Positions 1 through 64,000 of a stretch of 64,000 bases of DNA are shown one piece after another. The position numbers and the translations under genes are program-made. Within the stretch, counting starts at the first letter, position 1. Each line of letters starts with the position of its first letter. Source of the stretch: Candidatus Nanopelagicales bacterium (GTDB lineage: Bacteria; Actinomycetota; Actinomycetes; Nanopelagicales; Nanopelagicaceae); assembly GCA_030830475.1 (NCBI GenBank), contig JAURMX010000035.1, positions 1 through 64,000 of the forward strand, read 5' to 3'. Below the pieces are notes generated by a model. It saw only the letters and a program-made list of their open reading frames with translations, had not been told where the DNA came from and did not search any database.

Positions 1-36
1 GATGTTTCCGAGGAGGTGTTCCCGGGTCTGTTTTAG
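1..36 (+). CDS. mraZ: MraZ C-terminal end (partial, cut by window start)
   Basis: Frame 1 reads DVSEEVFPGLF and then a TAG stop at 34-36. Actinobacterial MraZ proteins, as I recall them, end in a similar acidic stretch closing with a Phe, and mraZ normally sits directly upstream of rsmH. MraZ is a DNA-binding regulator of the division and cell-wall cluster. Only 11 residues are visible, so the call rests on tail resemblance plus position. Confidence 0.6.
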   Translation, partial: DVSEEVFPGLF

Positions 37-63
37 ACCCAAACAAATACCTAATACCAATTA

Positions 64-240
64 GGTCAGGCCGCTCTCTTTTGTGGCCACCGCCGACCTT
101 CAACTAAACGGCGCCTCTTCCCCGGTGCCGTTTAACCCCCCCAGATCCGTCGGCCGGCGGTGACCAGAGCAGAGAGCAAGTTAAGAAAAGCAATTTGCAA
201 AAGCAAGCACCAAAAGAAGAACTAGAAAAGAAGGGGAAGA
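64..240 (+). promoter_or_regulatory. Structured rsmH (mraW) leader, likely mraW RNA motif
   Basis: The region between the mraZ stop and rsmH is unusually GC-rich and folds into three hairpins. H1 is 69-74/83-88 with loop TCTCTTTT. H2 is an 11-bp stem, 105-115/124-134 (one G-T pair), with loop TCTTCCCC at 116-123. H3 is 147-151/156-160. The H2 loop is the exact reverse complement of GGGGAAGA at 233-240, which is the rsmH ribosome-binding site plus the first base of its ATG. A conserved structured RNA called the mraW motif is known upstream of mraW in Actinobacteria; I infer that this is a member. The loop-to-RBS pairing would be a pseudoknot controlling translation of the cluster. Confidence 0.65.
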
Positions 241-1187
241 TGAAAATAGAGCACACATCAGTGATGCTAGATCGCTGCATCGCCCTTCTCGCTCCCGCAA
301 TTGAAAACGCTAAGACTCCAATAGTTGTTGATGCAACTTTGGGTTGGGGTGGACATTCATTGGCTCTATTGGAAAAGTTTCCCAATCTAAAGATTGTTGG
401 CCTAGATAGAGATAAAACCGCAATCGCTAAAGCCAGCTCTCGACTCTCTGAATATTCAGATCGCATCACAATTGTCCATGCGGTTTATGACGAGATGCCT
501 GAGGTCCTTAACTCTCTAGGTTTGAAAAATGTAGATGGCATTCTCTTTGACTTAGGGGTTTCATCAATGCAATTGGATCAAACTGAGCGTGGCTTCTCCT
601 ACTCTCAGGATGCCCAGCTGGATATGAGGATGGATCAATCCAAAGGGATAACCGCGCATGAGATTCTGGAGAGCTATTCCCGCGGTGAATTAATCAGAGT
701 TATCCGCGATTTCGGTGAGGAACGTTTTGCCGCCCGAATAGTCGACAACATCATCGCGCAGCGTGAGAAAGGTGGAATTCAGAGCACCGCTGAGTTAGTC
801 CAGATTGTTAAAGACAGCATCCCTGCTCCTGCAAGACGGGTCGGCGGCAATCCCGCCAAACGCACCTTTCAAGCTTTACGTATTGAGGTAAATCAAGAGT
901 TAGAGATCTTGCAGAGAGCAATACCGCGCGCACTTGAAAGATTAGAGATCGGCGGCCGAATGGTTGTGATGTCCTTTCAATCATTAGAGGACAAGATTGT
1001 TAAGCAGCTCTTCACTGCTGCAACTGAATCAAAAACTCCAGTTGGATTGCCGGTTGAAATCGCAGAGTTGGCGGCAAAATTCAAATTGGTTTTCCGCGGT
1101 AGTGAAAAGGCAAGCCAAGCTGAGATAACCGAAAATTCCCGTGCGCAATCCGTCAGAGTACGTGCGATCGAGCGGGTGGCGTTCTAA
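240..1187 (+). CDS. rsmH: 16S rRNA (cytosine-1402-N4)-methyltransferase RsmH
   Basis: SAM-dependent enzyme that N4-methylates C1402 in the decoding centre of 16S rRNA; 315 aa from the ATG at 240. The N-terminus MKIEHTSVMLDRCIALL fits the family's usual HxPVLLxE opening, followed by the SAM-binding stretch DATLGWGGHS, then GLDRDKTA and FDLGVSSMQLD. The C-terminal half carries the conserved NPAKRTFQALRIEVNQEL segment. A TTG at 195 would add 15 lysine-rich residues with no ribosome-binding site; the ATG at 240 has AAGGGGAAG just upstream and is preferred. It is the first complete gene of the dcw cluster, downstream of mraZ, and its stop overlaps the ftsL start (TAATG). Translation is probably controlled by the structured leader. 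Confidence 0.95.
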   Translation: MKIEHTSVMLDRCIALLAPAIENAKTPIVVDATLGWGGHSLALLEKFPNLKIVGLDRDKTAIAKASSRLSEYSDRITIVHAVYDEMPEVLNSLGLKNVDGILFDLGVSSMQLDQTERGFSYSQDAQLDMRMDQSKGITAHEILESYSRGELIRVIRDFGEERFAARIVDNIIAQREKGGIQSTAELVQIVKDSIPAPARRVGGNPAKRTFQALRIEVNQELEILQRAIPRALERLEIGGRMVVMSFQSLEDKIVKQLFTAATESKTPVGLPVEIAELAAKFKLVFRGSEKASQAEITENSRAQSVRVRAIERVAF

Positions 1188-1615
1188 TGGCGCTATCTGC
1201 TCTCGCACCGGCAATTGAACGGTCAAGAAAGACGGTTGTAAAAAAATCATCGCAGGTAGTTTTACGCCTCGTTCCAGAGTTAAGACCAGTGCCAGGGCAG
1301 CAAGCATCGGATCGGGTTTTTTATGGATTAATCGCTGCCATCCTGACCGCTGGTTTATTGGGATTACTAGGCATCAATATTTTGCTGGGAAATGATGCGG
1401 TAAGAATTCGCGAGCTAAAACTTGAAGCAATTGCCATCAATGAACAACGCGAGGAAGCGCTTCGTGAGGTTGCGATTCTATCGACATCTGAAGCTTTGGC
1501 TGAAAAGGCAATTAAATTGGGAATGGTTCCCAGCAGAAAACCACATTTCCTCGACATTTCAATTCCTACAGAGCTTGCCAAAACAGCTTCATCTAAAGAG
1601 GCGGCAAATCCATGA
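1187..1615 (+). CDS. ftsL: Cell division protein FtsL-like
   Basis: Small bitopic membrane protein of 142 aa. A basic cytoplasmic segment of about 45 residues is followed by one transmembrane helix (VFYGLIAAILTAGLLGLLG, about 45-67) and an extracytoplasmic coiled coil rich in Glu, Leu and Ala (about 70-110), ending in a short tail with KLGMVP, typical of FtsL. It would form the FtsQ-FtsL-FtsB type subcomplex at the septum and activate FtsW/FtsI. The sequence family is poorly conserved, so the call rests on topology plus position between rsmH and ftsI. Start and stop both overlap neighbours (TAATG and ATGA), implying translational coupling. Confidence 0.85.
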   Translation: MALSALAPAIERSRKTVVKKSSQVVLRLVPELRPVPGQQASDRVFYGLIAAILTAGLLGLLGINILLGNDAVRIRELKLEAIAINEQREEALREVAILSTSEALAEKAIKLGMVPSRKPHFLDISIPTELAKTASSKEAANP

Positions 1616-3447
1616 CCCATAAATCTTTAGTCGAGCGTCGCATCCGGTATGTCGTTGCAATTTCACTTGTTTTACTGATCGTTTTTGCGGTTCGCCTAAT
1701 TGATGTCCAGGCGGTCCGGGCTGCGGGGTTTGCCAATCGTGCCGATATGGAACTGGCAAAGAGATCTTTGATAATGGCCCCAAGAGGTGCAATTACCGAT
1801 GTAAATGGCGTTGAGTTTGCTCGCTCCGTTATTGCATATCGAGTATTGGCTGATCAAGCGATTATTGATTATCCAAAGCGTTTGGCAGAGCTCGCCGCTC
1901 CAATTCTTGATATGGATGCCAGCAAATTAGAGTCACAATTGACTGGAACAAGAAGATATGTCGTTATTGCACAATCTGTTAAGCCGGCGGTCTGGCGTGA
2001 TTTAGAGGCCGCAGTGGAGCGTTACAACGCGGAGGTATCTCAAGAGAAGAATGGATTCGCCAAGCGTTTGGCAGGTTTCTTTGCAGAGCGCATTTATGTG
2101 CGGGAATACCCTGAGGCCGAGTTAGGTGCTGCAGTGATTGGATTTATTAATCAAGCCGGAAATGGCGCAGCTGGGCTGGAGTACAGCATGAACTCGACAT
2201 TGGCCGGCATAAATGGTGAGTACACCTATGCAAACGCCGGCGGCACGATAATTCCTGGAACTCAGAAGATCACTTCGGAGGCGGTAAAGGGCAACACAGT
2301 TAGATTAACAATTGACCGCGATGTGCAGTGGGTGGCCCAAGAGGCGATTCGCACCGCAGTAAAGAATTCAAAGGCGTTATCCGGAACAGTGATTGTTATG
2401 GATCCAAAAACCGGTCACATATTGGCGCACGCCACCTATCCGTCATTTACGCCAGGAAACACTAAAGGTATTGACCCATACCGCTGGAAAAATCCTTCCG
2501 TACAAGAGGTTTATGAGCCTGGCTCAACCGGCAAGGTAATAACTGTTGCCTCAGCAATAGAAGAAGGCAAAGTCGGCCCAGAGACAGTCCTGAAAGTTCC
2601 TGACAAATTGAAGAGATCTAACAAGGTTTTCTCTGATCATGATCCACATCGTGTTATGAAATGGACAGTTGCTGGCGCTTTGGCGGTATCGAGCAACATC
2701 GCAGCAATAAAAATTGGAGAGATGCTCTCAAATGACAAGTTGCACTCCTACTTGAAGAAATTTGGTGTTGGCGAAAAACCTGGCTCAGGTCTGCCAGGCG
2801 AGGAGAGTGGAAAGCTTTTAGATGTTAAAGGCTGGTCTGGAACAACTGCACCAACAGTTGCCTTCGGACAGGGATATTCAGTAACGGCAATGCAGGCCAC
2901 TTCCGTCTTTGCAACTTTGGCAAATGATGGTGTTCGCGTAACCCCAACTGTAGTGAAGGGTATTAGCGATGCTGCCGGAAGATACACACCTGCTGGTGAA
3001 CAAAAGAGCGTGAGAGTAGTGAGCGCTGAAACCGCCAAGAAAATGCGGTTAATGATGGAGAGCGTAGTTTCAGCCTCCGGCACCGCACCATCTGCTGCAA
3101 TTCCAGGGTATCGAGTAGCTGGTAAGACTGGAACTGCACAAAGAGTTGATGATTCCTGTGGTTGCTATCGTGGTTACACGGCATCATTCATCGGATTTGC
3201 GCCGGCAGATAAGCCAGAGTTCGTTGTCTCAGTAACGATTCAAGATCCAAAGGGATTGCATTGGGGTGGTTATCTCGGTGGGCCAGTATTCAATAAAGTC
3301 ATGAGTTTTGTTTTGAAAGACCAGCATATTCCGCCAACGGCTCCTGCGACCAACTCCTACGTGCTTGATGAAAAAGCTTTAAAGGCGAAGATTGCGGCTG
3401 CCGAAGCGTTAATCAAATCCCAATCCCGTGTAAGTACAAATGGCTGA
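1612..3447 (+). CDS. ftsI: Septal peptidoglycan transpeptidase FtsI (PBP2/PBP3 class B)
   Basis: Class B penicillin-binding protein of 611 aa that cross-links septal peptidoglycan together with FtsW. One N-terminal membrane helix (about 12-32) is followed by the dimerisation/pedestal domain, starting near PRGAITDVNG, and the transpeptidase domain. The active-site serine motif reads STGK at residues 305-308, the second motif is SSN at 360-362 and the third is KTGTA at 505-509. No PASTA repeats follow; the protein ends about 100 residues after KTG. The third position of the SxxK box is Gly instead of the Phe or Met common in this class, but the catalytic Ser and Lys are present. It overlaps ftsL by 4 bases and murE by 8. 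Confidence 0.95.
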   Translation: MTHKSLVERRIRYVVAISLVLLIVFAVRLIDVQAVRAAGFANRADMELAKRSLIMAPRGAITDVNGVEFARSVIAYRVLADQAIIDYPKRLAELAAPILDMDASKLESQLTGTRRYVVIAQSVKPAVWRDLEAAVERYNAEVSQEKNGFAKRLAGFFAERIYVREYPEAELGAAVIGFINQAGNGAAGLEYSMNSTLAGINGEYTYANAGGTIIPGTQKITSEAVKGNTVRLTIDRDVQWVAQEAIRTAVKNSKALSGTVIVMDPKTGHILAHATYPSFTPGNTKGIDPYRWKNPSVQEVYEPGSTGKVITVASAIEEGKVGPETVLKVPDKLKRSNKVFSDHDPHRVMKWTVAGALAVSSNIAAIKIGEMLSNDKLHSYLKKFGVGEKPGSGLPGEESGKLLDVKGWSGTTAPTVAFGQGYSVTAMQATSVFATLANDGVRVTPTVVKGISDAAGRYTPAGEQKSVRVVSAETAKKMRLMMESVVSASGTAPSAAIPGYRVAGKTGTAQRVDDSCGCYRGYTASFIGFAPADKPEFVVSVTIQDPKGLHWGGYLGGPVFNKVMSFVLKDQHIPPTAPATNSYVLDEKALKAKIAAAEALIKSQSRVSTNG

Positions 3448-4945
3448 AATACAGAGATTAACTCCAATCACAAGGAGACTTGGTGAGGTTGCCGACTATC
3501 TGGGCATCTCAATTGATAAAGCTAACTATGAAATTGAGGTAATTGGTTTATCAAGCAATTCAAAAAGTATTGATGAGGGTGAGATTTTTACTGCGTTGCC
3601 TGGGGCAAAGGCCCACGGGAGCGCCTTCATTCAAACCGCTGTGGAGCGTGGTGCGAGGGCGGTGATAACTGACCTTTCAGGTGCCGATTCCCTTCCCCTT
3701 CAGCAGCTGAATATCCCCGTGTTGGTTGTGCCGAATCCACGCTCCCAGATCGGTTTTCTATCGGATTGGTTTTTTAATTCACCAAGTAGAGGTATGTATG
3801 TTGCAGGCATAACTGGAACTAATGGAAAGACCACCACAACCTACTTACTCAATCAAATCTGGAAGTATGCAGAGTTTTCAAATGGACTGATTGGCACTGT
3901 TGGAATAATCATGGGCGAGGATTTCTATCCCACAACTCATACCACTCCAGAATCAGATGTTCTCCACCGCATCCTTTCTGTAATGCAGGAGCGCCATACT
4001 CGAGCAGTGGCGATGGAGGCGAGCAGTCATGCACTTGTGCAGCATCGGGTTGATGGAGTGCATTTCTCAGTTGCCGGTTTTACCAATCTCACTCAAGATC
4101 ATTTGGATTTTCATGGTGACATGGAGAGTTACTATCAAGCCAAGCGCACCTTATTCACTAGTGAAATGAGTGATTTTGCCTTAATCAACATTGATCAAGA
4201 GTTTGGAATACGGCTCGCCAGCGAAATCAGTATTCCACTGGGCACATTCTCGATTGAAAACAAAAAAGCAACTTGGTACTTCGAATCTCTGCAAGGCGAC
4301 GGCAAAGGCTATGAAGTTGTAATCCGAGGTGAAAGTGGTGTGCTGATTGAAGGGCGTATCAACTTACTAGGTTCCTACAACTTAGAAAATTGTCTACTGG
4401 CAGTTGCAGTAGCAGCGCACAGTGGTGTGGATCCATTGGTTATTGGTCAATCGCTTTCCACTCTGACTGGTGCGCCAGGGAGACTGGAAAAGATTGTTAG
4501 CGGTCAGGATTTCACCGCGCTGGTGGATTTTGCGCACACTCCAGATGCGGTAACAAAGGTATTGCGCACAGCCAGAGAAACTACGAATTCGAGGTTGATT
4601 GGGGTCCTGGGTTGTGGAGGTGATCGTGACAAATCTAAGCGTTCGTTGATGGGTAAGGCGCTTTATGAAGGTTGTGATTTCGCTATTTTTACCAGCGACA
4701 ACCCGCGCAGTGAAGATCCCATGAGCATTCTGCAAGATATGACAGCTGGATTGAGTTTAGGTGATAACCAGAGAGTGATTGTCGATAGAGCTGAAGCGAT
4801 TGAGCATGCTGCCAAAATTGCTCAGAGTGGTGACACCGTAATCGTCTTGGGCAAGGGACACGAGACCGGGCAGGAGATTAATGGAATAAAAACCCCATTT
4901 AGCGATCAACTAGAGCTAAAAAGAGCGATAGCGAATTTGAGATGA
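3440..4945 (+). CDS. murE: UDP-MurNAc-L-Ala-D-Glu:meso-diaminopimelate ligase MurE
   Basis: Cytoplasmic ATP-dependent Mur ligase, 501 aa, adding the third residue of the stem peptide. It has the N-terminal UMP-binding domain, the central ATPase domain with GITGTNGKTTTTYLL, and the C-terminal ligase domain. The DNPR motif at residues 420-423 is the signature of enzymes that select meso-diaminopimelate rather than lysine, so the cell wall is predicted to be of the meso-DAP type. It starts inside the end of ftsI (8-base overlap) and ends in an ATGA overlap with murF, so the genes are coupled. Confidence 0.96.
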   Translation: MAEIQRLTPITRRLGEVADYLGISIDKANYEIEVIGLSSNSKSIDEGEIFTALPGAKAHGSAFIQTAVERGARAVITDLSGADSLPLQQLNIPVLVVPNPRSQIGFLSDWFFNSPSRGMYVAGITGTNGKTTTTYLLNQIWKYAEFSNGLIGTVGIIMGEDFYPTTHTTPESDVLHRILSVMQERHTRAVAMEASSHALVQHRVDGVHFSVAGFTNLTQDHLDFHGDMESYYQAKRTLFTSEMSDFALINIDQEFGIRLASEISIPLGTFSIENKKATWYFESLQGDGKGYEVVIRGESGVLIEGRINLLGSYNLENCLLAVAVAAHSGVDPLVIGQSLSTLTGAPGRLEKIVSGQDFTALVDFAHTPDAVTKVLRTARETTNSRLIGVLGCGGDRDKSKRSLMGKALYEGCDFAIFTSDNPRSEDPMSILQDMTAGLSLGDNQRVIVDRAEAIEHAAKIAQSGDTVIVLGKGHETGQEINGIKTPFSDQLELKRAIANLR

Positions 4946-6330
4946 TCAAAATGAATGCCGTCCAAGTTGCCCAGATTATTGAAGGAAGGCTCTCTGGCGA
5001 TGCTGAGCTCAAAAATGAATCAGGGTTTAAATTTGATTCTCGAGAGGTAAAAGCTGGAGATGTTTTCCTAGCGCTCTTGGGTGAGCATGCAGATGGGCAT
5101 AGTTTTGTTGATCAAGCTCTGCAACAAGGAGCGGTACTTTCAATAGTCTCGAAACCTGTAGCGGGTCCACATATTTTGGTTCCCGATGTTGTTATCGCGA
5201 TCGGAAAGCTTGCTAAATTTGTTAGGGATTCATTGCCAGAGTTAAAGGTAATTGGCATAACTGGTTCACAGGGCAAAACCACTACCAAAGATATGCTCCA
5301 TTCAGTATTGAGCTCTAAGGGTGAAACAATCGCAGCACAAGGATCATTCAACAATGATTTAGGTGTTCCATTGACTTTATTACGCGCAAAACCAACTACC
5401 CGTTTTTGCATCGTCGAAATGGGCGCACGGCACGGTGGCGATATATCGGCGTTAGCTAAAATCGCTAATCCAGATGTTGGCGCAGTACTTAAAGTTGGCA
5501 ATGCCCACCTTGGGGAGTTTGGCTCCAGAGAGAACATTGCCAAAGCAAAAGGTGAGTTGATTAACTCCTTGAATCCTGGCGCATTTGCAGTTTTAGGTAC
5601 ATATGACGAGTACACGCCAAAGATGAGCTTTGTGAGTGGGGTCCAGAAGTTAACATTTGGTGAATCACATGATTGCGATGTAAGGGCTGCCGACATTGAA
5701 TTTCGCGGTGGTTTTGCGCACTTTGATCTAGTTACGCCAGGGGGTAGAGAGCCGGTCGCTCTCCGAGTTATGGGATTACATCAGATCCCAAACGCCTTGG
5801 CCGCAGCGGGGATTTCACATGTTTTAAATATTCCAACGCAGAGTATTGCTTCTGCGTTATCTGAACATGAAGCTAGCAGTAAATGGCGTATGGAAACCCA
5901 TGATTTAAATGGAGTATTAATAATTAATGACTCTTATAACGCCAATCCCGAGAGCATGGAGGCGGCGCTAAGAACTCTGGTCTTGCTGACACAGGAAAGA
6001 GGTGGAAGGTCTTGGGCCTTCCTAGGATCCATGCATGAACTTGGCCCAGATGCCGCTCAAATGCACAAAAAGATCGGACAGTTGGTTGGCGAGCTGGGCA
6101 TTGATCAATTGGTCGCAATTTCAAATCTGGATTATTTAGATGGGTTAACTGAATCTCAAACTCAAACCCACTATTTTGGGAGTGTGGCTGAGGCGAATAC
6201 ATTGCAATCGGCCTTTGAAGCCGGAGATGTAGTTCTAATCAAAGCTTCGAGAGCTGAACATTTAGAAGAGTTGGCAAATGCTTTTATTAAAGCTCGACAG
6301 GTATATGGGGAAGAGGGGAGTACCAAATGA
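4942..6330 (+). CDS. murF: UDP-MurNAc-tripeptide:D-alanyl-D-alanine ligase MurF
   Basis: Last of the cytoplasmic Mur ligases, 462 aa, adding D-Ala-D-Ala to the UDP-MurNAc tripeptide. The three-domain layout is visible: an N-terminal substrate domain with [15 protein letters not shown], the P-loop [15 protein letters not shown], and a C-terminal domain with [15 protein letters not shown], a strong MurF signature. The start ATG lies in an ATGA overlap with murE. The end overlaps mraY in the same way, so murE-murF-mraY are very likely translated as a coupled set. A start at MNAV, three codons in, is also possible. Confidence 0.96.
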
Positions 6331-7385
6331 GAGGTATTTTGATTTCAGGAGCGGTCGCCTTTCTCTTCAGTTTCTTCGCTACCCCTGCCTTCATAAAGTT
6401 CTTAGCACGAAAAGGTTATGGGCAGCAGATTAGAGATGATGGCCCAAAAACTCACCATGTAAAACGTGGAACCCCCACTATGGGTGGCATAGTTCTAATT
6501 TTCGCAACCATCATTGGTTATCTCATTTCTCATCTTTTTACTGGAGCCGAGCTGACTGCATCAGGGCTCCTGGTAATCGGCTTGATTGTCGGTTTAGGTT
6601 TGGTCGGATACTTAGATGATTGGTTAAAGGTAGTTAAACAGCGCTCCTTAGGTCTGCGTGCTAAACAAAAGTTGATTGGTCAGGCGATAGTTGCGGGAGT
6701 ATTTGGCGTTATAGCTACTCGTTTTCCAGATGACTTGGGATTAACCCCAATGTCTGAGTATCTTTCAACGGTTAGAGATACCTCCATAAAGCTCGGAGTG
6801 GTGCTTGTTGTTATCTGGGCGATTCTCATGGTCCTGGGAGCCAGCAATGGAGTTAACCTGACCGACGGACTTGATGGTTTAGCAAGTGGGGCAGCTGTTA
6901 TGTCCTTTTTAGCATTTGTGCTTATTGGAGTTTGGAAATTTGGCCAACGATGTGAAGTTGCGGCTAGTACAAACTGTTACACAGTCCGAGATCCATTAGA
7001 TCTTGCGGTACTTGCTGCAGCTTTGGCTGGCTCATGCGCGGGATTCCTTTGGTGGAACGCCTCGCCAGCAAGAATCTTCATGGGAGATACCGGCTCATTG
7101 GCCCTTGGTGGCGGATTAGCTGGATTGGCTATGACATTACGCACTGAACTTCTATTGATTCCAATTGGCGGATTATTTGTAATCATCACTATGTCGGTAA
7201 TTATTCAAACGATCTACTTCAAAATAAGTGGTGGTAAACGAGTATTCAAAATGGCACCGCTACAACATCATTTTGAATTATTGGGGTGGGGCGAAGTAAC
7301 CATCGTGATTAGATTCTGGATTATCGCCGGACTTAGCGTTGCTGCTGGATTGGGCTTGTTCTACGCCCAGTGGGTGGTTGCTTAA
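6327..7385 (+). CDS. mraY: Phospho-N-acetylmuramoyl-pentapeptide transferase MraY
   Basis: Polytopic membrane enzyme of 352 aa that transfers phospho-MurNAc-pentapeptide to undecaprenyl phosphate, making lipid I. About ten hydrophobic helices can be traced. Family motifs are present: [15 protein letters not shown] near the N-terminus, YLDDWLKV with the acidic pair, [27 protein letters not shown], and the [13 protein letters not shown] loop. The final residues overlap nothing; the murD start follows at once. The C-terminal hydrophobic helix is complete, so the gene is intact. Confidence 0.97.
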
Positions 7386-7387
7386 AG

Positions 7388-8749
7388 GTGAGTTTCATCT
7401 CCAGCCTTTCTGGTAAATCCGTAGTGGTGTTTGGCGCCGGAGTAACCGGGCAACCCACTATTGAATTCTTGAACTCCAAATCTGCAAAAACAATTTTGGT
7501 TGATGAAAAATTAACGAGCCCAGATATTTCCAACGATTTATCAAATGTGGATTTAGATAAGATTGATTTTGCGGTCGTATCTCCGGGATGGAAGGTCGAT
7601 AATCCGCTAATCCTTGAGCTCAAACGGGCTGGAGTTTCAATAATTAGTGAGATTGATTTAGCTTGGCGGGTCAAGCAGGAGATTCGGCCACAACAGAAGT
7701 GGTTGGCTTTAACCGGTACAAATGGCAAAACTACTGCGGTACAAATGGCCGAGGCGATGCTAGTTGCAGATGGCCAGAACGCGGTTGCGTGCGGGAACAT
7801 CGGCATAACCGCGATAGAAGCGGTGATTAACTCAGAGGCTGAGATTTTGATTCTTGAGCTCTCCTCTTTTCAATTAGAGTGGAGTGTTGAAGCACTGTTT
7901 GTTTCAGTCGCAATTTTGAACATCGCTGAGGACCATATTGATTGGCACGGCAGCTTTGATAACTATGCAAATGCTAAATTTAAAATCACAAACAATGCTG
8001 AAACGGTCATTCTTAACGCACTGGACTCGGCAATTGTTCGACGTGCCAAAAACCTGACTCATCCAATAATCTGGTTTTCTCTGGAGACGCCTAAACCCCA
8101 TCAACTTGGTTTAGTTGAGAACTTGATCGTCGATAGAGCCTTTATCTCCGATGAGGCGGAGGCGCTATTTGAGCTTTCCGATATAAGTCCTGCGGTTCCA
8201 CACAATGTTCTAAATGCTATGGCTGCCGCTGGCTTAGCTCGCTCCGTAGGGAGTAGAGCAGAATCTATCGCCCAGGCGCTGCGGAGCTTCAAACTAGATC
8301 ATCATCGACTTGAAGTTGTGGCAGAACGAAATGGCGTCATTTGGATTGATGATTCAAAGGCCACAAATCCTCATGCTGCAATGGCGGCTCTGAACTCTCA
8401 GTTGAAATCTATCTGGATCGCAGGAGGTTTAGCTAAGGGTGCAACTATGGATGAGCTAGTGAAGAGCTGTTCATCACGAATCAAAGCAGCTATTTTGATT
8501 GGCAGCGATGGGCCTCTAATTGCTAGCGCACTTGCGAAAAATGCCCCTGAGATACCAATCCATCATGTAAATGAGTATTCAGATTCGCTTGATCTTATGA
8601 ATAAGGTAGTGGCGGTCGCTGCAGAGTTGGCTGTTTCAGGGGATACGGTTTTGTTGGCTCCCGCGTGCGCATCTATGGATCAATTCAATAATTACTCGGA
8701 GCGTGGCCAGCTATTCGCACAAGCGGTTAAGGGGTTATTAAATGAGTAA
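7388..8749 (+). CDS. murD: UDP-MurNAc-L-alanine:D-glutamate ligase MurD
   Basis: Cytoplasmic ATP-dependent ligase adding D-Glu to UDP-MurNAc-L-Ala; 453 aa from the GTG at 7388. It begins with the Rossmann-like segment GKSVVVFGAGVTG, has the ATPase loop ALTGTNGKTTAVQM, then ELSSFQLEW, HHRLEVV and IDDSKATNPHA, which are characteristic of MurD. A GTG six codons upstream at 7370 would start inside the mraY coding region. I prefer 7388 because it gives the usual short lead into the glycine-rich loop, but neither start has a strong ribosome-binding site. The end overlaps ftsW by 8 bases. Confidence 0.94.
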   Translation: MSFISSLSGKSVVVFGAGVTGQPTIEFLNSKSAKTILVDEKLTSPDISNDLSNVDLDKIDFAVVSPGWKVDNPLILELKRAGVSIISEIDLAWRVKQEIRPQQKWLALTGTNGKTTAVQMAEAMLVADGQNAVACGNIGITAIEAVINSEAEILILELSSFQLEWSVEALFVSVAILNIAEDHIDWHGSFDNYANAKFKITNNAETVILNALDSAIVRRAKNLTHPIIWFSLETPKPHQLGLVENLIVDRAFISDEAEALFELSDISPAVPHNVLNAMAAAGLARSVGSRAESIAQALRSFKLDHHRLEVVAERNGVIWIDDSKATNPHAAMAALNSQLKSIWIAGGLAKGATMDELVKSCSSRIKAAILIGSDGPLIASALAKNAPEIPIHHVNEYSDSLDLMNKVVAVAAELAVSGDTVLLAPACASMDQFNNYSERGQLFAQAVKGLLNE

Positions 8750-9920
8750 ATCAAAATCATTATTCTCTCGTCCGGCATCGGCTTACTACCTGATTCTGGG
8801 TTCAGTAATTGCGCTATCTGCCCTTGGTTTAGTTATGGTTTTGAGCGCCTCCTCAGTCACTGCTTTAAATGAATCAGGTAACTCTTTTGCGATTGTGTTA
8901 CGCCAAAGCTTATTTCTTATTCTTTCGGTGGGAATTGCCTGGGTGGCGATGAAACTTAGAGCAGAGTTGTGGGTTCCTTTATCTCGCCTTTCATTAATTG
9001 TCTCCGCCTTACTTTTGGTTTTACCCCAGGTTCCAGGTTTAGGAAGAGCGGTTGGCGGTAATACCAACTGGATTGGTATCGGTTCATTTACTTTGCAACC
9101 CAGCGAATTCGCCAAGTTCGGCATCATAATTTGGTGCGCTTTGAGATTAAGGATTCATGATCAAAAATCGGAGCAAGGATTGGAAAGTAATGCCGCACCT
9201 TTAATTGTTCCCGGAATTTTAATAGTTATGGTTTTGATTTTAGTAGGTAAGGATTTAGGAACCGCCGTGGTGGTTGCTGGAATCGTCGGAGGAATTTTAT
9301 TTATTGCTGGAATTCCAATGAAGGTGTTTGCCATCCTGGGCGCCGGAATTGGATCGGCTTTTGCTTTCTTGATTCTGACATCAAGTAATCGTATGAACCG
9401 TTTCTCGGCGTTCTTTGACCCTTTCGCGGAGGAGAATTACAAAGGTGTTGGTTGGCAGCAGGCACATAGCATCATGGGATTGGCCTCTGGTGGTGCTTTT
9501 GGAACGGGACTGGGAAGCAGCAAACAAAAATGGGGAAATCTTCCTGCAGCCCATACCGATTTTATTTTCTCTGTGATTGGTGAAGAGTTAGGTTTGCTTG
9601 GAACCATCGCGGTATTGACCTTATTTGCTCTACTCATTTTGGGGATATTTAGAGTGGCGCTACGAGCAAATAACTCCTTTGAGAGATATGCCTGTGCAGG
9701 GGTTGGTTGCTGGCTCTCATTCCAGGTATTACTTAACATCGGAACAGTTATTAGTGTCATGCCGGTTGTTGGAGTCACCTTGCCCTTCATTTCCTACGGC
9801 GGTTCTTCACTCTTGGCTACTTTTTTGGCCATTGGATTTGTCCTCGGCGTTATGCGGCGCGACCCAGAAATTGCCGCTGAAATAAAAGAACGAAAAGCGG
9901 TCCGGGCTGCGAGAGGATAG
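8742..9920 (+). CDS. ftsW: Septal peptidoglycan glycosyltransferase FtsW (SEDS family)
   Basis: SEDS-family polytopic membrane protein of 392 aa that polymerises lipid II at the septum in partnership with FtsI. About ten membrane helices are visible. Conserved family stretches include GNTNWIGIGSFTLQPSEFAK, VGKDLGTAVVV, RMNRFSAFFDPF, the GLGSSKQKWGNLPAAHTDFIF loop, and the terminal NIGTVISVMPVVGVTLPFISYGGSS. Location between murD and murG and the absence of a second SEDS gene here favour FtsW over RodA. It overlaps the end of murD by 8 bases and lies 4 bases upstream of murG. Confidence 0.95.
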   Translation: MSKSKSLFSRPASAYYLILGSVIALSALGLVMVLSASSVTALNESGNSFAIVLRQSLFLILSVGIAWVAMKLRAELWVPLSRLSLIVSALLLVLPQVPGLGRAVGGNTNWIGIGSFTLQPSEFAKFGIIIWCALRLRIHDQKSEQGLESNAAPLIVPGILIVMVLILVGKDLGTAVVVAGIVGGILFIAGIPMKVFAILGAGIGSAFAFLILTSSNRMNRFSAFFDPFAEENYKGVGWQQAHSIMGLASGGAFGTGLGSSKQKWGNLPAAHTDFIFSVIGEELGLLGTIAVLTLFALLILGIFRVALRANNSFERYACAGVGCWLSFQVLLNIGTVISVMPVVGVTLPFISYGGSSLLATFLAIGFVLGVMRRDPEIAAEIKERKAVRAARG

Positions 9921-9924
9921 GGCT

Positions 9925-11040
9925 ATGCCTGCAGCTCCTAACGGAAAATCCATTAAGCCGCAATTGGTTCTGTTGGCCGGCGGCGGAACTGCGGGCCATA
10001 TTGAACCCGCATTAGCGGTTGCGGATGAGATCAAGAAGATTAGAGCGGATATTAACTGCGAATTTCTCGGTACTGATGGCGCATTGGAGGCTCTACTTGT
10101 TCCAAAACGTGGCTACTCACTTCACACGATAAAGAAAGTTGTATTGCCGAGATCCTTAGATGGAGAGATTTTCTTGTTTCCCTTCCGTCTTGTTGTTTCA
10201 ACTGTTCAAGCTATAAAGGCATTGCGTGGTGTGGATCTATTAATTGGTTTCGGTGGATATGTATCAGCTCCTGCATATCTGGCAGCCTATTTCAAAGGTG
10301 TTCCAATTGTGATTCATGAAGCTAATGCCAAACCGGGATGGGCCAACAGACTTGGTCGTGTTTTTGCAAAACTGGTCGCTGTTAATTTTGAAACTGTAAG
10401 AAAGCAATGGCCGGGCGCGGTGCTAACCGGCATGCCGATTCGAAGTTCCCTAAATGAAGTTGCGCAAATTAAGGATCGAGAGAGTTTTAAAAGAGAGCAC
10501 TGCAAAGTTTGGGGATTGGATCCAAAACAGCCACTAGTTGCAGTTTTCGGAGGCTCTCAGGGTTCGCAATATATGAACGGGGTAGTGGCGCAGGCTCTAC
10601 CCGTGCTTTCCAATATTCAGATAATCCATGCCGTAGGAATCAATAATCAGCTTCCTGAAAGAACCGAGAGTTATTTGCCATTGCCGTATTTCCACGACAT
10701 GAATGCAGTCTATGGAAGTGCTGACCTAGTTATAGCTAGAAGTGGAGCGGTCACCTGTTCAGAATTGGCCTCGGTTGGTAGGTTCTCAATCTTGGTTCCT
10801 TTGCCTCACGGAAATGGCGAACAGGTTGATAACGCAAAGGCCTTGCAAGACAAAGGCGCTTCGGTAATGGTGAAAAATGAAGAGTTCACGGCGAATTGGC
10901 TAGTTAGCAACATTAAAGAGACTTTATTAAAAGCCAGCAACTTTAACTCGACTGAGGTCGGATTAAATAGCGGTGCCGCAAGAAGAATTGCAGATCTGGC
11001 CCTGGACGTCTTACAAGCCAATAATGGTGATAGACAATGA
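9925..11040 (+). CDS. murG: UDP-GlcNAc:lipid I N-acetylglucosaminyltransferase MurG
   Basis: Membrane-associated GT-B glycosyltransferase, 371 aa, converting lipid I to lipid II on the cytoplasmic face. The N-terminal domain carries LLAGGGTAGHIEPALAVAD, the family glycine-rich loop, and the second domain has VFGGSQGSQYMN and the donor-site segment ARSGAVTCSELASVGRFSILVPLP. GAGAGGATAG lies just upstream of the ATG. The stop overlaps murC as ATGA. The length is normal for the family. Confidence 0.96.
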   Translation: MPAAPNGKSIKPQLVLLAGGGTAGHIEPALAVADEIKKIRADINCEFLGTDGALEALLVPKRGYSLHTIKKVVLPRSLDGEIFLFPFRLVVSTVQAIKALRGVDLLIGFGGYVSAPAYLAAYFKGVPIVIHEANAKPGWANRLGRVFAKLVAVNFETVRKQWPGAVLTGMPIRSSLNEVAQIKDRESFKREHCKVWGLDPKQPLVAVFGGSQGSQYMNGVVAQALPVLSNIQIIHAVGINNQLPERTESYLPLPYFHDMNAVYGSADLVIARSGAVTCSELASVGRFSILVPLPHGNGEQVDNAKALQDKGASVMVKNEEFTANWLVSNIKETLLKASNFNSTEVGLNSGAARRIADLALDVLQANNGDRQ

Positions 11041-12440
11041 ATAACGGCATCAGTAGAGATTGGCCCAACTCCCATGTCCATTTTGTAGGTATCGGTGGCT
11101 CAGGAATGAGTGGAATTGCTCGAATAATGATCGCCCGCGGTGCCAAGGTCTCCGGCTCTGATCTTAATGATTCGTCGAATCTGGCCGGTTTGCGTAATTT
11201 AGGCATCAACACCTTTGTGGGCCATGATGCAGCAAATGTTGAAGGCGCTAATTTTGTAATTAAATCAAGTGCTATTCCAGATAGTAATGCTGAGCTGATT
11301 GCCGCATCGGCGGCCGGTATTCCGATTTTGGAGAGGGCGCAAGCCTTGTCAGAGTTAATGGTTGGTTATAAATCAGTTGCGGTTGCCGGTACTCACGGGA
11401 AAACTACTACGACATCAATGTTGACCGTGGCGCTGCAGCATTGTGGAGTTGATCCATCCTTTTCTATTGGGGCGACGGTTCGCAACTCTGGGACCAATGC
11501 ACATCAAGGATCGGGGGGTATTTTTGTAGTCGAAGCGGATGAATCAGATGGCTCCTTCATAGCGTATAAACCATTTGGTGCGATTATCACAAATATCGAA
11601 TTGGACCATGTCGATAATTTCTCTGATATTTCAGCAATCGACCAGCTTTTTGCAGAGTTTGTGATGACAATCCAACCTGGAGGTTTTCTAGTCGTATGTA
11701 TTGATGATGCCGGTGTTAAAAGATTGTTTAGAACTCTGACGGTTTTGGAATCCCGAGGTATCGAATTAATTACTTATGGCGAAGAGTTGGATGCTGATCT
11801 GAAGTTGGATCGGATACATGTGGCAGCCAATAACGCCTCCGCTCGAATCACTTGGAAAGGCAGAATTCTGGGGGAGATGGAGCTTGCGATTACCGGACGT
11901 CATAACCTTTTCAACGCTGCAGCAGCTTTGGCATCGGGCCTCAAATTAGGCGCATCGGTTCAGGATTTGTTTGCTGGGTTGAAATTGTTTACCGGCGCAC
12001 GGAGACGATTTGAAATTAAAGGAGTTGCTGGAGGGGTAACAGTTATTGATGATTACGGACATCACCCGACAGAAATCACAGCAACATTGCAGACGGCGCG
12101 GGTCTTTGCCCATTCCGGTCGCGTGATAGCTGTTTTTCAACCCCATAGATACTCCCGAACCAAGGCTTTTTCACAACAGTTTGCTGATTCACTTTCGTTG
12201 GCTGACCACACTTTTTTATTGGAGGTTTATCCAGCCAGCGAAAAGCCTTTAACCGGTGTCACTTCAGCGTTGATTGCAGGCAAGATGGAAAAGGAAAAGG
12301 TGACATATGAACCATCGATGCCGATCGTTGTGGAAAGTGTGGCCCGCTTTGCCAAACCAGGAGATGTGATCATTACCATAGGAGCAGGCGACGTTAATTC
12401 ATTAGGGAAATTGATTTTGACCGCAATCGAAGAGAAGTAA
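11037..12440 (+). CDS. murC: UDP-N-acetylmuramate:L-alanine ligase MurC
   Basis: First amino-acid ligase of the stem peptide, 467 aa, adding L-Ala to UDP-MurNAc in the cytoplasm. The N-terminal domain has HFVGIGGSGMSGIARIM, the ATPase domain has VAGTHGKTTTTSML, followed by EADESDGSF, and the C-terminal domain has DDYGHHPTEI and FQPHRYSRT, all MurC signatures. Its start overlaps murG by ATGA and its stop overlaps ftsQ by TAATG. No ddl gene lies nearby, so D-Ala-D-Ala must be made by a gene elsewhere. Confidence 0.97.
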   Translation: MNNGISRDWPNSHVHFVGIGGSGMSGIARIMIARGAKVSGSDLNDSSNLAGLRNLGINTFVGHDAANVEGANFVIKSSAIPDSNAELIAASAAGIPILERAQALSELMVGYKSVAVAGTHGKTTTTSMLTVALQHCGVDPSFSIGATVRNSGTNAHQGSGGIFVVEADESDGSFIAYKPFGAIITNIELDHVDNFSDISAIDQLFAEFVMTIQPGGFLVVCIDDAGVKRLFRTLTVLESRGIELITYGEELDADLKLDRIHVAANNASARITWKGRILGEMELAITGRHNLFNAAAALASGLKLGASVQDLFAGLKLFTGARRRFEIKGVAGGVTVIDDYGHHPTEITATLQTARVFAHSGRVIAVFQPHRYSRTKAFSQQFADSLSLADHTFLLEVYPASEKPLTGVTSALIAGKMEKEKVTYEPSMPIVVESVARFAKPGDVIITIGAGDVNSLGKLILTAIEEK

Positions 12441-13180
12441 TGGCAAAAATCATTAAAGCACCCGTATTGGTGTTGAGCATTGTAATTCTGGCCCTAGCTA
12501 CCTATATCTTGGGGTGGAGCCAAATTTTTACAGTAGAGAAAATCATTATCGACAGTAAAGATAAGAAAATCGTCAAAGATGTTATGGATAAAATAACCAA
12601 ACAACCTGCTGTGGTTGAGATTGGTCAACCTTTAGCGCGTGTTGATCGCCGCGAAATAGCTACCCGATTAAGAGAGATGCTATGGGTGGAAAACATAAAA
12701 TTGGAACGCAGGCTTCTCTCTGGCGAGTTACATATCTCAATAATTGCCCGCGACCCAATTGGCAGATTGATTCCGAGGGACAGTACCAATGTGAATTCGA
12801 TTGGATTTATAGACCAAGATTTAGAGAACTTCTATCTTCCCACCGAAGCGGTAGCCCGTGCCTTGGCTGCGGGTGAGTGGTCAGAGATGCCTGAGATATC
12901 AATTCAAAATGACAGCCGGGAGTTGCGCTCTGACATCGCGCAGTTGATAAAGACTCTGCAAGGCAAATCGCTAAAAGTTGAAAGGGTCAACGCTAAGGAC
13001 CAAATTTCAATCTCTACCAAGTTGGTCAATCAGGGGCGGAGATTGGATATTTCCTGGGGAAGTGTCAAAGATCTAGAGCTTAAAATCGAGATTATGAATC
13101 GCCTTTTAGAGTTAAAGGCAAATAAATCGGTGAAAAATCTAAATCTTTCCAATCCAACATCTCCAATTGTGAGCAGATAA
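12440..13180 (+). CDS. ftsQ: Cell division protein FtsQ/DivIB
   Basis: Bitopic division protein of 246 aa. One transmembrane helix (APVLVLSIVILALATYILGW, about 7-27) precedes an extracytoplasmic POTRA-like domain (IFTVEKIIIDSK onward) and a beta domain. Segments such as ATRLREMLWVENIKLERRLLSGELHISI and the following ARDPIGRL match the FtsQ family. It would scaffold the FtsQLB complex in the divisome. The start overlaps the murC stop by one base. After its stop comes an A-rich stretch of about 30 bases and then the ftsZ promoter, so it appears to be the last gene of the long coupled run. Confidence 0.9.
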   Translation: MAKIIKAPVLVLSIVILALATYILGWSQIFTVEKIIIDSKDKKIVKDVMDKITKQPAVVEIGQPLARVDRREIATRLREMLWVENIKLERRLLSGELHISIIARDPIGRLIPRDSTNVNSIGFIDQDLENFYLPTEAVARALAAGEWSEMPEISIQNDSRELRSDIAQLIKTLQGKSLKVERVNAKDQISISTKLVNQGRRLDISWGSVKDLELKIEIMNRLLELKANKSVKNLNLSNPTSPIVSR

Positions 13181-13218
13181 ATAAATCAAAACAAAAAAAT
13201 AAAAGCCTGTGTCGGTGT

Positions 13219-13247
13219 TTGCTTGTGATGCACCGCCCGCCTACTTT
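13219..13247 (+). promoter_or_regulatory. ftsZ promoter and leader
   Basis: The -35 TTGCTT (13219-13224) and -10 TACTTT (13242-13247) are separated by exactly 17 bases, placing the start of transcription near 13254 and giving ftsZ a leader of about 60 nt. The leader contains the AT-rich repeat-like element CTAAGTCTAAAGTTGAG followed by TTAGGGTTTGAGGAGAGG, which ends in the ribosome-binding site. This is the clearest -35/-10 pair in the window. Confidence 0.6.
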
Positions 13248-13314
13248 TGCGCGCACAATAAAAGGAAACTCTAAGTCTAAAGTTGAGAATTAGGGTTTGA
13301 GGAGAGGCGAAAAA

Positions 13315-14445
13315 GTGGCGACACCACAGAACTATTTAGCGGTCATCAAAGTTGTTGGAATTGGTGGCGGTGGAGTTAACGCAGTTAATCGAATGATTGA
13401 TGCTGGATTAAAAGGCGTTGAATTTATTGCGATTAATACTGATGCTCAAGCGCTTCTCATGAGTGATGCCGATGTGAAATTAGATATTGGCAGAAAATTA
13501 ACACGTGGTCTTGGTGCAGGTGCTGCACCTGAAATTGGTAAGCAAGCTGCGATGGATCATGCCGAAGAAATTGAAGAGGTGCTGCGCGGCTCTGACATGG
13601 TCTTTGTTACCGCAGGTGAAGGTGGCGGAACTGGAACAGGTGGCGCACCTGTTGTTGCGAAAATTGCTAAAGAGTTAGGTGCCTTAACAGTAGGTGTTGT
13701 AACCCGACCTTTTAGTTTTGAAGGAAAGAGAAGAGCTACGCAAGCAGAAGAGGGAATTGAAAGTCTTCGCAAAGAGGTTGACACTTTAATTGTTATTCCA
13801 AATGACCGTTTGCTTTCCATCTCCGACCGTTCCATCTCTGCGCCAGAGGCTTTCAAAACCGCGGATCAGGTTTTGTTATCTGGTGTTCAAGGAATTACTG
13901 ATCTAATTACAACCCCTGGTTTAATCAATCTTGATTTTGCTGATGTGAAGAGTGTTATGGATGGTGCAGGATCTGCATTAATGGGAATTGGTTCAGCTCG
14001 AGGAGAGGCCAGAGCCACACGCGCTGCAGAGCTTGCTATCTCATCACCATTGCTGGAGGCTTCGATTGATGGAGCTCATGGGGTTTTACTCTCTATCGCA
14101 GGCGGCTCTGATTTAGGTTTGTTTGAAATTAGTGAGGCTGCGGAATTGGTAGCAAAATGTGCACATCCCGATGCCAATATTATTTTCGGTACTGTTATTG
14201 ATGATGCACTTGGTGATGAGGTTCGGGTTACCGTTATTGCCGCAGGTTTTGATGGTGGCGCACCGAAAAAGGTCTCAGTTCCGGTGATTTCTACCGCAAG
14301 CTTGAATGGTCAGGCCGATCCGATTCCAGCAAATGATCCGATCGCTGTGGCGATGGAGACTCCTCAAACTCCGACGAGACGTCGGATAACCTTTGAAGAA
14401 CTCGTCTCTGAGGATGAAATCGATATCCCTGATTTCATGAAGTAA
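13315..14445 (+). CDS. ftsZ: Cell division GTPase FtsZ
   Basis: Tubulin-like GTPase forming the Z-ring; 376 aa from the GTG at 13315. The start is set by GAGGAGAGG at 13299-13307 and by resemblance to actinobacterial FtsZ ([15 protein letters not shown]); a TTG at 13297 lies upstream of that ribosome-binding site. The GTP-binding signature [11 protein letters not shown], the T7-loop [11 protein letters not shown] and the C-terminal conserved peptide DIPDFMK (binding SepF and other partners) after a short linker are all present. The upstream promoter and strong ribosome-binding site suggest higher expression than the rest of the cluster. Confidence 0.98.
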
Positions 14446-14453
14446 GAAACTTC

Positions 14454-15152
14454 ATGTCGAGGGCGGTTTTTACCTCGCGGGAGGGCGGCGTCAGTAAGGC
14501 GCCATATGACTCATTCAATTTAGCTTCCCATGTGGGCGATGCAGCTGAGTCCGTAATGTTAAATCGCATGGAGTTAGCAAAAAGAATTGGATTATCAGCA
14601 GAGAGTATTTTTTACATGAATCAGGTTCATGGTGCCGAAGTTGCTGAAATCAAGGCGGATTCAGATTCTAATTTTGCCCCTTCGGTCGATGCCCTTTTCA
14701 CTTTGGAAAAAAGGTTTGCTTTAGTAACTCTTATAGCAGATTGTGTTCCATTGCTGTTGCATGGCCCCAACGCAGTTGCAGCCGTTCATGTAGGACGTAA
14801 AGGTCTGGTAGCCGGTGTCTTCCAACAAACTTTGCAGCATTTCATTAAACATGGCATAGCGAGCTCCGAGGTATCTGCGGAGATCGGTGCCTCAATTTGT
14901 GCAAATTGCTACGAGGTAGATATCGATGTTTATGAAGATGTCACCTCGAAAGTTCCAGCAGCGGCCACTAAAAATACCTCCCAAAATGGAAAACCCTGTT
15001 TAGGCGTAGAGGCAGGGTTAATAACTTTGCTTGAGCGAAGTGGAATTAATTGGAGCTCTGTCAATAAATGCACGCTCCACGACCCTGGCTTTTTTTCATA
15101 TCGGCGGGACGGCATAACGGGACGCCAAGCTGGCGTTATCTGGCTAGAGTAG
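14454..15152 (+). CDS. pgeF: Multicopper-oxidase-like/purine nucleoside phosphorylase protein PgeF (YfiH family)
   Basis: Cytoplasmic protein of 232 aa of the DUF152/YfiH family. Members have been described as metal-dependent purine nucleoside phosphorylase/adenosine deaminase and, in E. coli, as a peptidoglycan-precursor editing factor. The metal-site residues are visible in MNQVHGAEV, LIADCVPLLLHG, AAVHVGRKGLVAG and ICANCYEVD. The usual AHAGWRG box is altered to VHVGRKG, but the His is retained. It follows ftsZ after 8 bases, the conserved actinobacterial position. No good ribosome-binding site is present; the ATG lies next to the small inverted repeat GAAGT/ACTTC. Confidence 0.85.
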   Translation: MSRAVFTSREGGVSKAPYDSFNLASHVGDAAESVMLNRMELAKRIGLSAESIFYMNQVHGAEVAEIKADSDSNFAPSVDALFTLEKRFALVTLIADCVPLLLHGPNAVAAVHVGRKGLVAGVFQQTLQHFIKHGIASSEVSAEIGASICANCYEVDIDVYEDVTSKVPAAATKNTSQNGKPCLGVEAGLITLLERSGINWSSVNKCTLHDPGFFSYRRDGITGRQAGVIWLE

Positions 15153-15162
15153 GTTTCAAATT

Positions 15163-15834
15163 ATGGATCGAGGTGCGGAGTTATCTACTCGCTTAGAAGC
15201 GGTCAAATCTGAACTTCCCTCCACAGTGACCTTAATCGTTGTAACAAAAACCTTTCCAAGTAGCGATGCTGAGATTCTTTATGCCCTTGGCCAAAGGCAT
15301 TTTGGCGAAAATAGAGACTCTGAAGGGGCAGATAAATCAGAGCAACTTCCCGACGATGCGATCTGGCACTTTCAAGGTGGAGTTCAAAGCAACAAACTCA
15401 AATCCATTGTTAAGTGGAGTGATTACATTCACTCATTGGATGATTTATCCCATGCCAAAAGAATTTCTCAATATGCGCAGGAGCTCGACAAGAGGCAACG
15501 CTGCTTTATTCAGGTAAATCTCGATGAAGGGCAGGAGCGTCCTGGTCAACGTAGCGGTGTTAAGCCCCATCAATTAATGGAGTTTGCCTCTGCAACAGCA
15601 GGGCTCTTGGGCTTAGAGATTGTGGGGGTAATGGGGGTTGGGCCGCTGCATGGCGACCCCAATCTGGCGTTCGCAAACCTGAATAAAAGCAGCCTTGCGC
15701 TGCAACAAGAGATCCCGTCTGCGAATTACATCTCAGCTGGAATGAGTGGAGATTACAAAATCGCTATTGAACATGGTGCGACACATATCAGGCTAGGCAG
15801 CTCAATACTGGGTAGCCGAAGCCCCGCGCCATAA
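15163..15834 (+). CDS. PLP homeostasis protein (YggS/PLPBP family)
   Basis: Pyridoxal-5'-phosphate-binding protein of 223 aa with a single alanine-racemase-like barrel and no catalytic C-terminal domain. The PLP lysine is in LIVVTKTFPSSD, and family motifs HFGENR, WHFQGGVQSNKLKSI (normally HxIGxLQxNK), GLEIVGVMGVGPL and AGMSGDYKIAIEHGATHIRLGSSILG follow. It buffers free PLP and affects amino-acid metabolism. It sits between pgeF and sepF, a conserved arrangement. GAGTAGG upstream of the ATG is a plausible ribosome-binding site. Confidence 0.92.
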   Translation: MDRGAELSTRLEAVKSELPSTVTLIVVTKTFPSSDAEILYALGQRHFGENRDSEGADKSEQLPDDAIWHFQGGVQSNKLKSIVKWSDYIHSLDDLSHAKRISQYAQELDKRQRCFIQVNLDEGQERPGQRSGVKPHQLMEFASATAGLLGLEIVGVMGVGPLHGDPNLAFANLNKSSLALQQEIPSANYISAGMSGDYKIAIEHGATHIRLGSSILGSRSPAP

Positions 15835-15837
15835 AAT
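15832..15837 (+). promoter_or_regulatory. Leaderless -10 element for sepF
   Basis: TAAAAT overlaps the stop codon of the preceding gene and lies 6 bases before the sepF ATG. Transcription would begin at or next to the start codon. There is no ribosome-binding site in the gap. Confidence 0.5.
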
Positions 15838-15843
15838 TACGGT

Positions 15844-16302
15844 ATGTCTAATGCGCTAAGAAGAATGACCAATTACTTAGGTCTTACAGAGGATGATGGA
15901 TCGGTTCAAGAGTCTGTAGCCGTCCGACCTAAAGCAGCACCAGCTAAGAGAAGTACACCCGCTCTCAGTGTTGCCCCTCAACTTCCAATTGCTCAAACCT
16001 CAGTTTCCTCCGAATCAGCTCCAATTGATCGGATTGTCACAATTACTCCACGTTTTTACAGTGAGGCTCGTGCCATCGGAGAGTTTTACAGAGAAGGCAA
16101 TCCAGTCATCATGAATTTGAGTGACATGGAGGAGTCGGAGCGCAAGCGTTTAATTGATTTTGCATCGGGCCTGGTTTTCGGTCACGCAGGAACAATCGAG
16201 CGCGTAACCTCAAAAGTTTTCCTGCTTTCTCCACCAAATGTGATGGTTAGCTCCGAGGATAAAACCGCGGCTGCCAACGCTAGTCTTTTCAATCAGAGCT
16301 GA
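15844..16302 (+). CDS. sepF: Cell division protein SepF
   Basis: Membrane-binding FtsZ anchor of 152 aa. The short N-terminal region MSNALRRMTNYLGL can form the membrane-targeting amphipathic helix. A Pro/Ala/Ser-rich linker follows, then the DUF552 domain from about residue 60: ITPRFYSEARAIGEFYREG, VIMNLSDM, RKRLIDFASGLVFG and FLLSPPNV. It polymerises and tethers FtsZ through the C-terminal peptide of FtsZ. Actinobacteria generally lack FtsA and ZipA, so SepF is the main membrane anchor there. It is next to yggT as in other Actinobacteria. Confidence 0.95.
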   Translation: MSNALRRMTNYLGLTEDDGSVQESVAVRPKAAPAKRSTPALSVAPQLPIAQTSVSSESAPIDRIVTITPRFYSEARAIGEFYREGNPVIMNLSDMEESERKRLIDFASGLVFGHAGTIERVTSKVFLLSPPNVMVSSEDKTAAANASLFNQS

Positions 16303-16314
16303 TAAAAACCTGCA

Positions 16315-16593
16315 GTGATCAGCATAACTAGTTGGATCGTACTTGCCTTAAATCTTTTTCTACTCGCACTCTTTCTACGTTTGATTTTGGATTATGTCCG
16401 GATGTTTAAGCCAGGTTGGAGACCGCGCGGAATTATTCTGCCACTTGCGGAAATCATTTATATGATTACCGACAAACCACTGAGTTTTGTAAGAAGGTTT
16501 ATTCCACCTCTACGCCTAGGCGGAATAGCGCTAGATTTGTCATTCATCGTTTTGTTTTTCGGCACTCAAATTCTCATCGCATTTCTTGCCTAA
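16315..16593 (+). CDS. YggT family membrane protein
   Basis: Small integral membrane protein of 92 aa starting at a GTG, with two hydrophobic helices (about 4-26 and 70-91) flanking RMFKPGWRPRGIILPLAEIIYMITDKPLSFVRRFIPP. The DKPL..RRFIPPLRLGGIALDLSFIV stretch is the family signature. YggT proteins have been linked to osmotic tolerance and division but the exact role is unclear. It closes the division-gene block; in many Actinobacteria divIVA/wag31 is the next gene, but here kynU follows. Confidence 0.9.
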   Translation: MISITSWIVLALNLFLLALFLRLILDYVRMFKPGWRPRGIILPLAEIIYMITDKPLSFVRRFIPPLRLGGIALDLSFIVLFFGTQILIAFLA

Positions 16594-16621
16594 AGCCTTC
16601 TCAACTCATATCTATCTAACC

Positions 16622-16627
16622 TAGACT
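16622..16627 (+). promoter_or_regulatory. Leaderless -10 element for kynU-kynA
   Basis: TAGACT ends 7 bases before the kynU ATG, the spacing of a leaderless actinobacterial promoter. No convincing -35 is seen. It would drive kynU and the overlapping kynA. Confidence 0.45.
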
Positions 16628-16634
16628 GCGGAGC

Positions 16635-17900
16635 ATGCAGCGCTCTGAAGCACTTCAACTCGATGAGCAGGATCCTCTTCGTGAGTATCGCAACCAGTTT
16701 GTTATTACCGATCCCCATACCTGCTACTTGGATGGAAACTCACTAGGCCGATTGCCCCATGCGACGGTAAAGGCGGTCAATGATTTTTTGACTCAAGAAT
16801 GGGGTCCAGAGGTAGTAACTGGTTGGAGCCATTGGGTTGATGAAGCACAATCTGCGGGAGATTTGATTGGTAGAAGCTCACTAGGAGCTGCTGCGGGTCA
16901 GATTTTGGCCTGCGACACAACCTCAGTTAACTTCTATCAATTGGCGAGCGCTGCGATTAAAGCGCGACCAGATCGAAAAACCATAATTATCGATGCCGCT
17001 AATTTCCCCACCGATCGTTACATAATGCAAGGTCTCGCGCAACAACATAACTTAAAGCTTGTGGTGATTGATAATGAAGATCCCAAGGTTGCCACGAATG
17101 AATTAATCACCCCCGAAGTTTTGGCACCATATCTAAATGATGATGTAGCTCTTGTCAGCCTAGAAGTTGTGCAGTACCGCTCAGGTGCTAGACAGGATAT
17201 AAAAGCTTTAACGGATTTAGTGCGATCTCACGGAGCACTGCTCTTATGGGATGCGGCTCATGCGGTTGGATCTGTTGAGATGAATTTTGATGACAATGGT
17301 GTAGATCTAGCGGTTGGCTGTACATATAAGTATGGAAACTCAGGTCCTGGCGCACCCGCCTGGTTGTATGTCTCAAAGCGGATACAAAATGAGTTGCGGG
17401 TACCAATACAAGGCTGGTTTGCACAAAGAGATCAATTCGCCATGGGACCAGCATTTGAAAAGGATGAAAGTATTCGTGGCTTTCAAATCGCTAGCCCATC
17501 TTTGATCGGTCTGCGTTGCATCAAATCCGCATTTGAAATGATTGAAGCAGCGGGGATTCAAGAGATTGAAAGAAAAGCTGCGCGCGGCACCCAGATGATG
17601 ATTGATTTATATGATTTATGGCTTAAACCACTGGGCTTTGAGTTAAACACGCCACGAAACTCCAAACAGCGCGGTGGACATATATCTCTGGTGCATGCAG
17701 ATGCCGAACAAATTGCGGTCGCGCTTCGCGAGTTTGCTGATGTGATTCCGGATTATCGAGTTCCAAATTCAATCAGGGTTGCAATTTCTCCTTTGGCCAC
17801 CTCCTATGTAGAGGTTTATGACGGGTTTGAAAGATTGCGTGATCTAGTCAGTTCTGGTCAGTATCGCAAAGTAAAGACTGGAGGCTCTCGCGTCACATGA
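16635..17900 (+). CDS. kynU: Kynureninase
   Basis: PLP-dependent aminotransferase-fold enzyme of 421 aa that cleaves L-kynurenine to anthranilate and L-alanine. Visible family features are YLDGNSLGRLPHATV near the N-terminus, WGPEVVTGWSHWVDEA, IIDAANFPTDRYIMQG, LLWDAAHAVGSVEM with the PLP-binding Asp, and the Schiff-base lysine K232 in TYKYGNSGPGAPAW. GWFAQRDQFAMGPAFE and the C-terminal HISLVHADAEQIA with PNSIRVAISPL complete the match. Its stop overlaps kynA by ATGA, so the two are an operon. A kynurenine formamidase is not present here. Confidence 0.95.
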   Translation: MQRSEALQLDEQDPLREYRNQFVITDPHTCYLDGNSLGRLPHATVKAVNDFLTQEWGPEVVTGWSHWVDEAQSAGDLIGRSSLGAAAGQILACDTTSVNFYQLASAAIKARPDRKTIIIDAANFPTDRYIMQGLAQQHNLKLVVIDNEDPKVATNELITPEVLAPYLNDDVALVSLEVVQYRSGARQDIKALTDLVRSHGALLLWDAAHAVGSVEMNFDDNGVDLAVGCTYKYGNSGPGAPAWLYVSKRIQNELRVPIQGWFAQRDQFAMGPAFEKDESIRGFQIASPSLIGLRCIKSAFEMIEAAGIQEIERKAARGTQMMIDLYDLWLKPLGFELNTPRNSKQRGGHISLVHADAEQIAVALREFADVIPDYRVPNSIRVAISPLATSYVEVYDGFERLRDLVSSGQYRKVKTGGSRVT

Positions 17901-18691
17901 GCGAAGACACCTCTGCCGCCCTTACCTACAGTAGTTATCTCAAGGTTGATGAATTACTAAATCTCCAGACCCCCCTTTCTGAAGGTCCAGAGCATGATGA
18001 ACTCCTCTTCATTGTTATCCACCAAACCTATGAACTCTGGTTCAAGCAAATGATTCATGAGTTTCAAGCCGCTGGCAAAGCTTTACAGCAAGGGGACACT
18101 CATTACGCGTTGTCATTGCTTGGTCGTATCAGAACGATTTTGAAAATATGTGTCGCCCAAATAGACATCCTTGAAACGATGACACCTTTGCAGTTCAACT
18201 CATTTCGCGATCGTTTGGGCGCATCCAGCGGATTTCAATCGGCGCAGTTTCGCGAGGTAGAAGCTATTTTAGGTCGTCGTGATTCCAAAGCCGCTGCTCA
18301 TCTTCTTCCAAATGACAAGGCCAGAGTGGAAGCATTGATGAGATCACCATCTATTTGGGATTGCACCTTAAGTTATGTCGCAAAGCGAGGCTTCACATTG
18401 CCACAAAGTATTTTGCAACGTGATGTTTCTCAGCAGTACGCACCATCTGAAGATGTGCAAGCGGTACTGATTGATCTGCATCGCAGAGATCCAGAGGCGG
18501 CAATGGTTTGCGAACGGCTTATGGATATTGATGAAGGGCTACAGGAGTGGCGTTACCGACATGTGAAGATGGTGGAGCGCACTATTGGCCAAAAAGCAGG
18601 CACTGGAGGATCGAGTGGTGCCAAGTATTTAGCATCCACTCTTTTCAATCCAGTGTTCCCAGATTTATGGGAGATCAGAAGTAAGTTTTAA
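17897..18691 (+). CDS. kynA: Tryptophan 2,3-dioxygenase
   Basis: Haem-dependent dioxygenase of 264 aa converting L-tryptophan to N-formylkynurenine. The substrate-site segment HDELLFIVIHQTYELWFKQM carries the conserved distal His (H42), MTPLQFNSFRDRLGASSGFQS is a family hallmark, and RHVKMVERTIGQKAGTGGSSGAKYL carries the proximal haem-ligand His (H222) and the glycine-rich loop. It is coupled to kynU by a 4-base overlap. Its TAA and the ileS stop on the other strand share the palindrome TTAA, so there is no room for a separate terminator between these convergent genes. Confidence 0.95.
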   Translation: MSEDTSAALTYSSYLKVDELLNLQTPLSEGPEHDELLFIVIHQTYELWFKQMIHEFQAAGKALQQGDTHYALSLLGRIRTILKICVAQIDILETMTPLQFNSFRDRLGASSGFQSAQFREVEAILGRRDSKAAAHLLPNDKARVEALMRSPSIWDCTLSYVAKRGFTLPQSILQRDVSQQYAPSEDVQAVLIDLHRRDPEAAMVCERLMDIDEGLQEWRYRHVKMVERTIGQKAGTGGSSGAKYLASTLFNPVFPDLWEIRSKF

Positions 18692-21600
18692 GCTTTCTCT
18701 AGCTGGAGCTTGAGACCAAGCTCCTCCTCGCTAACACCAAGTGTGCTGTCCTGTGTGAAAGAGAGCGCTAAAACCTCTTCGCTAATCCACTGTGATCCAG
18801 AGTTGAGCGCAGCAACATACTCCGGCGCACAGTTCCATTTCACATTAATGCGATCACTGATATCAAAGCCGGATGATTTTCGAGCATCTTGAATCGCTCT
18901 AATCGCCTCACGGATTACACCTTTGGAGATTAACTCTGGGGAGAGTTGGAGATCAAGGGCCACGCTTTCTCCAGAATGAGAGGAAACCGCCCATCCGGTT
19001 CGTGGGGTTTCTGTGATTACCAAATCCTCTTCACCAATCGATGCGGATTTACCTTCGCCGTAAGTGATATCTACCTGGCCTTGGCTGCGAACTTGAGCAA
19101 CTAATTGGACAGCGGAGGTCGAGCTGAGTGCTTGCGCAATCGCCTGCACATCACCACCATATCTGGCGCCAAGTGATCTGAAGTTGGCCTTGATCGATAC
19201 ATCAACTAGATCAGCTCCGGCGGCAGACAAATCATCCAACTGCTCCACATTCAATTCATCGGCGATTTGATCGCGCAACTCTGTGGAGAGTGATTTCCAG
19301 CCAGAAGCCGCAATCAGAGCGCGGGAGAGAGGTTGTCTAATCTTCACCTGTGATTGCGCACGAGCAGCTCGACCTAACTCAACCAATCTACGGGTTAAAG
19401 CCACATCATTTGAGAGCTTCTCATCTATCAGCGTCGAGTCAGCAACAGGGAAATCTGCCAAATGAACTGATGAGAAAGCCTTGGAATCTACCTTGCGGAT
19501 CAATTGCTGCCAAACATGTTCGGTAATAAAAGGAACCAATGGAGCCATCAAAAGAGTGAGTGTTTTCAAGCAGTGTTGCAGAGTTGAAAGAGCTGCTACA
19601 TCGCCATCCCAGAACCGGCGTCGCGAACGTCGCACATACCAGTTGGATAGATCATCGATAAATCTGGCCAGAGCAGCTCCCGCTTTCTGCGAGTCAAAGT
19701 TATTTAGCGCATCATCTATCTCGTTGATGAGTTGATTTAACTCGCTAACAATCCAGCGGTCCATTGTTGAAAGATTCAACTCATTAGAAAATGGCGTTGG
19801 CTGGTAATCAGATGCGGATGCATAGAGAGAAAAGAAGGAGACTGTATTCCAGTAGGTGAGTAAGGTTTTACGTACCACCTCAGAAATCGCATCATGTCCG
19901 ACACGTCGCGCACTCCATGGCGAACCAGCCGCTAACATGTACCAACGCACCGCATCGGCACCGTGTTGATCCATCAATGCCATGGGCTCTAGAACATTTC
20001 CTAAATGCTTACTCATTTTCCGGCCATCTTTATCCAAGATGTGACCCAGACAAAGTACGGTTTTATATGAGGATTTATCAAAAACCAATGTGCCAATTGC
20101 CATTAAGGTGTAAAACCAGCCACGGGTTTGATCGATAGCTTCGCAGATGAAATCAGCGGGATAAGCTGCATTGAATTTTTCATCCGAACCTGGTTTATGT
20201 GGGTAGCCCCATTGCGCAAATGGCATCGCACCGGAGTCATACCAACAATCAATTACCTCTGGAGTACGGGTCATCTTGGAACCGCAGCTTTGACAGGCAA
20301 ACTCGATTTCATCCACATACGGTCTATGCAATTCGAGCCCGGTTAGTTCACGTCCCACTTTAGCTTCTAACTCTTTTAGCGAACCAAAAGATTCTTCATG
20401 GGTATTTTCGCAACGCCATATGGGAAGGGGGGTTCCCCAATAACGGTTTCGCGAGAGCGCCCAATCAATGTTGTTGTTTAACCAATCACCAAACCGACCG
20501 GTCTTGATGGTTTCTGGATGCCAATCTGTCGCCGCATTCTCGCGCAACAAAGCATCCTTTATCTTGGTGGTTCGGATATACCAAGAAGGTTGTGCGTAAT
20601 AAATCAGCGGTGTATGGCAACGCCAGCAATGCGGATAGGAGTGCTCATATTGTTGGTGTTTGTACAAGGCACCCTTTGCCTTTAACTCCTTAACAAGAGG
20701 TTTATCTGCCTCTTTAAAGAACAAACCACCAACCAGAGTTATCTCATCGGCAAAGTGACCATTTGGCAGCACCGGATTTACTACAGGAAGTTCATAACCA
20801 CGGCAGCTTTGTAAATCGTCAGCACCAAAAGCTGGAGCTTGATGCACCAGACCTGTTCCATCCTCCGTTGTTACATAATCAGCCAAGATTACAAAGTGCG
20901 CATCGGGAATCTCTACAAAATCAAATGGTCTGCGATATCCCGTGCGCTCTAAAGATGATCCTTTGATTTTCTTGATGATTTCTGCGCCTTCACCGGCAAC
21001 TCCAATCAGAGGTTCTGCAACCACAAAAACCTCACTCTGCACCTCTTCACTTCCTTTGGTGCGCACCACAACATAATCCACCTCGGGATGAACTGCGATG
21101 GCGGTGTTGGAAACCAAGGTCCAGGGGGTTGTGGTCCAAACCAAAAGGGAGGCGTTCAAATCTTTTAACTCACCCGTTGTAATTGGAAAGCGCACATAGA
21201 CCGAAGGATCTTTGACAGTTTCATATCCTTGAGCTAACTCATGATCAGACAAACCAGTTCCGCAACGTGGACAGTAAGGTGCAACTCGGTGATCCTGAAC
21301 TAGCAAACCTTTTTGGTGAATCTGAGCTAGTGACCACCAGACGCTTTCAATGTACTCATTAGACATAGTCCAATAGGCCTCATCAAAATCGACCCAGAAG
21401 CCCATTCGCTCAGTCATAGATGTAAAGGCATCTACATGTCGCTGCACAGATTCGCGACATTTTTCATTAAAGGCAGCGATACCGTACTTCTCGATATCAC
21501 CCTTACCGGAGAATCCAAGCTCTTTTTCAACTGCGATCTCCACGGGGAGTCCATGGCAATCCCAACCTGCTTTGCGGATTACCTGCTTACCTTTCATGGT

Positions 21601-21831
21601 GTGAAATCGCGGGAACACATCCTTAAATACGCGAGCTTCAATGTGATGGGTTCCAGGCAATCCATTTGCAGTCGGTGGACCTTCGTAAAAAGTCCAAGAT
21701 TCTCCACCCGCTCTAGCTCGAACGCTCTGGTGGAAGATGTCTTGTGTCTGCCAAAAATTTAGAATTTCATGTTCGATGGTAGGTAAATCAATAGAGGGCG
21801 AAAGCGCTTGATATGGCGAATTGCTAGTCAT
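18688..21831 (-). CDS. ileS: Isoleucyl-tRNA synthetase
   Basis: Class I aminoacyl-tRNA synthetase of 1047 aa charging tRNA-Ile. It has the HIGH-type box in GPPTANGLPGTHHIEARVFKD, the KMSKS box in KDGRKMSKHLGNV, an editing (CP1) domain with WTTTPWTLVSNTAIAV, and the long C-terminal region of the eukaryote-like long IleRS type common in Actinobacteria. Two starts are possible: the ATG at 21852 and the ATG at 21831. I prefer 21831 because AGGGAGG lies at the right distance in front of it and this Shine-Dalgarno is the one sequestered by the T-box leader. It is convergent with kynA. Confidence 0.97.
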   Translation of the reverse strand: MTSNSPYQALSPSIDLPTIEHEILNFWQTQDIFHQSVRARAGGESWTFYEGPPTANGLPGTHHIEARVFKDVFPRFHTMKGKQVIRKAGWDCHGLPVEIAVEKELGFSGKGDIEKYGIAAFNEKCRESVQRHVDAFTSMTERMGFWVDFDEAYWTMSNEYIESVWWSLAQIHQKGLLVQDHRVAPYCPRCGTGLSDHELAQGYETVKDPSVYVRFPITTGELKDLNASLLVWTTTPWTLVSNTAIAVHPEVDYVVVRTKGSEEVQSEVFVVAEPLIGVAGEGAEIIKKIKGSSLERTGYRRPFDFVEIPDAHFVILADYVTTEDGTGLVHQAPAFGADDLQSCRGYELPVVNPVLPNGHFADEITLVGGLFFKEADKPLVKELKAKGALYKHQQYEHSYPHCWRCHTPLIYYAQPSWYIRTTKIKDALLRENAATDWHPETIKTGRFGDWLNNNIDWALSRNRYWGTPLPIWRCENTHEESFGSLKELEAKVGRELTGLELHRPYVDEIEFACQSCGSKMTRTPEVIDCWYDSGAMPFAQWGYPHKPGSDEKFNAAYPADFICEAIDQTRGWFYTLMAIGTLVFDKSSYKTVLCLGHILDKDGRKMSKHLGNVLEPMALMDQHGADAVRWYMLAAGSPWSARRVGHDAISEVVRKTLLTYWNTVSFFSLYASASDYQPTPFSNELNLSTMDRWIVSELNQLINEIDDALNNFDSQKAGAALARFIDDLSNWYVRRSRRRFWDGDVAALSTLQHCLKTLTLLMAPLVPFITEHVWQQLIRKVDSKAFSSVHLADFPVADSTLIDEKLSNDVALTRRLVELGRAARAQSQVKIRQPLSRALIAASGWKSLSTELRDQIADELNVEQLDDLSAAGADLVDVSIKANFRSLGARYGGDVQAIAQALSSTSAVQLVAQVRSQGQVDITYGEGKSASIGEEDLVITETPRTGWAVSSHSGESVALDLQLSPELISKGVIREAIRAIQDARKSSGFDISDRINVKWNCAPEYVAALNSGSQWISEEVLALSFTQDSTLGVSEEELGLKLQLEKA

Positions 21832-22080
21832 CTTCTTGCCCTCCCTAAACATTGCTCTGACACGGTTTGCGTCAGATGCTTGGAGGGGCGATCACTTTCA
21901 GACCGCGGTACCACCCGCCTTGCAAACACCTCAAATTTCTTGGGTGTTCACCACTTACTTGTCTTGCCGTTGGTTCTAGATGAGTCACCGTGATGCTGGC
22001 GTGAGCCCATTTCTTCCAACTCGCTAACAGGTGATGGCCTGGTCATTGCGAATCCTTGTTACAGGTCTTTTTGCAAGGAG
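21832..22080 (-). promoter_or_regulatory. Translational T-box leader of ileS
   Basis: On the minus strand the leader carries the T-box sequence GGGTGGTACCGCGG (complement of about 21902-21917). GCGGTC just after the tRNA-binding bulge can pair with GATCGC, and the adjoining CCCTCC can either join this antisequestrator helix or pair with GGGAGG, the ileS Shine-Dalgarno. No oligo-T terminator follows, so control is at translation, as described for actinobacterial ileS T-boxes. A candidate Ile specifier codon ATC lies in GGCCATCACC (complement of 22033-22035), within a short stem-I region. Uncharged tRNA-Ile would open the ribosome-binding site. This fills most of the only gene-free stretch over 300 bases. 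Confidence 0.88.
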
Positions 22081-22083
22081 CTC

Positions 22084-22089
22084 ATTCTA
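22084..22089 (-). promoter_or_regulatory. -10 element of the ileS leader
   Basis: The minus strand reads TAGAAT here, placing transcription start near 22077, just before the T-box leader fold. No clear -35 is seen. Confidence 0.4.
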
Positions 22090-22153
22090 ACCTAGGAGTA
22101 GGAGCTAAAACCTCGGGTAAGCGAGGCGAGTGGCGTTTATTGATGCAAACCTT

Positions 22154-22159
22154 TAGCCT
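22154..22159 (+). promoter_or_regulatory. Possible leaderless -10 of the TraR/DksA-type gene
   Basis: TAGCCT ends 8 bases before the GTG start of the next gene. There is no ribosome-binding site in this interval, so a leaderless message is plausible. The spacing is one base longer than in the better examples. Confidence 0.3.
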
Positions 22160-22167
22160 TCGCCGTT

Positions 22168-23028
22168 GTGGCATTGAAAAAGAGGTTATCAAAAGCGGTT
22201 GCAAAGCTGAAGAAAGCTCCTGCCAAAAAACCGGTGGCCAAAAAACCGGTGGCCAAAAAAGCGGTGGCCAAAAAAGCGCCAGCTAAAAAGGCGCCAGCCA
22301 AGAAACCGGTGGCCAAGAAGGCTCCTGCCAAGAAGGCGCCAACCAAGAAAGCTCCGGCTAAAACCACACCGGTTAAGAAAGCTCCGGTTCGCCCAACCTT
22401 GGCCAAAAAAGCGCCTGCCAAGAAACCTGCCGCAGAGATAATTAAAGGTGCTCACAAGACTGCACTAACAAGTAGTACGGCAAAAGGTGGAGCAACCACC
22501 ATCTCGGTTTACAAACCTGAGATAGAGGCCAGCGATGTTGTAGTGGTTGAGGAAAAGCGATTAGTTCTTCCACCACCAGTTAGAAAGCCAAAGCCAGGCA
22601 AGAAAGCCCCAGGCCTAAAACCAATCAAAGCTGCTCCTGCGCCATTTGTAAGCGAGGGCGAAGAAAACTGGACCGCCACTGAGTTAAAGGCGATCCGTGC
22701 AGATTTAGCTAAAGATCTAGTCCGACTTAAGACAGAGTTGGAGGCGATTGAAAGTGAAATGGATGATTTGATTGAAGCATCTGGGGTCGGCGCTGGCGAT
22801 GATCAGGCTGATGCCGGAGCGAAAACCTTCGAGCGGGAACATGAAATCTCTTTGGTCTATAACGCCCGAGATATGGTGCTGCAAACAGAACGCGCCCTAG
22901 AGCGAATTGATAACAAGACATACGGTCGCTGTGAAGATTGCGGAAATGCCATCGGTAAAGCTCGTCTGCAGGTATTCCCGCGCGCAACTCTTTGCATGCT
23001 ATGCAAACAGAAGGAAGAGCGTCGCTAG
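22168..23028 (+). CDS. TraR/DksA-family zinc-finger protein with Lys/Ala/Pro-rich histone-like N-terminus
   Basis: Protein of 286 aa from the GTG at 22168. Residues about 15-90 are a low-complexity basic tract built from AKKAPAKKPVAKK-type repeats, resembling histone H1 tails and the tail of mycobacterial HupB. After a linker come a helical, acidic segment (ELKAIRADLAKDLVRLKTEL, about 170-200) and a C-terminal four-cysteine zinc finger, C255-x2-C258-x17-C276-x2-C279, in YGRCEDCGNAIG and LCMLCKQKEERR. The zinc finger and helices place it in the DksA/TraR family, which acts on RNA polymerase; the basic tail probably binds nucleic acid. A related gene upstream of lspA is common in Actinobacteria. 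Its target is not known to me. Confidence 0.85.
   Translation: MALKKRLSKAVAKLKKAPAKKPVAKKPVAKKAVAKKAPAKKAPAKKPVAKKAPAKKAPTKKAPAKTTPVKKAPVRPTLAKKAPAKKPAAEIIKGAHKTALTSSTAKGGATTISVYKPEIEASDVVVVEEKRLVLPPPVRKPKPGKKAPGLKPIKAAPAPFVSEGEENWTATELKAIRADLAKDLVRLKTELEAIESEMDDLIEASGVGAGDDQADAGAKTFEREHEISLVYNARDMVLQTERALERIDNKTYGRCEDCGNAIGKARLQVFPRATLCMLCKQKEERR
22212..22432 (+). repeat. Tandem coding repeat for the AKKAPA/AKKPVA tract
   Basis: A 15-base unit, AAAAAACCGGTGGCC, is nearly perfectly repeated at the 5' end and then degenerates through variants coding for KKAPA and KKPVA. It lies wholly inside the TraR/DksA-type gene. Such repeats can change copy number by slippage in whole 15-base steps without shifting the frame. 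Confidence 0.8.
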
Positions 23029-23528
23029 AGTCGTCACGTGCAAATCGCGCGCGACGACTATTTATTGCTTTAGTTACTTTAGTTTTTGCCATTGATCTAA
23101 TTACCAAAAATTGGGCAGCCAGCTATCTTCAGTTTCGCGAGCCGGTAAAGGTATTGGGTGATTTCCTAAAATTAACTTATGGAACCAACCCGGGAGCGGG
23201 TTTTAGCTTGGCCACCGATGCCACACCTTTGTTGTCCTCGTTAAAGTTATGTGTCGCCGCATTCATTATTTACTACATGCGCAAAGTGCAAAATAGAGGT
23301 TGGGCGATTGGTCTAGCTCTACTTCTCGGCGGCGTTTTAGGAAATCTGTGGGATCGCGCCGTTCGCCCACCAGGGGTTTGGCGGGGCGAGGTTATCGATT
23401 GGATTGAATTGCCAAATTGGCCGATTTTTAATGTGGCAGATTCCGCCATAGTTTGCGCTGGAATCCTGCTGACTATTTTGGCTATGAGAGATATCCAGCC
23501 TTACAAGAAACCAAATCGGAGCGCTTGA
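22992..23528 (+). CDS. lspA: Lipoprotein signal peptidase (signal peptidase II)
   Basis: Integral membrane aspartyl protease of about 178 aa that removes the signal peptide from diacylated prolipoproteins. Four hydrophobic helices are visible. The catalytic aspartates are D136 in GEVIDWIELPNWPIFN and D150 in VADSAI, and the conserved NPGAGFSL and GNLWDRAV segments are present. The start is uncertain: ATG 22992 or ATG 23001 both lie inside the end of the upstream gene and lack a ribosome-binding site, implying translational coupling. Its TGA overlaps the ATG of the pseudouridine synthase. It works after Lgt, encoded at 38699. Confidence 0.92.
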   Translation: MHAMQTEGRASLESSRANRARRLFIALVTLVFAIDLITKNWAASYLQFREPVKVLGDFLKLTYGTNPGAGFSLATDATPLLSSLKLCVAAFIIYYMRKVQNRGWAIGLALLLGGVLGNLWDRAVRPPGVWRGEVIDWIELPNWPIFNVADSAIVCAGILLTILAMRDIQPYKKPNRSA

Positions 23529-24463
23529 TGTCATCCAATCGAGAACGTAAAGAGGTATTGATCAGTCAGGAGTTAGATGGAGAACGGGTTGACTCGGCAC
23601 TCTCTAAGCTTTTAGAGCTTTCACGCAGTAATGTCGCAGATTTACTTAACGCGGGTGATGTAGTTCAGGGTAAGAAGCCCCTATCCAAATCAGATCGAGT
23701 TCGAGTTGGCGATCGACTAATTGTCACTTTGCCAGAACCATTTGACCCTCTAGAGCTGAGGCCGACTCCAATTGAGGAGTTGGAGATTGTTTATGATGAT
23801 CAGGATGTAGTTGTTGTTAACAAACCAGTTGGATGTGCCGCTCACGCCAGCCCAGGATGGATGGGACCAACCGTTGTTGGCGCATTAATTGCTCGTGGTT
23901 ATCGCATCTCAACATCAGGACCGCAAGAGCGGCAAGGAATTGTTCAGAGACTTGATGCGGGAACATCTGGATTAATGTTATTGGCGAAAAATGAAAACTC
24001 TTACACTGCGATGAAAAATCAATTTAGGAACCGCACTGTAAAGAAGGTTTATCACACCTTGGTACAAGGTCATATCGATCCCAGCGAAGGAACTATCGAT
24101 GCTCCAATTGGTAGACACCCTCGCGAGGATTATCGATTTGCGGTTGTTGCTGATGGCAAACCGAGCATTACCCACTATCAAGTTCTAGAGTTTTACTCGA
24201 GCGCCTCTCTATTGAGGGTGGAGCTAGAGACTGGCCGCACCCATCAAATCCGAGTTCACTTCAATGCCTTGCGTCATCCACTGGTGGGAGATCTTGCCTA
24301 TGGTGGAGATCCTGTGCTGGCGGCGAAGTTAGAGTTGAAACGCCCCTGGCTGCATGCCATCGAGTTGAGCTTTACTCAACCTTCGACTGATGAGCGCATC
24401 ACACTCCATGCGCCCCTGCCAGCAGACCTGCAACGCGCCTTAGAGTTTTTAACCGTTAAATAG
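23528..24463 (+). CDS. rluD: RluA/RluD-family 23S rRNA pseudouridine synthase
   Basis: Pseudouridine synthase of 311 aa with an N-terminal S4 RNA-binding domain (RVDSALSKLLELSRSNVADLL to about residue 70) and the catalytic domain. The catalytic Asp is D143 in GIVQRLDAGTSGLMLLAK, and the HTLVQGHIDP and ETGRTHQIRVHF motifs are present. RluD modifies helix 69 of 23S rRNA; which uridines this enzyme targets is inferred from the family. The reading frame extends 25 codons upstream into lspA, but the ATG overlapping the lspA TGA is the sensible start. Position between lspA and dnaE is conserved in Actinobacteria. Confidence 0.92.
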   Translation: MSSNRERKEVLISQELDGERVDSALSKLLELSRSNVADLLNAGDVVQGKKPLSKSDRVRVGDRLIVTLPEPFDPLELRPTPIEELEIVYDDQDVVVVNKPVGCAAHASPGWMGPTVVGALIARGYRISTSGPQERQGIVQRLDAGTSGLMLLAKNENSYTAMKNQFRNRTVKKVYHTLVQGHIDPSEGTIDAPIGRHPREDYRFAVVADGKPSITHYQVLEFYSSASLLRVELETGRTHQIRVHFNALRHPLVGDLAYGGDPVLAAKLELKRPWLHAIELSFTQPSTDERITLHAPLPADLQRALEFLTVK

Positions 24464-24474
24464 CCCGTAGGGAG

Positions 24475-24480
24475 TAATCT
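24475..24480 (+). promoter_or_regulatory. Possible leaderless -10 of dnaE
   Basis: TAATCT ends 8 bases before the dnaE GTG, in the short gap after rluD. No ribosome-binding site lies between them. Confidence 0.35.
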
Positions 24481-24488
24481 CGCCGACC

Positions 24489-27400
24489 GTGAGCCAAGGT
24501 TTTGTCCATCTACATGTGCATACCGAGTACTCCATGCTCGATGGCGCAGCCCGAATAGAGACACTAGCTCAAGAGGTTGCCAGCACCGGTGATGGTGCGA
24601 TTGCGATGACCGATCACGGCAATGTTTTTGGCGCCTTTGATTTTTATAAAACCATGAAAAAAGCAGGGGTTAAGCCGATTATTGGCATTGAAGCATACGT
24701 CGCTCCTGAATCCCGCTTTGATAAAAAGCGAGTTAAGTGGGCCGAAGGTGGAGAGGATGATGTCTCGGGTGGTGGCGCTTATACCCACATGACCATTTTG
24801 GCTGAAGACAATGTTGGTTTAGCAAATCTTTTTAAGCTCTCCTCTTTAGCTTCGTTAGAAGGTTTCTATTACAAGCCCCGTATGGATCGAGAGATTCTCT
24901 CGCAATATTCGCAAGGGCTGATTGCCACTACAGGTTGCCCAGGTGGAGAGATTCAGACCCGTATTCGCATGGGTGCATATAAAGAAGCCAGGGCGGCGGC
25001 AGCAAGTTACCGTGACATTTTTGGTGCCGAAAATTATTTTGTCGAAATTATGGATCATGGGATTGAGATTGAACGTAGAGTCAAAGATGATCTATTGAAA
25101 TTGGCAAAAGAGTTGGGGTTGCCTCTTCTTGCCACAAACGATTTACATTACACATACGCTGATGACGCTAAGCATCATGAGGCATTGCTATGTATTCAAT
25201 CCGGCTCCACCCTGGCCGACCCAAAAAGATTTAAATTTGAAAATAGCGAGTTCTATTTGAAGGATGCAGCAACAATGCGGCGGATATTTAAAGATATCGA
25301 GTCTGCTTGTGATAACACCCTATTGATTGCCGAGCGTTGCAATACAACCTTACGGGAAAATGAAAATCTATTGCCAAAATTCCCGGTTCCATCTGGCGAA
25401 ACTGAGGATAGCTGGCTGGTAAAAGAGGCGCACAAAGGATTGCAAAACCGTTTTAACAATGTAATTCCTGATGGATATATCGAGAGATTAAATTATGAAC
25501 TCGAGGTTATGACCAAAATGGGATTCCCTGGTTACTTCCTGGTTGTTGCAGATCTTGTTAATCACGCCATATCTCAAGGAATCAGAGTTGGACCAGGGCG
25601 AGGATCAGCGGCGGGCTCGCTTGTTTCTTACGCGCTTGGTATCACCGCCTTAGATCCTATAAAACACGGCTTACTTTTTGAGCGCTTCCTCAACCCAGAA
25701 CGTATCTCCATGCCCGATATCGATTTGGATTTCGATGAGCGTAGACGTGGAGAGATGATCCGATATGCCACCAATAAATATGGTGATGATCGAGTAGCTC
25801 AGATCATCACCTACGGCACCATCAAATCAAAGCAAGCCATCAAAGATTCCACTCGAGTACTGGGCTATCCATATGCGATAGGCGAGAAGTTAACCAAGGC
25901 GCTACCTCCTGCCATCATGGGCAAGGACATTTCCCTAGCCGGTGTGTTTGATAATGAAAATGATCGCTATGCCGAAGCACAAGAGTTTAGAAATATCTAT
26001 GAAACAGACCCAGATTCCAAAACCATCGTGGATATGGCAAGAGGTCTAGAAGGATTAAAACGGCAATGGGGTGTTCACGCCGCCGGAGTTATCTTAAGTC
26101 GCGAACCACTTCTTGATGTCATACCAATTCATCGCCGTGAAGCAGATGGAGCCATCATCACCCAGTTTGATATGGGAGCCTGCGAATCTACGGGTTTGTT
26201 GAAGATGGATTTCTTAGGGCTTAGAAACCTTTCGGTACTTGATGATTGTTTACTTAACATTAAAAACAATCAAGGTAAGAGTTTAGTCCTAGAGGATTTG
26301 CCTTTATCTGATCAGAAAACCTTCGAACTGCTTTCTCGAGGCGACACCCTTGGCGTATTTCAATTAGATAGCGCGCCAATCCGCGCACTGCTTAGATCAA
26401 TGGTTCCCGACTCCTTTGAGGATATCTCGGCTGTTATTGCACTTTATCGTCCCGGACCAATGGGTGTTAATGCGCACAATGATTACGCTGATCGCAAAAA
26501 TAAACGTAAGAGAATCGAACCTATACATCCAGAGTTAAGCGAAGCGCTCAAAGAGATTTTGGATGACACTTATGGCCTAATTGTTTATCAAGAGCAGGTT
26601 ATGGCTATCGCACAAAAATTGGCCGGCTTCTCTCTTGGTCGCGCAGATTTGCTACGCAAAGCCATGGGTAAAAAGAATAAGGAGATCCTCGATAAAGAGT
26701 ATGTCCACTTTGAAGCGGGTATGCGTGCGAATGGATTTTCCAGCGTAGCTATTGAAGAGCTTTGGAAAACGTTGATTCCTTTTTCGGATTACGCCTTTAA
26801 CCGAGCCCACAGCGCTGGTTATGGAGTAGTTTCCTTCTGGACCGCTTACCTCAAGGCAAACTACCCGACCGAGTACATGGCGGCTCTACTTACCAGTGTT
26901 AGGGATGACAAGGATAAATCTGCGCTCTATCTAAATGAATGCCGTCGAATGGGAATTAAGGTCCTGCCCCCAGATGTAAATGATTCAAATGGTGAGTACA
27001 CACCAACTGGCCAGGACATTAGGTTTGGTTTGGCTGCAATCCGTAACGTTGGTGAAAATGTAGTGTCCTCAATCGCTAAGAATCGTGTTGAGAAGGGTCG
27101 CTACCAATCATTTGGTGATTTTCTATCAAAGGTAGATGTCCATGTTTGTAACAAGAAGACTATTGAATCTTTGATTAAAGCGGGAGCTTTTGACTCACTG
27201 GGCCATTCCAGAAAAGGGTTGATGAACATTTACCTGGAAGCGATTGATTCAGTAATGGAGACCAAACGTGCCGAATCGATTGGTCAATTCGATCTTTTTG
27301 GAGGCGTTAACTTAGCTTCCCCATCTGCTGTTTCTGGAGTTGAATTACAAATAGATGAAGCGGAGTGGGAAAAGGCGCTTTTACTCTCCTACGAGCGCGA

Positions 27401-27998
27401 TATGTTGGGTCTGTACGTCTCTGATCATCCATTACTGGGTGTAGAGCATGTACTGAAATCAGCTACCGATATAACAGTCAGTCAGATATTTGATGATGTA
27501 GTTGGACATGAACAAACTGTGACAATTGCAGGTTTGATAACAAGTGTGCAGCGCAAAGTAAGTAGGCAGGGACAATCCTGGGCGATTGTCACAATCGAAG
27601 ATTTAGAGGGCGCGATTGATGTGCGCTTTTTCTCGAGCACCTATCAGCAGCATGCTCTGAATTTAATTGAGGATCGAATAGTTGTTGTGAGGGGAAGAAT
27701 AGATAAGAGAGAAGAAACTCCCCAGGTAACCGCGATTGATTTATCAATTCCGGATATCAATCAAGCGCCTATTGGACCATTTGTGATTCGTTTAGAGGCT
27801 GAACGTTGCACACCACCAGTTGTCGATCGCATGAAGGAGATCCTGCGCTCTCATCCTGGAACTCGCGAAGTACACCTAAAGATTGAAGGTGGGGCGAAAA
27901 ACACAGTTTTACGTTTGGATGATGGATTAAAGGTGACCGCTTCTCCGAGTCTGAGCGCTGATTTGAAATCAATTTTGGGACCAGACTGTTTGGTTTAA
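24489..27998 (+). CDS. dnaE: DNA polymerase III subunit alpha
   Basis: Replicative polymerase catalytic subunit, 1169 aa, the usual size of actinobacterial DnaE1. The PHP domain is N-terminal (FVHLHVHTEYSMLDGAARI, AMTDHGNVFGAFDFYK), followed by the polymerase core with VGPGRGSAAGSLVSYALGIT and the catalytic acidic motif PDIDLDFDERRRGEMI. Then come the fingers with YRPGPMGVNAHNDY and AFNRAHSAGYGVVS, a helix-hairpin-helix region, and a C-terminal OB fold (TIAGLITSVQRKVSRQGQSWAIVTIEDLEG). The GTG start lacks a ribosome-binding site; a leaderless promoter is possible. Confidence 0.97.
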   Translation: MSQGFVHLHVHTEYSMLDGAARIETLAQEVASTGDGAIAMTDHGNVFGAFDFYKTMKKAGVKPIIGIEAYVAPESRFDKKRVKWAEGGEDDVSGGGAYTHMTILAEDNVGLANLFKLSSLASLEGFYYKPRMDREILSQYSQGLIATTGCPGGEIQTRIRMGAYKEARAAAASYRDIFGAENYFVEIMDHGIEIERRVKDDLLKLAKELGLPLLATNDLHYTYADDAKHHEALLCIQSGSTLADPKRFKFENSEFYLKDAATMRRIFKDIESACDNTLLIAERCNTTLRENENLLPKFPVPSGETEDSWLVKEAHKGLQNRFNNVIPDGYIERLNYELEVMTKMGFPGYFLVVADLVNHAISQGIRVGPGRGSAAGSLVSYALGITALDPIKHGLLFERFLNPERISMPDIDLDFDERRRGEMIRYATNKYGDDRVAQIITYGTIKSKQAIKDSTRVLGYPYAIGEKLTKALPPAIMGKDISLAGVFDNENDRYAEAQEFRNIYETDPDSKTIVDMARGLEGLKRQWGVHAAGVILSREPLLDVIPIHRREADGAIITQFDMGACESTGLLKMDFLGLRNLSVLDDCLLNIKNNQGKSLVLEDLPLSDQKTFELLSRGDTLGVFQLDSAPIRALLRSMVPDSFEDISAVIALYRPGPMGVNAHNDYADRKNKRKRIEPIHPELSEALKEILDDTYGLIVYQEQVMAIAQKLAGFSLGRADLLRKAMGKKNKEILDKEYVHFEAGMRANGFSSVAIEELWKTLIPFSDYAFNRAHSAGYGVVSFWTAYLKANYPTEYMAALLTSVRDDKDKSALYLNECRRMGIKVLPPDVNDSNGEYTPTGQDIRFGLAAIRNVGENVVSSIAKNRVEKGRYQSFGDFLSKVDVHVCNKKTIESLIKAGAFDSLGHSRKGLMNIYLEAIDSVMETKRAESIGQFDLFGGVNLASPSAVSGVELQIDEAEWEKALLLSYERDMLGLYVSDHPLLGVEHVLKSATDITVSQIFDDVVGHEQTVTIAGLITSVQRKVSRQGQSWAIVTIEDLEGAIDVRFFSSTYQQHALNLIEDRIVVVRGRIDKREETPQVTAIDLSIPDINQAPIGPFVIRLEAERCTPPVVDRMKEILRSHPGTREVHLKIEGGAKNTVLRLDDGLKVTASPSLSADLKSILGPDCLV

Positions 27999-28040
27999 CC
28001 CTCTGGTTTAAATAACATGCCGCGAATCTGCTTGTCGCTT

Positions 28041-28046
28041 TAGAAT
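28041..28046 (+). promoter_or_regulatory. Leaderless -10 element for hisD-hisC
   Basis: TAGAAT ends 6 bases before the GTG at 28053, so transcription would start on or beside that codon. This supports the GTG rather than the ATG six codons later as the hisD start. Confidence 0.55.
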
Positions 28047-28052
28047 AGGCAG

Positions 28053-29411
28053 GTGAGCGAGAGCGATTTTATGCGGGTTGTAGATCTACGCGGTCGCCAG
28101 TTATCAAAATCTGAGTATCAAAGATTATTGCCGCGCGCAGAGTTTGATATTGAGAACGCTCTAGTTGCAATCAAGCCAATCTTGCAAGCGGTTAAAGAGG
28201 GCGATGAATCAACCCTAAAAGAATTGAGTCTTAAATTTGACGGTGTAGCGCCGGAATCAATCCGCGTTCCAAAATCGGTAATTGATCAAGCATTGCAACA
28301 GCTTGATGTCGGACTCAAGCAGGTCATATTGGAGGCGATTCGAAGGGTTCGAGTAGTCCACCTTGATCAAAAGAGGGGGAGTACCACCACCCGTGTTGTT
28401 GATGGTGGAGAGGTCGAAGAGCGTTGGATCCCAGTTGATCGAGTTGGCTTGTATGTGCCAGGTGGCAAAGCGGTATATCCCAGCTCGGTAATTATGAACG
28501 CGGTTCCAGCACATATTGCTGGCGTAAAAAGTATTGCACTAGCGTCACCAGCACAAAAAGAAAATGATGGCTGGCCTCATCCCACAATCCTGGCAACCTG
28601 TGCATTGTTGGGAATTGACGAGGTATATGCAATGGGTGGCGCTCAGGCGATTGCTGCATTTGCCTACGGTGTAAATTCAAAACCAAATAACTTTGATAAC
28701 GCAGTTCTGGAAAAAGTTGATTTAGTAACAGGTCCAGGCAACATATATGTTGCCGCAGCAAAGCGGGCATTACGAGGAGTCATCGGAATTGATTCAGAGG
28801 CTGGCCCAACCGAGATTGCGGTAGTGGCTGATGCAACAGCATTAGCAAGTGATGTTGCAACAGATCTAATTAGCCAGGCAGAACATGACACGATTGCCGC
28901 GGCTGTTTTAATTACAGATTCATCGGAATTAGTTCAACAAGTTCAAAGAGAGCTAACCAAGCGAGTTACAAAAACCAAACACTCAGACCGTATCAAAGAG
29001 GCTTTACAGGGTATTCAATCAGCAATTGCGATCACTGATGATTTGGCACAATCTCTAGCGGTTGCAAACGCGTATGCTGCCGAGCATCTCGAGCTGCAGG
29101 TCGCAAATCCAAAAAAGACTAGCCTTGAAATTAGAAATGCTGGTGCGGTATTTCTAGGTCGATTCTCGCCAGTTTCCTTGGGAGATTATTTAGCTGGCTC
29201 CAATCATGTGCTCCCTACTGGTGGATGTGCCTGTCATTCCAGCGGTGTTTCAGTTCAAACATTTTTACGAGGTCTGCACTTTATTGATTACAACGAGCGT
29301 GCTCTTAGAGAGATTGCTTCGAGCGTAATTACCTTTGCCAATGCCGAAGATTTGCCGGCACATGGAGAGGCTATTGCGGCTAGATTTGAAGAGCCGGGCG
29401 ATATTAAATGA
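28053..29411 (+). CDS. hisD: Histidinol dehydrogenase
   Basis: Zinc-dependent enzyme of 452 aa catalysing the last two oxidations from histidinol to histidine. Signature stretches include [64 protein letters not shown] and [18 protein letters not shown], with zinc ligands in QAEHD and the DYLAGSNH region. An ATG at 28071 (MRVVDLRG) is an alternative start; the GTG is favoured by the -10 spacing. It opens the his block, with hisC overlapping its end by ATGA. hisG and hisE are not in the window. Confidence 0.96.
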
Positions 29412-30502
29412 ACCAACGTTGGCCGGAGTGGCTCTCGCTAAATTCGAATATCCGTGAGCTGAAGCCTTATGGCGCGCCGCAGATTCCAGCACAGGTGCGG
29501 TTGAATACAAATGAGAATCCATACCCTTTAGATGAAAGCTTGCAGAACAAGATTATCTCTGAGATTTCACAGCGAGTCTCTAATTTAAATCGCTATCCAG
29601 ACCGTGATGCGATTGAGCTACGAACTACTTTGGCTGAATATATAAATGGTATTTCAAATACTGATTTCAGTTATGAACATATCTGGGCCGCCAACGGCAG
29701 TAACGAGATATTGCAAAGCATTGTTCTGGCCTTTGCTGGCGATGTCATGGGGTTCGAACCCTCGTATTCCATGCATCCGCTCATAACGAAATCAGTTGGA
29801 AAAAAATGGATTTCAATCTCAAGAGGGCCAGATTTTGAATTTCAGTTGGAAGTGGCAACTGAAGCGATTAAGCAACATAGGCCTGGAATTGTTTTCCTAA
29901 CCACTCCAAACAACCCTACTGGCGGATCCATTTCACTAGCCGATGTTGCAGAGGTTGCAAAGGTCGCATTAGCAGTAGGAGCGATTCTGGTAGTTGATGA
30001 GGCGTACTCCGAGTTCTCTAAAGAGAGTTCCTCCGTCACATTAATAAAAGACCACCCAAATCTGATTGTTTCTCGAACCATGAGCAAAGCCTTCGCCTTT
30101 GCTGGGGCCCGTCTTGGTTACATGATTTCCAATCCAACAATGGTTGAGGCGATGTTATTAGTAAGACTTCCTTATCACTTGAGCGAATTGACTCAGGCTG
30201 CGGCGCTCGCCGCTTTGAAAAATCGAACCGCTTTACAGCAGCAGGTTGAACAAATAAAACAATCTAGAGATCTTCTCGTCGAAGAGTTATTAAAGATTGG
30301 ATTACATGTGGTCTCTTCAGATGCCAATTTTGTAATGTTCTCTGGATTTAAAGTTTCTTCCCAAGAGTTTTGGCAAAGGTTGGTTGATCGGGATGTACTT
30401 GTTAGAGATGTTGGCATTCCTGGTTATCTTAGGGTGACAATTGGAACCGAGGCTGAAAACAAAGCTTTTTTGACGGCGCTGCTACAGGCCTTGAACCTTT
30501 AA
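29408..30502 (+). CDS. hisC: Histidinol-phosphate aminotransferase
   Basis: PLP aminotransferase of fold type I, 364 aa, converting imidazole-acetol phosphate and glutamate to histidinol phosphate. Evidence: [14 protein letters not shown] at the N-terminus, [41 protein letters not shown], the Schiff-base lysine K227 in [17 protein letters not shown], and [15 protein letters not shown] at the end. Context inside his makes HisC the best call within this broad family. Coupled to hisD by a 4-base overlap; a short gap with its own promoter-like element precedes hisB. Confidence 0.95.
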
Positions 30503-30539
30503 GCCCATTATCCGGTCGCCCCAGCCCTACTTGATGGGG

Positions 30540-30545
30540 GATAAT
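30540..30545 (+). promoter_or_regulatory. Possible leaderless -10 of hisB
   Basis: GATAAT ends 7 bases before the hisB ATG. It directly follows an inverted repeat, CCCCA/TGGGG, in the 50-base gap after hisC. The first base departs from the usual TANNNT form, so support is moderate. Confidence 0.35.
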
Positions 30546-30552
30546 TCACCTT

Positions 30553-31146
30553 ATGACCAATCCAAGATCTGCCCGCGTTGAGCGCACCACCAAAGAGTCC
30601 TCAGTTCTGGTTGAACTCAAAATAGATGGGACCGGAGTTATAGATGTCTCTACCGGAGTTCCATTCTTCGACCACATGATTTCACAACTTGGTAAGCACT
30701 CTGGATTTGACCTAAAGGTAAAAACAACCGGTGATGTTGATGTCGATTCTCACCACACTGTTGAAGACACCTCACTGGCATTTGGTCAGGCGTTGAGAGA
30801 GGCGTTGGGAGACAAATCCGGAATTAGGAGATTTGGAAACTCACTTGTTCCTCTGGATGAGGTTTTGGTGCAGGTCGCGGTCGATCTCTCTGGTCGTCCC
30901 TATTTAGTACACCGCCAGCCTGAGATTGTGGAGTTGATTGGAACTTTTGATACCACTCTTGGAAAACATATTTGGGAGTCGATCGTTGCAGAGGCGCGCA
31001 TTGGGCTACACATAAGGGTTCTAGAAGGAAGAAATGCGCACCATGTTTTGGAAGCACAGTTCAAAGCTGTAGCGCAAGCCTTTAAAGATGCGGTGGCTTT
31101 AGATTCTCGCACCTCCGGCGTTCCCTCCACCAAAGGCGTTCTTTGA
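30553..31146 (+). CDS. hisB: Imidazoleglycerol-phosphate dehydratase
   Basis: Manganese-dependent dehydratase of 197 aa, monofunctional (no phosphatase domain), converting imidazoleglycerol phosphate to imidazole-acetol phosphate. Both metal-binding motifs are present: DVDVDSHHTVEDTSLAFGQAL, and the later HIRVLEGRNAHHVLEAQFKA. GVPFFDHMISQLGKHSGFDL is an early signature. Its TGA overlaps the hisH start by 4 bases. The histidinol-phosphatase needed for the pathway must be encoded elsewhere. Confidence 0.96.
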   Translation: MTNPRSARVERTTKESSVLVELKIDGTGVIDVSTGVPFFDHMISQLGKHSGFDLKVKTTGDVDVDSHHTVEDTSLAFGQALREALGDKSGIRRFGNSLVPLDEVLVQVAVDLSGRPYLVHRQPEIVELIGTFDTTLGKHIWESIVAEARIGLHIRVLEGRNAHHVLEAQFKAVAQAFKDAVALDSRTSGVPSTKGVL

Positions 31147-31748
31147 TAGCGATTCTCGATTATGGATCAGGCAACATTAGATCTGCACAACGGGCCTGCG
31201 AAAAAACCGGAGCTGAGGTCGTAATCACCTCTGATTTCAAAACCGCTTTAGCGGCCGATGGATTAGTTATTCCAGGAGTTGGAGCCTTCGGTGCGTGCAT
31301 GAAGGGTTTAAGAGCGGTTAGAGGTGAGGAGTTAATAAAGGAACGGTTAGAACTCGGACGCAAAATATTAGGAATCTGTGTCGGAATGCAGGTCTTTTTT
31401 GCGGAAAGTGATGAGTTGTTTAATGGCGAGCGAACTAGCGGAGTTGGGATTTTTCCCCAAAAGGTTGAGAAATTATCGGCCCCAGTTCTGCCCCATATCG
31501 GTTGGAGCGAGATAGAGAGTAAAAATAACTCCGGTTCATTTGCTGATCTAAACGGTGAGAGATTTTATTTTGTGCATAGCTACGCGGTAAAGTCGGAGGT
31601 ATCTGAAGCTGCAAATATCAATTGCAATTATGGTGACAACTTCATCGCGGCTATTGAAACCGATTTGATAACCGCAACCCAGTTTCATCCAGAGAAAAGC
31701 GGAGATGCAGGGTTAAAGTTAATTAATAATTGGGTGGCATCTTTATGA
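31143..31748 (+). CDS. hisH: Imidazole glycerol phosphate synthase, glutaminase subunit
   Basis: Class I glutamine amidotransferase subunit of 201 aa that supplies ammonia to HisF. The catalytic triad is visible: Cys79 in [11 protein letters not shown] and His/Glu in [12 protein letters not shown]. The start appears to be TTG at 31143 (overlap TTGA with hisB), because [15 protein letters not shown], the family N-terminus, follows immediately and no other start codon fits. The stop overlaps the next gene as ATGA. Confidence 0.95.
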
Positions 31749-32488
31749 AACCACTTGAGTTATTACCTGCCGTTGATGTTAGGGAGGGTCAAGCTGTCCG
31801 CTTGGTGCAAGGCGAGTTGAGCGCTCAATCCAACTATGGAGCACCTTTAGAAGCTGCGCTTGATTTTCAAAATGCCGGGGCGGAGTGGATACATTTGGTC
31901 GATCTCGATGCAGCATTTGGTTCGGGTTCTAACCATGAGTTACTTGCTGAAGTTATTGGTAAGTTGGACATTAAGGTTGAGTTATCTGGTGGCATTCGCG
32001 ATGAAGAGAGCTTACTGAGAGCCCTTTCAACCGGTTGTGCACGCATTAACTTGGGCACCGCAGCACTTGAAAACCCAGATTGGACCGCTTCAGTCATTGC
32101 CAGATTTGGTGAGCGTATTGCGGTTGGACTAGATGTTCGTGGTCGCACTTTAGCTGCTAGAGGTTGGACCAAAGAGGGCGGCGATCTTTTTGAAACCTTA
32201 CAGAGATTAGATTCAGATGGCTGCGCTCGATTTGTTGTTACCGATGTAAATAAAGATGGAACCCTGCAGGGCCCAAATATCGAACTACTCAGACAGGTTT
32301 GTAACGCTACTAATCGTCCGATAATTGCATCTGGTGGCGTATCAAAACTGCAGGACTTAAAAGATCTACGAGCGCTTACTGAAATTGGTGTTGAGGGTGC
32401 GATAGTAGGAAAGGCTCTCTACGCCGGTGCATTCACCTTGCCGCAGGCAATCGAGGTTGCTTACACTTCAAAAGGAATGGCGCAATAA
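31745..32488 (+). CDS. priA: Phosphoribosyl isomerase A (HisA/TrpF-type, PriA)
   Basis: TIM-barrel isomerase of 247 aa. The catalytic Asp is D11 in [19 protein letters not shown], with [18 protein letters not shown] and [13 protein letters not shown]. The segment [20 protein letters not shown] closely matches the RGW loop of mycobacterial PriA, a bifunctional enzyme doing both the HisA and the TrpF reactions. No trpF lies among the trp genes downstream, which fits a dual role. The ATG overlaps the hisH stop (ATGA); a TTG five codons earlier is unnecessary. Confidence 0.93.
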
Positions 32489-32491
32489 ATC

Positions 32492-33274
32492 ATGTCTCTA
32501 GCCACCAGAATTATTCCCTGCTTAGATGTTTCAAATGGTCGGGTAGTAAAAGGAATCAACTTTAAGAACCTAGTTGATGCCGGTAATCCGGTTGAGATGG
32601 CCCGGGTTTACAGCGAAGAAGGGGCTGATGAGATTACCTTTCTAGATATCTCAGCTAGTGTTGAAAATAGAAAGACGACTTTAGATGTAGTTAGCGCGAC
32701 TGCAGATGAGGTCTTCATTCCACTCACAGTTGGGGGAGGCATCTCATCGGCTAGCGATGTTGATCAATTGCTGCGTGCTGGTGCTGACAAAATCTCTGTG
32801 AACACTGCAGCAATAAATAATCCAAATCTCATTAATGAAATTAGCGATAGATTTGGTGCTCAAGTTTTGGTAATTTCTATTGATGCCAAAAGAGGTCGAA
32901 CTGAATCTGGTTTTGAAGTTACAACTCATGGTGGTCGCAACTCCACAGGCATCGACACCTTCAAATGGATTGAACAGGCGATTTCACGTGGTGCTGGAGA
33001 GATACTTTTGAACTCTATGGATATGGATGGCACCAGAGCGGGCTACGATTTAGAGCTCATAAGAAGAGTTAGAGAGATCTCCTCAGTTCCGGTAATTGCC
33101 AGCGGAGGGGCTGGCGACCTTGATGATTTCGGAAAAGCAATTGAGTCTGGCGCCGATGCCTTGCTTGCGGCCAGCGTTTTTCATTTTGGTATCTACCGAA
33201 TTAGCGATATCAAGCGGGATCTATCTCGTAAAGGTTTCACGGTGCGGCAGAGCTCCACTTTAGGGGAGAATTAA
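32492..33274 (+). CDS. hisF: Imidazole glycerol phosphate synthase, cyclase subunit
   Basis: TIM-barrel synthase of 260 aa that partners HisH, making imidazoleglycerol phosphate and AICAR. The first catalytic Asp is in [20 protein letters not shown] and the second in [44 protein letters not shown] and [12 protein letters not shown] are typical. It begins 3 bases after priA, with AGGAA upstream as a possible ribosome-binding site. Confidence 0.97.
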
Positions 33275-33277
33275 GAG

Positions 33278-33604
33278 ATGCTCACCAAGTTATTGGCCAA
33301 TTTCACAGATGATCAGCAGTTACTGCCTGCCATCGTTCAGGATGCCAATAGCAAAGAGGTCTTGATGTTGGCCTGGGTAAATAAAGAAGCCCTCGAGACA
33401 ACCGCCAGGACTAAGCAGGCCACATTCTGGAGTCGAAGCAGAAAAGAAATTTGGGTTAAAGGGCAAACCTCTGGAAATAAGCAAGAGGTGATCTCAATTA
33501 AATTTGATTGCGACTCGGATGCTTTCTTGTTTTTGGTACATAGCCATGGTCCAGCTTGTCATACTGGAGAGAACTCCTGTTTTTACTCAGAGATAGCTCT
33601 CTAA
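33278..33604 (+). CDS. hisI: Phosphoribosyl-AMP cyclohydrolase
   Basis: Zinc enzyme of 108 aa opening the purine ring of PR-AMP in the third step of histidine synthesis. The motifs LPAIVQDANSKEVLMLAWVNKEAL, FWSRSRKEIWVKG and the metal site KFDCDSDAFLFLVHSHGPACHTGENSCFY are present. It is the stand-alone form without a HisE domain. It lies 3 bases after hisF and is followed by trpE after 2 bases, so the his and trp blocks may be one transcript. Confidence 0.95.
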   Translation: MLTKLLANFTDDQQLLPAIVQDANSKEVLMLAWVNKEALETTARTKQATFWSRSRKEIWVKGQTSGNKQEVISIKFDCDSDAFLFLVHSHGPACHTGENSCFYSEIAL

Positions 33605-33606
33605 AC

Positions 33607-35103
33607 ATGGATTTGTTAACACTCGCACAATTTCGTGAATACGCCAAAATCTTTAATGTAATTCCAGTTGCAAAGCGTTTTGTGGCAGACGGCGAGACGC
33701 CGTTAGCTCTGTACAGCAAACTAACTGGGAATCGAGAGAATAGTTTCCTCTTGGAATCAGCTGAACATGGTGGAGCTTGGTCTCGCTACTCCTTTATCGG
33801 AGTTAATAGCGAAGCCACTTTGACAGAGAAAAACGGTCTGGCACATTGGTTAGGAGTGATGCCTGCTGGCGCTCCTAGTCAAATGGATCCTCTAGAAGCA
33901 TTGAATATCGCTAGCAAACATTTACGTTCGCCGAAAATTCCTGGTCTACCGCCATTAACTGGTGGCTTAGTTGGTTATATGGGTTATGACGCAGTGCGTC
34001 GGTTAGAGAAACTTCCACAATTAGCAACAGATGAACTGCAACTTCCAGAGATAGCTTTCATGCTGACAACAGATTTGGCTGTTTATGATCATTTACAAGG
34101 CACAGTAACTTTAATTGCCAATGCAATAAATTGGGATGGTTCAGATGCCCGGGTGGATCAGGCATATGAGTCGGCTTTGTCACGGTTAGAGGTAATGGAG
34201 ACCGCACTGAATTCAGATACCAAGAGCTCAGTTATGCAATTACCTGCGGTCCCTCGGTTAAATTTCGCTCGCAATATGGAAAGTTCCACCTACAAAGAGC
34301 ACATTGCTTCTATTAAGGAAGAGATTAAATCTGGCGAGGCGTTTCAAATAGTTCTATCTCAGCGTTTCACAATGGAGTGTGCGGCCGATGCTTTAGATGT
34401 TTATCGGATGCTTAGATTAAGAAATCCAAGTCCTTACATGTATCTCTTTAGATTTACCGATGGGTTAAACATCGTTGGCTCGAGTCCAGAGGCGCTGGTC
34501 AAGGTTAATGAACGCGAGGTAATGGTCCATCCCATCGCTGGCACTAGAAAACGCTCTTCAAATCCAGAGGAGGATCAAAGACTGGGTGATGAGTTGCTGG
34601 CAGATCCCAAAGAGCGCGCTGAACATTTGATGTTGGTTGATTTGGGAAGAAATGATTTAGGAAGGGTCTGTGATCCGGGTACGGTAAATGTTGTTGAGTT
34701 TATGCAAATTGAAAGATACTCACATGTTATGCATATTGTTTCGACTGTCACAGGATCTTTAGCGGAAAAGCACTCTCCGGTAGAGGCGTTGTATGCGGTC
34801 TTTCCAGCGGGAACATTGTCCGGTGCGCCAAAGCCAAGGGCGATGGAGATTATCGAAGAGCATGAACCAACGCGTCGGGGAATTTATGGTGGGGCGATTG
34901 GTTATGTAGATTTTGTTGGCAATCTAGATACCTGTATCGCCATTAGAACCGCGGTAATAAAAGATGGTAAAGCGTTTGTACAGGCTGGTGCTGGAATCGT
35001 CGCTGATTCAAATCCGAGTAGTGAAGATGAAGAGTGTTTGAACAAAGCGGCAGCGGTTTTAACGGCCATCTCTATGGCTAACCTGCTCGAGAAGAATAAT
35101 TAG
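33607..35103 (+). CDS. trpE: Anthranilate synthase component I
   Basis: Chorismate-utilising enzyme of 498 aa, making anthranilate with ammonia from a TrpG subunit. The tryptophan feedback-site segment FLLESAEHGGAWSRYSFIG is near the N-terminus. The C-terminal chorismate-binding domain has SGEAFQIVLSQRF, HPIAGTRKRSSNPEEDQRL, LVDLGRNDLGRV, VFPAGTLSGAPKPRAMEII and GIYGGAIGYVDF. The ATG at 33607 is preferred over frame-extending starts inside hisI. No trpG is adjacent; a glutaminase subunit elsewhere is needed unless ammonia is used directly. Confidence 0.96.
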   Translation: MDLLTLAQFREYAKIFNVIPVAKRFVADGETPLALYSKLTGNRENSFLLESAEHGGAWSRYSFIGVNSEATLTEKNGLAHWLGVMPAGAPSQMDPLEALNIASKHLRSPKIPGLPPLTGGLVGYMGYDAVRRLEKLPQLATDELQLPEIAFMLTTDLAVYDHLQGTVTLIANAINWDGSDARVDQAYESALSRLEVMETALNSDTKSSVMQLPAVPRLNFARNMESSTYKEHIASIKEEIKSGEAFQIVLSQRFTMECAADALDVYRMLRLRNPSPYMYLFRFTDGLNIVGSSPEALVKVNEREVMVHPIAGTRKRSSNPEEDQRLGDELLADPKERAEHLMLVDLGRNDLGRVCDPGTVNVVEFMQIERYSHVMHIVSTVTGSLAEKHSPVEALYAVFPAGTLSGAPKPRAMEIIEEHEPTRRGIYGGAIGYVDFVGNLDTCIAIRTAVIKDGKAFVQAGAGIVADSNPSSEDEECLNKAAAVLTAISMANLLEKNN

Positions 35104-35105
35104 CC

Positions 35106-35888
35106 ATGAGTGTATTGAGTTCAATTATTGAAGGAGTTCTGGCGGATTTAGAAACGCGAAAACTCTCAAATTCACAATTGGATGAAACACTAAGTGCGGC
35201 ACCAAATGTCAGAGATCCATTGGTGTCACTTAGTCGAAATCCCTTATCCGTAATAGCTGAAGTCAAAAGATCATCACCCAGTAAGGGTGCTTTGGCTGAA
35301 ATTCCAGAGCCCGCAACTCTAGCCAGGAGATATGAATCGGCTGGAGCTTCGGTTGTTAGCGTTCTTACCGAGCAGAGACGTTTTGGTGGTTCACTAAAGG
35401 ATTTACATCAAGTTCGAGATGAGATTCAACTTCCCGTATTACGTAAAGACTTCATTGTGAATGAGTATCTGGTTAAGGAGAGTCGTGCTTATGGTGCAGA
35501 TCTACTCCTACTAATCGTTGCCGCATTGGATGATTACCAACTTAGAGATTTGTACTCTCTAGCTAACGAGTTAGGGATGAAGGTTTTGGTCGAAGTGCAT
35601 GATCAATCGGAGCTGGAAAGAGCTTTGGCAATAAATCCGGAGATTATTGGGGTTAACTCGCGTAACCTAAAAACTCTAGAGATTGATCGAAAGAACTTTG
35701 ATGCACTTTTGCCCAACATTCCTCCAACAATTTACCGTGTGGCGGAATCTGGAATTAGCGAGCGCGATCAGGTCAAGGCGGCATATCAGTTAGGTGCTAA
35801 CGCGGTTTTGGTGGGTGAAAGCCTAGTTAAGTCTGATTCACCAGAGTCTTTAATCGCAGAGTTCTTAAATGTCGCGATCGGCAATTAA
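35106..35888 (+). CDS. trpC: Indole-3-glycerol phosphate synthase
   Basis: TIM-barrel enzyme of 260 aa forming indole-3-glycerol phosphate. VIAEVKRSSPSKGAL carries the catalytic lysine, followed by SVLTEQRRFGGSLKDL, VLRKDFIVNEYLV, VEVHDQSELERAL, GVNSRNLKTLEID and VAESGIS. It starts 2 bases after trpE. The small membrane-protein gene found between trpE and trpC in many Actinobacteria is absent, as is a fused trpF domain. Confidence 0.97.
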   Translation: MSVLSSIIEGVLADLETRKLSNSQLDETLSAAPNVRDPLVSLSRNPLSVIAEVKRSSPSKGALAEIPEPATLARRYESAGASVVSVLTEQRRFGGSLKDLHQVRDEIQLPVLRKDFIVNEYLVKESRAYGADLLLLIVAALDDYQLRDLYSLANELGMKVLVEVHDQSELERALAINPEIIGVNSRNLKTLEIDRKNFDALLPNIPPTIYRVAESGISERDQVKAAYQLGANAVLVGESLVKSDSPESLIAEFLNVAIGN

Positions 35889-35892
35889 CCCG

Positions 35893-35898
35893 TAAGAT
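35893..35898 (+). promoter_or_regulatory. Leaderless -10 element for trpB-trpA
   Basis: TAAGAT ends 6 bases before the trpB ATG in a 16-base gap. There is no ribosome-binding site, so trpB may be separately transcribed as a leaderless message. Confidence 0.5.
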
Positions 35899-35904
35899 TT
35901 CATC

Positions 35905-37095
35905 ATGGAGCAATCAAAGATTATCGGACACTTTGGACCTTATGGCGGTCGCTTTGTTCCTGAGGCTTTGATAGCTGCTCTAGAAGAGTTGGAGGCAGCA
36001 CACGTTGCTGCTTCGATTGATCCCGATTTTCAAACTGAACTTAGCAATTTACACAAGACCTATACGGGTCGGCCATCGATAATTACTGAGGCTAAGCGTT
36101 TTGCAGCCCATGCCGGTAATGCAAGAATTCTTTTAAAGCGGGAAGATCTCAATCACACCGGCAGTCATAAAATAAATAATGTTTTAGGTCAAGCGCTGCT
36201 CACAAAGCGAATGGGTAAAAAGCGCATCATCGCAGAAACTGGAGCAGGGCAACATGGTGTCGCCTCAGCAACCGCAGCAGCTTTATTGGGCTTGGAGTGC
36301 GTTGTTTATATGGGAGAAGAGGACACCAAGCGGCAATCACTAAATGTTGCTCGCATGAAATTATTAGGGGCAACAGTTGTTCCAGTAACCACTGGTTCTA
36401 AAACATTGAAGGATGCAATTAATGAAGCGATGCGGGATTGGGTAACAAATGTTGAAACTACTCATTACCTATTAGGTACAGTCGCAGGTCCCCATCCATT
36501 TCCCACAATAGTTCGGGATTTTCATCGCATCATCGGAGTTGAAGCGAGAGAACAGGTTTTGCAATTAACTGGCCGATTACCAGATGCGGTTTTAGCCTGT
36601 GTTGGCGGCGGATCAAATGCAATTGGAATATTTCACCCCTTTATCGATGATAAAGATGTGAGGCTTATTGGTTTAGAGGCTGGCGGATCAGGGGTGGAAA
36701 CCGGAAAGCATGCAGCAACGATTGTGGGAGGAACCCCAGGTGTTTTGCATGGAACCCGTACCTATGTGTTACAGGATGAAAATGGACAGACTGTTGAGTC
36801 CCACTCAATTTCAGCCGGGTTGGATTATCCGGGAGTAGGTCCTGAGCATGCCTTCTTGCACGATATTGGTCGAGCTGAATACCGCGCGATTACCGATGAT
36901 CAAGCGATGCATGCCTTTGCACTTCTTTCAAAAACTGAAGGAATTATTCCTGCCATTGAAACAGCGCATGCCTTGGCCGGAGCCTTACAAATTGGTAATG
37001 AATTAGGTGAAGGTGCGATTATTCTGATAAACCTCTCTGGCCGTGGAGATAAGGATGTGCAAACCGCGGCAAACTACTTTGGAATTCCACTTTAA
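35905..37095 (+). CDS. trpB: Tryptophan synthase beta chain
   Basis: PLP enzyme of 396 aa condensing indole with serine. [17 protein letters not shown] opens the protein; the Schiff-base lysine is K89 in [33 protein letters not shown], the phosphate-binding [12 protein letters not shown] and [14 protein letters not shown] are all TrpB1 signatures. It lies 16 bases after trpC with its own promoter-like element and 9 bases before trpA. Confidence 0.98.
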
Positions 37096-37104
37096 AAACA
37101 CAAC

Positions 37105-37896
37105 ATGAATTCAAAGCTACAAGAGGTCTTCACCAAAGCGAAGTCGGAGAATCGAGCCGCGTTAATTGGTTACATGCCAGCTGGGTTTCCCACCTTGGAG
37201 AGATCAAAAAAGATAATCGCTGCAATGATCTCTGGCGGGGTGGATATCGTTGAAGTTGGATTTCCTTACAGTGATCCAGTTATGGATGGACCAATAATTC
37301 AGCAGGCGGCCGAAGTAGCGCTTCGTAATCAAACTAGTGCGGCGGATGTATTAGATGTTGTTTCCAACACCTCTGTTCCAGCATTAGTGATGTCATATTG
37401 GAATCCATTAGAGCGCGCGGGAGTAAGCGATTTTGCAAAGGGCTTAGCTCAAGCAGGGGGAGTTGGTGTTATCACACCAGATTTAACAATAGAGGAATCT
37501 TCTGAGTGGTTTACCGCTACAGATGAAAACCAAGTTGGTCGAGTTTATGTTGTAGCACCGAGTACCAGTGACGAGCGATTGAAAAGAGTTTCGCAAGCCT
37601 GTTCCGGTTTTGTTTATGCAGCGAGCTTGATGGGTGTAACAGGAGCTCGAACCACGGTTTCCGATGCGGCTGAGAATCTAGTTCATCGGGTTCGCAAAGT
37701 AACCGATCTTCCGGTCGCTGTTGGGCTTGGTGTCTCTACCCGGGAGCAGGCGAAGCAGGTAGCCAGTTATGCAGATGGCGTGATAGTTGGCTCAGCCTTT
37801 ATTAAGTTGATTTTGGACTCTGCCAATGAGAAAGATGGGCTGGAAGCGGTTAAAGTTCTCGCCTCAGAGTTAGCCAAAGGGGTTAGGGGAGCTTAA
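37105..37896 (+). CDS. trpA: Tryptophan synthase alpha chain
   Basis: TIM-barrel lyase of 263 aa splitting indole-3-glycerol phosphate; indole is channelled to TrpB. The catalytic Glu is in VDIVEVGFPYSDPVMDGPIIQ, the second catalytic Asp in GVITPDLTIEE, and VYAASLMGVTGARTTV and PVAVGLGVSTREQAKQV complete the pattern. trpD and trpG do not follow, so the tryptophan genes are split in this genome. Confidence 0.97.
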   Translation: MNSKLQEVFTKAKSENRAALIGYMPAGFPTLERSKKIIAAMISGGVDIVEVGFPYSDPVMDGPIIQQAAEVALRNQTSAADVLDVVSNTSVPALVMSYWNPLERAGVSDFAKGLAQAGGVGVITPDLTIEESSEWFTATDENQVGRVYVVAPSTSDERLKRVSQACSGFVYAASLMGVTGARTTVSDAAENLVHRVRKVTDLPVAVGLGVSTREQAKQVASYADGVIVGSAFIKLILDSANEKDGLEAVKVLASELAKGVRGA

Positions 37897-37906
37897 CTTC
37901 CATTCG

Positions 37907-37936
37907 TTGACTGGCTCGCTAAAGAATTATCAGAAT
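37907..37936 (+). promoter_or_regulatory. Promoter of the DsbA-like gene
   Basis: The -35 TTGACT (37907-37912) and -10 CAGAAT (37931-37936) are 18 bases apart. The predicted 5' end is near 37943, leaving a short leader that contains AGAGGAG before the GTG start. Confidence 0.55.
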
Positions 37937-37952
37937 CTATAGAGGAGTTAAA

Positions 37953-38699
37953 GTGCCAAAGGAACCACGCCCGCGCGACAAGCACAAAAATAAAAATACT
38001 GGCGACACAGTTACGCGCAATATCGTAATCGGAATGGTGGCCTTAGTGGTGCTCTCAGGGTTAATCTTCACTGTAATTGACAAGCGCAGCTCCTCCGAGG
38101 TCGCTTTACCTGCCACAATTGAAAGCATTGATTCATCAAAAAATGGTGCACCACTTGTTGGTCAATTACTGCCGGAGAATGATTATGGAGTTTCTTTCAA
38201 TGAGGAGAATCCTTTCCGCATCGATATTTGGGAGGATTTTCAGTGTCCATATTGCAAGTTTTTTGAAACTGAGATGAATCAGTATTTAGAGTCTTTGGTA
38301 AGAGATAATCAAGCCAAGATTGTTTACCACATGGCCTCCTTCTTGGGTCAGGAATCAGTACGGGCGGCAAATGCCGTTAACTGCGCAGTAAATGAAGGTC
38401 GCTTCATCGAGTATCACCGCGCGCTTTATGAGGTACAAGCCGCAGAAAATAGCGGAATTTTCTCAAACAAGAATTTGATTGAAATCGGTAAACGTCTGGG
38501 AATTTCAAATCCAGAGTTTGAATCTTGTGTAAATGATTTAAAGTTTGCCGACGCGGTTTCAAATGTTGCTGGTTCAATGAAGAAAAATGGCGTCGAGGGA
38601 ACTCCGACCGTTTTCCTCAATGGCAAACAGTGGAACCGCACAAGTTCGGAGTTCCAACTTGAAGAGTTTAAGGCGGCGGTGGAAGCAGCCAGACAATAA
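37953..38699 (+). CDS. Membrane-anchored DsbA-like thiol-disulfide oxidoreductase
   Basis: Protein of 248 aa with a basic N-terminus, one membrane helix (about 24-46, NIVIGMVALVVLSGLIFTVID) and an extracytoplasmic thioredoxin-fold domain of the DsbA/DSBA_4 type. The redox pair is C98-P-Y-C101 in DFQCPYCKFFETEMN, and the cis-Pro loop appears as VEGTPTVFLNG. It probably makes or rearranges disulfides in exported proteins. The GTG start has AGAGGAG upstream. Its TAA overlaps the lgt ATG by one base, so the two are coupled although their functions differ. Confidence 0.88.
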   Translation: MPKEPRPRDKHKNKNTGDTVTRNIVIGMVALVVLSGLIFTVIDKRSSSEVALPATIESIDSSKNGAPLVGQLLPENDYGVSFNEENPFRIDIWEDFQCPYCKFFETEMNQYLESLVRDNQAKIVYHMASFLGQESVRAANAVNCAVNEGRFIEYHRALYEVQAAENSGIFSNKNLIEIGKRLGISNPEFESCVNDLKFADAVSNVAGSMKKNGVEGTPTVFLNGKQWNRTSSEFQLEEFKAAVEAARQ

Positions 38700-39532
38700 T
38701 GTTTGCTGCAATTCCATCACCGACCCAATCTCAATTTGAAGTTGGACCGTTAACCTTTCATTTCTACGCTCTGTGCATCATCCTCGGAGTTGCTGCTGCC
38801 GTTTTGATTGGCAACCGTAGATATGTAGGTTTAGGTGGCAAATCTGGTGTTGTTGGTGATGTGGCGGTTTTTGCAGTCCCCGCTGGAGTTATAGGTGGGC
38901 GGCTTTACCACGTTATTACCTCTCCAGAGAAATACTTTGGAGTTGGCGGAGATCCAGTCGCAATATTTTTTATCTGGCAGGGAGGATTGGGAATTTGGGG
39001 CGCGATAACACTTGGTTTTGCCGCTGCATATTTGTCATATCATCGCAATCCACAAAATTCAGGAATTGAATTTTCCAGATTTGCTGATGCTTTGGCTCCT
39101 GCTTTACTTGTGGCGCAGGCAATTGGTCGCTGGGGTAATTGGTTCAATAAAGAGTTGTTTGGCAGACCGCTCGATGCACCTTGGGCATTAGAGATTCCAT
39201 CCGCTTATCGACCAATTGGTTACTCTGGTTATGAAACCTTCCATCCTGTCTTTTTATACGAGTCCATCTGGTGTTTAGCGGTAGCGGCTTTTCTTATTTT
39301 TTACCCGAAATTAGGGAAGCTTAGAGCCGGATCTATTTTCTCTCTTTATGTTGCACTTTATAGTTTTGGCAGAGGCCTAATTGAGTTAATTAGGATTGAT
39401 GAGTCTAATCTAATACTTGGTCTCCGACTAAATGTTTTTACCAGTATTTTCTTGATTTTAGCTGCGGCAGTGTATCTATACCGCCACAGAAACATCCAGA
39501 GTGGCAAACTTAATAGCCCTCAAGGTAACTAG
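38699..39532 (+). CDS. lgt: Prolipoprotein diacylglyceryl transferase
   Basis: Polytopic membrane enzyme of 277 aa that transfers diacylglycerol to the lipobox cysteine, the first step of lipoprotein maturation. Around seven membrane helices are visible, with GPLTFHFYALCIILG at the start, GGRLYHVI, the GGLGIWGAITLG segment (HGG-type motif with Q-G-G here), the Lgt signature AIGRWGNWFNKELFGRPL and HPVFLYESIW. Many Actinobacteria place lgt next to the trp genes, as seen here. The start overlaps the upstream stop (TAATG). Confidence 0.95.
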   Translation: MFAAIPSPTQSQFEVGPLTFHFYALCIILGVAAAVLIGNRRYVGLGGKSGVVGDVAVFAVPAGVIGGRLYHVITSPEKYFGVGGDPVAIFFIWQGGLGIWGAITLGFAAAYLSYHRNPQNSGIEFSRFADALAPALLVAQAIGRWGNWFNKELFGRPLDAPWALEIPSAYRPIGYSGYETFHPVFLYESIWCLAVAAFLIFYPKLGKLRAGSIFSLYVALYSFGRGLIELIRIDESNLILGLRLNVFTSIFLILAAAVYLYRHRNIQSGKLNSPQGN

Positions 39533-39538
39533 TAGAGT
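39533..39538 (+). promoter_or_regulatory. Leaderless -10 element for the VIT-family gene
   Basis: TAGAGT begins right after the lgt TAG and ends 6 bases before the next ATG, giving a leaderless arrangement. Confidence 0.5.
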
Positions 39539-39544
39539 ACGACT

Positions 39545-40252
39545 ATGGGTTTAGAGGAAATTCATCTCCGTAATGAAAACCATCGCACGCATCGTGCCGG
39601 GTGGCTGCGTGCCGCTGTTCTTGGCGCAAATGATGGATTGGTATCAACCGCATCGCTAATGATCGGCGTTGTATCTGCCCAGAGAAATGATTTTGTAGTG
39701 ACGGCAGGTCTTGCCGGTATCGCAGCTGGTGCTATGTCAATGGCGGTCGGAGAGTTTGTTTCAGTTAGATCCCAAAATGATATTGAGGAATCAGATCGTA
39801 AATTAGAGATTGAACATTTAGCCCTCGATCCTGAGGGCGAGTTAGAGGAGTTAACTCAGATTTATCAGGCTAGAGGTTTGAGTCGTGAGACCGCATCCCA
39901 AGTAGCCAAGGAACTTCATGAGCATGATGCGCTAGGTGCACATTTGCGTGATGAGTTAGGACAGCATGATGCGACAAAGGCCCGTCCTATGCAGGCCGCA
40001 ATTGCATCAGCCCTAAGCTTTACAGCAGGCGGAGCGATTCCTTTGATTGGCGCTTTGGCGCCGAGTTTAGGCAGTAAGGCTCTGTCGATCGTAGGCATAA
40101 CACTTGTAGGACTCATGATTGCAGGGTTAATTAGTGCGAAGACCGCAGGTTCCAGTGTGGTGCGCACTACCGGTCGAATTCTCTTCGGAGGCATTTTAGG
40201 TATGGCGATTACCGCAGGGGTAGGACAGGCCGCCCACATATCAGGAATTTAA
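39545..40252 (+). CDS. VIT1/CCC1-family Fe2+/Mn2+ transporter
   Basis: Membrane protein of 235 aa of the vacuolar iron transporter family. The first helix carries GANDGLVSTASLMIGVVSA, followed by AAGAMSMAVGEFVSVRSQND, both strong family signatures. A charged helical cytoplasmic domain (about 80-145, Glu- and His-rich) precedes three C-terminal membrane helices. By homology it moves Fe2+ or Mn2+ out of the cytoplasm; the bacterial role is mostly inferred. It has its own leaderless promoter and 128 bases separate it from gltB. Confidence 0.88.
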   Translation: MGLEEIHLRNENHRTHRAGWLRAAVLGANDGLVSTASLMIGVVSAQRNDFVVTAGLAGIAAGAMSMAVGEFVSVRSQNDIEESDRKLEIEHLALDPEGELEELTQIYQARGLSRETASQVAKELHEHDALGAHLRDELGQHDATKARPMQAAIASALSFTAGGAIPLIGALAPSLGSKALSIVGITLVGLMIAGLISAKTAGSSVVRTTGRILFGGILGMAITAGVGQAAHISGI

Positions 40253-40283
40253 AGAGCACTGCACCTACCCGAATCACTTCTCT

Positions 40284-40295
40284 ATCTCTAGAGAT
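40284..40295 (+). promoter_or_regulatory. 12-base perfect palindrome upstream of gltB
   Basis: ATCTCTAGAGAT is a perfect inverted repeat, flanked more loosely by GAATC and GATTC. It lies in the 128-base gap between the VIT gene and gltB, about 85 bases before the gltB start. It could be an operator. With CTAT in front, it loosely resembles the CTAT-N6-ATAG box of the nitrogen regulator AmtR, but with ATAG changed to AGAT. The rest of the gap has no clear promoter. Confidence 0.35.
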
Positions 40296-40380
40296 TCTTG
40301 ATACATTTCCCCTCTTATTCGGGCCATCGCCGTCCCAAACATCACTAGATAAGTAACAGTAGAAACCAGTGGGGACAACC

Positions 40381-43300
40381 GTGGCAAGCAAATCGCCTTT
40401 TTCCGCTCTGCCGAGCGCACAGGGTTTATACAACCCTGCCTACGAACATGATGCCTGCGGTGTGGCGATGGTTGCAACCCTCAAGAAAACTGCGACCCAT
40501 GAAATTGTGCAACAAGGCTTAACTGCGCTTCGAAACTTAGAGCACCGTGGCGCATCCGGAGCTGAGGTAAACAGCGGAGATGGCGCGGGTATCCTGACAA
40601 GAATTCCTGATGAGTTCTTCCGTTCTGTTTTGAATTTTGAATTACCAGCATTAAGTAAATATGCAGCAGGTGTTGTTTTCCTTCCTCATGACTTTGCAGG
40701 CAAGGCTCGAATTGCTCAAATAGCAAAGGAGGAAAATCTAGAGATATTGGGTTGGCGAGAGCTACCGATCAACTCAAGCTCACTCGGGGCAACCGCACTT
40801 TCAGTTATGCCTAAATTCGAGCAGATATTTGTTTCGACAAAAGATGGAGTTTCAGATTTAGATTTAGATCGCAGATCCTTTTGTTTCCGCAAAAGAGTAG
40901 AACATGAACTTTCAGTTTATTTCGCTTCACTTTCTTCGCGAACCATTGTTTATAAAGGCATGCTCACAACTGGTCAGTTAGAAGAGTTCTTCCCTGATTT
41001 ATCAAACCCACTCTTTAAATCACCATTAGCTTTGGTGCACTCTCGATTCTCAACCAACACCTTTCCTTCGTGGCCTTTAGCCCACCCCTATCGCTTCATC
41101 GCGCACAACGGTGAAATCAACACAGTTAGAGGTAACCGGAACTGGATGGCAGCACGTGAAGCTTTATTAGAAAGTGATTTGATTCCGGGTGATATCAAAC
41201 GACTCTTTCCAATTGTTGATCCCTCCGGTAGCGACTCAGCTTCATTTGATGAGGTTTTGGAGCTACTTTATTTAGGCGGCAGAACTTTGCCCCATTCTGT
41301 ATTGATGATGATTCCTGAGGCGTGGGAAAACCATGACACCATGCCCAATGAATTAAAAGACTTTTATCGTTTCCATGCCTCATTGATGGAGCCATGGGAT
41401 GGACCAGCTTGTGTGACCTTTACCGATGGCAAACAAATCGGCGCAGTTTTAGATCGCAACGGCCTTCGCCCTTCGCGTTTTTGGGTTACCGATGATGGCT
41501 TGGTGATTTTGGCCAGCGAGGTTGGCGTTTTAGATGTACCCCAAGAAAGGGTAGTTAGAAAAGGTCGCTTACAGCCAGGACGTATGTTCTTGGTTGATAT
41601 CGAAGCGGGCAGAATTATTGAAGATGAAGAAATTAAAAATACTTTGGCAGCTAGCGCTCCATATGGGGAGTGGTTACATGCCGGAATAATACGTCTATCA
41701 GATCTACCTGCTCGCGAGCACATTATTTATCCGCACTCATCGGTCGTGCGCCGTCAGAGAGCTTTTGGTTATACGGAGGAGGAGCTTCGGGTAATCATCA
41801 CTCCAATGGCAAAGACCGGAGTAGAGCCAATTGGATCTATGGGTACTGACACCCCAATTGCAGCTCTGTCGGAGAAGCCCCGTTTGTTATTTGATTACTT
41901 CTCACAGCTCTTTGCACAGGTAACCAACCCACCTCTAGATGCGATTCGAGAAGAGCTGGTTACCTCCCTCGGCGGCTCTATTGGTCCAGAACACAATCTT
42001 CTTGATCCCGGCCCTGCATCATGCCGTCAAATTTCTTTGGCTTTCCCCGTGATTGACAATGATGAGCTAGCCAAGGTTATTCATGTAAATGCAGAGAATA
42101 ATCATCCTGGCTTGTCAGCTTATGTAGTTAAGGGTTTGTTCCCTATTGCAGATGGCGGAGAAGGTTTAAAGGAGCGCATCGAAGAGATTAGGGCAGAGGT
42201 TTCTCGAGCGATTGAAGATGGCGCTCGCGTAATAGTTCTGTCGGATCGAGATGGAGATGCCGACAACGCTCCAATTCCATCTCTACTTCTAACCTCAGCG
42301 GTTCATCACCATCTAATTCGGGAGAAGACCCGCACCAAGGTGGGGCTAATTGTTGAGACCGGCGAGGTGCGAGAGGTGCATCATGTTGCACTTTTGATTG
42401 GTTATGGCGCTGCTGCCGTTAACCCTTACCTGGCCATGGAAACCGCAGAAGATTTAGTATTGCAGGGGATCATTACTGGAATTACCCCAGAAAAAGCGGT
42501 TAAGAATTTAATTAAATCTTTGGGTAAAGGTGTATTAAAAGTAATGTCAAAGATGGGAATTTCTACTATCGCGTCTTACACCGGCGCGCAGGTATTTGAA
42601 GCGATTGGTTTGTCTCAGGCTGTCATTGATGAGTATTTTGCCGGGACGACCTCGCGTTTGGGGGGCGTTAATATCTCAGTCATCGCTGAAGAGACAATCG
42701 CAAGACATCACATTGCTTACCCACCCGGGGGAGAAGTTCCTGGTTCAAAACGTTTACAAATTGGTGGCGAGTATCAGTGGCGCCGCGATGGTGAACCACA
42801 TCTATTTGATCCAGAAACTGTGTTCACATTGCAGCATTCAACTCGGTCAAAGCGATATGACATATTTAAGAGATACACCACAAAGATCGACAATCAATCA
42901 AAATCCTTGATGACGTTGCGTGGACTCTTCTCATTCAAAGATGGTGTTCGCACTCCAGTTTCGATTGATGAAGTTGAGCCTGTTTCAGAGATAGTGAAGC
43001 GGTTCTCAACAGGTGCTATGTCATATGGATCAATCTCTCAAGAAGCGCATGAAACATTAGCTATTGCTATGAATCGTCTAGGTGCTAAATCCAATACCGG
43101 TGAGGGCGGCGAGGATCCAGCTCGGTTCAAGCCTGAGCCAAATGGGGATTCAAAGCGTTCTGCAATCAAGCAGGTTGCTTCTGGAAGATTTGGCGTGACA
43201 AGCGAGTACTTGGTTAATGCCGATGATATTCAAATCAAAATGGCACAAGGCGCTAAGCCAGGAGAGGGCGGACAGCTACCTGGCAACAAGATTTATCCAT

Positions 43301-44910
43301 GGATTGCAAAGGTGCGTTACTCCACACCTGGCGTTGGATTGATTTCGCCTCCTCCTCATCATGACATTTACTCAATCGAGGATCTTGCACAATTAATCCA
43401 TGATTTGAAGAACTCTAATAAAGAGGCGCGAGTACACGTAAAACTAGTTGCCGAGGTTGGTGTCGGAACTGTTGCGGCTGGAGTTAGCAAAGCACATGCC
43501 GATGTCGTTTTAATCTCAGGTCATGACGGTGGCACTGGTGCCTCTCCACTTACATCTCTAAAGCATGCTGGTGCGCCATGGGAGTTGGGCCTGGCTGAAA
43601 CTCAGCAGACACTTTTGCTAAATGGTTTGCGTGATCGCATCGTTGTTCAAACCGATGGTCAAATGAAGACAGGTCGCGATGTAATTATCGCTGCACTACT
43701 GGGTGCAGAGGAGTTTGGTTTTGCAACCGCTCCACTTGTTGTATCAGGTTGCGTCATGATGAGGGTTTGTCATTTAGATACCTGCCCAGTTGGGGTAGCT
43801 ACACAAAATCCAGAGTTACGAAAGAGATTTACTGGAAAACCGGAGTTTGTAGAAACCTTCTTCGAATACATTGCAGAAGAGGTAAGGGAGTGGCTCGCCA
43901 AATTCGGGTTTAGAAGCTTGGAAGAGGCTATTGGCCAGGTAGAGCTTTTGGATACGCAGGCAGCGGTAGATCATTGGAAGGCAAGTGGATTAGATCTTTC
44001 GCCAATACTTGCAGTTCCTGCGATTGCTAAAGATGGGGCACGACGTAACACCACCAAGCAGGACCATGGTTTGGAATCTGCTTTGGACAATGAACTAATT
44101 GATTTAGCAAAGCCTGCGCTAGAACAAGGACAAACCATTAAATTGCAGTTGGCGATTAGAAACCGCAATCGCACAGTTGGAACAATGCTGGGCTCTGAGA
44201 TCACCAGAAGATTTGGCGGAGCCGGCTTGCCAGAGGACAGCATCGACATCACCTTCCATGGCTCTGCTGGTCAATCCCTTGGCGCCTTTATTCCACGAGG
44301 CTTAACTCTGCGTTTATATGGTGATACCAATGATTATTTAGGTAAAGGATTGTCTGGCGGACGATTGATTGTGCGTCCAGATGAGAAAGCAAAGTTTGCA
44401 TCCGAGAAAAATGTCATCGCTGGAAATGTCATCGGATATGGCGCAACCACTGGTGAAATATTTGTGCGTGGTGTAGTGGGAGAACGTTTCTGCGTTAGAA
44501 ATTCGGGAGCAACCGCCGTTGTTGAGGGCGTGGGGGACCATGCCTGCGAGTACATGACAGGTGGCACAGTTGTGATTCTGGGCCAGACTGGTCGAAATTT
44601 AGCGGCCGGCATGTCAGGGGGTAGAGCCTTCGTCCTTGATTTGAACCCTGATTTGGTAAACAAAGAGATGGTTGATGTACTGAGTGTTCCACAAGACCAA
44701 TCAGAAAAACTACGTGGCATCATTTCGAAATTCTTTGTCGATACTGGTTCGACCGTTGCTGGCGAGTTATTAAATGATTGGAATGCGGCTCAAAAGCGAA
44801 TCACCATGGTCATGCCTAGGGATTTTGCCAAGGTGTTAGATGTTATTGATAAAGCAGAACGTGAAGGTCGCTCTGCAGAGCAAGCAATCATGGAGGTGCT
44901 AAATGGCTGA
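40381..44910 (+). CDS. gltB: Glutamate synthase, large (alpha) subunit
   Basis: Ferredoxin/NADPH-GOGAT large subunit of 1509 aa converting glutamine and 2-oxoglutarate to two glutamates. The class II glutaminase nucleophile is Cys26 in [12 protein letters not shown], so a propeptide of 25 residues is probably removed. [29 protein letters not shown] follows. The central and FMN domains have [22 protein letters not shown] and [22 protein letters not shown] with the 3Fe-4S cysteines, and the C-terminal GXGXG domain is present. A GTG four codons upstream (40369) is an alternative start; GGGGAC precedes the chosen GTG. It overlaps gltD by 8 bases. Confidence 0.97.
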
Positions 44911-46360
44911 TCCCAAAGGTTTTCTAAACACAGGAAGGGAGACTCCTAAGCGCCGTCCAGTGGATGTACGCATCAGAGACTGGAAAGAGGTCTATGAGGA
45001 GCAGGAGTTCGGTGTGCTTCAAAAGCAAGCTGGACGTTGCATGGATTGTGGAATTCCTTTTTGTCACCAAGGTTGCCCGCTCGGCAATTTAATACCAGAG
45101 TGGAATGACTTAATTTGGCGCAATGAAAAGAGCGATGCGATTGATCGTCTTCATGCTACGAATAACTTTCCCGAGTTCACAGGAAGGCTTTGTCCTGCAC
45201 CTTGTGAAACCGCTTGCGTCCTAGGAATCAATCAGGATCCAGTAACCATTAAGCAGGTGGAGCTTCGTACGATCGAAGAGGCATTTTCCTCGGGAAATGT
45301 CAGGCCGATGCAGCCCGATCGCATGACTGGAAAAACAATTGCGGTCATTGGTTCTGGTCCGGCTGGTTTGGCGGCAGCACAACAACTGACTCGAGCTGGT
45401 CACACCGTCGTGGTTTACGAGAGGGCGCCAAAGATTGGTGGTCTGTTGCGTTATGGAATACCAGAGTTCAAAATGGAGAAATCGGTATTAGATCGACGTC
45501 TCAATCAAATGCAGCGCGAAGGAACCCGTTTTAGAGCCGGCGTTAATGTCGGCGTAGATATAACAGCTAAAGAGCTGAAGAGTAGATATGACGCGGTTGT
45601 TCTGGCAGTTGGCGCAACTCAATGGCGAGATTTAGAAATCCCAGGTCGCTCCAACAAAGGTGTTTACCAGGCGATGGAGTATTTGCCCTGGGGAAATAAA
45701 CAAGCGCAAGATGAGTTAACTCAAGAGCCACCGATAAATGCAAATGGCAAACATGTAATCATTCTCGGCGGTGGAGATACTGGTGCAGATTGTTTGGGCA
45801 CTGCAATCCGTCAAGGTGCGGCAAGCATTACGCAGATTGAAATTATGCCAAGACCAACCGAGGAGCGCCCCAGCTCTCAACCATGGCCAACCTATCCCAT
45901 GGTTTATAGGGTTAGTAGTGCGCATGAAGAATCTGGCGAACGTCTCTATTCGATTTCAACTGAGGAGTTCATTGGAGATGGGCAAGGAAATCTTAAGGCG
46001 CTAAAAATTGTAGAAACGCGCATGGTTGATGGAAAGTTTGAAAGAGTTCCAGGCACTGAAAAAGAGCTTCCAGCCGATCTAGTTTTTCTTGCGATGGGAT
46101 TCACTGGGGTTGAGAAAAATGAATTAGTAACTGGGTTCAATCTCGCGATGGATCAAAGAGGAAACATCGCGCGTAATCAAAATTATGAAACTAATGTTGA
46201 AGATGTCTATGTTTGCGGTGATGCTGGCAGAGGACAATCTTTGATTGTATGGGCGATTGCAGAGGGCAGAAGTGCGGCAGCCGCGGTGGACAAAGCATTG
46301 ATGGGTAGAACTCAACTTCCTGCGCCTATCGAACCAACCGCCAGACCGTTGACGGTTTAG
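44903..46360 (+). CDS. gltD: Glutamate synthase, small (beta) subunit
   Basis: NADPH-oxidising flavoprotein subunit of 485 aa that feeds electrons to GltB. The N-terminal Fe-S region has [24 protein letters not shown] and [15 protein letters not shown]. Two dinucleotide folds follow: FAD-binding [16 protein letters not shown] and NADPH-binding [16 protein letters not shown]. The terminal [25 protein letters not shown] is typical. It is coupled to gltB and is the last gene of that pair; a leaderless promoter begins the next gene. Confidence 0.97.
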
Positions 46361-46387
46361 CGATTTAGTCTCCCGAGAGAAATGGCA

Positions 46388-46393
46388 TAAAAT
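46388..46393 (+). promoter_or_regulatory. Leaderless -10 element for pyk
   Basis: TAAAAT ends 6 bases before the pyk ATG, with no ribosome-binding site between. This is one of the clearest leaderless candidates in the window. Confidence 0.55.
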
Positions 46394-46399
46394 AACCAG

Positions 46400-47839
46400 A
46401 TGCGCCGCGCCAAAATTGTTTGCACTATGGGTCCTGCCGTTGAATCTGAGGAGAAGGCAGCCCAGCTCATTGCAGCGGGTATGAATGTGGCTCGTTTGAA
46501 CCTTTCTCACGGCGGTTATGAGGAGCATCAAAATCGCCTAAATCTCATACGCAAAGCGGCGGCCGATGCAGGTAAACCGGTCGCAATTTTGGTGGATCTA
46601 CAGGGCCCCAAAATTCGCTTAGGTCGATTTGAGAATGGTCCTCACGATTTGAGCCGTGGCGATATTTTTACAATTACTACAGATGAAATATCTGGGACCA
46701 AAGAGCGAGTCGGAACAACTTACAAAGGATTGCCAGGGGATTGTCGTAAAGGCGATCGCATTTTGATCGATGATGGAAAGGTCACCGTTGAAGTTATCGA
46801 AGTTAAGGGCAATGATGTTGTTACCAAAGTAATTGAGCCCGGTCCAGTCTCCAACAATAAGGGCATTAATCTTCCTGGAGTTGCCGTTTCTGTACCAGCA
46901 ATGTCAGAGAAAGATAAAGAGGATCTACGTTGGGGGTTGAAAGCAGGGGCGGATTTCATCGCACTTTCATTTGTTCGCTCAGCAAAAGATATTGTTGATG
47001 TGCATCAAATTATGGATGAGGTCGGAAACCGAGTTCCCGTAATTGCCAAAATAGAAAAACCTCAGGCCGTTGAAAACTTAGAGGAGATTGTTGCGGCATT
47101 TGATGGCATTATGGTGGCGCGTGGCGACTTAGGTGTTGAAATGCCAATCGAAGATATTCCACTTGTACAAAAACGTTGCGTGACCTTGGCACGTGAAAAT
47201 GCCAAACCGGTTATCGTGGCTACTCAGATGCTGGACTCAATGATCACTAACTCTCGCCCAACACGTGCGGAAGCAACGGATTGCGCCAATGCGGTTTTGG
47301 ACGGAGCAGATGCACTGATGCTTTCTGGCGAGACTAGTGTTGGCGACTTTGCAATTGAAGCGGTTCAAACTATGGCTCGAATCATCCAAAAAACAGAACA
47401 AGAGGCTCTACATCTAATTCCAGCTTTACAACACAATCCAAGAACCAAAGGTGGGGCAATAACTAAAGCTGCTACCGAGGTAGGTCTGACAGTTGGAGCA
47501 AAGTTCCTAGCTGCATTTACAAAATCAGGAGATTCTGCGCGCCGTATGTCCCGCCTGCGATCACCAATTCCCATTCTCGCGCTAACCCCAGATGCTGAAA
47601 CCTTCAATCAAATGTCTTTAACTTGGGGCGTCGAGCCAATCCTTACCCCACTAGTTACAACCACCGATGAAATGGTCAAGCAGGTTGATTCCATAGTTCT
47701 TGAATCCCAAAGAGTCGCAAAGGGTGAGTTGATTCTCATTGTGGCGGGCTCTCCTCCTGGGATTCCAGGTTCAACTAATGCGATGCGGGTTCATCAAGTA
47801 GGAGATGCTGTAGGTGGCGTAGCTCCGGCATATCGTTAG
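46400..47839 (+). CDS. pyk: Pyruvate kinase
   Basis: Glycolytic enzyme of 479 aa converting phosphoenolpyruvate and ADP to pyruvate and ATP. RRAKIVCTMGPAVESEEKA and NVARLNLSHGGYEEH open the barrel, and the active-site signature with the catalytic lysine is VIAKIEKPQAVENLEEI. MVARGDLGVEMP, ATQMLDSMITNSRPTRAEATD and GADALMLSGETSVGDF follow, then the B-domain-flanked C-terminal allosteric domain. The TAG stop overlaps the -10 element of the downstream tRNA-like gene. Confidence 0.97.
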   Translation: MRRAKIVCTMGPAVESEEKAAQLIAAGMNVARLNLSHGGYEEHQNRLNLIRKAAADAGKPVAILVDLQGPKIRLGRFENGPHDLSRGDIFTITTDEISGTKERVGTTYKGLPGDCRKGDRILIDDGKVTVEVIEVKGNDVVTKVIEPGPVSNNKGINLPGVAVSVPAMSEKDKEDLRWGLKAGADFIALSFVRSAKDIVDVHQIMDEVGNRVPVIAKIEKPQAVENLEEIVAAFDGIMVARGDLGVEMPIEDIPLVQKRCVTLARENAKPVIVATQMLDSMITNSRPTRAEATDCANAVLDGADALMLSGETSVGDFAIEAVQTMARIIQKTEQEALHLIPALQHNPRTKGGAITKAATEVGLTVGAKFLAAFTKSGDSARRMSRLRSPIPILALTPDAETFNQMSLTWGVEPILTPLVTTTDEMVKQVDSIVLESQRVAKGELILIVAGSPPGIPGSTNAMRVHQVGDAVGGVAPAYR

Positions 47840-47842
47840 AAT
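47837..47842 (+). promoter_or_regulatory. -10 element for the tRNA-like gene and ANTAR regulator
   Basis: TAGAAT overlaps the pyk stop codon and would start transcription near 47849, about 10 bases upstream of the tRNA 5' end. It could drive the tRNA and the regulator as one transcript. No -35 is obvious. Confidence 0.45.
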
Positions 47843-47858
47843 AAGAAGTGTAGAACCA

Positions 47859-47931
47859 GCCTCGGTACTCCAACGGTAGAGAGGGCAGTCTCAAACACTG
47901 CATAGTGTCGGTTCAAATCCGACTCGAGGCA
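47859..47931 (+). tRNA. Atypical class-I tRNA with CAA (leucine) anticodon
   Basis: A 73-base cloverleaf: acceptor GCCTCGG/TCGAGGC (six Watson-Crick pairs and one G-T) with discriminator A, anticodon stem GCAGT/ACTGC with loop CTCAAAC and anticodon CAA (codon UUG, Leu), and T arm GTCGG/CCGAC with loop TTCAAAT. The variable loop is only 5 bases (ATAGT), whereas bacterial leucine tRNAs are class II with a long variable arm. The D arm is poor: CTC/GAG gives three pairs with an enlarged loop that still holds GG. CCA is not fully encoded (A is followed by CAT). The next gene's ATG begins after one base. It may be a functional unusual tRNA or a tRNA-like leader element. Confidence 0.75.
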
Positions 47932-47932
47932 C

Positions 47933-48526
47933 ATGTCATCTGAAACTTCAGTTAAATATCGGATCTTGGTTGCTGAAGATGAAACCTTAATCCGCATGGA
48001 TCTATTTGAGATGCTTACCGAAGCCGGATATGAGGTAATTGCTCAGGCATCAAATGGTGAAGAGGCAATTAACTTAGCCAATCTTCATAAACCCGATTTA
48101 GCGATATTGGATGTCAAGATGCCGGTATTAGATGGAATCTCCGCCGCTGAAAAGATTATTTCAGTATCTCCAGTACTCATGCTCACGGCATTTAGTCAAA
48201 AAGATTTAGTAGATCGTGCTAGAGATGCCGGAGCCATGGCCTATGTTGTTAAGCCTTTTACAATCAATGACTTAACTCCGGCTATTGAAATCTCCATAAG
48301 TCGTCATCGCCAAATGAAATCCTTAGAGGCAGAGGTTGCAGATCTACACGACAGGTTAGAAACCCGAAAGGTAATTGATCGGGCTAAGGGAATATTGATG
48401 CAGGCCTTAAACCTCTCGGAGCCCGAGGCCTTTTCCTGGATTCAGAGGGCCGCAATGGACCGTCGAATCACAATGAAAGAGGTTGCCGAAGCAGTAATCA
48501 ATCCCAGTGCTGCGCTTGATAAATAA
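47933..48526 (+). CDS. pdtaR: ANTAR-domain response regulator (PdtaR-like)
   Basis: Two-domain regulator of 197 aa. The receiver domain (about 8-125) has the acidic pocket in LVAEDETLIRMDL, the phosphorylated Asp at D60 in LAILDVKMPVLDG, LMLTAFS and YVVKPF. A short coiled coil (HRQMKSLEAEVADLHDRLETRKV) leads into the ANTAR domain, RAKGILMQALNLSEPEAFSWIQRAAMDRRITMKEVAEAVI, which binds RNA and relieves transcription termination in known members. Mycobacterial PdtaR has the same layout and works with the kinase PdtaS, not present here. The ATG lies one base after the tRNA-like gene, with no room for a ribosome-binding site except inside the tRNA. Confidence 0.92.
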   Translation: MSSETSVKYRILVAEDETLIRMDLFEMLTEAGYEVIAQASNGEEAINLANLHKPDLAILDVKMPVLDGISAAEKIISVSPVLMLTAFSQKDLVDRARDAGAMAYVVKPFTINDLTPAIEISISRHRQMKSLEAEVADLHDRLETRKVIDRAKGILMQALNLSEPEAFSWIQRAAMDRRITMKEVAEAVINPSAALDK

Positions 48527-48667
48527 GCCTTGTTTTGAGAGATTGCATCTCAAATAACGAGAAAGTTATCTGTTTTCAGCATCTATTTCCTTGTGTCAAT
48601 TGTGACTCTGCCGTTAGCCTTCACCCCTCCCTGTCCCAGGGGGCATGATCATGAAGAAAGGTATTAC
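48527..48667 (+). other. livK upstream region with two hairpins and a palindrome
   Basis: The 141-base gap holds TTTGAGA/TCTCAAA with a 7-base loop just after the regulator stop. A 7-bp hairpin at 48627-48643 follows (CCCTG-TCC-CAGGG extended by a T-G and a C-G pair), then the palindrome CATGATCATG at 48644-48653. AAAGG precedes the livK ATG. No oligo-T run follows either hairpin, so neither is a standard terminator. The clear two-hexaloop fold that ANTAR proteins recognise was not found. Confidence 0.4.
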
Positions 48668-49816
48668 ATGAAAAAGCGTGGCCTAATTTCGGTTGCTGCA
48701 GCAGCCGCATTGGCAGCTGCTTCACTGGTTGCTTATGCACCAGCGTCAAATGCAGCCGCTAAGACAATCACCCTCGCATTTCAAGGTCCACTAACTGGAG
48801 AAGAAGCTCAGGTTGGTCAGGATGAGTTAGCTGGCATGCTCTATGCAGTCAAGCTATTTAATGCGAAGAACAAGGGTAAGTATGTAGTTAAGGTAGTTCG
48901 TGCAGATGACCAGGGCGATCCTGCTCAAGCTGCAAAGGTAGCTCCTGGTATTGCTTCCAATAAGAAAGTTATTGGTCTAGTAGGAGCGGCTTACTCAGGT
49001 GCAACAATTGCATCTCTACCTTTCTACAAGCAGCGTAACCTTGCAATGGTTTCTCCTTCTGCAACACGTGTATCAATCACAGATCCTGCAGCCGGAGCAA
49101 TTGGTTTCCCTGTATTCCACCGTGTTGTTGTAACTGACAAGGTTCAGGGCCCATCTCTATTCAAGCTTGCAACCAAGGGTGTTTCATCACCTAAGGTATT
49201 CGTAGTTGATGATCAATCAGCTTACGGTGTTGGCCTTGTTGATTACATGAAGCCAGGAATTCCTGCTGGACAATCAGCTGGTTTTGACTCCGTTTCAGAT
49301 AAGACCACAGACTGGTCTGCAACAATTGCAAAGGTTAAGACCGCTGGTGCAAACGTAGTTATTTACACCGGTTACTTCCCACAGGCTGCTGTGTTCTTCA
49401 AGCAGCTACGTGATAGCGGTTACACCGGAGTTCTAGCAGGTGGCGACGGAGTTCTAAGCCCAAGCTTTGTAACTTTGGCACCAGCTTCAGTTCTTGAGGG
49501 TGTACGTCTAACAGCAGGAACTGTTCCTCTTGCTGATATCTCAGATAAGTTGGAAGCAGATTTCCAGAAGAAGATGGGCAAGGCTTCAGGTGTTTATGCA
49601 GCTGAGTCAATCGATGCCACAAACATCTTCCTAAGCTGCGTTTCAAAGGGTGTTTCCACTCGCGCTGCAATGTTGAAATGCGTCAAGAAGTTCAAAGGTA
49701 AGTCCTTAACCGGAGCAAACCTAAGCTTCGATAAGAACGGCGACGTTGCTGGTGGCGTTATGAACGGCTTTGAAGTTAAGGCTGGAAAGATCGTATTCAC
49801 CGGTCCAGTAAAGTAA
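48668..49816 (+). CDS. livK: Branched-chain amino-acid-type ABC transporter substrate-binding protein
   Basis: Exported type I periplasmic-binding protein of 382 aa. The signal peptide MKKRGLISVAAAAALAAASL is followed by a likely AxA cleavage site (SNA-AAKT) and no lipobox cysteine. The mature domain ITLAFQGPLTGEEAQVGQDELAGM is a LivJ/LivK-family opening. The frame extends 25 codons upstream, but the ATG at 48668 starts the signal peptide and has AAAGG in front. Codon choice is more biased than in neighbours, and a strong hairpin follows the stop, both suggesting high expression. Ligands may be branched-chain or other amino acids, or amides. Confidence 0.9.
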   Translation: MKKRGLISVAAAAALAAASLVAYAPASNAAAKTITLAFQGPLTGEEAQVGQDELAGMLYAVKLFNAKNKGKYVVKVVRADDQGDPAQAAKVAPGIASNKKVIGLVGAAYSGATIASLPFYKQRNLAMVSPSATRVSITDPAAGAIGFPVFHRVVVTDKVQGPSLFKLATKGVSSPKVFVVDDQSAYGVGLVDYMKPGIPAGQSAGFDSVSDKTTDWSATIAKVKTAGANVVIYTGYFPQAAVFFKQLRDSGYTGVLAGGDGVLSPSFVTLAPASVLEGVRLTAGTVPLADISDKLEADFQKKMGKASGVYAAESIDATNIFLSCVSKGVSTRAAMLKCVKKFKGKSLTGANLSFDKNGDVAGGVMNGFEVKAGKIVFTGPVK

Positions 49817-49831
49817 TAAAGTAGCAAAGTT

Positions 49832-49865
49832 ATTTCGGCGGGTCTCGATTGGGGCCCGCCGAAAT
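49832..49865 (+). terminator. Strong hairpin between livK and livH
   Basis: An 11-bp perfect stem, ATTTCGGCGGG paired with CCCGCCGAAAT, encloses a 12-base loop. It is followed by CTCATTAATTTTT, a weak T-rich run. It may act as a partial terminator or as a 3' stabiliser, letting livK accumulate above the membrane components. Confidence 0.7.
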
Positions 49866-49911
49866 CTCATTAATTTTTACCTTCAAATGCAAAGAATAGG
49901 AAGTCGATAAA

Positions 49912-50862
49912 TTGTTTGGAAACTTTCTTGATCAATTCTGGTCTTTGACCTTCGGTGGTTTAAGCCTCGGATTCATCTACATTCTCATTGCTTTGGGTTA
50001 CACAATGGTTTACGGAGTTCTGCGCATGATCAACTTTGCGAACTCGGAAGTTTTCATGGTTGGCACCTTTGCCACGATCATCATTATTAGAGATGTATTT
50101 AAATTTACCCAGACCTCTGAGTACGCTACGGGTCCAAGATTGTGGTTGATACTTGGCACTGCGCTTATCGCTTCCATGCTAGTTTCAGGAATTCTTTCTG
50201 TACTAATCGAGCTTGTTGCATACCGTCGTCTGCGAAGAATGAACTCGGGAATTCTTGCCCCATTAATTTCTGCAATTGGCGTTTCTATGGTCTTGGCTGA
50301 GTCCATGCGCATTATGACCGATTCCCGTCCAGTAGCCAGCCCTCGCGCCATGGAGAAATCCTTCATTGGCAAGTTTTTTGATGCTGATATCCGCTTGGAT
50401 AACACCATTATCATCGTAGCTGCGATTATTTTGCTAGCAATCCTCATGGCATTTGTTAACAAGACCCGTCTTGGTAAAGCTATCCGAGCTGTCTCTATGA
50501 ACGGTAACGCAGCCAAATTGATGGGTATCAATATTGATGGCGTTGTATCAATAACTTTCTTGGTGGGTGGATTGATGACCGGTGCCGCTGGCTTTTTCTA
50601 TGTTTTGAAGTATGAAAACAGCAGTTTCAGCATTGGTTTTGAGCTAGGTATAGCTGCCTTCACCGCTGCAATCTTGGGCGGAATTGGAAACATCAAAGGT
50701 GCTTTCTATGGAGGTTTGGTCCTAGGCCTCCTTGAAACCTACGCTTCATTCTTCCTTGGTACCCAATGGAAGGCCGTTACGGTATTCGTGATTCTGGTTT
50801 TAGTTCTGTACACAAGACCGAATGGATTATTCGGTGAAGCTATGACGCAATCGAGGGCATAA
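49912..50862 (+). CDS. livH: Branched-chain amino-acid-type ABC transporter permease LivH
   Basis: Permease of 316 aa with about eight membrane helices. GLSLGFIYILIALGYTMVYGVLRMINFANSEVFMVG is the LivH-type opening and LGKAIRAVSMNGNAAKLMGINID is the EAA-type loop contacting the ATPases. The start is a TTG at 49912, with AGGAAG 8 bases upstream and no better in-frame start. The stop overlaps livM by TAATG. Confidence 0.94.
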   Translation: MFGNFLDQFWSLTFGGLSLGFIYILIALGYTMVYGVLRMINFANSEVFMVGTFATIIIIRDVFKFTQTSEYATGPRLWLILGTALIASMLVSGILSVLIELVAYRRLRRMNSGILAPLISAIGVSMVLAESMRIMTDSRPVASPRAMEKSFIGKFFDADIRLDNTIIIVAAIILLAILMAFVNKTRLGKAIRAVSMNGNAAKLMGINIDGVVSITFLVGGLMTGAAGFFYVLKYENSSFSIGFELGIAAFTAAILGGIGNIKGAFYGGLVLGLLETYASFFLGTQWKAVTVFVILVLVLYTRPNGLFGEAMTQSRA

Positions 50863-51878
50863 TGATAAATCTTCGAGATAAAGGCGCAGATATCTGGGAA
50901 CGTTCAAACCGTATTGAGCGCACCTTCATTGCATTGGGTTTCATTGCCTTAGCAGCCTCTTTGCCATTTTTCGGCGGAACATTCCTAAACACACCAATCG
51001 CTGATTATGAATCAGTTTTGGTTTATCCAATCGCAATGTTTGTACTGATGGCTATTGGCCTAAATATTGTTATTGGAAAGAGCGGATTGCTTGATTTGGG
51101 ATATGTAGCCTTTTTCGCCATTGGTGCTTACACAATGGGATTACTTGGAACTAGAACAAGTTTGAATACCTGGGAGATCTTGCCAATCGGAATTGCGATG
51201 GCGATGTTTTCTGGTGTCATTCTTGGAGTTCCCGCGTTAAAGCTACGTGGAGATTATCTGGCCATTATTACGCTTGGTTTTGGCGAAATCGTCCGCATAG
51301 TCGCACTCAATCTAGGAACGCTGGGTCGTTCGGAAGGTATTTTGAATATCCCAACCCCGCCATCAGTATTTGGTGTCGAGTACAGTTTTGATAGTCATCG
51401 CATCTACTACTGGACGCTTCTGATACTTATTCTTTTCGCAATCTGGATGGTACGCAGATTATCTGTCCGTCGCGCCGGAAGAGCGTGGGAGTCCATTAGA
51501 CAGGATGAAGATGCGGCGGAATTAATGGGTGTTCCAACCTTCAAATACAAGGTATGGGCATTCGTGCTGGGAGCCTCTGTCGGTGGAGCAGCTGGTGTGT
51601 TTTATGCATCAAAAACCCTATTTATCGCGCCAGATAATTTCACTCTTCAGATTTCTATCTTGATTCTGGCCTGCGTTGTTTTCGGCGGCATGGGAAATAT
51701 CTGGGGAGTAATTCTGGGAGCTGTTATTTTGGGTTATCTACCTGATCGCATCCGCTTCTTATCGGATGCCCGACTCTTGGTTTTTGGCTTAGTGCTGGTA
51801 ATCATGATGAACCTACGTCCTGATGGCTTGCTACCACGTAAAAAACGTGAGAAGCCACTTCCAAAGCAGGTGCAATAA
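50862..51878 (+). CDS. livM: Branched-chain amino-acid-type ABC transporter permease LivM
   Basis: Second permease, 338 aa, with around nine membrane helices. ILSx-type features include [50 protein letters not shown] and the ATPase-contact loop [26 protein letters not shown]. It pairs with LivH. Both its ends overlap neighbours by one base (TAATG), so livH, livM and livG are translated together. Confidence 0.94.
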
Positions 51879-52654
51879 TGTCTAATTCCATAATCTCATT
51901 AAAGAATGTAACAATGAAGTTCGGTGGCGTTACCGCCCTGAACGATGTCACCTTTGATGTAAAGCAAGGTGAGATTTTGGGTTTAATCGGACCTAATGGT
52001 GCTGGAAAAACGACGGTGTTCAATGTGATCACTGGGGTTTATCAGATTACCTCCGGAGCTATCGATTTTGATGGCAAATCTCTATCTGGCACAAAGCGTT
52101 ACAAAATTACCAAGCGTGGCATCGCTAGAACTTTCCAGAACATCCGTTTGTGGGGAGATATGACAGCGCTGGAAAATGTTGTCACCGCAACCGATACCCA
52201 CAAGAAGTCAGGGTTGCTAAGCGGTTTGTTTGGAATGCCTATCTCTCGAAAAGAGGAGAAGCGAGACAAAGCCCGCGCTCAGGAACTTCTTGATTTCATA
52301 GGCATCGGAGAGTACGCCGATCGTTTGGCACGTAATCTGCCTTACGGAGTTCAGCGTCGACTGGAGATTGCAAGAGCGCTGGGTACAAATCCCAAACTAG
52401 TTCTACTTGATGAACCAGCTGCAGGTTTCAATCCATCAGAAAAGGTTGAATTAGCAGCGACCATACGTAAGATTCGCGATGCCGGTTATACAGTTTTGCT
52501 TATTGAGCATGACATGTCATTGGTTATGAAGGTTTCCGACCGAGTAGTGGTTCTGGATTTCGGCCAGAAGATCGCAGATGATGTACCAAACAAGGTTCAA
52601 AATGATCCACGAGTTATCGAAGCGTACTTAGGAGTGCCTGAAGATGCGTCTTGA
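51878..52654 (+). CDS. livG: Branched-chain amino-acid-type ABC transporter ATP-binding protein LivG
   Basis: ABC ATPase of 258 aa. Walker A is [17 protein letters not shown]-loop [10 protein letters not shown], the signature region is [15 protein letters not shown] (a divergent LSGGQ, as usual for LivG), Walker B is [16 protein letters not shown] and the switch His is in [10 protein letters not shown]. It powers uptake together with LivF. It overlaps livF by 11 bases. Confidence 0.95.
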
Positions 52655-53372
52655 GATTAAGGATTTACGGGTTGCCTACGGCAAGATTGAGGCGCTTAAA
52701 GGGATTTCGATCACGGTTAATCAAGGTGAAATTGTCTCTCTTATTGGCGCTAATGGTGCTGGCAAGACCACGCTCCTGAAGACCATCTCCGGAATATTGA
52801 ATCCAACTTCAGGAAGCATTACCTATGATGGCGAGAGCATTCTGGGCCATAAAGCGCACCAGCGTGTACATCTGGGAATTTCTCAAGCACCAGAAGGCCG
52901 CGGAATTTTTCCTGGCCTGACAGTTCTGGAAAACCTTGAATTAGGTACTTATCACTTGAAATCAAAGAAGAGTGAGATGCAGGAAGACCTGGAAATGGTC
53001 TATGGACTTTTCCCGAGATTAAAAGAACGCATGACTCAGACTGGTGGAACACTTTCCGGTGGAGAGCAACAGATGTTGGCTATTGGTAGAGCGCTGATGG
53101 CCAAGCCAAAGGTTTTGTTGCTTGATGAACCATCTATGGGTCTTGCGCCTCAGATGATTGCCAACATATTCCGCATCATCACTCAAATTAATAAACTCGG
53201 CGTAACAATTCTTTTGGTTGAGCAGAACGCACAACAGGCGCTGTCTAGATCTGATCGGGCATATGTTCTTGAAACAGGTTCGATTACAAAAGAGGCTAAA
53301 GGTAAGGATCTACTAAATGATCCTCATGTTAAATCAGCTTACCTTGGTACTGGAGCTCACGAGCTCGATTAA
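52644..53372 (+). CDS. livF: Branched-chain amino-acid-type ABC transporter ATP-binding protein LivF
   Basis: Second ABC ATPase, 242 aa. Walker A GANGAGKTTLLKTISG, the LivF-type QAPEGRGIFPGLTVLENLELG, signature LSGGEQQMLAIGRAL, Walker B KVLLLDEPSMGLAP and LLVEQNAQQAL are present. It ends the liv operon. Its TAA ends exactly where the stop codon of the convergent thioesterase begins, so there is no intergenic terminator. Confidence 0.95.
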   Translation: MRLEIKDLRVAYGKIEALKGISITVNQGEIVSLIGANGAGKTTLLKTISGILNPTSGSITYDGESILGHKAHQRVHLGISQAPEGRGIFPGLTVLENLELGTYHLKSKKSEMQEDLEMVYGLFPRLKERMTQTGGTLSGGEQQMLAIGRALMAKPKVLLLDEPSMGLAPQMIANIFRIITQINKLGVTILLVEQNAQQALSRSDRAYVLETGSITKEAKGKDLLNDPHVKSAYLGTGAHELD

Positions 53373-53777
53373 TCAACGCTCTGCGAGAATTAAACAGGTG
53401 ATTCTTGCGGTGCAGGTTTTCTCACCTTTGTCATTCGTGATTTCAACGTTATAGGTGCAAAGGGTTTTGCCCAATGTAACTGCGGTCGCAACTCCGGTTA
53501 CAACTCCTGAGGTTGCAGATTTATGATGACTGGCGTTGATCTCAATACCGACAATTCTTCTCGAGGGTCCAGCATGTAAGTGAGTGCCAACGGATCCCAG
53601 ACTTTCAGCCAACACCACATTGGCACCTCCATGTAACAATCCAAAGGGCTGGGTATTTCCCTCGACCGGCATGGTTGCGACGAGACGCTCGGGAGAGGCT
53701 TCGATGATTTCAATTCCCATTTTCTTGTCTAAGTCGCCTCGGCCACGTTCATTAAGAATCTGCATGAAGTCTGTCAT
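53373..53777 (-). CDS. PaaI-type hotdog-fold thioesterase
   Basis: Small cytoplasmic protein of 134 aa with the 4HBT hotdog fold. The core helix carries PFGLLHGGANVVLAESLGSVG, the HGG motif of PaaI/YbgC-like acyl-CoA thioesterases, followed by VGIEINASHHKSATSGVVTG. The substrate cannot be read from sequence; small or aromatic acyl-CoA is typical. The ATG at 53777 is favoured over a GTG at 53795 because TAGAAT lies 7 bases upstream, a leaderless layout. It is divergent from polA and convergent with livF. Confidence 0.85.
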   Translation of the reverse strand: MTDFMQILNERGRGDLDKKMGIEIIEASPERLVATMPVEGNTQPFGLLHGGANVVLAESLGSVGTHLHAGPSRRIVGIEINASHHKSATSGVVTGVATAVTLGKTLCTYNVEITNDKGEKTCTARITCLILAER

Positions 53778-53784
53778 GCGGGTA

Positions 53785-53790
53785 ATTCTA
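53785..53790 (-). promoter_or_regulatory. Leaderless -10 element of the thioesterase gene
   Basis: The minus strand reads TAGAAT here, 7 bases before the ATG at 53777. It lies 12 bases from the oppositely oriented polA -10. Confidence 0.5.
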
Positions 53791-53802
53791 GGCACGAATC
53801 TC

Positions 53803-53808
53803 TAGGAT
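53803..53808 (+). promoter_or_regulatory. Leaderless -10 element of polA
   Basis: TAGGAT ends 6 bases before the polA GTG. The two divergent promoters share the same 38-base gap between start codons. Confidence 0.5.
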
Positions 53809-53814
53809 TTACGG

Positions 53815-56373
53815 GTGAAGAAGGCAAAGTTGCTACTGCTAGATGGCCACTCTCTGGCCTATAGGGCTTTTTACGCCCTGCCGGTTGAAAACTTCGCCAC
53901 ATCAACCGGGCAACATACCAATGCTATTTATGGCTTCGCCTCAATGATCATTAACTTAATTAGAGATGAAAAACCCACTCATATAGCCACTGCTTTTGAT
54001 GTCTCACGGAAAACCTTTCGGACTGAGAAATTTCCTGAATACAAAGCAAATCGCGCCAGCACCCCTGATGAATTCCGTTCTCAAATATCTTTCATAAATG
54101 AACTTCTGGATGCTTTTCAGATCCCACATTTCGAATTAGAGGGCTACGAGGCTGATGACATCATTGCAACATTTGTAGATAAATTCTCCGTTGATGCGGA
54201 GATCTTGATTTGTACTGGTGACAGGGACTCCTTCCAATTAGTAAAGAAGGATGTAACGGTTCTATATCCCAAAAAAGGTGTAACGGAGTTAGCTCGCATG
54301 ACGCCAGAGGCCGTGGTTGAGAAATATGGATTGACTCCGCTTCAGTACCCGGATTTCGCAGCGCTGCGTGGTGACCCAAGTGACAATCTTCCATCAATCC
54401 CTGGGGTCGGGGAGAAGACCGCTACTAAATGGATTCAGGAGTTTGGCTCTCTTAAAGAGTTGATTGCCAAAGTAGATGAAGTTCCTGGAAAAGCGGGAGT
54501 GGCGCTTCGTACTGCACTGCCATCTGTAATAACAAATCGCGAGCTAACTCAACTTCGCCACGATCTGCCTTTGGCGATTTCACTTAATGAACTGGAGTGG
54601 AGTGGAATTGATAAAGCGCACACCACTAAATTATTTGATCAATTAGAGATTAAGGCTTTGAAGGATCGAATTAAGTCTCTTTACGCATCTGCAGAAACTG
54701 TTGAAGTTCCAACACAGAATGTTGTCGTCAAAGAAGTTGGAGCAAAGGAGTTTTTGACGGCCCTAAAAGCCGCAAATCAAGTAGTGCCGGCCAGGTTTTC
54801 TCAAATCTTAATTTCAGCCTCCTTTGCCGAAGACACAGTTTTAGTTACCCAAATCGAAGAGGTCGCAGATTCGGTAAATGCTTTTAGTAGTTGGATGGTG
54901 CACGGAGCAAAAGAGCTCATCCGTAAAGGAGTCTTATCCCAAGTTGCAATTGATACTGAAGTTGCTGCCTATCTGCTCAATCCCGGAGCTAGGGATTTAG
55001 ATCTTGAGTCGGTCTTGCGCAGATATATTGGTGTGGAGTTAGCGGATGTGCAGAGTGATTTGTTTTCGGAAGGCTGGAATCCAGAGGCACCGGCTTACAT
55101 GCAACAACTTTGGAAAGTGCTTACTGCCGAGCTAGAAAAACACAATGCCTTGCAGCTTTATCAAGATCTCGAGATTCCGACTATGCATGCGCTGGCTCAG
55201 ATGGAGGCGGTTGGTATCGGAGTGGATACGACCGCGTTAAAGATGCTTCATGAATTCTTTGAAAAAGAGGAGAGGGGTTCGATCGCTACGGCCTATCAGT
55301 CGGTAGGCCACGAGTTTAACGTCGCTTCACCAAAGCAGTTGCAGACAGTTCTGTTTGAGGAGTTGAAGCTGCCAAAAACAAAGAGAATAAAAACTGGATT
55401 TAGCACCGATGCTGAATCACTGGAGTGGCTATACGAAACCACTAATCATCCAGTTTTGCAGGCGCTACTTAGAGTCCGTGAAGTAGGAAAGTTGCGTACA
55501 ACGATAGAAGGTTTGCTGTCGGCGATAGATAGTGATCAACGGATTCATAGCACTTTCCAGCAGACTACGACCGCAACAGGTCGACTATCCTCAACGGATC
55601 CCAATCTGCAAAACATCCCGGTGCGGACCGAAGAGGGACGCAAGATTAGAGATTGTTTTGTCGCTCAAAAACCTTTTGTCGATCTTCTAACCGCTGATTA
55701 CAGCCAAATTGAGATGCGAATAATGGCGCATCTATCGGATGACAAAGAGCTGTTAGAAGCGTTTCGCACGGGGGAGGATCTTCACTCAACAGTTGCATCT
55801 CAGGTGTTCGATGTAAAGGTTTCTGATGTTGATGCTGATATGCGTCGTCAGATCAAGGCTATGTCCTATGGATTGGCTTACGGATTGTCCTCATTTGGAC
55901 TGGCGCAGCAGCTAGACATATCACCGGGCGATGCGAGTACATTGATGGCAAAGTACTTTGAAAGATTTGGCGGAATTCAGGATTACTTGAAACAGGTTGT
56001 GGTTAAAGCTCGAGAATTGGGATATACCGAAACTATTTTGGGTAGACGACGCTATCTTCCAGATTTGAATCATGAAAATCGCCAACGTCGAGAGATTGCA
56101 GAACGCATGGCTTTGAATGCGCCAATTCAAGGTTCAGCAGCGGACATAATTAAGGTAGCGATGTTGAACGTTGAACATGCGATTAATCAGCAAGGATTGA
56201 AATCCCGTCTTCTGCTTCAGGTGCATGATGAGTTGATATTTGAGGTAGCTGAAGGGGAGCACCAAACCATGGAGCAGTTGGTGCGCCGCGAAATGGGTAA
56301 TGCATACCCGCTCAAAGCGCCGCTAGATGTAAATGTCGGGTTTGGTAAGAGCTGGGATCTAGCCGCCCACTGA
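53815..56373 (+). CDS. polA: DNA polymerase I
   Basis: Repair and gap-filling polymerase of 852 aa. The N-terminal 5'-nuclease domain (1-300) has LLLDGHSLAYRAFYAL, EADDIIATF, CTGDRDSFQLV and GDPSDNLPSIPGVGEKTA. The middle domain is the degenerate 3'-5' exonuclease region lacking the full catalytic acidic set, as is common in Actinobacteria. The polymerase domain has motif A in TADYSQIEMRIMAHLS, motif B in RRQIKAMSYGLAYGLSSFGLA and motif C in LLLQVHDELIFEV. It starts at a GTG with a leaderless promoter. 156 bases without a gene follow, holding small hairpins (for example CCTGA/TCAGG) and the rpsA leader. Confidence 0.97.
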   Translation: MKKAKLLLLDGHSLAYRAFYALPVENFATSTGQHTNAIYGFASMIINLIRDEKPTHIATAFDVSRKTFRTEKFPEYKANRASTPDEFRSQISFINELLDAFQIPHFELEGYEADDIIATFVDKFSVDAEILICTGDRDSFQLVKKDVTVLYPKKGVTELARMTPEAVVEKYGLTPLQYPDFAALRGDPSDNLPSIPGVGEKTATKWIQEFGSLKELIAKVDEVPGKAGVALRTALPSVITNRELTQLRHDLPLAISLNELEWSGIDKAHTTKLFDQLEIKALKDRIKSLYASAETVEVPTQNVVVKEVGAKEFLTALKAANQVVPARFSQILISASFAEDTVLVTQIEEVADSVNAFSSWMVHGAKELIRKGVLSQVAIDTEVAAYLLNPGARDLDLESVLRRYIGVELADVQSDLFSEGWNPEAPAYMQQLWKVLTAELEKHNALQLYQDLEIPTMHALAQMEAVGIGVDTTALKMLHEFFEKEERGSIATAYQSVGHEFNVASPKQLQTVLFEELKLPKTKRIKTGFSTDAESLEWLYETTNHPVLQALLRVREVGKLRTTIEGLLSAIDSDQRIHSTFQQTTTATGRLSSTDPNLQNIPVRTEEGRKIRDCFVAQKPFVDLLTADYSQIEMRIMAHLSDDKELLEAFRTGEDLHSTVASQVFDVKVSDVDADMRRQIKAMSYGLAYGLSSFGLAQQLDISPGDASTLMAKYFERFGGIQDYLKQVVVKARELGYTETILGRRRYLPDLNHENRQRREIAERMALNAPIQGSAADIIKVAMLNVEHAINQQGLKSRLLLQVHDELIFEVAEGEHQTMEQLVRREMGNAYPLKAPLDVNVGFGKSWDLAAH

Positions 56374-56529
56374 GGCTCAAATTGACCCTGAAGCCCTCAG
56401 GAAAGTAGCCTTGCGCTCCGCGCTTGAAGGACCTGTAAATCCTCAGACCTAGCAGGATGAACCCAGATTTGAAGAAATCGGAGTCGGTGCTTGAGCGTGC
56501 CCTACTAGAACAATTCCCCACGGAGTACC

Positions 56530-57876
56530 TTGTCAACTCAAATTTCTTTAAACGATATTGGATCAGCAGAAGATTTTCTCGCCGCAATTGAAGGCACAAT
56601 CAAAAACTTTAACGATGGAGATTTAGTATCTGGCGTCGTTGTCCAGGTTGATCGCGATGAAGTCCTTCTAGATATTGGTTACAAAACAGAAGGCGTAATT
56701 CCATCCCGCGAACTCTCTATCCGTCATGACCTAGATCCAAGTGAATTGGTAAAAGTTGGCGATCGAGTAGAAGCACTTGTCTTGCAGAAGGAAGATAAAG
56801 AAGGACGTTTAATTCTTTCCAAGAAGCGTGCCCAGTATGAAAAGGCGTGGGGCGAAATTGAAGGAAAGAAAGAGCGTGATGAAGTTGTTGTTGGAACTGT
56901 TATTGAGGTAGTCAAGGGTGGTCTGATTGTTGATATCGGATTACGTGGCTTCCTACCAGCATCACTTGTTGAGATGCGTCGTGTACGTGACCTTTCTCCA
57001 TACATCGGCAAGCAGGTCGAGGCTCGTATCATCGAGCTAGATAAGAACCGTAACAACGTAGTCTTGTCTCGCCGTGCATACCTAGAGCAAACACAATCTG
57101 AATCCCGCACCACCTTCTTGAACCAACTTCAAAAGGGTCAGGTTCGTACCGGAGTTGTTTCCTCAATTGTTAACTTCGGAGCCTTTGTTGATTTAGGTGG
57201 AGTTGACGGACTTGTACATGTTTCTGAATTGTCATGGAAGCACATCGATCACCCAGGTGAGGTTGTAGCGGTTGGCGATGAGGTAACTGTTGAAGTTCTC
57301 GAGGTAGATTTTGAGCGCGAGCGTGTTTCACTTTCTCTCAAAGCAACTCAAGAAGATCCATGGCAGGCATTTGCTCGCACCCACACAATCAATCAGGTGG
57401 TACCAGGTGAGGTTACAAAGCTTGTTCCATTCGGTGCATTTATCCGCGTATTTGATGGCATTGAAGGCCTAGTTCACATCTCGGAGCTGGCAGAGCGCCA
57501 CGTTGAGATTCCAGAGCAGGTAGTTCAAGTTGGCGATCAACTATTTGTAAAGATTATTGATATCGATCTAGAGCGTCGCCGTATCTCACTCTCATTGAAG
57601 CAAGCCAATGAAGGACATGATGTTGAGGTCGAAGCATTTGATCCAACTCAATACGGCATGCCGGCTCGTTATGATGAAAATGGAAACTTCATCTATCCAG
57701 AAGGTTTTGATCCTGAAACTCAGGAATGGAAGCCAGGATATGAAGCACAACGTGAAGAGTGGGAGCGTCAGTACGCAGAAGCTCAAGCACGCTTCATGGC
57801 ACACAAGAAGCAGAAGGCAGAGGCGCAAGCTGCTGATGCAGCCGCTGCGGCTTCTCAGCCTGAAACTGCAGAGTAA
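56530..57876 (+). CDS. rpsA: 30S ribosomal protein S1
   Basis: mRNA-binding ribosomal protein of 448 aa with four S1 (OB-fold) domains, each about 70 residues, from about 35 to 355. Examples are GDLVSGVVVQVDRDEVLLDIGYKTEGVIP and GVVSSIVNFGAFVDLGGVDGLVHVSEL. A charged tail rich in Glu, Ala and Gln follows. The sequence closely matches mycobacterial RpsA. The start is TTG at 56530, set by GGAG six bases upstream and by the family N-terminus (SLNDIGSAEDFLAAIEG). Codon use is strongly biased, as expected for a highly expressed gene. A clean terminator follows the stop. Confidence 0.97.
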   Translation: MSTQISLNDIGSAEDFLAAIEGTIKNFNDGDLVSGVVVQVDRDEVLLDIGYKTEGVIPSRELSIRHDLDPSELVKVGDRVEALVLQKEDKEGRLILSKKRAQYEKAWGEIEGKKERDEVVVGTVIEVVKGGLIVDIGLRGFLPASLVEMRRVRDLSPYIGKQVEARIIELDKNRNNVVLSRRAYLEQTQSESRTTFLNQLQKGQVRTGVVSSIVNFGAFVDLGGVDGLVHVSELSWKHIDHPGEVVAVGDEVTVEVLEVDFERERVSLSLKATQEDPWQAFARTHTINQVVPGEVTKLVPFGAFIRVFDGIEGLVHISELAERHVEIPEQVVQVGDQLFVKIIDIDLERRRISLSLKQANEGHDVEVEAFDPTQYGMPARYDENGNFIYPEGFDPETQEWKPGYEAQREEWERQYAEAQARFMAHKKQKAEAQAADAAAAASQPETAE

Positions 57877-57894
57877 TAATTCAAAAGAAAAATT

Positions 57895-57930
57895 CTGGGC
57901 CTCGGTTATCCGGGGCCCAGTTTTCTTTTT
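57895..57930 (+). terminator. Rho-independent terminator of rpsA
   Basis: A 10-bp stem, CTGGGCCTCG paired with CGGGGCCCAG (one T-G pair), has a 6-base loop GTTATC and is followed at once by TTTTCTTTTT. It is the only textbook intrinsic terminator in the window. Confidence 0.92.
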
Positions 57931-57935
57931 ATCGG

Positions 57936-57941
57936 TAGGCT
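57936..57941 (+). promoter_or_regulatory. Leaderless -10 element for coaE-uvrBA
   Basis: TAGGCT begins 6 bases after the rpsA terminator T-run and ends 7 bases before the coaE GTG. It would restart transcription for coaE and the uvr genes. Confidence 0.5.
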
Positions 57942-57948
57942 TTAAGTT

Positions 57949-58545
57949 GTGCTGAAAGTAGCGGTCACCGGGGGAATTGGTTCCGGTAAGAGTGCGGTTG
58001 GTGAAATTCTGCAGGAACTTGGGGCGGTAATTATTGATTCTGATGAATTGGCCCGAACTGTTGTTGAAAGAGGTTCGCCTGGATATGACCAGGTACTAGC
58101 GGTTTTTGGCGATGAGATATTGACCGCTGGTGAAATTGATAGAGCCAAGCTAGCTAATTTAGTTTTCACGCAGCCAGATTTACGCAAGAAATTAGAAGGG
58201 ATTGTTCATCCATTGGTTCGCGAAGCTGCTGAAGAGATTATGAAATCTGTCCCGTCAGATTCTGTAGTTGTAAGTGAGATTCCACTGCTCTTTGAAACCG
58301 ATGGTGCCAAGCGTTTTGATTTTGTGATTGCGGTACAAACCCCTATTAAACTGCGTACAGATCGTTTGATTCAGCGTGGCATGAAACAGTACGAGATTGA
58401 TAAGAGAATCGCGGCTCAGGCCAGCGATGAGCAAAGAGCCGGTATCGCTCATGCAGTTGTTGTAAATGATGGATCTTTGGATGATTTGAGATCAAAAGTT
58501 GAAGATATGTGGTTCGAGCAATTGAAGCCTAAGGTCAGAAATTAA
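57949..58545 (+). CDS. coaE: Dephospho-CoA kinase
   Basis: Final enzyme of coenzyme A synthesis, 198 aa, phosphorylating dephospho-CoA. Walker A is [17 protein letters not shown] at the very N-terminus, [19 protein letters not shown] carries the catalytic Asp, and [11 protein letters not shown]-type and [17 protein letters not shown] segments follow. It starts at a GTG and lacks the C-terminal extension found in mycobacterial CoaE. The stop overlaps uvrB by TAATG, so it is coupled to the repair genes, an arrangement also found with rpsA-coaE-uvrB order in other Actinobacteria. Confidence 0.95.
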
Positions 58546-60626
58546 TGGTCAGAGCTGTTACCTCGACACCTAGGGCCGATAAACCTTTTCAAGTTATTAG
58601 TGATTTTCAACCTGCTGGAGATCAGCCGGATGCAATTAGAGAACTAGCCTCACGGGTAAATGCCAGCGAGTCGGACATAGTTCTGCTCGGAGCTACCGGT
58701 ACCGGAAAGTCGGCTACCACCGCATGGTTGATTGAACAGGTACAACGTCCGACACTTGTCTTAGCGCCAAATAAAACTTTGGCCGCTCAGTTGGCCAATG
58801 AATTTCGTGAGCTACTTCCCAACAACGCGGTTGAGTACTTTGTTTCATATTATGACTACTACCAACCTGAGGCTTATGTTCCGCAAACCGATACCTTTAT
58901 TGAAAAGGATTCCTCGATTAACTCCGAAGTTGAGAGATTGCGTTATTCCGCGACTTACTCGCTTTTAACTAGGCGGGATGTTGTAGTAGTGGCCACCGTT
59001 TCCTGTATTTATGGCCTGGGAACTCCCCAGGAGTACATCGATCGCATGATTAACATTTCAGTCGGAGACTCAATAGATCGCAATGTTCTACTTCGAAAGT
59101 TCGTTGATATTCAATATAAAAGAAATGACATGGCTTTCGAAAGAGGCACCTTTAGAGTGCGCGGGGATACTGTTGAAATCATCCCCGTCTATGAAGAGCT
59201 GGCGATCCGTATTGAGATGTTTGGCGATGAGATTGAGCGCTTGACTACCTTGCATCCTTTAACTGGCGAGATAGTAAGTGATGTTAAAGAGGTATTTATC
59301 TTCCCAGCTACTCATTACTCAGCGGGACCCGACACTATGAAGCGAGCAATTTCTGATATCGAAGCGGAGTTGGCTGTACGGCTTACGGAGCTAGAGAAGC
59401 AAAATAAGCTGTTGGAAGCACAAAGATTACGGATGCGCACGCAGTTTGATATCGAGATGATGTTGCAGCTGGGGTTCTGTTCTGGAATTGAAAACTACTC
59501 TCGACATATTGATGGCAGAGCACAAGGCTCGCCACCCAACTGTTTACTAGATTACTTTCCAGAGGATTTTCTCTGCGTTATTGATGAGTCGCACATTACC
59601 GTTCCACAGATTGGCGCTATGTATGAGGGCGATGCTTCTAGAAAACGCACCTTGGTAGAACATGGCTTTCGTTTACCGAGCGCTCTAGATAATCGACCCC
59701 TTACTTTCCAAGAGTTTCTGGAGCGTACCCCGCAAAAAGTTTACCTATCGGCAACACCTGGCCCCTATGAGATGGAGAAAACTGGGGGTGAGTTTGTTGA
59801 GCAGGTCATTAGGCCGACTGGTTTGGTTGATCCAAAGATTGTATTGAAACCGATTAAAAATCAGATCGATGATTTGATGCAAGAAATTAAGTTGCGCGCT
59901 GAAAGAAATGAGCGGGTGCTAGTAACCACCCTTACCAAGAAGATGGCTGAGGATTTAACGGACTTTTTCACTGAGGCGGGCATTAGAGTCAGATACCTTC
60001 ACTCTGAGGTGGACACACTGCGTCGCGTGGAACTGCTTCGCGAACTACGTCTTGGTGAGTACGACGTCTTAATTGGAATTAATCTTTTGCGTGAAGGTCT
60101 TGATTTACCAGAGGTCTCCTTGGTGGCTATTTTGGATGCGGACAAGGAAGGTTTCCTGCGTTCAACAAGATCTCTAATTCAAACGATTGGCCGCGCAGCT
60201 CGAAATGTATCTGGCGAGGTTCACATGTACGCCGATAATATTACTGATTCGATGGCTCGGGCTATTGATGAGACAAATCGTCGCAGAGCAAAACAGGTGG
60301 CATATAACACCGCTCATGGAATCGATCCGCAACCATTACGCAAGAAGATCGCTGACCTAACAGATTTGATCGCACAGGAAAGTGATGACACAGATTCGTT
60401 ATTGGCCGGTTCAAAGCGACGCGCCGTCACTGAAACCCCGGTTGGCGTACATGCCAAATCCCTCGTAGCCTTACCTCGCACCGAGCTACTGGGCCTGATT
60501 GATTCTCTAACTGAGCAGATGAGAAATGCCGCAGCTGAGTTGCAATTTGAACTTGCCGCAAGGCTCCGAGATGAAATTAAAGAGTTAAAACGAGAGTTAA
60601 GAGCGATGGAAGAGGCGGGAATGTAA
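58545..60626 (+). CDS. uvrB: UvrABC system protein B
   Basis: DNA-damage-verifying helicase-like subunit of nucleotide excision repair, 693 aa. Walker A is [18 protein letters not shown]; the beta-hairpin region has [23 protein letters not shown]. The superfamily 2 motifs include [48 protein letters not shown] and [13 protein letters not shown]. The C-terminal UVR domain ([24 protein letters not shown]) binds UvrC. Both ends overlap neighbours by one base (TAATG). Confidence 0.98.
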
Positions 60627-63463
60627 TGAGCGCGGAACGTTTGATCGTACGCGGCGCCCGCGAACACAATCTAAAGAATGTGTCACTAGATTTACCTCGC
60701 AACGCCATGATTGTCTTTACCGGATTATCAGGTTCAGGTAAATCTTCGTTGGCCTTTGACACCATCTTTGCTGAAGGGCAAAGAAGATATGTCGAGTCTC
60801 TATCAGCTTACGCACGGCAGTTTTTGGGACAGATGGATAAGCCGGATGTTGATTTTATTGAGGGACTTTCACCCGCAGTTTCGATTGATCAAAAGTCAAC
60901 CAATAGAAATCCACGTTCAACCGTAGGAACAATTACTGAGGTTTATGATTATTTAAGGTTGTTATTTGCTCGAGCCGGAAAACCTCATTGTCCTGAGTGC
61001 GGAAAAGCAATCACTAGACAGACGCCACAAAATATTGTTGATCAGATCCTCGAACTTCCAAGTGAAACCAAGTTTCAAGTTTTAGCTCCGATGATTCGGG
61101 CCCGCAAAGGTGAGTTCGTTGATCTATTCAAAGATTTAGTCGCCCAAGGTTATTCCCGTGCCCGAGTTGATGGGGTGACGGTATCTCTATCTGAACCACC
61201 TAAATTAAAGAAACAGGAAAAGCACACCATTGAGGTGGTGGTTGATCGATTAACCGCAAAGCCTGAAGGAAAGCAGAGGCTGACAGACTCAATTGAAACA
61301 GCATTGAAGTTGGCGAGCGGACTTGTGACTTTGGAGTTTGTCGATGTGAAGACGGGGGAGAAGGAGCGAACTTATAGCGAACTTCTAGCCTGTCATGATT
61401 GCGGTCTGTCATTTCAGGAGATGGAGCCCAGATCCTTCTCCTTTAACTCGCCATTTGGCGCATGCCCAGAGTGCACAGGTATAGGTTCAAAGCTTGAGGT
61501 TGATGAAGAGCTGGTAATTCCAGATGACTCACTCTCAATCCAGGATGGTGCAATCGCTCCTTGGTCAGGTGGTCAATCAGCTGATTACTTTCTTAATTTG
61601 TTAGAGGCATTAGCCGCTGATGTGAAGTTCTCATTGAAGACTCCTTGGGTAAAACTCTCTCAAAAGGCGAAGGATGCAATCCTCAACGGTTATGAGTACG
61701 AAGTACATGTTAAGTACAAAAACCGATATGGCCGGGTTAGAAACTACTCAACTGGTTTCGAAGGGGTTAAACCCTTTATCGAACGCAGACATGCGGAGAC
61801 CGATAGTGATTACAGTCGGGAAAAGTATGAAGCTTTTATGCGGGAAACCCCATGTCCGGCTTGTAAAGGAACCCGATTGAAGCCAGAGGTATTGGCAGTA
61901 ACTTTAGGTGAGAAAAATATCGCTGAAATCTGCGAGCTCTCTATTGAAGATTGCGCAAAATTCTTAAAGGGATTGAAGTTAGCCGCGCGAGAGGCGAAAA
62001 TTGCAGAGCGGGTAATGAAGGAGGTTCACGCCCGTCTAGGTTTTCTTCTTGATGTCGGGCTTGAGTACCTAACTTTGGCACGACCTGCTGCCACCCTCTC
62101 AGGTGGAGAGGCGCAGCGCATTCGGTTAGCTACCCAAATTGGCTCAGGGCTAGTAGGCGTTTTGTATGTATTGGATGAACCAAGCATTGGATTGCATCAA
62201 AGAGATAACAAGAGATTGATTGAAACCTTAACTCACCTACGCGATCTTGGTAACACTTTGATTGTTGTGGAGCATGATGAAGAGACAATACGTACCGCGG
62301 ATTGGATTGTAGATATTGGGCCAGGAGCCGGTGAACACGGCGGAGAGATTGTCGTCTCCGGAGATTATCAAGCATTGGTCAATTCGAAGCGCTCCATTAC
62401 TGGTGCGTATATATCGGGACGAAGCGAAATCGCGATTCCTAAATCACGCCGAGAGATAAATCCAAAACGCTCTTTGACCATAAAAGATGCCAGAGAAAAT
62501 AACTTAAAAAACTTAGATGTTAATATTCCATTAGGCGTTTTTGTTGCCGTCACTGGAGTTAGCGGCTCTGGTAAATCAACTCTAGTAAATGACATTTTGT
62601 ACTCGGTGCTAGCCAATAAATTGAATGGGGCCCGGGTAGTTCCAGGAAGACACAGGACAATTACGGGTGTTGATCACCTAGACAAAGTTGTACATGTAGA
62701 CCAATCACCAATCGGCCGAACTCCGCGCTCGAATCCTGCTACTTACACAGGGGTCTTTGACAAAATCCGCGCTCTATTTGCCGAGACTAGTGAGGCAAAG
62801 GTTCGGGGATACCAGCAAGGTCGTTTTTCATTCAATGTGAAGGGTGGACGTTGCGAAAATTGCGCTGGCGACGGGACCATCACCATTGAAATGAACTTCC
62901 TCCCGGATGTTTATGTGCCTTGCGAGGTATGTCATGGGGCTAGATATAACCGAGAGACGCTGGAGGTTCATTACAAGGGCAAAACAATTGCTGAAGTTCT
63001 AGATATGCCGATAGAAAAAGCAACTGATTTCTTTGAATCGATTCCGGCGATTCATCGCTATCTAAAAACACTTTGTGATGTTGGTTTAGGTTATGTTCGA
63101 CTTGGCCAATCTGCACCGACTTTATCGGGAGGTGAGGCACAACGTGTTAAGTTGGCTACAGAGCTGCAACGCCGTTCGACTGGACGCACTATTTATGTCT
63201 TGGATGAGCCGACCACGGGTCTACATTTTGAAGATGTCCGCAAACTACTAATGGTCTTGCAGCGCCTAGTGGATACCGGAAATACAGTTGTAGTAATTGA
63301 GCACAACATGGATGTAATCAAATGTGCCGACTGGATTATTGATCTTGGACCAGAGGGCGGTTCAGGCGGTGGCACTTTGGTCGCAGAAGGCACTCCAGAA
63401 GTAGTGGCTAAAGTTAAAAGTAGCTATACCGGAAAGTTTCTGGCTGAAGCGCTAAAGAAATAG
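60626..63463 (+). CDS. uvrA: UvrABC system protein A
   Basis: Damage-sensing ABC ATPase of 945 aa. Two nucleotide-binding halves are visible: Walker [17 protein letters not shown] near residue 35 and [16 protein letters not shown] near 650, each with LSGGEAQR(I/V)(R/K)LATE-type signature segments and LDEP Walker B motifs. Zinc sites include CHDCGLSF...CPECTG and CENCAGDG...CEVCHG. It is intact and of normal length. It starts in a TAATG overlap with uvrB and ends 2 bases before uvrC, so uvrB, uvrA and uvrC are in one operon here. Confidence 0.98.
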
Positions 63464-63465
63464 TT

Positions 63466-64000
63466 ATGGCAGATCCCGCCTCTTACCGTCCTAGCAATAT
63501 CCCAGATGAACCTGGGGTTTATCGCTTTTTCAATGAGGCAAATCAGGTTATCTATGTCGGTAAGGCTAGGTCTTTAAAGAACCGCCTCAACTCCTACTTT
63601 CAAAAGAATCTGGGTGAGAAGACCACGCGAATGGTTAACGCAGCTAATCGTGTGGATTGGACAGTAGTACGCACCGAGGTAGAGGCGCTGCAACTTGAAT
63701 TTACCTGGATTAAAGAGTTTGACCCGTCCTTCAATGTGCAGTTTAAGGATGATAAGTCCTATCCATATTTGGCTATCACTATTGATGAGGAGTTCCCCAG
63801 AATATTTATCACTAGACGTTCCAAGCGAAAGGGCGTTGTTTACTTTGGTCCCTTTGCTCACGCCTGGGCGCTACGAACCACTTTTGATGTATTGCTCAAG
63901 CTTTTCCCTGTGCGCTCCTGCTCTAACAACAACTTTGAAAGAGCAAAACGTGTTAACCGTCCCTGTCTATTGGGCGATATTGGAAAATGTTCCGCACCAT
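63466..64000 (+). CDS. uvrC: UvrABC system protein C (5' part, cut by window end)
   Basis: An open frame from the ATG at 63466 runs to the window end without a stop, about 178 codons. The N-terminal GIY-YIG nuclease domain is clear: [35 protein letters not shown], then [39 protein letters not shown]. The visible part ends in the cysteine-containing [16 protein letters not shown] and [14 protein letters not shown]. UvrC makes both incisions in nucleotide excision repair. The UvrB-binding and second nuclease domains lie beyond the window. Confidence 0.95.

Follow-up and report, generated by a model that had tools for sequence, protein, structure and literature searches.

The window analysed here, a 64,000-nucleotide stretch of a Candidatus Nanopelagicales genome (contig JAURMX010000035.1), opens on the 3′ end of mraZ, and a gap of 203 bases separates this gene from rsmH, whose ATG lies at 240–242 (Table 1). 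Together the two genes open the cell-wall and division cluster, an arrangement that is near-universal, and mraZ encodes the transcriptional regulator of that cluster. MraZ (Pfam PF02381) was detected in almost every genome of the class, the exception being a Streptomyces-like family. An RsmH search of 60 near genomes and 247 genomes from the class supplied the rsmH leaders, of which 136 were read; gene starts were picked by a simple rule, and the genomes are related, so that the counts given below are non-independent. The window's family comprises mostly small actinobacterial genomes of 1–2 Mb and is probably acI-like, from freshwater. In three loci (L102, L128, and L135), CTTCCCCGG also occurs within the coding end of mraZ (E-V/I-F-P-G codons), directly before the element described below.

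The existence of an RNA element in the leader at 71–179 is strongly supported. Across 43 distinct relatives, 18/29 pairs had changed on both sides, compared with 8.4 ± 1.4 in shuffles, none of which (0/500) reached as high a number. In the same relatives 98.1% of cells were paired, a share that dropped to 32–54% in slid versions, and the covariation score was 0.304 against 0.116 for shuffles and 0.05–0.08 for slid controls. The leader is therefore assigned to an RNA element, with 75–82 as part of its outer helix P1. The element extends beyond the structure described in the first-pass annotation of this DNA, an 11-bp hairpin with an 8-base loop. That hairpin itself proved exact when checked against the sequence: 105–115 (TAAACGGCGCC) pairs with 124–134 (GGTGCCGTTTA) through 11 pairs, one of them G·U (113–126), and the loop is fully unpaired in the predicted ensemble. 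By contrast, the neighbouring hairpin loop that had been placed at 75–82 gives way to the outer helix, in which 74–86 pairs with 164–176. The complementarity noted between TCTTTT in this stretch and AAAAGA at 226–231 is a by-product of purine- and pyrimidine-rich sequence, because 74–86 belongs to a helix with compensatory changes. On the 3′ side of the internal loop, UCCGU(C) was invariant in the window's family and equalled the terminal loop in fixity. A local fold hiding the ribosome-binding site (RBS) of rsmH via codons at ~284–290 was also considered and rejected; its coding-side sequence is limited to the nearest relatives and one distant row, so this fold is not a conserved rival to the element.

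Table 1. Features at the mraZ–rsmH junction of the window (all coordinates refer to the 64,000-nucleotide stretch).
Feature	Position	Strand	Evidence
mraZ, 3′ end (upstream gene of the cluster)	1–36	+	Translation ...DVSEEVFPGLF*; same end in relatives
mraW-type structured RNA element (three stacked helices, one long hairpin)	~71–179	+	Covariation; R1 112.6 bits; RF01746 at 68–186
Outer helix P1, 5′ strand (partner 164–176)	74–86	+	Compensatory changes at all six outermost pairs, e.g. UA to CG/GC, CG to AU
Middle helix P2, 5′ strand (partner 152–162)	88–98	+	Covariation alignment
Apical hairpin P3 (105–115/124–134; conserved core 107–115/124–132)	105–134	+	5/8 core pairs changed on both sides
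Terminal loop	116–123	+	UCUUCCCC = TCTTCCCC; CUUCCCC at 117–123 invariant
Invariant UCCGU(C), 3′ side of internal loop	146–151	+	Columns T76–T80 of alignment A1
Middle helix P2, 3′ strand	152–162	+	Covariation alignment
Outer helix P1, 3′ strand	164–176	+	Covariation alignment
rsmH ribosome-binding region and A of ATG	233–240	+	GGGGAAGA, exact complement of the loop; complementary heptamer in 43/52 family genomes
rsmH (16S rRNA m4C1402 methyltransferase, MraW family)	240–1187	+	PF01795, 359 bits

By place, fold, loop, and intermediates, the element is almost certainly homologous to the mraW RNA (RF01746), as a divergent mraW-type RNA and not a listed member by the Rfam rule. The first-pass annotation had named the mraW motif at this position in Actinobacteria; position and type were right, and a scan with the Rfam model gave 23.3 bits (E 0.11 for 3 kb and 0.01 for the whole genome), under the gathering cut-off of 50 bits. 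The element lies directly upstream of rsmH, the same place as in family genomes with a match. Its fold is a long two-part hairpin with a terminal CUUCCCC, the cmscan alignment sets loop on loop, and the covariation agrees. R1, a covariance model built from the window's family, provides the intermediates: it matched locus L060 (31.6 bits, E 2e-7), whose mycobacterium-like genome reaches 77 bits with RF01746 at this position, and it also found the element in other families. Within the window's family, R1 located the element before rsmH in 35/37 genomes searched (the window's own included), one per genome except in G016; most R1 sites also score weakly on the opposite strand. Two rsmH loci and two elements occur in G016, on contigs C27 and C53 (L130 and L006), and this assembly is probably a strain mixture. 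RF01746 exceeds its cut-off mainly in one family of the class (f4, Mycobacterium-like). Its match in a genome of another class (G328), where no rsmH context was seen, was taken as chance.

Across Actinomycetia, few parts of the locus are as fixed as the loop. CTTCCCC was present in 132/136 rsmH leaders from 34 families, the four exceptions all being Streptomyces-like, and CUUCCCC in 77/79 mycobacteria; the stems around it change freely across leaders. Eight loci from several genera and families (L075, L098, L103, L104, L106, L120, L134, and L135) carry two tandem CUUCCCC hairpins in one outer stem, and in L135 the stems of the two have diverged around an identical loop. L343 is also among the loci with two tandem CUUCCCC hairpins or loops. 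The Streptomyces-like genomes (L088–L091, L328–L346) are without mraZ and have mostly lost the loop. Most of their leaders hold stem remnants or nothing recognisable, many keeping parts of the stem (e.g. CTGACGC-TTTT-GGCGCC in L089), and two exceptions, L343 and L346, keep the loop. These exceptions led us to reject a strict tie between loop and mraZ: the Streptomyces-like family (f19) mostly lost the loop but not in all its members, and a single loss of mraZ makes for a weak link. What the analysis establishes is the structure of the element and where it lies, its occurrence once per genome, and the fixity of its loop.

The loop is, in addition, complementary to the start of rsmH in the window, as the first-pass annotation had stated. 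We confirmed that its reverse complement, GGGGAAGA, occupies 233–240 with an 8/8 match that ends on the A of the ATG; the 8-base duplex was calculated at −13.1 kcal/mol. The match had been called striking. It is real, but as evidence by itself it is weak: 157 of 20 000 composition-preserving shuffles (0.8%) of the purine-rich stretch 206–242 also contained GGGGAAGA. On the window's sequence alone the octamer is thus unusual, not compelling, and because shuffles already hold it at this rate, comparative data are needed.

Within the window's family, the comparison revealed a loop-complementary heptamer (GGGGAAG, or GGGGGAG/GGGGAGG with one G·U, pairing over all seven positions) at the rsmH start of 43/52 genomes. 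It was steadier at the mraZ start (46/49; L003–L051, L125, L127), which lies beyond the edge of the window, and among genomes with both starts read, none lacked it at both genes. Other genes of the cluster had the heptamer in 3/201 cases, or 3/44 among those with strong Shine–Dalgarno sequences (SDs). When genes were ranked by duplex energy with the loop, mraZ and rsmH took ranks 1–3 of ~16 in most of 14 genomes, and out of 21 base orders of the loop, the real one ranked 1 for mraZ, 3–5 for rsmH, and 20 for other genes. Since the family has the standard 16S tail, GGATCACCTCCTT, GGGGAAG is no lineage-wide SD. Nor is SD spacing what is kept, since the distance from the heptamer to the ATG of rsmH varies from 0 to ~8 nt (in the window and the genomes closest to it, the two abut). 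Where retained, the heptamer has undergone only changes compatible with pairing. The rsmH complement has been lost beside an intact loop in a sister clade in the window's genus (L008–L014, also L129) and in L023/L024, and in these clades the mraZ complement is kept wherever the mraZ start is readable. Independent variation of loop and SD had been named in the first-pass annotation as what would speak against its model; the SD does vary, but the loop never does, which leaves no covariation between the two to be seen.

Three further observations concern the heptamer. GGGGAAG also occurs in the RBS region of mraY (window 6307–6313, tatatGGGGAAGaggggagtaccaaATG), where it is kept in the near relative L224 and may be a third site for the loop. 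In L015–L018, the rsmH start is ambiguous (ATGAAAGAGGGGAAGATG...) and the heptamer may fall inside the first codons; the second ATG reads ATA in L015. Switching of the exact GGGGAAG from one gene to another was set aside as independent evidence, given only ~2 changes on the tree.

Outside the family, the complementarity is not seen. At the rsmH RBS the real loop ranked 19 of 21 permuted loops, with the motif in 4/40, and at the mraZ RBS it was middling (rank 11, motif in 21/57). For rsmH RBSs of mycobacteria it ranked 9, with an exact match in 1/70. Elsewhere in the mraZ mRNA or the rsmH leader, no class-wide cis partner stood out (real loop at ranks ~11–13 of 21). Loop–RBS pairing as a class-wide rule is ruled out by the permuted-loop ranks outside the family and in mycobacteria. 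The translational switch through the rsmH RBS that had been proposed for the window thus stands in part: the heptamer is kept in the family, but beyond it the match does no better than chance.

We favour, at about an even chance of being right, an explanation that takes the leader for a divergent cis element of the mraW type, with a loop that is foremost a recognition site, joined in the window's family by a loop–RBS pairing that damps translation. The intergenic RNA folds into three covarying helices stacked in a single long hairpin, which presents the fixed CUUCCCC, and this loop would first of all be read by a putative factor, a protein or another RNA, in an old role common to the class. 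Recognition by such a factor would account for the class-wide invariance of the loop. In the window's family, the RBSs of both flanking genes, mraZ and rsmH, appear to have additionally become complementary to the loop. A 7-base helix between loop and RBS (predicted loop–RBS helices span −10.7 to −13.1 kcal/mol) could then occlude either RBS and reduce translation of the genes that open the wall and division cluster; both the pairing and its repressive direction are inferred. Such a translational switch is plausible in the window's family, but it is not what keeps the loop conserved, and the pairing looks like a lineage-specific addition to the older recognition role. Against a lock on the RBS, GGGGAGG and GGGGGAG would also serve reasonably as SDs, which may account for part of the signal through SD strength, and two clades within the window's genus have lost the rsmH complement while their loop is unchanged. 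Published data fit a role at the RNA level and are undecided between the readings. In Corynebacterium, mapped 5′ ends of rsmH mRNAs fall inside or after the motif (PMC3890552, PMC5784534), so some of these mRNAs would lack the hairpin.

The strongest competitor, which we consider possible though unlikely, dispenses with cis pairing altogether: a protein or small RNA would read CUUCCCC everywhere, and the RBS complementarity in the family would be a by-product of strong purine-rich SDs. It agrees with a loop that stays invariant across 33 families on stems that vary, with the missing cis partner in mraZ mRNA and rsmH leader outside the window's family, with the diverged tandem stems around the same loop in L135, and with the Streptomyces-like genomes, which mostly lost the loop although stems persist. 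Mycobacterium tuberculosis, moreover, makes a 30/60-nt RNA (RNA 1359) from the region upstream of mraW (PMC3526491). Recognition in trans by itself leaves unexplained why the heptamer marks mraZ and rsmH and so few of the other strong-SD genes, and why CUUCCCC is the best of 21 orders for mraZ in the family. More doubtful is a single loop with two cis targets in the window's family, which would pair in turn with the mraZ and rsmH RBSs and set their ratio, on top of an older recognition in trans.

That the loop exists for the rsmH RBS, as a one-partner switch for rsmH, is improbable. This model of the first-pass annotation draws on the 8/8 complement in the window and on the heptamer in most family genomes, but the ranks and motif counts for rsmH outside the family and in mycobacteria go against it, as do the loops kept despite loss of the rsmH complement (L008–L014, L023, and L024), an mraZ RBS that is an equally good or better partner, and the tandem loops of eight loci. 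We give similarly little credence to an element for processing or stability, in which the hairpin would be a cleavage site (e.g. for RNase III) or a barrier to decay between mraZ and rsmH, with a loop that does no more than stabilise the fold. Its location between the two genes would suit this role, and RNase III reportedly acts on the mraZ mRNA of C. glutamicum, in the coding region to judge by the title of a 2016 study by Maeda. The 5′ ends of C. glutamicum rsmH mRNA that lie inside the 3′ strand (PMC3890552) also suit it. If the loop were merely structural, however, it would not have remained CUUCCCC in almost all species, and the Streptomyces-like genomes keep stems while swapping the loop for UUUU/UUCC-type sequences. 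A match by coincidence between pyrimidine loop and purine-rich RBS, a reading to which the shuffled octamers lend some weight, is very unlikely within the family, where 43/52 relatives keep the heptamer at changing distances from the ATG and other genes rarely have it.

In the literature searched, no mechanism for mraW RNA was found, and a search on the loop sequence and on C-rich-loop RNAs returned nothing relevant. The present analysis proposes a concrete loop–RBS pairing for one family. Such pairing cannot explain the loop in general, and this suggests a putative binder at the start of a near-universal gene cluster. With mraW RNA, the element of the window shares the place before rsmH/mraW in Actinobacteria, the long hairpin with its CUUCCCC loop, and an outer stem of the form GGcC...GACC. 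It differs in its stem sequences and in a 3′-side insertion around UCCGUC, invariant in the window's family, and this family is further set apart by RBS complementarity at both mraZ and rsmH. Among regulatory RNAs with C-rich loops, such as the actinobacterial 6C RNA, C-rich hairpin loops can pair with G-rich ribosome-binding sites; 6C RNA is a free small RNA, whereas the mraW-type element here is part of an mRNA, in single copy, before rsmH. In its treatment of the mraW motif, the 2010 survey (Weinberg et al. 2010, PMC2864571) marked a switch role as uncertain (‘?’), and the passages of its main text consulted describe no loop–SD pairing for this RNA. The msiK RNA motif (RF01747), as presented in the same survey, is likewise an actinobacterial leader hairpin with a suggested RBS-masking mechanism, but its RBS is itself part of the basal stem, and gene and structure are different (PMC2864571).
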